A stretch of DNA of 32,977 bases from Brevundimonas sp. (GTDB taxonomy: Bacteria; Pseudomonadota; Alphaproteobacteria; Caulobacterales; Caulobacteraceae), in NCBI RefSeq assembly GCF_016463485.1, contig NZ_JAEMRD010000023.1, positions 1-32,977 of the forward strand, read 5' to 3'. The notes below the pieces were generated by a model, which had not been told where the DNA came from, did no database searches, and saw only the letters and a list, made by a program, of their open reading frames with translations. The stretch's first letter is position 1. Every line of letters begins with the position of its first letter. This document shows positions 1 through 32,977 of this stretch, in pieces. Both the position numbers and the translations under genes were made by a program.

Positions 1-53
1 GATCATGGTCGAACGGTGTTGTCCAGAGCGTGATCCGTCATCGCCGTAGTGGC

Positions 54-251
54 TTAACCGCCCGCCAGACCAGGACCGAACAGGACGATCGCGCCGACGA
101 CGCCGCCGACGATGGCGGCCGCTGCCCCCGCGACGAAGGCGATGGCGGTGCGGGTGCGTCGGCGACGCATCCCGCCGGTGCGGACGTTTCGGATATAGAC
201 CTTGGGCGTGCGGTCGAAGGCTTCGGATCCGCTGATGTTATGCTGGGACAT
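54..251 (-). CDS. Small single-TM hypothetical protein
   Basis: This gene encodes 65 residues from ATG at 251. The sequence GGGGAG lies 7 nt upstream and makes this start better than the GTG at 266 used in the ORF track. The N-terminal half is polar, followed by a basic patch (RRRRTR) and one hydrophobic, glycine/alanine-rich helix (AIAFVAGAAAAIVGGVVGAIVLFG) near the C-terminus. That arrangement predicts a tail-anchored or single-pass inner-membrane protein with its N-terminus in the cytoplasm. I do not recognise a family. The good ribosome binding site and the amphipathic layout argue that it is a real gene. Confidence 0.6.
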   Translation of the reverse strand: MSQHNISGSEAFDRTPKVYIRNVRTGGMRRRRTRTAIAFVAGAAAAIVGGVVGAIVLFGPGLAGG

Positions 252-349
252 GGACGCGCTCCCCACTGAACTGAGGGTTCAGTCAGGGACGCCCGGAAAG
301 GCCAAACAAAGGCGAACGGCGATCGACCGGTCACCTTTCCGTGGACGGA

Positions 350-994
350 TCAGCCGCAGAAGATCCGCTGGCCGCTGTAGGCCGTGTAATAGCCGGTCGC
401 CGGGTCGTAGGATCGGTACTCGGCGCAGCACCAGTTGATGCGCTGCGGATCGCGGCCGGACTGGGCATAGCCGCCGTGGTTGTGACCGTGCGGGTCGGCA
501 TAGGTCTGGCCGTGACTGTAGCCCCCCGAATAGACGACGTCGGGGCGGCCATATTCGCCCTGATAGACGGCCGGGCCGCCGTAGCTGGGTCGGCTGGTCG
601 AATAGGAGCGTCTCGGCGTGCCGCGATATTGTCTCTGGTCCCGCCAGCGGGCGTCGCAGTCGGTGCGGCCCCGATCCCAGTAGGCGTCGCAGCGGAAGTC
701 GCCGGGCACGTCCTGCTGGCCGTTGAAGGCATAGGGTCGGCGCGGGCCGCGATCGTGGCGGCGGTCGCAGGAGGAGCCGCAGGACCGGTCATAGGATGAG
801 GGATGACCCTGGCCATAGCCGTGGCCCTGGCTGGAGTAGGTCTGGCTGGAGGAATAGCCGTAAGACTGGGTCCCGTACGACTGGCCGCTGTAAGCCTGTC
901 CTGCATAGCCCTGGCTGGTGTGGACCTGGGCCTGGACGGCCGAGGCCGCGCCCATGACGAGGGCCGCAGTGGCGACGATGATACGCGAAATCAT
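350..994 (-). CDS. Secreted Tyr/Gly/Gln-rich protein with BA14K-like C-terminus
   Basis: This gene encodes 214 residues. A clear Sec signal peptide (ISRIIVATAALVMGAASAVQA, cleavage after AQA or nearby) is followed by a low-complexity stretch of about 55 residues. That stretch is made of SYG/GYS/GQ units such as GQAYSGQSYGTQSYGYSSSQ. Basic and His-rich linkers follow. The C-terminus contains CCAEYRSYDPATGYYTAYSGQRIFC, which resembles the BA14K-type motif (C..RYRSFDPxTGTY.GYDGRRHxC). Six cysteines suggest disulfides in the periplasm or outside the cell. A TGAGG sequence lies about 8 nt before the ATG. The gene is co-directional with the lipoprotein gene upstream (57 nt gap). BA14K assignment is by motif only. 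No enzymatic role is visible, and a structural or surface function is a guess. Confidence 0.75.
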   Translation of the reverse strand: MISRIIVATAALVMGAASAVQAQVHTSQGYAGQAYSGQSYGTQSYGYSSSQTYSSQGHGYGQGHPSSYDRSCGSSCDRRHDRGPRRPYAFNGQQDVPGDFRCDAYWDRGRTDCDARWRDQRQYRGTPRRSYSTSRPSYGGPAVYQGEYGRPDVVYSGGYSHGQTYADPHGHNHGGYAQSGRDPQRINWCCAEYRSYDPATGYYTAYSGQRIFCG

Positions 995-1050
995 GGTGAA
1001 CGCCTCAGGCCAGGCGGAGCCGTTCTGGCTCCGTTAACCATGGAACAGCG

Positions 1051-1593
1051 TTACAGGGTGACGGTCAAGACGCGGCCGCCGCGCGTCACCACCCGGCGCA
1101 TCAGGATGACCCGCTCTCCGCCGGCGCTGACGGGGGTAATGATGAACCAGCCACCGTCCGGCAGGCCCGCAAAGGTGAAGCGGCCGTCTGTGCAGGTCGT
1201 GGAGCGCACGAAGGAGCGATAGTCGGCGTTCGGATCGGCGACGGTGCGGGCCCGGACCACCGCCTCGGGCACCGCCGCCTGACTGGTCGAGCCGTACAGG
1301 GTCGCAAAGCGCTGGCGCGTATAGGGGGTGTCGGGCGTCAGGGCGACCGACCCGGTGCAGGCATAGGCCGCGCCCTCGCGCTGGAAGCTGACGCGACCCT
1401 CGATCCCGTTACGGCCGCCCGACGTGGACCAGGCGAAGGCTTCGGTGCTGAAGGCCGTCGAGGGCGGCGGCGGTGGCATCATGGGGCCGGTCATGGTGGT
1501 CGGGGCGCAGGCGGCACCCATGACGGCCATGGCGGCGAGCGACAGAACGGTCAGCGGCCGGACTGCCAGCAGTGGGCGCAAACGCATGGTCAT
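1051..1593 (-). CDS. Putative lipoprotein with carboxypeptidase-regulatory-like fold
   Basis: This gene encodes 180 residues from ATG at 1593. AGGGA lies 7 nt upstream and supports this start over the longer frame from 1653. The N-terminus is a lipoprotein signal (MTMRLRPLLAVRPL, then a hydrophobic core, then MGAAC with the lipidated Cys), followed by a proline-rich linker (MMPPPPPST). The mature part contains IEGRVSFQREGAAYACTGSVALTP and ends in a region with GRFTFAGLPDGGWFIITPV. That last pattern is typical of carboxypeptidase-regulatory-like beta-sandwiches. Two cysteines, in YACTG and TTCTDG, could pair. A periplasmic, outer-membrane-anchored structural protein is likely. The exact family is not recognised. 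Confidence 0.7.
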   Translation of the reverse strand: MTMRLRPLLAVRPLTVLSLAAMAVMGAACAPTTMTGPMMPPPPPSTAFSTEAFAWSTSGGRNGIEGRVSFQREGAAYACTGSVALTPDTPYTRQRFATLYGSTSQAAVPEAVVRARTVADPNADYRSFVRSTTCTDGRFTFAGLPDGGWFIITPVSAGGERVILMRRVVTRGGRVLTVTL

Positions 1594-1746
1594 GGTGCGG
1601 TTCCCTAAACCCGTCCGGTTCTGCGTGACCGGCCCTTGGGCGACATACGCCAAACGCGGGGCCCAAGGTCAAGGTTGCGAGGACCGATGACGCGCGCCAC
1701 AAGTCGGGTCGGGCGAGAACGAGGCCCGGTGTCGGAGTGTGGTCCC

Positions 1747-2949
1747 ATGAGTGTCGTCTTCGCCGATATCCAGGCCGCGCAGGGGCGGATCGCCGGCCAG
1801 GTGGACCGGACCCCCGTGCGCCACTCTCGCCGCCTGTCGCAGCTGACCGGGGCCGAGGTCTGGGTGAAATACGACAATCTGCATTTCACCGGCAGCTTCA
1901 AGGAGCGGGGCGCGCTGAACCGTCTGCTGTCCCTGACCGAGGACGAGCGGCGGCGCGGGGTGGTGGCGGCATCGGCCGGAAACCATGCCCAGGCCCTGGC
2001 CTATCACGGCGGACGGCTGGGGGTGCCGGTGACCATCGTGATGCCCGAGGGCACGCCCTTCACCAAGGTGGACGGCACCCGCAGCCACGGCGCGACCGTG
2101 GTCATCAAGGGCTCGGACTTCACCGGCTCGACCACCGAGGCGCACCGGTTCCGCGACGAAGAAGGACTGGTCTTTATCTCGGCCTTTGACGACGAAGGCA
2201 TCGTGGCGGGCCAGGGGGTCTGCGCGATCGAGTTCCTGGAGGATGCGCCGGACCTCGACGTGCTGATCATTCCGATCGGCGGGGGCGGGCTGATCGCCGG
2301 CTGCGCGGTGGCGGCCAGGGCGATGAAGCCGGACATCCGCATCTTCGGCGTCGAGGCCGAGATGTATCCGTCGTTCGCGGCGCGGCGGGCGGGCGTCGAA
2401 TCCAAATGCGGCGGGGCGACCATCGCCGAAGGGATCGCGGTCAAGGACGTGGGCGACATCCCCTTCGCCATCGCCAATCCCCTGGTCGAGGACGTGCTGG
2501 TCTGCGCCGAGGAGGACTTCGAAAAGGCCGTTGCCTTCTACGCGACCTACGAGAAGACCGTGGCCGAAGGGGCGGGTGCCGGAGGGCTGGCGGCCCTGCT
2601 GCGATATCCGGAAAAGTTCGCGGGGATGAAGGTCGGGCTGGTGCTGTGCGGCGGCAATATCGACGCGCGGATGCTGGCCGTCGTGCTGAATCGCGAGATG
2701 GTCCGTGAACGGAGGTTGCTGACCTATCGCATCCTGGGGGACGACAGGCCGGGGATGCTGTCGGCCATGGCGGCGGTGATCGGAGGGCTGGGCGGCAACA
2801 TCATCGACGTCGTCCACAACCGTCTGGCGCTCGACGTCCCGGCCAAGGGGGCCGAGTTCGACATCATGGTCGAAACACGCGATAGCGCCCACGCCGACGA
2901 GATCGGGCAGGCGTTGAAGGACAAGGGCTATGCGCTTCGGATGGGTTAG
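1747..2949 (+). CDS. ilvA: Threonine ammonia-lyase (threonine dehydratase), single ACT domain
   Basis: The enzyme deaminates L-threonine to 2-oxobutanoate with pyridoxal phosphate, the first step towards isoleucine. The protein has 400 residues from ATG at 1747, giving MSVVFADIQAAQGRI, the normal N-terminus of this family; the ORF-track start at 1636 adds 37 unlikely residues. Residues 1-320 are the fold-type II PLP domain. Lys52 lies in GSFKERGA, SAGNHAQ is the substrate loop, and IGGGGLIAG is the phosphate-binding glycine loop. Residues 325-400 form one ACT domain (YRILGDDRPGMLSAMAAVIG), giving the shorter architecture rather than the 500-residue biosynthetic IlvA. It could therefore be catabolic or biosynthetic. 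The stop codon lies at the edge of a palindromic repeat, and the next ORF overlaps by 20 nt. Confidence 0.93.
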   Translation: MSVVFADIQAAQGRIAGQVDRTPVRHSRRLSQLTGAEVWVKYDNLHFTGSFKERGALNRLLSLTEDERRRGVVAASAGNHAQALAYHGGRLGVPVTIVMPEGTPFTKVDGTRSHGATVVIKGSDFTGSTTEAHRFRDEEGLVFISAFDDEGIVAGQGVCAIEFLEDAPDLDVLIIPIGGGGLIAGCAVAARAMKPDIRIFGVEAEMYPSFAARRAGVESKCGGATIAEGIAVKDVGDIPFAIANPLVEDVLVCAEEDFEKAVAFYATYEKTVAEGAGAGGLAALLRYPEKFAGMKVGLVLCGGNIDARMLAVVLNREMVRERRLLTYRILGDDRPGMLSAMAAVIGGLGGNIIDVVHNRLALDVPAKGAEFDIMVETRDSAHADEIGQALKDKGYALRMG

Positions 2950-3529
2950 AGCGTTTTCAAACGAAGTGGACACCGGTTCGCGTCAAGAAAACGCGACCAA
3001 ACTAATCTTTGCGGCGGCGACGGCCGCGGCGATTCTGGCCGTGGCGGCCTGTGGTCGGGCTCCCGAGGCGGCGCCCAGCGTCGATCCGGCCAAGAACGCC
3101 GAGGTCGCAGCGGCGTGGATGGCGAACAACGCCAAGGCGGCGGGGGTGCAGACCCTGCCCAGTGGCTTGCAGTACAAGGTCGTGCAGTCGGGACCGCCGG
3201 GGGCCCCGACGCCGGACCGCAACGACCTGGTCATGGTGGATTACGAGGGCGCGCTGACCGACGGGACGGTTTTCGATTCCTCGTTCCAGAAGGGCGTGCC
3301 CTATGCCACCCACGTCGATGAGGTCGTGCCCGGCTGGACCGAGGCGCTGCAACGGATGAAGGCCGGTGACGAATGGGTGCTCTATGTGCCGCCCGCGCTC
3401 GGCTATGGCGATCAGGACAAGGGCGACATCCCGCCGAACTCGGTGATGGTGTTCCGGATCAAGCTGCTGAACGTCGCGCCCGTGCCCGGCGGCGCGTCCG
3501 GCGGGGCCGTGGGCGTGGCGAACGGCTGA
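2930..3529 (+). CDS. FKBP-type peptidyl-prolyl isomerase lipoprotein
   Basis: This is a predicted folding catalyst, probably in the periplasm and lipid-anchored. The frame gives 199 residues from ATG at 2930. A hydrophobic segment (LIFAAATAAAILAVAAC) ends in a lipobox with Cys41. An FKBP domain follows at about residues 85-182 (NDLVMVDYEGALTDGTVFDSS, VVPGWTEALQRMKAGDEW, YVPPALGYG, IPPNSVMVF). The tail is Gly/Ala-rich. The start is uncertain. The frame opens 20 nt inside ilvA, and codons 7-22 are read through an inverted-repeat element, giving an unusually long polar leader before the signal peptide. The only other in-frame candidate is GTG at 2966. The original start may have been replaced when the repeat arrived. 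Confidence 0.88.
   Translation: MRFGWVRAFSNEVDTGSRQENATKLIFAAATAAAILAVAACGRAPEAAPSVDPAKNAEVAAAWMANNAKAAGVQTLPSGLQYKVVQSGPPGAPTPDRNDLVMVDYEGALTDGTVFDSSFQKGVPYATHVDEVVPGWTEALQRMKAGDEWVLYVPPALGYGDQDKGDIPPNSVMVFRIKLLNVAPVPGGASGGAVGVANG
2948..3003. repeat. Short palindromic intergenic element overlapping two genes
   Basis: The arms GCGTTTTC (2951-2958) and GAAAACGC (2987-2994) are perfect inverted repeats. They flank a core containing GTGGACACCGGTTCGCG. The pattern matches an intergenic element that I recall as common in alphaproteobacterial genomes, though this was not checked. Here it touches the ilvA stop codon and runs through the N-terminal codons of the FKBP gene. Confidence 0.6.
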
Positions 3530-3533
3530 GTCC

Positions 3534-3701
3534 CCACTTCCGCTCACCCCGGCGGAAGCCGGGGCCCAGTTCTTAAATGAGGCGCGGTGTCCGGGATGGA
3601 GGGCTGACCTCACGATCGTCTTCCATCGCCCAAAGCACTGGGTCCCGGCTTTGACTGCTGCGCGCCGCCCTACGGGTCGCCGGGATGAGCGGAAAAGTGA
3701 G
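3534..3701. repeat. Imperfect long inverted-repeat element
   Basis: This gene-free stretch between the FKBP and FkbM genes is an imperfect palindrome. The left arm (CACTTCCGCTCACCCCGGCG, then GAAGCCGGGGCCCAGT, ending at 3570) is mirrored by a right arm (ACTGGGTCCCGGCTT from 3637, then CGCCGGGATGAGCGGAAAAGTG). A short insertion (TGCTGCGCGCCGCCCTACGG) interrupts the right arm. It looks like a dispersed MITE-like element of high-GC alphaproteobacteria. As RNA it would fold into a long hairpin between the convergent genes. Confidence 0.65.
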
Positions 3702-4553
3702 TTATCGGCGTCGAGGATCGCGGCGGCAGGCGACGATGTCGGTGTGGCCTGCAGCCTTGAGGGCGTCGGCGGACAGAGGCGTCAGCTTCGCGTCACGCTC
3801 CATCCGCCAGAAGCGGAAGCCGTCGGCGGCCATTCGGTCGACGAAGGCCGCCGGATCGGTGCGCGACACGATCTGGACCGGGCTCCATTCCATGCAGACG
3901 ACGATGTCGGAATTGTCGCTCAGAATGCGTTCGGCACCGGCCATGACGAAGGGTTCGGATCCCTCGGCGTCCATGCGGATCAGATCGACCCGGCCCTGGA
4001 TCAGGTCGTCCAGCCGCGCGGCCGGGGCCTCGATGACTTCGGAATCGGCAAAGGGCGGCTGGTCCAGCACCGCGACATGGCCGCCGCCCGAGACGGTGCG
4101 CGAGGTGACGAAGGACACGGTTCCCGACCTGTCCAGCGCCGCCTGGGCCAGGGCCTGAGCCCGGCCTTCCAGACCGTTCAGCGCCAGCGAACGCTGGGCC
4201 AGGTCGGCAAGGCGCGGATTGGCTTCCAGCGCGAGAACCGAGCCGGTCGGTCCCACCGCGTCGGCCATCAGCACGGTGTAGTAGCCGACGTTGGCCCCAA
4301 CCTCCACGATCCGGTCGCCGGGCCGGATCAGGGACAGGACCGACAGGGTGGTCCACCGCTCCCAGTAGCCGCGCCGGATCAGGCTCGCGCTGATGTCGCC
4401 GTCCTGCGGATCGATGTAGAGCGACAGCCCGCCCGCCAGCCGCACGCGACCCAGATCGGGCCCGAGCGGCTCGTAATGGTCGGCCGCGACCGGGGACGGC
4501 GACGGCCGGAACCGCCGGGTCAGACGGGCGAGCGTGCGCTTCAGGCCGCCCAC
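3702..4553 (-). CDS. FkbM family SAM-dependent methyltransferase
   Basis: The protein has 283 residues. The SAM-binding motif I is at about 82-92 (IVEVGANVGYYT). Acidic residues follow at ALEANPRLADLA. The FkbM-type later motif is LIRMDAEGSEPFVMAGA, and WSPVQIV lies in the substrate region. FkbM proteins O-methylate sugars or polyketides, and many sit in polysaccharide loci. No glycosyltransferases are nearby here, so the substrate is unknown. The start lies 4 nt after the end of the dCTP deaminase gene on the same strand, which suggests the two are co-transcribed. No signal peptide is present, so it is probably cytoplasmic. Confidence 0.85.
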   Translation of the reverse strand: MGGLKRTLARLTRRFRPSPSPVAADHYEPLGPDLGRVRLAGGLSLYIDPQDGDISASLIRRGYWERWTTLSVLSLIRPGDRIVEVGANVGYYTVLMADAVGPTGSVLALEANPRLADLAQRSLALNGLEGRAQALAQAALDRSGTVSFVTSRTVSGGGHVAVLDQPPFADSEVIEAPAARLDDLIQGRVDLIRMDAEGSEPFVMAGAERILSDNSDIVVCMEWSPVQIVSRTDPAAFVDRMAADGFRFWRMERDAKLTPLSADALKAAGHTDIVACRRDPRRR

Positions 4554-4557
4554 CCGG

Positions 4558-5583
4558 TCAGGCCCAGGGGCTGAAATGCTTCGACAGCTTCAGGCCCTGA
4601 CGCTGGTAGTGGCTGCCGCCCTCGCCGTAGAGGCGCGTCGGCTTTTCGGTCAGGGGCTCATAGACCAGCCGGGCGACGATCTGGCCGTGTTCCAGCAGGA
4701 AGGGGGTATCGTGGGTGCGGACCTCCAGCACCCCTTTTGACCCCGCCCCATGCGCCTCGTCGGTGCCGAAGCCGGGATCGAAGAAACCCGCGTAGTGGAC
4801 GCGAAACTCGCCCACGCTGGGGTCGATGGGGGTCATCTCGGCGGCCTGGAGCACCGGGATCTCGACCGCCTCGTTGGAGGCCAGGATGTAGAACTCGCCC
4901 GGATCCAGCAGCAGTTCTCCGCGCCGCAGGGTCAATGGTTCCCAGAAGTCGCGGGGATCGTGGCCGTCGATGCGGTCCAGATCGACGACACCGGCGTGGC
5001 GACGGCCGCGGAAGCCCACGACATCCCCACCCTGAAGATCGACGCCGACGCTGCGGGTCTCCAGCTTGGGCGGCTCGCCGGCCTTGAGGCGCAGCTGGTT
5101 CAGCCGGGTGCCGGGTCGGACCAGGATGGAGAAGGTCTGGGGGGCGATCTCGAGATACAGGGGGCCCTCGTAGCCCTCGGCCACGTCGTCGAAACTGGCG
5201 CCCCGGTCGGTCAAAAGTCGCACGAAGACGTCGATCCGACCGGTCGAGGACTTGGGGTTGGCGCGGGCGATCAGGCCCTTGGGCAGGCTGAGCCGCTCCT
5301 GAAGTTCGGCGATATAGACGCAGCCCTTTTCCAGGACCACGCCGCCCGACAGGTCGATCGAATGCATGGAGACGTCGGCGATCCGGTCGGCGACCAGCCT
5401 CTGGCCCGGCAGGAAGGACGCCCGCACCCGCCAGGCGCGGTCGGACAGGCGCAGGTCCAGGCTGGCGGGCTGAACCTGATCGGCGTCGAACGGAGTTTGC
5501 GAGGTGATCGCGCCCGTGGCGATCAGGGCCTCGATGGACTGGCAGGGCAGGATGCCCGGTCGGGAAAGGTCGATGGAGCTCAT
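4558..5583 (-). CDS. dcd: 2'-deoxycytidine 5'-triphosphate deaminase (double-domain)
   Basis: The enzyme converts dCTP to dUTP and so feeds thymidylate synthesis. The protein has 341 residues from ATG at 5583 (MSSIDLSRPGILP); the track's longer start at 5715 runs into the divergent apaG promoter. It is about twice the length of E. coli Dcd and consists of two related dUTPase-like halves. The first has ADQVQPASLDLRLS and LIARANPKSSTGRIDVFVRL. The second has TPIDPSVGEFRVHYAGFFDPGFG. This layout is the one I know from alphaproteobacteria. The ribosome binding site is weak: AGG abuts the ATG. It is probably co-transcribed with the FkbM gene downstream. Confidence 0.9.
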   Translation of the reverse strand: MSSIDLSRPGILPCQSIEALIATGAITSQTPFDADQVQPASLDLRLSDRAWRVRASFLPGQRLVADRIADVSMHSIDLSGGVVLEKGCVYIAELQERLSLPKGLIARANPKSSTGRIDVFVRLLTDRGASFDDVAEGYEGPLYLEIAPQTFSILVRPGTRLNQLRLKAGEPPKLETRSVGVDLQGGDVVGFRGRRHAGVVDLDRIDGHDPRDFWEPLTLRRGELLLDPGEFYILASNEAVEIPVLQAAEMTPIDPSVGEFRVHYAGFFDPGFGTDEAHGAGSKGVLEVRTHDTPFLLEHGQIVARLVYEPLTEKPTRLYGEGGSHYQRQGLKLSKHFSPWA

Positions 5584-5704
5584 CCTTGAAGCCAATACAC
5601 GGCAACGGCGCAAAGGAAGAGGGTTGAAGCGAAAGCCTGACGGCGCGACACCGCATTGGGCCCTGACGGCCTCAAGTAGCGCGACCGCGCGATAGGCCCA
5701 AAGA

Positions 5705-6112
5705 ATGTACGACACGCCCGCCTACACCGCCGAAACCGAAGGCGTTCTGGTCAAGGTTCGGCCCAGCTATCTGGCGGGCCAGTCCGATCCGGAGGCGGGA
5801 CGCTGGGTCTGGGCCTATCAGATCGAGATCGTCAACCTGAGCGCGGCGCCCGTGCAGTTGATCTCTCGCCACTGGATCATCACCGATGCCCATGGGCGGG
5901 TCGAGGAGGTGCGCGGGCCGGGCGTGGTCGGCGACCAGCCGGTGATCGCGCCGGGCGACAGCTATTCCTATGCGTCGGGCTGTCCGCTGCCGACCCCGTC
6001 AGGCTCCATGGTCGGCACCTATGCGATGACGGACGGCGCGGGTCGGGTGTTCGAGGCCGCGATCCCTGCATTCAGTCTGGATGTGCCGGGTCAGAAGCGG
6101 GTGCTGAACTGA
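5705..6112 (+). CDS. apaG: Co2+/Mg2+ efflux-associated protein ApaG
   Basis: The protein has 135 residues and is the typical DUF525/ApaG beta-sandwich. The family signature is present: [13 protein letters not shown], then [26 protein letters not shown], then [10 protein letters not shown] and [11 protein letters not shown]. ApaG is genetically linked to Co2+/Mg2+ efflux and Ap4A metabolism in enterobacteria, but its biochemical role is not settled. It is divergent from dcd across 121 nt, which must hold both promoters. Four tandem palindromic repeats follow its stop. Confidence 0.92.
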
Positions 6113-6128
6113 CGACGCCCGCGCCGTC

Positions 6129-6169
6129 GCGCTCAAGCAGTGAGCCGCCGCGCGGCGAGCGGTAGCGCC
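6129..6169. repeat. REP-like palindrome, copy 1
   Basis: This is a roughly 40-nt unit that begins GCGCTCAAGCAGTGAGC and ends GCGAGCGGTAGCGC. The outer stem is GCGCT/AGCGC. Inside are a GCTCA/TGAGC hairpin and a GCCGCGCGGC self-complementary core. It begins 16 nt after the apaG stop and lies in the same orientation as the next three copies. Confidence 0.75.
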
Positions 6170-6179
6170 TAAAACCTGT

Positions 6180-6217
6180 GCTCAAGCAGTGAGCCGCCGC
6201 GCGGCGAGCGGTAGCGC
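6180..6217. repeat. REP-like palindrome, copy 2
   Basis: This copy is nearly identical to copy 1 through the core (CTCAAGCAGTGAGCCGCCGC). It differs only at its 5' edge, where GTGCTC replaces GCGCTC. Confidence 0.75.
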
Positions 6218-6226
6218 AAAAATCAC

Positions 6227-6266
6227 GCGCTCAAGTAGCGAGCCGTCGCGCGGCGAGTGATAGCGC
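6227..6266. repeat. REP-like palindrome, copy 3
   Basis: This copy diverges from the first two by substitutions such as AAGTAGCGAGCCGTCGCGC and GAGTGATAGCGC, but keeps the outer GCGCT/AGCGC stem. It is followed by six A residues that form the T-run of a minus-strand hairpin. Confidence 0.7.
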
Positions 6267-6416
6267 AAAAAAGGAGCGGTGGCTGGGGCTGCGTCAACCC
6301 GGATAACCGCAGCCCCGCCCCGTGTCCCGCCGACTGGGGAGTCGGTGCGGGGTGGCTTGTAGACGCCATCGAGCGCCGATGATCGGGCGGCGGCCCCTCC
6401 GGTGAAGAGACCCTTC
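6267..6416 (-). other. Structured intergenic stretch; possible gcrA terminator or small RNA
   Basis: The gene-free stretch between REP copies 3 and 4 can form two strong hairpins. The first pairs GGGGCTGCG (6285-6293) with CGCAGCCCC (6308-6316), extendable by GGC/GCC. The second pairs CCGACT with AGTCGG (6330-6345) around a GGGG loop, inside an outer CCCCG/CGGGG stem. Read on the minus strand, the first hairpin is followed by six Ts (6272-6267), but about 12 nt from the stem, which is longer than in an ideal intrinsic terminator. It could end the gcrA transcript or be part of a non-coding RNA. No known RNA family was recognised. Confidence 0.35.
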
Positions 6417-6456
6417 GCGCTCAAGCAGCGAGCGACCGCGTCGCGAGCGGTAGCGC
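6417..6456. repeat. REP-like palindrome, copy 4, abutting gcrA stop
   Basis: The unit reads GCGCTCAAGCAGCGAGCG...GCGAGCGGTAGCGC with a variant core (ACCGCGTCGCG). It lies directly against the gcrA stop codon, so it is transcribed in the gcrA 3' end. Confidence 0.7.
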
Positions 6457-6457
6457 C

Positions 6458-6991
6458 CTAGACGTAGCGGCGCAGCGAACGCGCGAGTTCGGTGGCACCG
6501 TTCTTCTTGATCTGGGGCTGGTAGGCGACGCGGGCGTGTTCGCCGCAGTAGACGCCTTCGGAGGCGCGACGGCCGCAGAAGCTGAACTCGCGCGAGGACG
6601 GATCACCGATCGGCCATTTGCACATATGGGCCCCGAGGGTCAGGACCGTGGCGGTGCCGGGCAGTTCGGCGATGACGGCCAGAGGTGTCGGGGGAACCGG
6701 GACATTGGGTCGAGGTGCAACGGCCTCGATGCGGCCCGCCTCGACGCGACGGGGTGCCGAAGGCTGGACCGGCGGGGTGGTGCGGGTCTTGGCCGGGCGG
6801 AAGGTGGTGGCGGCGCGGGCCGGTTGCGACGGCGTGGCGCGGCCCGACAGGCCCAGGCGATGCACCTTGCCGATCACGGCGTTGCGGGTCACGCCCCCGC
6901 CCAGCTGTTTGGCGATCTGGGACGCGGATTGCCCCTCCAGCCAGAGCTTCTTGAGAGCGCCTACGCGGTCTTCGGTCCAGCCTGCGGTCAT
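6458..6991 (-). CDS. gcrA: GcrA cell cycle regulator
   Basis: GcrA is a sigma70-associated transcription factor of Caulobacterales. It activates S-phase genes through promoters with CcrM-methylated GANTC sites. The protein has 177 residues from ATG at 6991, preceded by GGAGGG 4 nt away; the 7183 start in the track is an artefact. The N-terminal helix-turn-helix domain is unmistakable (WTEDRVGALKKLWLEGQSASQIAKQLGGGVTRNAVIGKVHRLGLSGRA, about 4-52). A Pro/Ala/Thr-rich linker follows. The conserved C-terminal Cys/His domain contains CKWPIGDPSSREFSFCGRR and YCGEHARVAYQP. Its promoter carries GANTC sites and a CtrA-like box. It is divergent from a CPA2 antiporter gene. Confidence 0.95.
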   Translation of the reverse strand: MTAGWTEDRVGALKKLWLEGQSASQIAKQLGGGVTRNAVIGKVHRLGLSGRATPSQPARAATTFRPAKTRTTPPVQPSAPRRVEAGRIEAVAPRPNVPVPPTPLAVIAELPGTATVLTLGAHMCKWPIGDPSSREFSFCGRRASEGVYCGEHARVAYQPQIKKNGATELARSLRRYV

Positions 6992-7010
6992 GGCACCCTC
7001 CGGGGTATTG

Positions 7011-7132
7011 GATTCAACATATGGCGCCGACATCAGCCCTGACATCGTTTCGCCTACCACTAATCGTAAACGGAACGTTAAGGGACGCAAGATGTGCGAA
7101 TCAGTCGTCCACAGACTTCTAGATGTTGAATC
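7011..7132 (-). promoter_or_regulatory. gcrA upstream region with GANTC and CtrA-like sites
   Basis: Three GANTC methylation sites lie upstream of gcrA: GATTC at 7011-7015, GAATC at 7098-7102 and GAATC at 7128-7132. Between them, TAAA-N7-TTAA at 7067-7081 is one mismatch from the CtrA consensus TTAA-N7-TTAA. In Caulobacter, gcrA is repressed by CtrA and affected by methylation state, so the arrangement fits known control. No experimental start site is available, and the region also serves the divergent antiporter gene. Confidence 0.55.
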
Positions 7133-7232
7133 GCCCGGTCCGGGACGCGCGAAAGCCTTGCCGTAAGGGCCCCGGACCCCCATCTGGGGCGTTCACCTCA
7201 TTGAGAGACACCCCGCCCGCACAGGAGCGCCG

Positions 7233-8489
7233 ATGCCGCACGCCGACAGCCTGATCCTCACCCTGGTCGGAGGTTTCGTCCTCGCCTTCGTGTTCGGCAT
7301 GTTGGCAAACCGGCTCAAGCTGTCGCCTCTGGTCGGCTATCTGGTTGCGGGTGTTCTCGTCGGGCCGCACACGGCCGGGTTCGTCGCCGATACCGAACTG
7401 GCCCCGCAGCTGGCCGAGATCGGCGTCATCCTGCTGATGTTCGGCGTGGGCCTGCATTTCTCGCCCGCCGACCTGATGAAGGTGCGCAAGGTCGCGGTGC
7501 CGGGTGCGATTTTCCAGATCCTGGCGGCGACCGCCCTGGGTTGGGGTCTCGGCCGCCTGCTCGGCATGGGCGATCTGGAGGCGGCCCTGATGGGGTTCGC
7601 CCTGTCCGTCGCCTCGACGGTCGTGCTGTTGCGAGCGTTGGAGGAACGCAAACAGGTCAAGGGCGAGATCGGCTCCATCGCCGTCGGCTGGCTGATCGTC
7701 GAGGACCTGGTGATCGTCATCGCCCTGGTCTTGCTGCCGCTGCTGATCGTTCAGCCGGGCGAAACCCTGAGCGGACCCGAGCTCGCCAAATCCATCGCCT
7801 GGACCCTGGGCAAGGTCGCGGTCTTCGTGGGGGCCATGCTGTTCATCGGGCCGCGCGTCCTGCCCTGGGTGCTGGTCAGGATCGCCCACACGCGGTCGCG
7901 CGAGCTGTTCACCCTGGGCGTTCTGGCCATCGCGCTCGGCATCGCCTGGGTGGCCTATGCGATGTTCCACTCCTTCGCCCTTGGGGCCTTCCTGGCCGGG
8001 CTGGTGCTGAACTCCTCGCCGCTGGGGCATAATGCGGCGGAGCGGTCACTGCCGTTGCGCGACGCCTTCGCCGTGCTGTTCTTCGTCTCGGTGGGGATGC
8101 TGTTCGACCCGATGATCCTGGTCGAGAAGCCGCTGACGGTGCTCGGCATTCTGGGCATCGTGATCCTGGGCAAGGCGCTGGCGGCTCTGGCCATCACCTT
8201 CGCCTTCAAGCTGGATCGCGCCACCAGCCTGACCATCGCGGCGTCCCTGGCCCAGATCGGCGAGTTCAGCTTTATTCTCGCCGCCCTGGGCGTATCTCTG
8301 GGAGCCCTGACGCCCCAGACCCACGACCTGATCCTGGCCGCCGCCCTGCTGTCGATCTCGCTCAATCCGTTCGTCTTCAAGCTGACGGACCGGCTGGGCG
8401 GGCGGCCCAGGTCTGGATCGCCGGGTGCCAAGGCACTGGCGGTCGAGACGGCGGCGGAGGCGAAGAAACCGAACCCGGCGACGGCTTAA
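7233..8489 (+). CDS. CPA2 family cation:proton antiporter without regulatory domain
   Basis: The protein has 418 residues with about 12-13 hydrophobic segments from residue 5 to about 390. It belongs to the Kef/YbaL branch of monovalent cation:proton antiporters. Supporting motifs are LSPLVGYLVAGVLVGPHTAGF, AEIGVILLMFGVGLHFSPADL, ALSVASTVVLLRALEE, HSFALGAFLAGLVLN, FFVSVGMLFDP and SLAQIGEFSFIL. The C-terminus stops soon after the last membrane segment, in a short charged tail. The TrkA-N/RCK nucleotide-binding domain of KefB, KefC and YbaL is therefore absent. AGGAG lies 6 nt before the ATG. Ion specificity (K+ or Na+) cannot be told. Transcription ends at a shared terminator. Confidence 0.9.
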   Translation: MPHADSLILTLVGGFVLAFVFGMLANRLKLSPLVGYLVAGVLVGPHTAGFVADTELAPQLAEIGVILLMFGVGLHFSPADLMKVRKVAVPGAIFQILAATALGWGLGRLLGMGDLEAALMGFALSVASTVVLLRALEERKQVKGEIGSIAVGWLIVEDLVIVIALVLLPLLIVQPGETLSGPELAKSIAWTLGKVAVFVGAMLFIGPRVLPWVLVRIAHTRSRELFTLGVLAIALGIAWVAYAMFHSFALGAFLAGLVLNSSPLGHNAAERSLPLRDAFAVLFFVSVGMLFDPMILVEKPLTVLGILGIVILGKALAALAITFAFKLDRATSLTIAASLAQIGEFSFILAALGVSLGALTPQTHDLILAAALLSISLNPFVFKLTDRLGGRPRSGSPGAKALAVETAAEAKKPNPATA

Positions 8490-8525
8490 AAAAACGAGGG
8501 CCGCCTGATGTCTCCGGCGGCCCTC
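8488..8525 (-). terminator. Intrinsic terminator between antiporter and PhoH genes
   Basis: GAGGGCCGCC (8496-8505) pairs perfectly with GGCGGCCCTC (8516-8525) around a 10-nt loop. On the minus strand a run of Ts follows directly, making a strong terminator for the PhoH transcript. It overlaps the antiporter stop region. On the plus strand the hairpin is followed only by GCCTTGTC, so termination in that direction is weaker. Confidence 0.85.
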
Positions 8526-8548
8526 GCCTTGTCGATTGTGAATCGGGC

Positions 8549-9322
8549 CTACAACACTCCGATCATGCTCGCGACCAGTGGATGGCGGACGATGTCCTGT
8601 TCGGCCAGGCGGACGACCGCGATCTCGGGCACCGCTTCCAGCCGGTTCGCGACATCGGCGAGGCCTGACAGCGAGGGCAGCAGGTCGGTCTGGCCCGGGT
8701 CGCCGGTGACCACCATCGTCGAGTGCCAGCCCAGCCGGGTCAGTAGCATCTTGAGCTGGACGTAGGTGCAGTTCTGGGCCTCGTCGATGACGATGAAGGC
8801 ATTGTTCAGGGTGCGACCGCGCATATAGCCGACCGGCGCGATCTCGATCAGGCCCTCGGCCATCAGGGCCCCGACCCGCTTCATCGTCAGCCGATCCGAC
8901 AGGGCGTCGTAGAGGGGCCTCAGGTACGGGGCCAGCTTGTCTTCCATGGCGCCGGGCAGGAAGCCGATCGATTCCCCGGCCTCGACGGCGGGACGGCTGA
9001 GGACGATGCGGCCGACCTTGCCGGCCTCGAGCGCCTCGACCGCCTTGGCGACGGCCAGATAGGTCTTGCCGGTGCCTGCGGGCCCGAGCGCCACGCACAG
9101 ATTGTGGGTGTCGATGGCGTTCAGCAGTTCGGCCTGGCCCTCTGACTTGGGCTTCAGCGTTTTCAGATAGCTCTGGTCCCGGTCATCATTGGAGGGGTGG
9201 GGCGACCAGGCCGAGGTCGTGTGCGGCGTTGGCAGGCGGCGGACTTTTGAATCCTCCGAGAACTGGCGCGAATCGAAGACCCCTTCACGGGTCTGGCGCT
9301 TCATGGCTGCACGCTTGGTCAT
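8549..9322 (-). CDS. PhoH family ATPase
   Basis: The protein has 257 residues from ATG at 9322 (MTKRAAMKRQTREG), with GAGG 6 nt upstream. After a short, polar N-terminus, a single PhoH domain occupies about residues 60-257. Walker A is GPAGTGKT, Walker B is FIVIDEAQNC, the sensor stretch is TKMLLTRLG-like (VQLKMLLTRLGWHSTMVVTGDPGQ), and SRPAVEAGESIGFLPGAMEDK is the usual family motif. PhoH proteins are predicted RNA-linked ATPases or helicases. This is the short form lacking the KH-like N-terminal part seen in the copy usually adjacent to ybeY. No ybeY, miaB or corC is nearby, which supports it being the second paralogue. A terminator hairpin lies in its leader. Confidence 0.9.
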   Translation of the reverse strand: MTKRAAMKRQTREGVFDSRQFSEDSKVRRLPTPHTTSAWSPHPSNDDRDQSYLKTLKPKSEGQAELLNAIDTHNLCVALGPAGTGKTYLAVAKAVEALEAGKVGRIVLSRPAVEAGESIGFLPGAMEDKLAPYLRPLYDALSDRLTMKRVGALMAEGLIEIAPVGYMRGRTLNNAFIVIDEAQNCTYVQLKMLLTRLGWHSTMVVTGDPGQTDLLPSLSGLADVANRLEAVPEIAVVRLAEQDIVRHPLVASMIGVL

Positions 9323-9376
9323 GGTTGCCTCATTCCTTGGGATGCCGGCGGGGAGAGCCGCTCGGCGCGGGGCATG

Positions 9377-9405
9377 AAAAAAGGCGATGCTGCAAAAGCA
9401 TCGCC
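9377..9405 (-). terminator. Intrinsic terminator in the phoH leader
   Basis: On the minus strand GGCGATGCT pairs perfectly with AGCATCGCC around a TTTGC loop and is followed by six Ts. It ends 54 nt upstream of the PhoH start codon. It must terminate a transcript that begins in 9406-9657, either a small RNA or an attenuated phoH leader. The 54 nt between it and the gene are GC-rich and show no obvious promoter. Confidence 0.8.
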
Positions 9406-9600
9406 TCGGACGAAGACGGGTAGGATTTGGGCGACGCCGACAGGGCATCCGGGGTCGGAAGAAGGGCCAGCTTCCGGCGAGAAAGCTCGCCGCCGAACCG
9501 AACGCACCACGCACTCGCCCCCGCATATGACCGGACCGGGCTTGATCCGGCTTCGGATAAGGGGTCGAAAGACAGGCCCCGAATCACTTCAACACCTTGA
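9406..9600 (-). ncRNA. Candidate leader RNA or small RNA upstream of phoH
   Basis: This gene-free stretch lies between the divergent PhoH and gamma-carbonic-anhydrase genes and ends at a strong minus-strand terminator. It holds at least one further hairpin on the minus strand (GGCGAG, CTTT loop, CTCGCC), and CCGGATCAAGCCCGGTCCGG can fold. No conserved short protein is evident: the open frames here lack a ribosome binding site and family resemblance. The 5' end is a guess. The call rests on the terminator. Confidence 0.35.
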
Positions 9601-9660
9601 GCCTATCGTGGTTCATGAAGTGTTAAAGGGCGCATTTCGTTCAGATATGACGGTGTCGTG

Positions 9661-10188
9661 ATGACTGTGTATGCGTTAGGTGACAAGAAACCGCAGGTTC
9701 CGCCGGCAGGGGAATACTGGATCGCGCCGAATGCCGTGGTGCTGGGCGATGTTATCCTCGAATCCGGTGTCAGTATCTGGTTCAATGCGGTGCTACGTGG
9801 AGACACCGATACGTTGAGCGTGGGTGAGAACAGCAACATCCAGGACGGAAGCATTCTTCATGCGGACGAAGGTGTGCCGTTGCTGATCGGACGCGACGTC
9901 ACAGTGGGGCACAAGGCGATGCTGCATGGCTGCACCGTCGGCGACAACTCGCTGATCGGGATCGGGGCGGTGGTGCTGAACGGAGCGGTGATCGGGAAGA
10001 ACTGCCTGATCGGAGCGAACAGCCTGATCCCCGAGGGTAAGGTGATCCCCGACGGGTCGCTGGTCATGGGCCAGCCCGGCAAGGTCGTCCGTGAACTGAC
10101 GGAGGCGCAGATCGCGGGGATCACAATGAGCGCCGCCCACTATGTGCAGAACTGGAAGCTGTTCGCCGCCAATCTGCGCGAACTTTAG
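9661..10188 (+). CDS. Gamma-carbonic-anhydrase-like hexapeptide-repeat protein
   Basis: The protein has 175 residues from ATG at 9661 ([11 protein letters not shown]); a GTG one codon earlier is the track start. It consists of left-handed beta-helix hexapeptide repeats ([61 protein letters not shown]) plus a C-terminal helix. The three metal-ligand histidines of the family are present at about His67, His84 and His89, so zinc or iron binding is plausible. Members include YrdA, PaaY and CaiE-like proteins, and carbonic anhydrase activity is not shown for most. The stop overlaps the stop of the convergent PAS_5 gene by 3 nt. Confidence 0.9.
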
Positions 10189-10712
10189 GCGATGCGGCGG
10201 CCGTCGATGGCGGCCAGGGTCAGGGGGGCGCGGGCGACGGGGCCAACGCCGATCGACAGCCGGGCCGACAGGGTGCCGACGCCATCGGCCTGACGATCCG
10301 CAGTATGGGCCGGCTGATACAGGCCCAGGATCCGGTCGGCCTCGCCGGAGGCGCTGCGCAGGGGGGCGATGACGATCTCGAGCGGTCCGCTCAGCCCCTC
10401 GGCCTCGGCGACCAGGACGACGGGTCGCGCCTCTCGGAATGTCTGGACGATGGCGGCGGCAACCATGGGTCGGCCGTCCTCGCGCCACAGGGCCAGCCAG
10501 TCGACGCCCCCCATGGACCCGCCGTGGGCGCGTTCGATCCAGCCTCCGGCGAGGCGGAGCCGCGCGCCCGGATCGGTGCGGTCGGCCGTGAACAACTGCG
10601 GCATCAGGCCTCCCAGCGCCATCGGATCGAAGGCGGCGCGCGCAGGAATGCGCGCGGCCTCCGGCAAGGCCAGCCAGTGGTCGATCAGGGTCTGCGTGCC
10701 GGAATGGAACAT
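10185..10712 (-). CDS. PAS domain-containing protein (PAS_5 type)
   Basis: The protein has 175 residues from ATG at 10712 ([41 protein letters not shown]). The long track ORF from 11540 is antisense to the next gene and is not real upstream of this point. The N-terminal pattern, with PxRxxFDP followed by a compact PAS core ([26 protein letters not shown]), matches the PAS_5 family common in alphaproteobacteria. No output domain is present. The protein probably binds a ligand or a partner in the cytoplasm, but its function is unknown. It converges on the gamma-carbonic-anhydrase gene with overlapping stop codons. Confidence 0.8.
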
Positions 10713-10874
10713 GGACGGGTCCTTCGCAGACCTCGCCGCAAGCCCTGCGCCGATCGGCAACAGCGTTAAAATCGCAACGGAAACGCAAGGGTTTTGCCCG
10801 CAGATACGCTTTGGACCCGTCCGCGCGCCTTGCGCGGATGGCTTTGAGTTGACTGTTTTTCGGGAGCCCAGCCC

Positions 10875-11900
10875 ATGCGGGTGAGGATCAAGACCTGGCT
10901 GTTGGCCGCCTTCGGAGCGTTCGTCCTGGCGGCGATCGGAGGCGAAGCGGCGGCCCAGTGCACCTCGGGCTGCACGCCTGCGCCCCCGCCGTGCTGCACC
11001 GCGCCGCCGACGCCCTCGTGCTGCGAGAGCCCGCCTGCGCCGCCGAGCCCGCCGTCGCCGCCCAACTCCTGCTGCGAGATGCCGCCTCCGCCGAACTATC
11101 CGGGCGGTGGGGTGAACGGCAATTTCAACGTCAATGTGAACATCAACGCCAACGCCAATTCGAACTCCAACTCCAACAGCAACTCGAATGACAACCTGAT
11201 CCGCGCGCGCGGGGCCGGTGACGTCTATGTCAGTGGCGGGGGCGGGGCCTATTTCACGGTCGACCAGCCCTATCCGACGGTGATCCAGGGGCTGAACGTC
11301 GAAGGCGGCGCGGCCGCTCAGGTGATCCAGCAGGCCGTGCAGCGGTCGCGCTGGGCCGCTACGCGCGTCGTGATCCAGGCTCTTTGCATCGATGATCGCA
11401 ACATCCCGCACCCGGCGTCCCAGGTTCAGCCAGGCCGTGACATCGCGCCGGGCTACAACGGCGAGATCTATCGCTGCATCGCCGGCTCGCGCCTGCAGTA
11501 TACGATCGCCCAGTTCGCCGAGCAGATCAGCTTCGATCACGGCGAGAGCGTCATGTGCCAGAAGGGCGAGAGCCTGTGGTACTCGGAAGGTGCGGCGGCG
11601 GGCAGTGCGTCCGCCTATGCGGCCCAGTATGCGGCGGCCTATGCGGCCCAGTATGGAGGCCAGCCCGGCCCCGGTGGACCGGTCGGCGGCGGCATCGTCG
11701 AGTGCCGGCCCCAGATCAACGAGCGGGACTGCAACGAGCGGTCGCTGCTGCGTCGCTACGGCGCCGGGATCAAGATCCTGACCCTGTGGCGCGAGGAGAT
11801 CTACACCGAGTACGAGGAGCAGGTCGTCCAGGCCTCATCGTCGATGTCGGTGGGCTACAGTCTGACCCTTGACGGCGGGGTCGGCGGCCGGGTGTTCTGA
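10875..11900 (+). CDS. Secreted Cys/Pro-rich protein with Asn-X ladder
   Basis: The protein has 341 residues, with GGGAG 8 nt upstream of the ATG. A signal peptide ending in AAAQ is followed by a Cys/Pro-rich segment of about 50 residues with CC pairs (TPAPPPCCTAPPTPSCCESPP). Then come twelve successive Asn-X dipeptides (NFNVNVNINANANSNSNS... at DNA 11121-11195), a globular middle with further Cys (ALCIDD, YRCIAG, VMCQKG), a short tandem AYAAQY repeat and a Cys-containing C-terminal domain. I do not recognise a family. The mix suggests an exported, disulfide-bonded surface or matrix protein. It stands alone with its own strong terminator downstream. Confidence 0.8.
   Translation: MRVRIKTWLLAAFGAFVLAAIGGEAAAQCTSGCTPAPPPCCTAPPTPSCCESPPAPPSPPSPPNSCCEMPPPPNYPGGGVNGNFNVNVNINANANSNSNSNSNSNDNLIRARGAGDVYVSGGGGAYFTVDQPYPTVIQGLNVEGGAAAQVIQQAVQRSRWAATRVVIQALCIDDRNIPHPASQVQPGRDIAPGYNGEIYRCIAGSRLQYTIAQFAEQISFDHGESVMCQKGESLWYSEGAAAGSASAYAAQYAAAYAAQYGGQPGPGGPVGGGIVECRPQINERDCNERSLLRRYGAGIKILTLWREEIYTEYEEQVVQASSSMSVGYSLTLDGGVGGRVF
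11613..11654 (+). repeat. 24-nt tandem repeat inside secreted protein gene
   Basis: GCCTATGCGGCCCAGTAT occurs twice, at 11613-11630 and 11637-11654, with a 24-nt period. It encodes AYAAQYAA units. It is in frame and probably arose by slippage. Confidence 0.7.
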
Positions 11901-11988
11901 ACCTGCTCGAACGGACCCGTTCAGCCTGGCGACAGGCGCGACCCTCTAGATTGATCAGCGTCGGTCATCGCCGATCCTGAAAGAAACT

Positions 11989-12020
11989 GGCCCCGGCGTG
12001 CGAACGCCGGGGCCTTTTTT
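11989..12020 (+). terminator. Strong intrinsic terminator after the Asn-ladder gene
   Basis: GGCCCCGGCG (11989-11998) pairs perfectly with CGCCGGGGCC (12005-12014) around TGCGAA, followed by six Ts. It lies between two convergent genes. In the other direction the stem is followed by AGTTTCTTTC, so it may work on the M16 peptidase transcript as well. Confidence 0.9.
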
Positions 12021-12021
12021 C

Positions 12022-14895
12022 TTATTGGGCCGCCGCTTGCGCAGTGACCTGGGCGCGCCAGGCGCGGTCGGGCAGCAGATAGGTCTGGGCCGCCTTCTGG
12101 ATATCGGCGGGGGTGATGGCCTCCAGGTCCGAGATCGAGGTGCGGATGGCCGCCAGCTGGGTCGCATCGTCCTGGACGTTCTCCAGCGCGCCGAGCCAGT
12201 AGCCGTTGGTGGCCTGGCTGCGGCGGATGGACTCCACGGCCGACAGGCGAGCGCGGTTCAGTTCGTCCTCGGTCACGGGCGCATCCCGCAACGCCGTCGC
12301 GACATCGTCCACGCTCTTGAAGAAGCCGGGCAGGGCGTCGGGCGGGGTCTCGGCCTGGACGAAGGCGTAGCCATAGTCCGGGAAGACGGTCGAGGCGGTC
12401 GCCGAGGCACCCGGCGAATAGGCCACGCCCTGCTTCTCGCGCAGTTCGTCGGTCACGCGCAGTTGCAGCACACGCGCCAGCAGGCTGACGGTGCGCGACG
12501 GCTTGCGGTCGCCGATGGCGTCCAGCGTCGGCCAGGCCACATAGCCCAGGGCCTGGGCCGCCGCTCCCGTGTGATTGATCGTGACCGGCTCGGCGGTCGG
12601 GGCCGGGAAGCGGACACGGGCGGCGGCCTCCGACGGCGTCATGGCCACGGGACGCGTCGGCAGGGCCCCGAAGGTGGCGGCCGTCTGGGCGATGGCGTCC
12701 TCGACCGTCACGTCGCCGATGACGATGACCTCGACCGGGCCGCGCGCGATCGAGTCGGTGATCACCTGTCGCAGGTCGCTGAGTTGCGCCGCCTCAATGT
12801 CGGCCGGGGTCGGCAGGCCGAACCGCTTGTCGCCGCTGTAGAGCATGGGCACGCCGTAGCGGCCGAAGGCACCGCCGGGGGTCGCCGCGATCTGGTCCAG
12901 CTGGGTGCCGATCTGTCCCTTGACCTGATCGAAGGGCTCGGGCCGCCAGCCGGCGTCGGTGAAGTAGGCGGCCAGCAGCTGCATCTGCAGCGCCAGATCC
13001 TCGGGACGGGTACCGCCCGAGAACTGGAAGGCGTCGGGATCGGCCCCGAAGCCGGCACCCACGACGTTCGACGCCGTGACGCGGTCCAGCTGGGTCTTGG
13101 TCAGCTTGCCGAGGCCGCCCTCGGTGACTTCCGAACCCGCGGCCCACATCGGCACGGCGCGATCACTGGGCAGGTCCAGGGTGCCGTTGCCGGCGCGCAC
13201 CGAGACCAGGATCTGGTCGTCGTCGAAAGTGGTTGGCTTGACCGTCAGCTTCACCCCGTTGGCGAAGGTGACGAAGGTGGTGCCCAGGTCGGCGACCTCG
13301 GTCCTGGCCGTGACCGTGCCGGGCGTCCCGAAGTTGGCATAGGGCCATTCGACGGCGGCGGCGACGGCGGGGGCGGTGACCGCGACCTGACGCGAGGCCT
13401 CGATCGCGGCGGTGACGGCAGCCTCGCCGCCCTCGATGGCGACCGGGGTGGTCACGAAGGCCAGGGGGCCGTTGCCGGCGAAGGTCTCTGCGGCGGCGGC
13501 ATTGACCTCGGCCAGGGTCAGGTTGGTGACAGCGGCCTCAAACAGTTTCAGGTCGTCGGCCGGGGCGGTGAAGACCTCGTCATCGTTGACGGTGTTCAGC
13601 AGGGATCCGGCGAGACCCGTCGTCTGGCGCGTCGCGGCACCGGCGACCGAGGCCGTCAGGGCGGTGCGGTATTCGGTGATCTCGCGATCCAGCTCGTCCT
13701 GACCGACACCATACTGGACCAGACGGCGCTGTTCCTGTTCAGCCGCCTCGATGGCGCGCTGCCAGCCGCCGGGGTTGAAGGCGACGACCAGGGTCGCGGC
13801 ATCGACCGCGTTGAACAGGGACTGATAGCCCGCGCCGCCGCCCAGGAAGGGCGGGTTGGCGGAGCGCGAAATCTCGGACATCCGGCGGTTCAGTACGGCC
13901 AGGGCCAGGCCGCGCACCAGGTCCTTGCGGCGCGTGGCGACCGAGTCGGGGGCCGCGTCATGGACCTTGGTCCAGTAGATCTGGGCGGTCGACTGGGTGC
14001 CCGGCTCGACGTGGATGCGCGTCTCAGCGTCACGCGGCTGCAACCGGCCCAGATCCGGATCGGAACCATTGGGGGCCGGGTTGGTCCAGTCGGCGAATTT
14101 CTCGCGGATCTTGGCTTCCATCGCATCGACGTCGAAATCGCCGACCGCGATCACGGTCGCGCGTTCCGGCCGATAGTAGGCGCGGTAGAAGTCGACGAAC
14201 CGGTCGCGCGGGGCGGTGCGGATGATGTCCAGGTCGCCGATAGGCAGGCGGTCGGCCAGACGCTGGCCGGGTGCCAGGAAGGGCAGCATGGCCTTGGTGG
14301 CGCGATAGGAGGGCGTGTCGCGGATGCGGTCCTCGCCGACGATGACGCCCCGCTCGCGGTCCACAGCCTCGGTGTTGAACAGCAGTTCGCCGGCGACCTC
14401 GCGCAGGGCGAACAGGCTGGCGTCCACGACCTCGTCCGAGGTGTTGGGCAGGTTCAGGGTGTAGGCCGTCTGGTCGAAGGAGGTGAAGGCGTTGGTGTCG
14501 CCGCCGAACGACAGGCCGAGCCGCTCGAGATTCTTCGTCATCTCGCCTTCGGGAATGTTGGTCGAGCCGTTGAAGGCCATATGTTCGAGGAAGTGGGCCA
14601 GACCCTTCTGGTCGTCGTTCTCCGACAGCGATCCGGCGTCGATGCGCAGGCGCAGCGCGGCCTGACGCGGCGGGGTGGCGTTCCGCATGATCGCATAGCG
14701 CATCCCGTTGGGCAGGGTGCCGAAGCGGACCGCCGGATCGGCCGGCAGGTCGCTGTTCGCCTGTGGCCAGGCGGCGGCCTGTTGCGTGGCGGAGGCCGGT
14801 GCCGACTGGGCCAGCACCAGGGTCGGGGCGGCGGTCGCCGACAACAGGACAACGCCCGAGGCGCAGGCGAGCAGAAGGCGGCGGGGGGACATCAT
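12022..14895 (-). CDS. M16 family metallopeptidase (pitrilysin/insulinase-like), exported
   Basis: The protein has 957 residues from ATG at 14895, preceded by GGAG 6 nt away; a second ATG follows immediately. A signal peptide (RRLLLACASGVVLLSATAAPTLVLAQS) directs it to the periplasm. The inverted zinc motif HxxEH is at His101-Glu104-His105 (HFLEHMAFNG), with the downstream glutamate in the ERGVIVGEDR region. The protein has the usual duplicated layout: active M16 N-terminal half, M16_C domains (PERATVIAVGDFDVDAMEAKI) and an inactive second half. This two-domain periplasmic form resembles the zinc proteases known from E. coli PqqL and its relatives. The substrate is unknown. It is divergent from nadA across 209 nt and ends at a shared terminator. 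Confidence 0.93.
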   Translation of the reverse strand: MMSPRRLLLACASGVVLLSATAAPTLVLAQSAPASATQQAAAWPQANSDLPADPAVRFGTLPNGMRYAIMRNATPPRQAALRLRIDAGSLSENDDQKGLAHFLEHMAFNGSTNIPEGEMTKNLERLGLSFGGDTNAFTSFDQTAYTLNLPNTSDEVVDASLFALREVAGELLFNTEAVDRERGVIVGEDRIRDTPSYRATKAMLPFLAPGQRLADRLPIGDLDIIRTAPRDRFVDFYRAYYRPERATVIAVGDFDVDAMEAKIREKFADWTNPAPNGSDPDLGRLQPRDAETRIHVEPGTQSTAQIYWTKVHDAAPDSVATRRKDLVRGLALAVLNRRMSEISRSANPPFLGGGAGYQSLFNAVDAATLVVAFNPGGWQRAIEAAEQEQRRLVQYGVGQDELDREITEYRTALTASVAGAATRQTTGLAGSLLNTVNDDEVFTAPADDLKLFEAAVTNLTLAEVNAAAAETFAGNGPLAFVTTPVAIEGGEAAVTAAIEASRQVAVTAPAVAAAVEWPYANFGTPGTVTARTEVADLGTTFVTFANGVKLTVKPTTFDDDQILVSVRAGNGTLDLPSDRAVPMWAAGSEVTEGGLGKLTKTQLDRVTASNVVGAGFGADPDAFQFSGGTRPEDLALQMQLLAAYFTDAGWRPEPFDQVKGQIGTQLDQIAATPGGAFGRYGVPMLYSGDKRFGLPTPADIEAAQLSDLRQVITDSIARGPVEVIVIGDVTVEDAIAQTAATFGALPTRPVAMTPSEAAARVRFPAPTAEPVTINHTGAAAQALGYVAWPTLDAIGDRKPSRTVSLLARVLQLRVTDELREKQGVAYSPGASATASTVFPDYGYAFVQAETPPDALPGFFKSVDDVATALRDAPVTEDELNRARLSAVESIRRSQATNGYWLGALENVQDDATQLAAIRTSISDLEAITPADIQKAAQTYLLPDRAWRAQVTAQAAAQ

Positions 14896-15045
14896 GGAAC
14901 GCTCCGACAAGGCGAGTGCACGGTTCGCGGGTGCGACGCCGTGACGGGAACAGCGGTTGTAGAGGGGCGCAACGGTTGCGTCGAGCGGCGCCGTTGACGC
15001 GCCGCGCCCCTTGCATCCCCCGGTCATCGGCCTACATTGAGAGCT

Positions 15046-15068
15046 CTTATGTTCACATTGAGCATAAG
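15046..15068. promoter_or_regulatory. Palindromic operator-like site upstream of nadA
   Basis: CTTATGTTCA (15046-15055) and TGAGCATAAG (15059-15068) form an inverted repeat with one mismatch across a 3-nt spacer. The site lies 37 nt before the nadA ATG and is AT-rich against a GC-rich background. Its symmetry and position suggest a dimeric repressor site. NAD-pathway repressors such as NadQ or NrtR are candidates by context; no regulator gene lies in the window. Confidence 0.6.
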
Positions 15069-15104
15069 TCGGGAGGCGACGGAGTTCGCCGGAGGAAGAC
15101 GGCG

Positions 15105-16184
15105 ATGGCCGACGGCATGTTCGGACTTTCAGACAGCACGCAGCGCGCGACCGCGCCGGTGTGGGAGAAGGTCAAGTCGCACGTCACGCCGATCGAATGG
15201 CCGGCCCAGGCCGAGCTGATCGTCGAGATCAACCGTCTGAAAGCCGAGCGCAACGCGGTCATCCTGGCCCACAACTATATGACACCCGAGATTTTCCATG
15301 GGGTCGGCGACTATGTCGGCGACAGCCTGGGACTGGCCAAGGAGGCGGCGCGTTCGCCGGCCAAGGTCATCGTACAGGCGGGCGTCCACTTCATGGCCGA
15401 GACGTCCAAGATCCTGAGCCCCGACAAGACGGTCCTGATCCCTGACCTGAAAGCCGGCTGCTCGCTGGCCGAGGCGATCACGGGGGCGGACGTCCGGCTG
15501 ATCAAGCAACGCTACCCGGGCCTGCCGGTCGTGACCTATGTGAACACCACCGCCGACGTGAAGGCCGAGACCGACATCTGCTGCACGAGCGCCAACGCCG
15601 TGCAGGTGGTGGAATGGGCGGCGAAGGAGTGGGGTGTCGACCGCGTCATCCTTATACCCGACGAGTTCCTGGCGAGAAATGTGGCGGCCCAGACGAACGT
15701 CGGCATCATCGCCTGGAAGGGCCGCTGCATCGTGCACGAGCGGTTCACCGGCGAGGACATCCGAGAAATGCGCGCCGCCTATCCGGGGGCGGAAATCCTG
15801 GCCCACCCGGAATGCCCCGAGGACGTGCTTTCGGCCGCCGACTTCGCCGGATCGACGGCGGCGATGACCGATTACGTGATGGCGAAAAAGCCGAAACAGG
15901 TGGTGCTGATCACCGAGTGCTCGATGGCCTCCAACATCAAGGGCGACGTGCCGGAGGTCGACTTCATCGGGCCGTGCAACATGTGCCCCTATATGAAGCG
16001 GATCACCCTGGAGAACATCCGCGACTGCCTGCTGCACATGCAGTTCGAGGTGACGGTGCCGGACGACATGATCGTCAAGGCGGCCCTGGCCGTGCAGCGC
16101 ATGATCGATCTGCCGCCGCCTGCGATCCCGGCGCGGTACGACCTGGTCAAGGCGAAGCACCATGTCGCCGTGGAGCTGATCTGA
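15105..16184 (+). CDS. nadA: Quinolinate synthase
   Basis: The enzyme condenses iminoaspartate with dihydroxyacetone phosphate to quinolinate using a 4Fe-4S cluster, the second step of NAD synthesis from aspartate. The protein has 359 residues from ATG at 15105, with GGAGGA 8 nt upstream; the track ORF starts far upstream, antisense to the M16 gene. Typical motifs are ILAHNYMTPEIF, VGDSLGLAKEAA, GVHFMAETSKIL and YVNTTADVKAE. The three cluster cysteines are present: LKAGCS (Cys119), HPECPEDV and GPCNMCPYM. A palindromic operator lies upstream. A 202-nt gap containing a repeat element separates it from the M50 protease and the rest of the NAD genes. Confidence 0.95.
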   Translation: MADGMFGLSDSTQRATAPVWEKVKSHVTPIEWPAQAELIVEINRLKAERNAVILAHNYMTPEIFHGVGDYVGDSLGLAKEAARSPAKVIVQAGVHFMAETSKILSPDKTVLIPDLKAGCSLAEAITGADVRLIKQRYPGLPVVTYVNTTADVKAETDICCTSANAVQVVEWAAKEWGVDRVILIPDEFLARNVAAQTNVGIIAWKGRCIVHERFTGEDIREMRAAYPGAEILAHPECPEDVLSAADFAGSTAAMTDYVMAKKPKQVVLITECSMASNIKGDVPEVDFIGPCNMCPYMKRITLENIRDCLLHMQFEVTVPDDMIVKAALAVQRMIDLPPPAIPARYDLVKAKHHVAVELI

Positions 16185-16224
16185 TGTTCTACATGGCACC
16201 CAGAGAGCGGATCGCAGGGTTCTT

Positions 16225-16384
16225 CCTTCTCCCCTTGCGGGAGAAGGTGGGCGGCGGAGCCGCTCGGATGAGGGGTACGAAGAAGCATTCCGACTCTGTC
16301 CGGCAATCCACTATCTTCAACACCCAGTGTCACCCCTCATCCGTCACGCTCCGCGTGCCACCTTCTCCCGCAAGGGGAGAAGGG
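16225..16384. repeat. Long inverted-repeat element between nadA and the M50 gene
   Basis: The left arm (CCTTCTCCCCTTGCGGGAGA, then AGGTGG...CGGATGAGGGG, ending at 16275) is mirrored by a right arm from 16333 to 16384 (CCCCTCATCCG...CCACC, then TTCTCCCGCAAGGGGAGAAGG). The centre is a short unpaired stretch. Each arm also contains the internal hairpin CTTCTCCC/GGGAGAAG. The pattern resembles dispersed MITE-like elements of alphaproteobacteria. It may supply the ribosome-binding purines for the next gene. Confidence 0.75.
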
Positions 16385-16386
16385 AA

Positions 16387-17271
16387 GTGAGCGCGGATCA
16401 GGGCCCATGGGGCGCACGTGACGGGTCGAGCCCGCCTCCGTCCGAGACCGCGCGTGAGGTGAAATCCTGGCGGCTTGGTCCCATCGGCGTCCGTGTAGAG
16501 AAGGCACAGATGCCGGCGGACGCCCCTCCGCTCGACAAGGGTCAGCACCCGGTCTGGGCCATCGTGTCGACGGCCCTGCTGGCGGGCTTCATCTGGTTCG
16601 TGAGCGGCAGCTGGATCGTCGCCCTGGCCGTCATCGTCGGCCTGTTCGTGCATGAGTACGGCCATGTGCTGGCGATGAACCGCTACGGCATGGGACCGGC
16701 GCGGATCTATGTGGTGCCCTTCTTCGGCGGCTATGCGCGGGGCCAGCGGCCGCCGCAGAGCCAGTGGGACGGGGTCAAGATGTCCCTGGCAGGGCCGCTG
16801 TTCGGTCTGCTGGCGGCCGTGCCCTTCTTCGGCGTCTGGTCGCTGACGGGCCAGACGGAGTGGCTGGTCGGGGCCTTCGCCATTGCCATGGTCAATCTGA
16901 TCAATCTGGCCCCGGCCCCGCCGCTGGACGGGTCGCGGGCGCTCGGCCCGGTGATGGCCAAGGTGCATCCGGGTCTGGACAAGATCGCCCTCGTCATCGT
17001 CGGGCTGGTGGTCGTGGCCTGGGGTCTGCTGAACGGCTTTTATTTCCTGGCCATCATCCTGGGCATCGCCGTGGTCGGGACGCTGAAGCGGGGCCTGCCT
17101 CAAGAGGGTGGGCGCGTGCTGACCGTGCGCGAGGCCTGGTTCAGCGTCGGGCTGTTCCTGGCCAGTCTGGCGGCCTGCGCGGCCGTCGCCGTGGCGGCGC
17201 TGACACCGCTGGCGGGCTCGATCGAGGGATCGGTGGCGTTCGGCCTGAACTATCTGGGCTTCACGCGATGA
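16387..17271 (+). CDS. M50 family site-2 protease-like membrane metalloprotease
   Basis: This is an intramembrane zinc protease with about six hydrophobic segments. Counting from GTG at 16387 (294 residues), the zinc motif is HEYGH at 89-93. The second motif, NLINLAPAPPLDG, supplies the aspartate ligand. The membrane segments span about 55-290. No PDZ or CBS domain is visible, so it is the short SpoIVFB/Rip-like type with unknown substrate. The start is uncertain. GTG 16387 has GGGGAG and AAGGG upstream, both from the repeat arm; ATG 16510 would remove a polar N-terminus. The stop overlaps the nadB start in ATGA, so translation is coupled with nadB. Confidence 0.87.
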   Translation: MSADQGPWGARDGSSPPPSETAREVKSWRLGPIGVRVEKAQMPADAPPLDKGQHPVWAIVSTALLAGFIWFVSGSWIVALAVIVGLFVHEYGHVLAMNRYGMGPARIYVVPFFGGYARGQRPPQSQWDGVKMSLAGPLFGLLAAVPFFGVWSLTGQTEWLVGAFAIAMVNLINLAPAPPLDGSRALGPVMAKVHPGLDKIALVIVGLVVVAWGLLNGFYFLAIILGIAVVGTLKRGLPQEGGRVLTVREAWFSVGLFLASLAACAAVAVAALTPLAGSIEGSVAFGLNYLGFTR

Positions 17272-18791
17272 GCCGGATTCATCACCAAGGCCCCCTGATC
17301 ATCGGCGGGGGGCTGGCCGGGCTGTCGGCTGCGCTGGAGGCCGCGCCGGCCCCTGTGCTGGTCGTTTCACCGACGCCTTTGCTGGAAGCGGCGTCCAGCG
17401 CCTGGGCCCAGGGCGGAGTGGCGGCGGCGCTTTCGCAGTCCGATGCCCCGGCCCTGCATTTGAAGGACACCGAGGCGGCGGGTGCCGGTCTGGTCGACCA
17501 CCACGCGGCCGAGGTGCTGACCGACGACGGCCGCGCGACGGTCGAGTGGCTGGCCGCCCTGGGCGCGCCCTTCGACCGCGAGGCCGACGGTGGTTTCTCC
17601 GTGTCCCGTGAGGCGGCGCATTCGATGGCGCGGGTGGCGAGGGTCGGCGGCGACGGGGCGGGGCGGGCCATCCTGTCGGCCCTGGCCATCGCGGCGCGGG
17701 CGGCCGAGCATATCACGGTCTGGGAAGACGGGCGGCTGACCGGCCTGCTTCAGGACGCGACCGGCCGGGTGGTCGGGGCAGTGATCGAGCGAGCCGGTGA
17801 CCGGGTCGAGGTGCTGGCGACGGCCGTGGTGCTGGCCACGGGCGGCGCGGGCGGACTGTTCGGACAGACGACGACCCCGCGGGCCCTCCTGGGCGAAGGG
17901 CTGGCCCTGGCCTGGCTGGCGGGAGCGGAGATCCTCGACCCCGAGTTCGTGCAGTTCCACCCCACGGCCATCGACGTCGGTCTGGACCCCATGCCTCTGG
18001 CGACCGAGGCCTTGCGGGGCGACGGAGCACGGCTGATCGATCGGAACGGCGAGTTCATTCTGGGGCCGGAGGCCGATGCCGATCTGGCTCCACGCGACGT
18101 GGTGGCGCGAGCGGTGCATCAGGCGCGGGCCGAGGGCCGAGGCGCCTTCCTCGATGCGCGGACAGCGATCGGCGACCATTTCCCGCAGGCGTTTCCGGCG
18201 GTGTTCGCCAGCTGTATCGCGGCGGGCCTGGACCCCCGCGTCCAGCCGATCCCGGTCGCCCCGGCGGCCCACTATCACATGGGCGGGATTGCCGCCGATC
18301 CCGAGGGCCGCACCAGCCTGAAGGGGGTGTTCGCGGTCGGCGAATGCGCCGCGACCGGGGTGCATGGGGCCAACCGGCTGGCGTCCAACTCCCTGCTGGA
18401 AGCGGCGGCCTTCGGGCGGCGGACCGGGCGGATGGCGGCGGCGGAAAGGGCCGGAGGAACGCCCGTCGGCGCGACCCCGGCGATGCCCCATCTTTCGGCC
18501 GAACCCCTGCTTGAACTTCGCGCGGCGATGAGCGCAGAGGCCGGTGTCGTGCGCAACGCCGAGGGGCTCACGCGACTGCTGGCGCGGATCGACGGGCTTG
18601 AGGCCGCGCATGGGCCCGCCCTGCCGCTGGTGGTCGCGCGGCTGATCGCCGAGGCGGCTCTGGCGCGGCGCGAGAGCCGGGGCGGGCACTATAGGTCCGA
18701 CTATCCCGAGACGTTTACGACGGCGCGACACACGCGCCTTGTAAAGCCGGAGGTTGAATCTTCCTTGCCTCGCGCGGCGGGTTGGGCATAG
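17268..18791 (+). CDS. nadB: L-aspartate oxidase
   Basis: The enzyme oxidises L-aspartate to iminoaspartate with FAD, providing the substrate for NadA. The protein has 507 residues from ATG at 17268, within an ATGA overlap with the M50 gene. The track ORF extends upstream only as a frame shadow. FAD-binding motifs are LIIGGGLAGLSAALEA near the N-terminus, VVLATGGAGGLF in the middle and GVFAVGECAATGVHGANRLASNSLLEA. The succinate dehydrogenase/fumarate reductase-type active-site region is EFVQFHPTAID and HYHMGGI. The C-terminal helical domain is present (EAGVVRNAEGLTRLL, RRESRGGHYRSDYPE). The gene lies within the NAD operon; 8 nt separate its stop from the Uma2 start. Confidence 0.95.
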   Translation: MSRIHHQGPLIIGGGLAGLSAALEAAPAPVLVVSPTPLLEAASSAWAQGGVAAALSQSDAPALHLKDTEAAGAGLVDHHAAEVLTDDGRATVEWLAALGAPFDREADGGFSVSREAAHSMARVARVGGDGAGRAILSALAIAARAAEHITVWEDGRLTGLLQDATGRVVGAVIERAGDRVEVLATAVVLATGGAGGLFGQTTTPRALLGEGLALAWLAGAEILDPEFVQFHPTAIDVGLDPMPLATEALRGDGARLIDRNGEFILGPEADADLAPRDVVARAVHQARAEGRGAFLDARTAIGDHFPQAFPAVFASCIAAGLDPRVQPIPVAPAAHYHMGGIAADPEGRTSLKGVFAVGECAATGVHGANRLASNSLLEAAAFGRRTGRMAAAERAGGTPVGATPAMPHLSAEPLLELRAAMSAEAGVVRNAEGLTRLLARIDGLEAAHGPALPLVVARLIAEAALARRESRGGHYRSDYPETFTTARHTRLVKPEVESSLPRAAGWA

Positions 18792-18799
18792 TCCCGACC

Positions 18800-19399
18800 A
18801 TGGCTGACCGGCACAACATTCTGGGCGTGGCGGAAGGGGTCCGACCCTTCCTGTTCGATTTCGACGACTACGAGCGGATGGACCACGCGGGGGTGTTCGC
18901 GGATCAGCACGGCCGGGTCGAACTGATCGAAGGGGTGATCGTCCATATGGCGCCGCAGGGCTTCGACCACACGACCGTTACGAGCGATGTGCTCGGTCAG
19001 TTTTACGTGGCCCTGAAAGCCACGCCCGGTGAACAGTTCCGTGTCCTGACCCAAGGTACGCTGAAGATCGGGAACCACAGCGCGCCAGAGCCCGATGTGT
19101 TCGTCGTCCGTAGGACCGAACGAAAGAAATACTATGAAGCGGCCGATGCCGTTCTGGTGGTCGAGGTGTCGATCTCTACCGCCGACGCGGACAAGACGGT
19201 CAAGGTGCCGCTATATGCTCGCGCGGGCATTCCCGAACTGTGGATCGTCGAGCCGGAACAGGCGTCGGTGACCCAGTACCGCGGGCCGCGTCCGGACGGG
19301 ACCTGGGACGACGTCATCACCGTGATCGAGGGCGCCGTCAGCCCGCTGTTCGCGCCGGAGATCGCGATCGTGCTGGCAGACCTGTTTCACGCCGCATGA
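18800..19399 (+). CDS. Uma2 family (DUF820) PD-(D/E)XK nuclease-fold protein
   Basis: The protein has 199 residues from ATG at 18800, 8 nt after nadB; the track start is a TTG six codons upstream. The Uma2 signature is intact: LIEGVIVHMAP near the N-terminus, then APEPDVFVV (Asp99), then VLVVEVSIST (Glu122), D...K (Asp131 to Lys135) and YARAGIPELWIVEPE. These are the catalytic residues of a restriction-endonuclease-like fold. Uma2 proteins are abundant in cyanobacteria and scattered elsewhere. Their DNA target and role are mostly unknown. The stop overlaps the nadC start in ATGA, so this gene is co-translated with nadC. No second toxin or antitoxin gene sits beside it. Confidence 0.88.
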   Translation: MADRHNILGVAEGVRPFLFDFDDYERMDHAGVFADQHGRVELIEGVIVHMAPQGFDHTTVTSDVLGQFYVALKATPGEQFRVLTQGTLKIGNHSAPEPDVFVVRRTERKKYYEAADAVLVVEVSISTADADKTVKVPLYARAGIPELWIVEPEQASVTQYRGPRPDGTWDDVITVIEGAVSPLFAPEIAIVLADLFHAA

Positions 19400-20256
19400 T
19401 CCGCCAGCTTCCCGACATCATGATCGATCCGGTCGTGCGCATGGCCCTGGCCGAGGATCTGGGCCGGGCGGGCGATGTGACGGCCCAGGCCTGTATCCCG
19501 GCGGGGTCGCGGATGCGCGCCATCGTGGGGGCGAGGAAGCCGGGCGTCCTGGCCGGGATGGGCTGTATGCGGCTGGCGGTGCTGGCGATGGACCCGGCCG
19601 CGAGCATCGTCGAGCACGTCGCCGACGGCGAGGCGTTCGAGGCGGGCACGGCCCTGGCCGAGATCGAGGGCGATGCCCGGGCCCTGTTGTCGGCCGAGCG
19701 GACGGGACTGAACCTGCTGGGTCGGCTCAGCGGGATTGCGACCCTGACGCGGGACTATGTGCGGGCCGTCGAGGGGACGAAGGCGCGGATCGCCGATACG
19801 CGCAAGACCACGCCGGGCCTGCGGGCGCTGGAGAAGCATGCGGTGGTCTGTGGCGGCGGGATCAACCACCGTTTCGGCCTGGATGACGCCATTCTGATCA
19901 AGGACAACCATGTCGTCGTCTGCGGCGGGGTCGAGCCGGCCGTGACGCGGGCGCGGGCTATGGCCGGCCATCTGATGAAGATCGAACTGGAGGTCGACGG
20001 GCTGGTGCAACTGGATCAGGCGCTGGCACTTGTCGATCAGGGGCGCGGGCCGGACGTGGTGATGCTGGACAATTTCAGCCTTCAGATGCTCAGCGATGCC
20101 GTGGCCCGGACGGCGGGCCGGGTGACGCTGGAGGCCTCGGGCGGCGTCAATCTGAGGACGGTGGGGGCCATCGCTCGAACCGGTGTGGATGTGATCTCGG
20201 TCGGCGGCCTGACCCATTCGGCCAGCGTGCTGGACATCGGCCTGGACGCCGTCTGA
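19396..20256 (+). CDS. nadC: Nicotinate-nucleotide pyrophosphorylase (carboxylating)
   Basis: The enzyme, quinolinate phosphoribosyltransferase, turns quinolinate and PRPP into nicotinate mononucleotide with CO2 release. The protein has 286 residues. Typical signatures are ALAEDLGRAGDVTAQACIP at the N-terminus, LSAERTGLNLLGRLSGIAT, ADTRKTTPGLRALEKHAVVCGGGINHRFGL with the PRPP/quinolinate-binding basic residues, ILIKDNH, EVDGLVQLDQAL, VMLDNFS and LEASGGVNLRTV. The ATG lies inside the Uma2 stop (ATGA), indicating translational coupling. It completes the aspartate-to-NaMN pathway with nadA and nadB. Confidence 0.95.
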   Translation: MIRQLPDIMIDPVVRMALAEDLGRAGDVTAQACIPAGSRMRAIVGARKPGVLAGMGCMRLAVLAMDPAASIVEHVADGEAFEAGTALAEIEGDARALLSAERTGLNLLGRLSGIATLTRDYVRAVEGTKARIADTRKTTPGLRALEKHAVVCGGGINHRFGLDDAILIKDNHVVVCGGVEPAVTRARAMAGHLMKIELEVDGLVQLDQALALVDQGRGPDVVMLDNFSLQMLSDAVARTAGRVTLEASGGVNLRTVGAIARTGVDVISVGGLTHSASVLDIGLDAV

Positions 20257-20270
20257 AGACCGGCGGTCTG

Positions 20271-20295
20271 GGAACAGGGGCCGAAGCTGCGGGTT
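20271..20295 (+). promoter_or_regulatory. EcfG-like promoter before small basic ORF
   Basis: GGAAC (20271-20275), a 16-nt spacer and GGTT (20292-20295) differ by one base from the EcfG/SigT consensus GGAAC-N16/17-CGTT. The spacing to the AGGAG ribosome binding site (about 17 nt) fits the small ORF that follows. Confidence 0.45.
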
Positions 20296-20322
20296 GTCCG
20301 TTCCGACGCCAGGAGCCCTGAA

Positions 20323-20538
20323 ATGATCAGAACCCCGAAGAATTCAAAGGACCGCCGCCATCCGGTGGGTCGGGGTCGGTCGTCAGCCGGGGAGGCGACC
20401 CCTGTCAGCCGCCGTGATCCACTCAGGAATGCTGAACAGGGCCAGCCGGGTGATGCGGAGCCGAACCCCGAACCCATGAGCCGCTACGGCGATCTGTGGC
20501 GCAACATGACGGCCCGGTGGCGGGTCCATCAGCGCTGA
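20323..20538 (+). CDS. Small basic hypothetical protein
   Basis: This gene encodes 71 residues, very polar and rich in Arg, Pro and Ser, ending in SRYGDLWRNMTARWRVHQR. It has AGGAG 7 nt before the ATG and an EcfG-like promoter about 28 nt upstream. It follows nadC on the same strand after 66 nt. The N-terminal two thirds look disordered and the C-terminus could form a basic amphipathic helix. No family is recognised. High-GC DNA yields many chance ORFs, so the case rests on the two upstream signals. Confidence 0.45.
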   Translation: MIRTPKNSKDRRHPVGRGRSSAGEATPVSRRDPLRNAEQGQPGDAEPNPEPMSRYGDLWRNMTARWRVHQR

Positions 20539-20555
20539 CGGCCGGCCGAAGGCGA

Positions 20556-21635
20556 TCAGGCCGAGGGCGCGGCGGTCGGGGCCAGGGCGGCCGAGGCACC
20601 GGGAGCCGGCGCTATCGGTGCAGGGACGACCTCGATGCGGGGCTCGGGAGCCGGGATCGCAGCCTCGGGCGCAGCGCGGTTTTCCTGGCCCAGCAGCGCC
20701 TGATAGGCCACGGCCTGTCCGACCTGACGTGCGGTGTCGGCGGGGTTCAGGCTGGCCTGCATCAGTTGTGAACGATCCCCGGCCATCGACGGGCGGGCGG
20801 CATAGCTGAAGGCCGCGCTGGAGCCAGAACGACCACCGAAGCGATAGAACAGGTGCTGGCCGACCTGGCTGACCCGGATCAGAGAGTTGCGCCAGCCGGG
20901 CGAAACGCCGGTGGTGTGGAAATGGGTCGCGTTGCCGACGGCGGCGTAGACGGCGCCGGAGAGGGCCTTGGACGCCACGTCGCGGGCGCGGTTCCAGGCC
21001 GCCGGATTGACACGGGCGCGCATCGATCCGTCACAGGTGAAGCTGAACTGGCAACCGGTGCGACGACCGGCACCCTGAAAGACGACGCCACAGACGCTGT
21101 TGGGGAAGGCGGGATGGCGGGCGCGGTTGAGGACGACCTGGGCCACGGCCTGCATGCCGTCCGCACCCTCGCCTCGCGCTTCGTAATAGGCGGCCTGGGT
21201 CAGGCATTCGAGATCGCGCGAGGCGTCCAGCGCATTGCCGAGTCGGAACGGGCGGGCGGCGTCGGTGGTCAGGCTGACGCGGCGCAGAGCGGTCTCGGCG
21301 GGTACACCGCGAAGCTGTTCCAGGCGGGCGGTCAGAAGCGCGGCCTGGCGGTCACGCTGGGCGGCACCGGCGACGGTATAGGGATCGTGGCGGCGCGCGA
21401 TCGTCAGGGCGCTGTCGTCCAGGCCCCCAGCGGCGGCGGCCAGGGCCTCTTCGGTGAAGCCGGCGGAGGTGGCACCGTCCAGGCGCTCGGCCTGGGCCCG
21501 GATCGTCGTCGATTTTGCCACCGACCCGCCCAGATAGGCGCACCCGATCACAAGACCCATCAAGGCTCCGAACAGCGCCGCCGCGGTCGCCGGCCGGATT
21601 CTGGCCTTGCGATCGAAGGGTGCGTCGGTCAGCAC
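20556..21635 (-). CDS. SleB-type cell wall hydrolase (paralogue 1)
   Basis: This is a predicted periplasmic peptidoglycan hydrolase with a Hydrolase_2/SleB domain. The protein has 359 residues from GTG at 21635, with AGGA 7 nt upstream; the longer track start is unsupported. One N-terminal membrane segment (AALFGALMGLVIGCAYLGG) follows a short basic N-terminus. The SleB domain is at about residues 140-270: CLTQAAYYEARGEGADGMQAVAQVVLNRARHPAFPNSVCGVVFQG, then CQFSFTCDG and THFHTTGVSPGW. The Glu in YYEA is the likely catalytic residue. The C-terminal tail is Ala/Pro-rich. A close paralogue lies at 27832-29001. In SleB proteins the domain lyses spore cortex; here it presumably remodels the wall. 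Confidence 0.88.
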   Translation of the reverse strand: MLTDAPFDRKARIRPATAAALFGALMGLVIGCAYLGGSVAKSTTIRAQAERLDGATSAGFTEEALAAAAGGLDDSALTIARRHDPYTVAGAAQRDRQAALLTARLEQLRGVPAETALRRVSLTTDAARPFRLGNALDASRDLECLTQAAYYEARGEGADGMQAVAQVVLNRARHPAFPNSVCGVVFQGAGRRTGCQFSFTCDGSMRARVNPAAWNRARDVASKALSGAVYAAVGNATHFHTTGVSPGWRNSLIRVSQVGQHLFYRFGGRSGSSAAFSYAARPSMAGDRSQLMQASLNPADTARQVGQAVAYQALLGQENRAAPEAAIPAPEPRIEVVPAPIAPAPGASAALAPTAAPSA

Positions 21636-22043
21636 GGATGGGTCCTGAAACAAAGGCGTCGTCCTGTTCAGCAGGGCGAGAAACGCAGCCCCTGGGCAGA
21701 TCACGCGAAGCCAAGGCACGAGCCCCGGACACGCGGAAACTCGACGATCAGCGTTAGGGCCGACCGACGAGGCCGCGCCTTTAGCCATCCGTTTATGGCC
21801 TCAATGTGTTTGATTCGCAAGGAAGGGGTGCGGCGCAGCAATTTCGCGTCCCATCAGTGCATCCGGTCTCGGACGTTCGATACGGCCAGAGTGAATGCAT
21901 CAGTCCGTATGCCGGATACTGTATTGGAACTGCTCTGATCAACTCAGCGCGACGCCATGGATCGGATAATCAACTCTCGCCGTCCCGATATGTTGTCTTC
22001 GGCCGTTGGAGCAGGGGGCAGGTTGCTGTGGCTTTCGGGCGAC
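21636..22043. other. Gene-free stretch, nothing recognised
   Basis: About 400 nt between the minus-strand SleB gene and the lipoprotein promoter. The part around 21790-21990 is less GC-rich than its surroundings. Open frames here have no ribosome binding site and no family resemblance. No tRNA, terminator or repeat was seen. It presumably contains the SleB promoter. Confidence 0.5.
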
Positions 22044-22068
22044 GGAACCGTCTCTGGAACGCCACGTT
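22044..22068 (+). promoter_or_regulatory. EcfG/SigT-type promoter (perfect) before lipoprotein gene
   Basis: GGAAC (22044-22048), a 16-nt spacer and CGTT (22065-22068) match the alphaproteobacterial general stress sigma factor consensus exactly. The start codon lies 28 nt downstream, leaving room for a short leader and the GGGAGA ribosome binding site. Confidence 0.75.
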
Positions 22069-22096
22069 CAAGCGGGACCATTCAGGGAGACCCTCC

Positions 22097-22282
22097 ATGC
22101 AACGTCCCATCCTGTACGCCACACTCTTCGCCGGCGCCGCCGTGCTCGCCGCCTGTGGCCATACGATCGAACAGAAGGCCGCGACCGGAGCGGTGGCCGG
22201 GGCCGTCGTGGGCGGGCCGGTCGGGGCGGCCGTCGGCGGTGCCGCCGGAGCCGCCGTCGGGCAGGCCCAGAAGCCCCACTGA
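22097..22282 (+). CDS. Small glycine-zipper lipoprotein
   Basis: This gene encodes 61 residues, with GGGAGA 7 nt before the ATG; the track start at 21806 is spurious. The lipoprotein signal (MQRPILYATLFAGAAVLAAC) ends in an LAAC lipobox. The mature part is HTIEQKAATGAVAGAVVG and repeated GxxxG/AxxxG units (GGPVGAAVGGAAGAAVG), a glycine zipper that forms tightly packed helices in membranes. It resembles small osmotically or stress-inducible lipoproteins in size and layout. A perfect EcfG-type promoter precedes it. The molecular role is unknown. Confidence 0.8.
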   Translation: MQRPILYATLFAGAAVLAACGHTIEQKAATGAVAGAVVGGPVGAAVGGAAGAAVGQAQKPH

Positions 22283-22535
22283 CCGCGAGCCCTTCAAATT
22301 GGGCGAACGGTGCCCATATGGGTCAAGGCCGTCGATCAGGGCGTGCTTTCGCGATGACGGCCGGCCTCATAGGGGCCCGACTTGTCGTTTAGCGGACGGC
22401 AAACCTTGATTTTTGGCCCGGTTTCCGCTTTGCCAGCGCCCCGGGCCGTGTGAGCCACGCCTGACACCCTTTGCGATCCGCCGCATCCGCCGCCGGTCGC
22501 TCCATTGATCTGACCAAGGACGCCCGACCCCACGC

Positions 22536-22895
22536 ATGAGAGACCTCAAACAAACCGGCTTCAGCGATCGCATCAGCACCCAGCAGGAGGCCAAGAAGGC
22601 CCTTCTGGCCAAGTTCAAGCCGAAGCCCGCCGCGCCCGACCCCGAATTCGAGAAGCTTGCGCTCAAGCGTGCCGAAGAAAAGGAAGCGCTTCGTCAGCAG
22701 CACGAACTGGCAAAGGCCGAGCAGCGCCGCGAGAAGGCGGAAAAGGAAGCTGCGCGACTGGCTGCCGAGGCCGCGTCCCAGGAAGCGGTCGATGCCGAGA
22801 AGCGCGCCGCCCGCAAGGAACGCAAGCAACTGACCAAGGAAGAACAGAAGGCCGCCCGCGACGCCCGCTACGCCGCCCGCAAGGCGCGTCGCTAG
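22536..22895 (+). CDS. DUF6481 family protein
   Basis: The protein has 119 residues and is almost entirely charged and alpha-helical. It begins MRDLKQTGFSDRISTQQEAKKALLAKFKPKP, which matches the DUF6481 N-terminal pattern (GFSDRL...AKKALLEKF). A long Lys/Glu/Ala/Arg coiled coil follows, ending in KARR. The composition and the basic C-terminus suggest a cytoplasmic protein that may bind RNA or ribosomes, but this is unproven. The gene stands alone, with a strong terminator directly downstream. The 253-nt stretch upstream shows no other gene. Confidence 0.82.
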   Translation: MRDLKQTGFSDRISTQQEAKKALLAKFKPKPAAPDPEFEKLALKRAEEKEALRQQHELAKAEQRREKAEKEAARLAAEAASQEAVDAEKRAARKERKQLTKEEQKAARDARYAARKARR

Positions 22896-22920
22896 ACCGA
22901 ATTGAGCGCAGATCCTTCGA

Positions 22921-22949
22921 GCCCGCCGCGACGACGCGGCGGGCTTTTT
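22921..22949 (+). terminator. Intrinsic terminator after DUF6481 gene
   Basis: GCCCGCCGCG (22921-22930) pairs perfectly with CGCGGCGGGC (22935-22944) around ACGA, followed by five Ts. It separates the gene from the convergent hybrid kinase, whose stop lies 6 nt beyond. Confidence 0.9.
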
Positions 22950-22954
22950 CGTGC

Positions 22955-25900
22955 CTATCCGGCCGACGAGTCCTCGCCACGTGCCAGCAGATCGCCCAGC
23001 GCCTCGCGCAACTGCTCGCTGGAGTAGGGTTTCCTCAGGAAGGGCCAGGGCGCGTCGGCCAGGGCCTCGTCGACGTCGTCACCGGCATAGCCTGACGTCA
23101 GCAGGATCGGCAGGCCAGGGTGCCGCTCGCCGCACGACCGGGCCAGCTCGATCCCCGTCATGCCGCCGGGCATGACCACGTCCGACACCATCACGTCGAA
23201 GCGACCCTGATCCAGTACCTGTAGCGCATCCGGGCCCGTCTCGACCGCTTCGACCACAAAGCCGAGCCCGGTCAGCAAATCGACGGCGATGGCCGAGACG
23301 TTCAGGTCGTCCTCGACCAGCAACAGCCGCGTCCCCGGAGCGATGACGCCGGGTCCCACGACCTCTTCCTCGCTGGCCAGGCTGTCGGTCGGGTCGAGTG
23401 GAGGCAGATACAGATGGATCTCGGCGCCCTTGCCCGGCGCGGAGATCACCTTGGCGGCCCCGCCGCTCTGGCGTGCGAACCCATAGACCTGGCTGAGACC
23501 CAGGCCCGTGCCCTTGCCGATCGCCTTGGTGGTGAAGAAGGGTTCGAACACCCTGACCAGGGTATCGGCGTCCATGCCCGCCCCGTTGTCGGCGACGGTG
23601 ACGCAGACGTACTCGCCGGGCGCGAGGTCCATAACCTCGCCCGGCTCGACCTGGCAGCGCAGAGTCTGGACCGTGATCCGGCCCTTGTGGCCCGGCTTGT
23701 CGCCCATGCGGGCCACGACGGCGTCGCGGGCGTTGACCAGCAGGTTGATCAGGGCCGCCTCGAACTGGGACGGATCGACATTGACCCGCGCCCCGCCGCG
23801 ACGAAGCTTGAAGCGCAGGTCGATGGTCTCGCCGACCGCGCGGCGCAGAAGGGGCTCGCCTTCCTGGATCTGGGCGTTCAGGTCGATCGCCTGGGGGCGC
23901 AGGGCCTGGCGACGCGAGAAGGCCAGAAGCTGGTGGGTCAGACCCTCGCCGCGCCGGGCGGCGGCCAGGGCTGCCTCGCCCAGCTTCTTGCGCCGGGCCG
24001 CGTCGTCGGGCGAGCGCAACATCATGTCCAGCGCTCCGATGACGACGGTCAGCAGGTTGTTGAAGTCGTGGGCCACGCCGCCGGTCAGACGACCCACCGC
24101 CTCCATCCGCTGGGCGTGCATCAGGTCGGCCTCGGCCTTGGCCTTTTCGGCGAGGGCTTCGCCGACGCGTTCCTCGAGCAGTTCGTTGATGCGTTTCAGG
24201 TCGTCCTCGGCCCGACGGGCCTCGGTCACATCCAGACTGGCACCGACATAGCCCTGGAACACGCCGGAGGCGTCGAAGCGCGGGATGCCCTCGCTGCGCA
24301 GCCAGCGCAGCCCCTCGGTCGGGTGGATGACGCGCATGATCGCCTCGAACCGGCCGTGGGCCTTCAGAGCCGTCATGAAGGCGCGGGTGAAGGGCTCCAG
24401 ATCGTCGGGGTGGACCCGGCTCTGCCACCGCTCGCCCATCAGTTCGCCGGTATCGACCCCGAAGACGGAGGTGTAGCGCTGATTGACGAAGACGATCCGG
24501 GTGTCGGCGTCGGTCATCCAGATGAACACCGGCGCGCTGTCGGCGACGGTGCGGAACCGGGCCTCGGATTCGCTGATCCGGTGCTCGGCGTCGATGCGGG
24601 CGGTCTCGTCGCGCAGGGTCAGGACCGCGCCGATGTGAGTACCATCCGGGCCGGTCACGGGGCGTGCGTTGCCGACGGCGATGACCTCGGTGCCGTCAGG
24701 GCGGCGGATGCGCCAGCGGGCGTCGGTGACGATCTCGCCGTGCAGGACCGCGCGCGCCAGGGGCAGCTCCAGCGGCGGATAGGGCCGGCCGTCATCGGTC
24801 AGCAGATGATAGGTTTCCGAATAGGCCTCCGGCGTGACACCTACGTCCGCGACCCCGTGCAGTCGGCTGGCCGCGTCGTTGACGAAGCTGATGGTGCCCT
24901 CGCGATCGGTGACGATCACCCCCTCGCCCAACTGACCCAGGATGGCGTCGCGTTCGGCGGCCAGGGTGGCGAGGCGAGCGTTGGACTCCCGGATGTCGGT
25001 CACGTCGAACGCCACGCCGACGAAGCCGATCACCTCCCCGGCGACGCCGAACCGGGGCCGGGAGAAGGACTTCAGCCACCGGTACTGGCCGTCGTGCCTC
25101 AGATACCGGGCCTCGAGCGAGAAGGGTTCGAGCGTCGCCTCGCCGGCGAGGGATTCGGCGACCAGCCGATCCTGGTCCTCCGGATGGATGAAGCTGCGCC
25201 AGTCTGCCAGGCGCACGGTCTCGTAGGCCCCGCCCATGAAGGCGACATAGGCTTGGTTGACGAAGGCACGCGTGCGATCTTCCCGGGTCACCCAGATCAG
25301 GACGGGGGCGGTGTCGGCGACGGCGCGGAAGCGGGCCTCGCTCTCGGCCACCTCGGCCTGGGCTCGGGCGCGTTCGACCTCGGCCCAGGTGCGTTCGGCG
25401 ACGTCGTCGAGCAGGCCGAGTTCCTCGGCCGTCCAGACGCGTGGCTCTGCGCTATGGACGTTCATGAACGCGTGAAGCCGGTCACCTCGCATGAGCGGCG
25501 TCGTGGCGAAGGCGCGTATCCCGATGGCACGATAGGCGGCGGTCGTCGAAGCGGTACGCGGATCGAGATCGACGTCGTCGACAACGACCATGACGCCGGT
25601 TTGCAGTTCCTCGTCCACCTCGCCGCCGAACGTGTGGATCGGCCATTCACCGGCGCTGGTCGCCGTGCCGTCCGTCCAGTCGGGATAGAGCCGAAAGACC
25701 CCGTCGGTCCGGTCCAGTTCCCCGAACCCGGCGCGCTTGACGCCGAGGTGCTGACCCAGGGTGCGTGACGCCTCAGCCATGACGGCCTCGGTGCCGGTCA
25801 GTTGACGCAGGCGGTCGCTGAGGGCCAGCAGGAGGCTCTGGCGGCGTTCCTGGGCGGCCAGGGCGTCGAGCGCCTCGCGCTTTTCCGTGACGTCGAAGGC

Positions 25901-27058
25901 CATGCCGACATAGCCCCTGAACGCGCCGTCACCGTCGAACCGCGGATTGACCGAGACGCTGGACCAGCGCCAGGCCCCGTCATGGCGCTGGAACCGGCAC
26001 TCGAACGCATAGGGCAGATGATCCGGACGGGCCGCGCCCTGGGCCTCGGCGACCGCCGCGACGTCGTCGGGGTGGATGGTCATGCGCCACATCTGGCCCA
26101 ACAGATCCTCGGCCGGCCGACCGTAGAAGGCGACCAGGGCCTTGTTGACGAACTCGACGTCGCCGGCCTCGTCGGTCAGCCAGACCGGCGAGGGGGCGGT
26201 GTCGGCCATCAGGCGGAACCGTTCCTCGCTCTCGCGCAGGGAGGCCTCGGTCGCCTTGGCCTCGGAGATGTCGAGCACCACGGCGATGAAGCCGCGCGGC
26301 CGACCTTCGACGTCCAGCAGCCGCTGCAGACTGGTCACAGCCCAGACGACCGAGCCGTCGGGCCGCAGATAGCGTTTTTCCACCTGACCCGCGCCGCCCG
26401 CCAGGGCTGACGCCAGCAGGGCGCGCGTCGCCTCGACGTCGTCGGGATGGGTGACGTCGCGGGTGCGGATGCCGACGACATTGTCCGGTTCGAGGCCCAG
26501 CATCTCGGCGAAGCGGGCATTGGCGCTCAGGATCGCGCCGCCCATGTCGACACGGACGATGCCGGCCGCCGCCTGGTCGATCATGGCGCGCAGCTCGACC
26601 TCGGTCTCGTCGATGCGGGCATCGGCAGCCTGCTGGGCCGCCTGCACGGTCGTCAGCCGGGCCATGATCTTGCGCAGCGACGCCCCGACCCAGGTGCAGA
26701 AGATGCCGACGATGATGAAGTTGACCGTGGCGACGGCATTCAGCCGGGTCCCCATGCCGGCGTCGCCGGTGCTCAGCGCCACGATCAGCCAGCCGCCGCC
26801 GAGACAGGCGGCCGTGGCGGTCAGGCCGGCGATCCGCCCCCCGGCCAGGGCCGCCAGGATCACTCCGGGCAACAGGATGATGAAGCCGCTGATCTCCTGG
26901 TACAGGGTGCTGGCGGCATAGCGGATGGCGAGGACGGCAATCGCCCACAGCAGGCCGATCACGGCCGAGCGCCAGGCGGAAACGGGCTTCGACCTCGCGA
27001 GACGAAGCAGGCCTGCGTCCGTGTCGGCGATCCGCCTGATAAACCCGACCCAGTCCAT
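22955..27058 (-). CDS. Multi-PAS/GAF hybrid sensor histidine kinase with receiver domain
   Basis: The protein has 1367 residues. The N-terminal 130 residues hold about four membrane helices ([19 protein letters not shown] onward), resembling DUF4118/MASE-type sensor regions. Then come PAS (150-270), PAS (280-395), GAF (420-575), and three more PAS domains (about 590-710, 725-840, 855-970). Several PAS domains have the PAC-type ending ([22 protein letters not shown]). The HisKA domain carries His997 in [11 protein letters not shown]. The HATPase has [18 protein letters not shown] and [15 protein letters not shown]-terminal receiver (1244-1367) has Asp1293 (VMVSDVVMP) and Lys1343. The hybrid form implies a phosphorelay to an unknown partner. 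An exact EcfG-type promoter lies 40 nt upstream, back to back with that of dps. Confidence 0.93.
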
Positions 27059-27097
27059 TCATCCCCCGACCCGCAAGCGCGCTCGCGAGACCAACGC

Positions 27098-27123
27098 AAC
27101 GCCGGCAGTCGGTCTGCTGTTCC
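27098..27123 (-). promoter_or_regulatory. EcfG/SigT-type promoter (perfect) of hybrid kinase gene
   Basis: Read on the minus strand, GGAAC (27123-27119), a 17-nt spacer and CGTT (27101-27098) match the EcfG consensus. The kinase ATG lies 40 nt downstream, with GGGGGA just ahead of it. The -35 element is only 55 nt from that of the divergent dps promoter. Confidence 0.72.
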
Positions 27124-27177
27124 CCATGGACATCACAGTCGCTCGCGCGACTGTCGCACCCGGCCGGGCTTGGCGAT

Positions 27178-27202
27178 GGAACCGCGAATGACTACCTGCG
27201 TC
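27178..27202 (+). promoter_or_regulatory. EcfG-like promoter of dps
   Basis: GGAAC (27178-27182), a 16-nt spacer and CGTC (27199-27202) differ from consensus in the last base only. The dps ATG is 35 nt downstream, with AGGAG 5 nt ahead of it. Confidence 0.55.
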
Positions 27203-27236
27203 TGACGTTACGAAGTTTCGTCATCCAGGAGCAAGC

Positions 27237-27710
27237 ATGTCCGAAAAAATCGACACAGGCATCGGCAAGGCCGAGCGTACCGACGTGGCGGGCCACCTCA
27301 GCAAGGTGCTGGCCGACAGCTATGCCGTCTATCTGAAGACTCACGGCTATCACTGGAATTTGCGGGGGCCGGAGTTCTTCTCCCTGCACGGACTGCTGGA
27401 ACAACAGTACCGCGAAATCTGGGACGCGCTGGACACCATCGCCGAACGCATCCGTGCGCTGGGCGAACTGGCCCCCATGGGCGGATCGGCCTTCGCCAAC
27501 CTGACCTCGATCAAGGACGGCGATCCGGAGAAGGATTCGCAGGCCATGCTCAAGGAACTGGTCAAGGACAACGAGACCCTGATCGCCACGGCGCGCACCG
27601 CCCTTGAGGCCTGCGAAAAGGACGGCGACGACGTCTCGGTCGATCTGATGACCCAGCGGCTGGCGGCCCACGAAAAGGCCGCCTGGATGCTGCGCGCCTC
27701 CATCGCCTGA
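27237..27710 (+). CDS. dps: Dps family ferritin-like DNA-protection protein
   Basis: The protein has 157 residues, the usual length. Dps dodecamers oxidise and store iron and protect DNA in stress and starvation. The ferroxidase signature is present: THGYHWNLRGPEFFSLHGLLEQQY (His39, His51) followed by WDALDTIAERIRALG (Asp66, Glu70). AGGAG lies 5 nt before the ATG. A one-mismatch EcfG-type promoter lies upstream and is divergent from the hybrid kinase promoter, matching the expected stress control. The N-terminus is short and only mildly basic, so strong non-specific DNA binding is uncertain. Confidence 0.94.
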   Translation: MSEKIDTGIGKAERTDVAGHLSKVLADSYAVYLKTHGYHWNLRGPEFFSLHGLLEQQYREIWDALDTIAERIRALGELAPMGGSAFANLTSIKDGDPEKDSQAMLKELVKDNETLIATARTALEACEKDGDDVSVDLMTQRLAAHEKAAWMLRASIA

Positions 27711-27831
27711 AAGAAAGGCTGACGGATCGGGCCGCCGGACGCGTTCAACGACGCGACGGTGGCCCGAAAACCGCCGCTATGCCCGTGCAAGGGCTCTGCC
27801 CTGCCGGCGCTTACCGCCGCTGACCGGACCC

Positions 27832-29001
27832 ATGATGCCCATCGACTGGACCAGGACCAAGGCTTCCGCCCGCAGAGCCGCCACCGGCCTGCCTGCGATG
27901 CTGGCCGCCCTGGGCGTGGCGATGGCGGCAAGCTCTGCGCCCCGGCCCGAGATCGACCGCACGGCCGAGGCGGTGGCGCGGGTCACCCACGGCGACCTGT
28001 CGGACAAGGGGCTGGCGGCCCTGGCGGCGCGGCTTGATCCCTCGCAACTGGCCCAGGCCATGCGCGCCGATCCCAGCCGCCGCGACCCGGCGTTGTACGG
28101 CCTGACCCCGGGGTGGGAAAGCCTGACCCTGGCCGGCAAGCCCTCGCTGGATTTCGGACCCACCGGCCTGGACGCCCAGCGGCTGAACGCTGCCATGCCG
28201 TCGATGACGGGGGCCCTGCGCCCCGCCCTGCCGTTCGTGTTCAAGGCGGCGTCCGAAGCGGATCGCAGGCGCGCCCTGCGCTGCCTGACGCAAGGCATCT
28301 ATTATGAAGCGGCGCTGGAAAGCACCGAGGGTCAGGAAGGCGTGGCCCAGGTCATCCTGAACCGCGTCCGCGATCCAAACTATCCCGACACCATCTGCGG
28401 CGTCGTCTTCCAGGGTGCCGAGCGGACCACGGGCTGCCAGTTCAGCTTTACGTGCGACGGGGCGCTCGCCAACGCCCCCGTGGGCTGGGCCTGGGAGCGG
28501 GCCCGCAGCGTCGCCGAGCGCGCTCTGGCCGGCCATGTCGCCGCGCGTGTCGGGACGGCGACCCACTATCACGCCGACTATGTGCATCCCTGGTGGTCGC
28601 CGACCCTGGCCAAGATCACCCAGATCGGGGCGCACATCTTCTATCGCTGGAAGGGGGCTGCGGGCGAAACCGCATCCTTCGCCCAGGCCTATGCGACCCG
28701 CGAGCCGGTGATCGACGAGGCGCGGTTCTCGCGTCCCCGTCTGATGCTCGCGTCCGCCGAGACCTCGACCGACGCCGGGATCGCGGCTGGCGCGCCCGTG
28801 CTCAAGACCGTCGAGGTCGACGGCCAGACCCGCGTCGTCGGTGTCGTCAGCCTGGGCGGACGCCGTCTGCCGACCCCAGAGGAAGTCGCGGCCATCAATG
28901 CGCGGATCAAGGCCTTCGAGACGCCCGCGCCTGCGCCGCGCATCGAGGTGCCGGGGGCGGTGGCCATGGACGTCGAGGAAGTCGGCAAGCCCGCGTCTTG
29001 A
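27832..29001 (+). CDS. SleB-type cell wall hydrolase (paralogue 2)
   Basis: The protein has 389 residues with a basic N-terminus and a hydrophobic segment (LPAMLAALGVAMAASSA) that could be a signal peptide or anchor. The SleB/Hydrolase_2 domain lies at about 150-280: CLTQGIYYEAALESTEGQEGVAQVILNRVRDPNYPDTICGVVFQG, CQFSFTCDG and GTATHYHADYVHPWWSP. The catalytic Glu in YYEA is kept. It is clearly homologous to the protein encoded at 20556-21635 but differs in its N-terminal third and in the C-terminal tail (RLPTPEEVAAINARIKAFE). It follows dps by 121 nt on the same strand with no terminator between, so stress-linked co-transcription is possible. Confidence 0.88.
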   Translation: MMPIDWTRTKASARRAATGLPAMLAALGVAMAASSAPRPEIDRTAEAVARVTHGDLSDKGLAALAARLDPSQLAQAMRADPSRRDPALYGLTPGWESLTLAGKPSLDFGPTGLDAQRLNAAMPSMTGALRPALPFVFKAASEADRRRALRCLTQGIYYEAALESTEGQEGVAQVILNRVRDPNYPDTICGVVFQGAERTTGCQFSFTCDGALANAPVGWAWERARSVAERALAGHVAARVGTATHYHADYVHPWWSPTLAKITQIGAHIFYRWKGAAGETASFAQAYATREPVIDEARFSRPRLMLASAETSTDAGIAAGAPVLKTVEVDGQTRVVGVVSLGGRRLPTPEEVAAINARIKAFETPAPAPRIEVPGAVAMDVEEVGKPAS

Positions 29002-29054
29002 GCCGGTGATTGCCGGGTCGGGTTGCCAATATGGACAGAGAGTCGCATCTGTTC

Positions 29055-29079
29055 GGAACGAAGGCGCGTTCGCCCGGTT
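29055..29079 (+). promoter_or_regulatory. EcfG-like promoter of GAF-PAS kinase gene
   Basis: GGAAC (29055-29059), a 16-nt spacer and GGTT (29076-29079) differ from the EcfG consensus by one base. If used, transcription would begin near 29086, favouring the GTG at 29097 as the start codon over the ATG at 29031. Confidence 0.4.
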
Positions 29080-29096
29080 ATATTCGGGTGCCCACC

Positions 29097-30653
29097 GTGA
29101 CGCTTGATCAATCCGCGCCGATCTGGACCGAAGCCGACCGCGTCTCGGCCCTTCGCGGCTACGGGATTCTCGACACCCCGCGAGAGGAGGCGTTCGACAA
29201 GGTCGTCCGTCTGATCGCCAGGGTGTTCGACGCCCCGATCGCGGTGGTCAATCTGATCGACACCGACCGGCAGTGGTTCAAGGCCGAGACCGGGCTGGGC
29301 GTGCGCGAGACCCCGCTGGAGACTTCGTTCTGTGCCCACGCCCTGCTCCAGCAGGACGGAATGGTCGTGCCCGATGCGACCGAGGATCCCCGTTTCCAGT
29401 GCAATCCGCTGGTGACCGGCGAGATGGGCCTGCGCTTCTATGCCGGACGGTTGTTGAAGACGCCGGAGGGCCTGCCGCTGGGGACGCTCTGCGTGCTCGA
29501 CGACAAGGCGCGGCCCGAGGGGATCACCGACCTTCAGTCCGAGACCCTGGATGTCCTGGCCGACCTGGTCATGGAACAGATCACCCTGCGCCGGTCCGAG
29601 CGCGAACGGGCCATCGGCGAGGCGGCGCTCGATGTCAGCGAGGCCCGGTTCGCGGCCATCGCCGACTCCATGCCCCAGATGGTCTGGTCGACCCGGCCGG
29701 ACGGCTTTCACGACTACTATAATGCCCGCTGGTACGAGTTTACCGGCATGCCCGCCGGCTCGACCGACGGCGAGGGCTGGAACGGCATGTTCCACCCGGA
29801 GGACCAGGACCGCGCCTGGACCCTGTGGCAGCATTGTCTGGCGACCGGCGACCACTACGAGATTGAATACCGGCTGAGACGACATGACGGCGTGTATCGC
29901 TGGACCCTGGGCCGGGCCATGCCGATCCGGCACGCGGATGGAACCATCGTGCGCTGGTTCGGCACCTGTACCGACATCGACGACCTGAAGCGGATGGAGC
30001 AGGGCAAGGAACTGCTCAGCCAGGAACTCAGCCACCGCATCAAGAACATTTTCGCTGTCGTCTCGGCCCTGATCGCCCTGTCTGCGCGCGAATATCCCGA
30101 GGCCAAGGCCTTTGCCGTCGCCGTCCGCGACCGCATCGCCGCCCTGGCGCGCGCGCACGAGTTCGTCCGGCCCCACACCGAGGTGTCGCGCCCCACGGTC
30201 GGGGCCATGACCCTGCACGCCTTCCTGGAGGCCCTGTTCCGGCCCTATGCGGCCGATGACGGTTCTGCGCGGGTGCGGCTGAGCGGCGACGACGCCCGGT
30301 TCGACGATCAGGCGGCGACGTCGGTGGCGCTGCTGTTCCACGAACTGGCCACCAATGCCGCCAAATACGGGGCCCTGTCCCTGCCGGGCGGCCATGTGGA
30401 CCTGGAGACGCGGCTGATCGACGACCGGTTCGTCCTGACCTGGAGCGAGCGAGGCGGTCCCCCCGTTACCGGCAAGCCGGAACGCAGCGGCTTCGGATCA
30501 TCCCTGGCGACCGTGTCGGTCGAAGGTCAGTTGGGCGGTCGGCTGGAACGAAACTGGGCGCCTGGGGGTTTGATCGTGGTGGCGGATCTGCCTTCCACCG
30601 CGCTGTCGCGACGCAAGGCTGCGGAAATCATCTCGCAGATGCGAACAGCGTGA
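29097..30653 (+). CDS. GAF-PAS HWE-family sensor histidine kinase
   Basis: The protein has 518 residues from GTG at 29097 (MTLDQSAPIWTEADRVSALRGYGILDTPREEAFD), the usual N-terminus of such kinases. ATG 29031 would add 22 residues and cannot be excluded. The domains are GAF (about 30-165), PAS (182-300; MVWSTRPDGFHDYYNARWYEFTG) and HWE kinase. The phospho-acceptor is His313 (LSHRIKNIFAVVSALIALSAR). The HATPase has FHELATNAAKYGALS and the WSERGG motif that defines the HWE class. No membrane segment is present, so it is cytoplasmic. HWE kinases often feed single-domain regulators or the PhyR general stress switch. The next gene is a single-domain regulator, 58 nt downstream. Confidence 0.92.
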   Translation: MTLDQSAPIWTEADRVSALRGYGILDTPREEAFDKVVRLIARVFDAPIAVVNLIDTDRQWFKAETGLGVRETPLETSFCAHALLQQDGMVVPDATEDPRFQCNPLVTGEMGLRFYAGRLLKTPEGLPLGTLCVLDDKARPEGITDLQSETLDVLADLVMEQITLRRSERERAIGEAALDVSEARFAAIADSMPQMVWSTRPDGFHDYYNARWYEFTGMPAGSTDGEGWNGMFHPEDQDRAWTLWQHCLATGDHYEIEYRLRRHDGVYRWTLGRAMPIRHADGTIVRWFGTCTDIDDLKRMEQGKELLSQELSHRIKNIFAVVSALIALSAREYPEAKAFAVAVRDRIAALARAHEFVRPHTEVSRPTVGAMTLHAFLEALFRPYAADDGSARVRLSGDDARFDDQAATSVALLFHELATNAAKYGALSLPGGHVDLETRLIDDRFVLTWSERGGPPVTGKPERSGFGSSLATVSVEGQLGGRLERNWAPGGLIVVADLPSTALSRRKAAEIISQMRTA

Positions 30654-30711
30654 AACCCGCAAGGGCTTTCCGCGTTATTTCACGGAACGTCGATCAAGCA
30701 ACCCGGCTGTA

Positions 30712-31119
30712 ATGACTGCGCGCATTCTCATCATCGAAGACGAGGCCCTGGTGGCCATGGAACTTCGGTTTGTGCTGGAGGACCTCGGTTACGAGGTTGT
30801 CGGCAGCGCGGCTGATGCACGCACGGCGCGCAACCTCGCCAAGCAGGCTGCTGTCGATCTGGCGCTGGTCGATATCCACCTGTCGGATGGGCCCACCGGC
30901 GTCGACCTTGGCCGCGACCTGGCCCAGGAAGACGGCGTGACCGTCGTTTATATGACCGCAAACCCCGGCATGGTCCGCAATGGCGTGGCCGGCACGATCG
31001 GCGTCCTTTCCAAACCTTCGGACGAGCGCGCGGTCGAGCGGACCGTCGCCTACGCTCTGGGCCGGCGTCAGGGCGTGCCTGTCGAATACGCGCCGCCTGA
31101 ACTGCAGTTGTTCGCGTGA
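30712..31119 (+). CDS. Single-domain response regulator
   Basis: The protein has 135 residues: one receiver domain and a 15-residue tail, with no output domain. The acidic pocket is Glu9-Asp10, the phospho-acceptor Asp54 (LALVDIHLSD), the Thr switch Thr82 (VVYMTANPG) and Lys101 (LSKPSDE). Helix 1 (EALVAMELRFVLEDLGYEVVG) is typical of regulators paired with HWE kinases in alphaproteobacteria. It presumably passes phosphate from the upstream kinase to a partner or modulates another regulator by binding. Its stop overlaps the GTG start of the BLUF gene (GTGA), so the two proteins are made together. Confidence 0.9.
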   Translation: MTARILIIEDEALVAMELRFVLEDLGYEVVGSAADARTARNLAKQAAVDLALVDIHLSDGPTGVDLGRDLAQEDGVTVVYMTANPGMVRNGVAGTIGVLSKPSDERAVERTVAYALGRRQGVPVEYAPPELQLFA

Positions 31120-31643
31120 CAGTCAAACTGTCCATCGTCGGCCTGTCCGACAACGGCGCGCTGGCCCAGCTCGTCTATCGCAGCACCAGCGTCACCGGCG
31201 TGGCCAGCGCGCTGGAAATGTCCGATATCCTGGCCGAGGCCCGTCCGCGCAATGCCCAGCTGGGTATCACGGGGATCCTGACGGCCGTCGACGGTATGTT
31301 CGTGCAACTGATCGAAGGGCCGGTCGCGAGCATCGAAGGCCTTCTGGTCCGCTTGGCCCAGGACCGACGCCACACGGATCTCGAGGTTGTGGACCGTCGC
31401 CTCACCGATGATCGGGCCTTCGGCGACTGGGACATGGTCAGCCCCCGCTTTGCGCCCGCAGAGCTGACCGCCCTGTCTAGGCTGCTGGCGAGCGGGGCCC
31501 CGTCGCTGGACGACCTGATCGAGGTCCTGTCCCGGGCCTGCAAGCGCCAGGAGGCCGTCCTGGAAGGCCGCGACCGCCCGCTCGCCCAGACCGCGCTGGC
31601 CGATACGCGCTTTCTGGTCGACAGGGTCGAACCCGACATCTGA
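31116..31643 (+). CDS. BLUF-domain blue-light photoreceptor
   Basis: The protein has 175 residues from GTG at 31116, overlapping the regulator stop. The FAD-binding BLUF domain is at about 17-110. The key residues align with AppA almost number for number: Tyr21 (LVYRS), Asn46 (RPRNAQLGITG), Gln64 (MFVQLIEGP), Trp105 and Met107 (GDWDM). All residues needed for the light-driven hydrogen-bond switch are present. The C-terminal 65 residues are helical with no known output domain, so it is a short BLUF protein that must signal through a partner. Coupling to the response regulator suggests that partner. It converges on trxB with a 6-nt gap. Confidence 0.92.
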   Translation: MTVKLSIVGLSDNGALAQLVYRSTSVTGVASALEMSDILAEARPRNAQLGITGILTAVDGMFVQLIEGPVASIEGLLVRLAQDRRHTDLEVVDRRLTDDRAFGDWDMVSPRFAPAELTALSRLLASGAPSLDDLIEVLSRACKRQEAVLEGRDRPLAQTALADTRFLVDRVEPDI

Positions 31644-31649
31644 TCTGGC

Positions 31650-32669
31650 CTACCAGACGCCGATCTTCTGGGCCTCATGGTGGCTGATCGGGTGATGGGC
31701 CTTGGCGTGATCGACCTCGGCGAGGAACCGCACGGCGTCGAGCGCGGCCATGCAGCCCATGCCGGCGGCGGTCACGGCCTGGCGATAGATGTCGTCGGTG
31801 ACGTCACCGGCCGCATAGACGCCCTCGATCGCCGTGGCGGTCGAGCCGGGCTTGACCACCAGATAGCCGCCCTGTTTGGTCTCCAGCTGGCTCTGGAACA
31901 GTTCCGACGACGGGGCGTGACCGATGGCGATGAAGACGCCGTCCGCCGCCACGACCTGCTCGCTGCCCGACGTCACATCCGACAGCCGCACGCCGGTGAC
32001 GTTGGAAGCGATGCCGTCGCTCTGGCCCAGAATTTCCTCGACCTTGTGGTTCCAGATCACCTCGACCTTGGGGTTGGCGAACAGACGGTCCTGAAGGATC
32101 TTCTCGGCCCGGAACTCGTCCTTGCGGTGGACCACGGTGACCTTGGCGGCGAAATTGGTCAGGAAAAGCGCCTCTTCGACCGCCGTATTGCCGCCGCCCA
32201 CGACGATGACCTTCTTGCCGCGATAGAAGAAGCCGTCGCAGGTGGCGCAGGCGGAGACGCCGAAGCCCTGGTATTTCTGCTCGCTGTCGAGCCCCAGCCA
32301 TTTGGCCTGGGCCCCGGTGGAGATGATCACCGTCTCGGCGATCAACTCGGCCCCGGAATCCAGCTTCAGCCGGAACGGGCGTTGCGACAGGTCGGCGGAG
32401 ACGACGATGTCCTCGATCACCTCGGCGCCGACATGCTCGGCCTGGGACCGCATCTGGTCCATCAGCCAGGGACCCTGAATGGTCTCGGCGAAGCCCGGAT
32501 AGTTTTCGACGTCTGTGGTGATGGTCAGCTGGCCGCCGGGCTGGAGACCCGCGATGATCACCGGCTCCAGCATGGCGCGCGCGGCATAGATGGCGGCGGT
32601 CCAGCCGGCGGGGCCTGAACCGATGACGGCGAGGCGGACGGAGCGAGGGTCTTTGCGAAGATCGGTCAT
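31650..32669 (-). CDS. trxB: Thioredoxin-disulfide reductase
   Basis: The flavoenzyme reduces thioredoxin with NADPH. The protein has 339 residues. The FAD dinucleotide-binding motif is VIGSGPAGWTAAIYAAR (17-22 region), with GGQLTITTDVENYPGF after it. The redox-active pair Cys141-Ala-Thr-Cys144 lies in SACATCDGFFYRGK. The NADPH site is VVGGGNTAVEEALFL, followed by HRKDEFRA. The second FAD motif is GVYAAGDVTDDIYRQ. The C-terminal tail (HHPISHHEAQKIGVW) is slightly longer than in E. coli TrxB. It is divergent from the gene at the window's end. Confidence 0.95.
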   Translation of the reverse strand: MTDLRKDPRSVRLAVIGSGPAGWTAAIYAARAMLEPVIIAGLQPGGQLTITTDVENYPGFAETIQGPWLMDQMRSQAEHVGAEVIEDIVVSADLSQRPFRLKLDSGAELIAETVIISTGAQAKWLGLDSEQKYQGFGVSACATCDGFFYRGKKVIVVGGGNTAVEEALFLTNFAAKVTVVHRKDEFRAEKILQDRLFANPKVEVIWNHKVEEILGQSDGIASNVTGVRLSDVTSGSEQVVAADGVFIAIGHAPSSELFQSQLETKQGGYLVVKPGSTATAIEGVYAAGDVTDDIYRQAVTAAGMGCMAALDAVRFLAEVDHAKAHHPISHHEAQKIGVW

Positions 32670-32741
32670 GGTCGTCTATTTAGGCGCTGATTCCGTTTCG
32701 TGCGATGCCGGGATCCGAAACTGTTCACAGGGGAGGCGCGC

Positions 32742-32977
32742 ATGGCGCAGACGAGTTTCATGGGTGTCGGGATCGGGCTGGGCCTGGCCCTGGGCGCGGC
32801 CTTCGGGATCATCACCGACAATCTGGCCCTGGGCCTGGGGGTCGGCGTCGCGATCGGGGCCGGACTGGGCGTGGCGATCGACGCGAGCAAGAGCAAGGCG
32901 GCCGCGCGCAAGAATGACGGCGGCGACGGCGGGGTCCACTCGGGTGGCGGTGATGGCGGGGGGCGCGACAAGTCGTC
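32742..32977 (+). CDS. Glycine-zipper membrane protein, truncated by window end
   Basis: A frame opens at ATG 32742, preceded by GGGGAGG 6 nt away, and runs off the end of the window without a stop; it is absent from the ORF track. The 78 visible residues begin MAQTSFMGVGIGLGLALGAAFGII, followed by a second hydrophobic Gly-rich segment (LALGLGVGVAIGAGLGVAID), then a basic KSKAARK patch and a Gly/Asp-rich tail. The two GxxxG-type helices suggest an inner-membrane hairpin with a disordered cytoplasmic end. No family is assigned. Confidence 0.65.
   Translation, partial: MAQTSFMGVGIGLGLALGAAFGIITDNLALGLGVGVAIGAGLGVAIDASKSKAAARKNDGGDGGVHSGGGDGGGRDKS

Follow-up and report, generated by a model that had tools for sequence, protein, structure and literature searches.

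A conserved Brevundimonas gene block with predicted EcfG promoters and a putative bidirectional promoter between a hybrid histidine kinase and dps

Does a Brevundimonas gene block that holds two sensor histidine kinases and a DNA-protection protein belong to the EcfG (SigT) general stress regulon, or are its promoter-like motifs chance matches? A first-pass annotation of the window, by which we mean the whole analysed stretch of 32,977 nt, had marked five EcfG-type promoters, before a small basic ORF, a glycine-zipper lipoprotein, a hybrid histidine kinase, dps and an HWE kinase, and had proposed a stress-response island whose sensors are themselves in the regulon. From sequence comparison across the genus, we consider it probable (about 0.72) that this is a long-lived Brevundimonas neighbourhood, an EcfG-controlled sensor and protection island with a bidirectional EcfG promoter between the hybrid kinase and dps.

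Motif matches and the genus background

All five sites are present in the sequence where they had been placed. The lipoprotein site is exact and stands 28 nt before the ATG at 22097; the hybrid kinase site is exact on the reverse strand (27123-27098), at 39 nt rather than the annotated 40 nt from the ATG at 27058. One mismatch each is found at 20271 (GGAAC-N16-GGTT), 27178 (GGAAC-N16-CGTC) and 29055 (GGAAC-N16-GGTT). The kinase site and the 27178 site before dps are divergent and 55 nt apart, and the window is without phyR, nepR or ecfG, again as described. What the counts do not show is enrichment, either in the window or genome-wide. The window has 3 matches to GGAAC-N15-18-CGTT where 0.91 would be expected, and 3 or more turned up in 7 of 100 shuffles; a genome-wide pattern search returned 27 matches to GGAAC-N16-CGTT against 34 for the reversed pattern. 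A motif match alone is weak evidence, close to chance. Because these counts are unremarkable, each site was examined for retention in orthologues, and it is this conservation that separates the apparently real sites from chance ones.

Footprinting covered the syntenic neighbourhood across Brevundimonas, using 200-nt upstream regions with permuted motifs as control. Through the genus the gene order is mostly kept: nadC, small ORF, cell-wall hydrolase, lipoprotein, DUF6481, hybrid kinase, dps, second hydrolase, HWE kinase, response regulator, trxB. Some genomes are without dps, the lipoprotein block or a BLUF gene. The positive control, the promoters of phyR and nepR-ecfG at 20 PhyR loci, gave exact boxes on both strands. 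The EcfG profile of the genus, drawn from 36 control promoters and with a core that is invariant by construction (exact matches having been selected), has C or T at position 6 and mostly A or G just before CGTT, a stricter consensus of GGAACY...RCGTT. PhyR-type sigma-like domains were detected in 100 of 101 Brevundimonas genomes. NepR was not found in the window's own draft assembly; this is likely an assembly gap, because the closest relative (G128, kinase identity 93%) has NepR between the expected pair of EcfG sites. The control genes of the same region (CWH2, trxB, DUF6481 and CWH1) showed no site in a scan for an EcfG class set beforehand, in which the column-permuted controls include permutations overlapping the true motif, so that their maxima are inflated. 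EcfG boxes reported from Sphingopyxis include GCAAC at -35 and CATT, GGTT and TGTT at -10, and the frequent -10 boxes of the Sphingopyxis EcfG regulon that served as in vitro templates include GGTT (PMC7083833). Outside the promoter block studied, a GCAAC-N17-CGTT match of EcfG class lies on the reverse strand at 1653-1678 of the window.

Table 1. Genes and predicted promoter elements of the block (window coordinates)
Feature	Position	Strand	Basis
Putative EcfG-class promoter of small basic ORF, GGAAC-N16-GGTT	20271..20295	+	conservation after nadC
Small basic protein, 71 aa, unknown function	20323..20538	+	tblastn orthologues
Putative EcfG promoter of lipoprotein, GGAAC-N16-CGTT	22044..22068	+	exact in orthologues; fits genus consensus
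Glycine-zipper lipoprotein, 61 aa	22097..22282	+	lipobox and EQKAATGA motif
PAS/GAF hybrid histidine kinase (HisKA, HATPase, receiver), 1367 aa	22955..27058	-	Pfam
Putative EcfG promoter of hybrid kinase, GGAAC-N17-CGTT	27098..27123	-	exact in orthologues
Putative reverse-strand EcfG-class promoter facing dps, overlapping kinase site, GCAAC-N17-TGTT	27096..27121	+	both-strand reading; CGTT in closest relative
Putative housekeeping-type dps promoter, TTGGCG-N16-CTACCT	27170..27197	+	conserved TTGG-N17-20-CTAM
dps	27237..27710	+	Pfam Ferritin; best NCBIfam match Dps, below cut-off
Possible EcfG-class promoter of HWE kinase, GGAAC-N16-GGTT	29055..29079	+	window and G128 only
GAF-PAS-HWE histidine kinase	29091..30653	+	Pfam HWE_HK; start set by one-base frame difference upstream in G128
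Putative EcfG-like promoter of response regulator, GAAACC-N15-CGTT	30652..30676	+	overlaps HWE kinase stop codon
Single-domain response regulator	30712..31119	+	receiver closest to those of PhyR type

Conservation of the individual sites

Orthologues of the hybrid kinase occur across the genus, in many cases in divergent orientation to dps. Exact GGAAC-N16/17-CGTT precedes 27 of 28 of them (permuted motif mean 0.05, max 2); the G112 orthologue is without it. The distance from the site to the kinase start is 39-85 nt in almost all genomes. The boxes are conserved while the spacers have diverged (26 distinct among 27), as they have at the lipoprotein and small-ORF sites too, and a de novo dyad search given no motif returned the same pattern as its top dyad (26/27). 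Orthologues of the lipoprotein, recognised by lipobox and EQKAATGA motif in 23 genomes and matching Pfam glycine-zipper models below threshold, all carry the exact site (23/23; permuted motif mean 0.06, max 3). It matches the stricter consensus, and GGAAC-N16/17-CGTT is again the top motif of an unbiased dyad search. The small basic protein, which has no match in Pfam or NCBIfam, has orthologues after nadC across the genus (34-75% identity by tblastn), and GGAAC with a -10 box of at most one mismatch is found there in 19 of 24 genomes (permuted motif mean 0.32, max 6). Sixteen of the 18 sites with N16 read GGTT and two CGTT, and without a given motif the top dyad was GGAAC-N16-GGTT (16/23). 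The kinase and lipoprotein sites thus have the boxes and spacing of putative EcfG promoters, and the small-ORF site the GGAAC -35 box with an accepted -10 variant; from this conservation we infer EcfG recognition and actual transcription. Elsewhere in the window's genome (G000), strict EcfG sites that G128 shares are found before two further glycine-zipper lipoproteins and a helical protein of 125 aa (contigs C55, C117 and C113; L007, L139 and L137), and other conserved strict sites of this genome precede short stress-type proteins.

An EcfG promoter for the HWE kinase is upheld in orthologues, by a site other than the one proposed. There, an EcfG-class GCAAC-N16/17-CATT follows the hydrolase stop in 34 of 43 genomes; the 29055 site occurs in the window and G128 only and is uncertain. 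These two genomes are without GCAAC-N16/17-CATT and have a degraded TGCCAA-N15-GCATC at the old position with GGAAC-N16-GGTT nearby, which looks like promoter turnover in the window lineage. Of 41 response regulator orthologues, 35 are preceded by NNAACC-N15/16-CGTT, and the 35 spacers all differ. This site does not have the GGAAC -35 box, being mostly GAAAC with AAC and CGTT kept, and the TGA stop of the HWE kinase, which overlaps the site, fixes its leading GA. Both the HWE and the response regulator motifs were found post hoc, by dyad search in the same genomes, and were not predicted beforehand. A further candidate before the response regulator, GGAAC-N17-GGTT (18/28), lies inside the kinase coding sequence and was rejected as a coding artefact. 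Directly after the response regulator, at 31116-31643, the window encodes a BLUF blue-light domain protein that only some relatives have.

If all five sites were chance matches in GC-rich DNA, one would expect what we see in the counts, with a genome-wide number no higher than the reversed control and a window number only mildly above shuffles, and the 27178 site before dps indeed behaves in this way. However, conservation of the lipoprotein, kinase and small-ORF sites far above permuted motifs refutes chance for these three, and as an account of the whole set it is very improbable; a chance match is still the best reading of the 27178 site, a case that shows how far a motif match by itself may mislead. 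For the HWE kinase it is also conceivable, though rather doubtful, that GCAAC-N16-CATT is read by another ECF sigma factor. Both boxes differ from the genus consensus, and the motif is confined to this gene (9 matches in 6 genomes, one per genome at the HWE locus). By contrast, both boxes are reported EcfG variants (PMC7083833), and in the window lineage GGAAC-N16-GGTT takes their place, which is what turnover inside a single regulon would produce. Of the five original sites, three are upheld, one reads as a chance match, and one is uncertain, with the look of promoter turnover; to these the comparison adds two conserved elements, the response regulator promoter and a dps-facing reading of the kinase promoter.

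The intergenic region between the hybrid kinase and dps

The EcfG promoter proposed for dps at 27178 is shared with G128 alone among orthologues, and its GGAACC falls in the spacer of a conserved TTGG-N17-20-CTAM promoter. Of 32 dps upstream regions, 26 have this promoter (shuffled mean 0.2, max 2), among them those of dps genes that are not beside the kinase. A scan of the dps set nevertheless scored 21 of 23 for the EcfG class set beforehand, and these matches are the back of the kinase promoter. That promoter is near-symmetric, GGAACG-N15-CGTTGC, and reads GCAAC-N16-CGTT on the dps strand, the copy facing dps in the window being the weaker GCAAC-N17-TGTT. Kinase sites beside dps are of EcfG class on both strands in 26 of 30 cases, against 7 of 60 other EcfG promoters (Fisher p 2.6e-12), and 28 of the 30 have G at base 6, where 55 of the 60 others have C or T. 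Three of seven kinase sites without dps also read both ways, a modest contrast with the 26 of 30 (Fisher p 0.03, with relatedness ignored). The element thus reads as a candidate bidirectional promoter in sequence, on both strands and more often than its class peers. An exact GGAAC-N17-CGTT also faces dps in G153 and G132, which belong to a different genus of the family (L151:6590 and L152:3269), and the L151 site stands upstream of a TTGGCG-type promoter. We would give even odds to the mechanism in which a few flanking bases turn the intrinsically symmetric EcfG core (AAC-N17-GTT) into a true bidirectional promoter, of which Brevundimonas would have kept one between dps and the hybrid stress kinase, which would tie a sensor and a DNA-protection protein to one and the same sigma-factor site.

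A competing account limits EcfG to the kinase, the lipoprotein and the small ORF, leaves dps to its housekeeping-type promoter alone and gives the symmetric kinase site no further function. Retention of TTGG-N17-20-CTAM at 26 of 32 dps genes, even without an adjacent kinase, favours this account, as do the inherent symmetry of the EcfG core, where few bases suffice for a chance reverse reading, and the three of seven dps-less sites that read both ways. We nonetheless regard it as rather unlikely, given that reverse readings are far commoner here than at other EcfG promoters, that an exact EcfG site faces dps in the two genomes of the other genus, and that dps has been reported under SigT control in Caulobacter (PMC5869019). 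Alternatively, the element might be the operator of a dimeric transcription factor and no sigma-factor promoter, its arms GSAACGC and GCGTTSC forming an inverted repeat about two helical turns apart. This is improbable: the element fits EcfG boxes and spacing and stands within 39-85 nt of the kinase start in almost every genome, the site of the dps-less clade loses its symmetry yet remains a perfect match to an EcfG promoter, and other copies occur at control level in 10 genomes, which is not the pattern of a regulon.

Taken together, our preferred reading is that EcfG would transcribe the small basic protein, the glycine-zipper lipoprotein and the PAS/GAF hybrid kinase; the HWE kinase with its single-domain response regulator would probably be among its targets as well. 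At the near-symmetric kinase promoter, EcfG-RNA polymerase may bind in either orientation and so also fire towards dps, which would keep its separate proximal housekeeping-type promoter. Phosphorylated PhyR would release EcfG, and transcription of the block would raise the levels of Dps, of the two sensors and of two proteins that are small or belong to the envelope. The stress-response island first proposed is thus partly supported, in an amended form: for the HWE kinase through a site other than that at 29055, and for dps through the back of the kinase promoter instead of the site at 27178.

Two further features of the region were observed. A conserved TCGCG about 12-15 nt after the kinase CGTT is present across the genus and is explained by neither promoter. 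In the dps-less clade G062, G039 and G108 (L161, L162 and L163), an exact EcfG site between the kinase and the second hydrolase faces the cell-wall hydrolase and not the kinase; G002 has no such site. Like the missing site in G112, these exceptions tell against the preferred reading.

Relation to described stress regulons

The conserved EcfG-type promoter before the hybrid kinase suggests that a sensor kinase is itself probably in the EcfG regulon. Because it is of HisKA type, whereas kinases of the general stress pathway are described as HWE or HisKA2, this kinase is more likely an output of the pathway than an input. The GGAAC and CGTT boxes with N16-17 resemble those of the EcfG/SigT regulons of Caulobacter, Sphingomonas and Sphingopyxis, and so do the kinds of target, namely small envelope proteins, signalling genes and kinases. 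Among the latter are lovK/lovR of Caulobacter (PMC3073932), an EcfG-dependent orphan hybrid kinase of Sphingomonas (PMC6599016) and an HWE kinase of Sphingopyxis (PMC7083833). Unlike these regulons as described, the genes here form a conserved block in which a hybrid HisKA kinase adjoins dps; in the literature searched, which leaves most subscription journals outside, we found no paper on such a block and no regulon study of Brevundimonas.

The HWE pair resembles LovK-LovR of Caulobacter crescentus, in which a kinase of HWE/HisKA2 type and a single-domain response regulator lie side by side under SigT control and have been proposed to feed back on the stress response (PMC5964349). By analogy, the HWE kinase and its response regulator could exert such feedback here, and we infer the same possibility for both kinases. 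Unlike LovK, the sensor here is GAF-PAS without a LOV domain (GAF, PAS and HWE_HK only by Pfam), and matches to the NCBIfam LOV-kinase and PhyK models are far below cut-off. The kinase-dps element has a counterpart in the pseudo-symmetric bidirectional promoters of Escherichia coli, where RNA polymerase binds in both orientations and drives divergent genes (PMC12825309); by comparison, the symmetry here lies in both boxes of an ECF-type promoter, and its activity is a prediction.

Regulon membership of these genes would be a new case of a known kind, and the symmetric promoter would be a new form of one if transcription confirms it. The finding would extend the general stress regulon of Brevundimonas by a set of conserved sensors, and it leads to the prediction that two divergent genes can be served from a single sigma-factor site.
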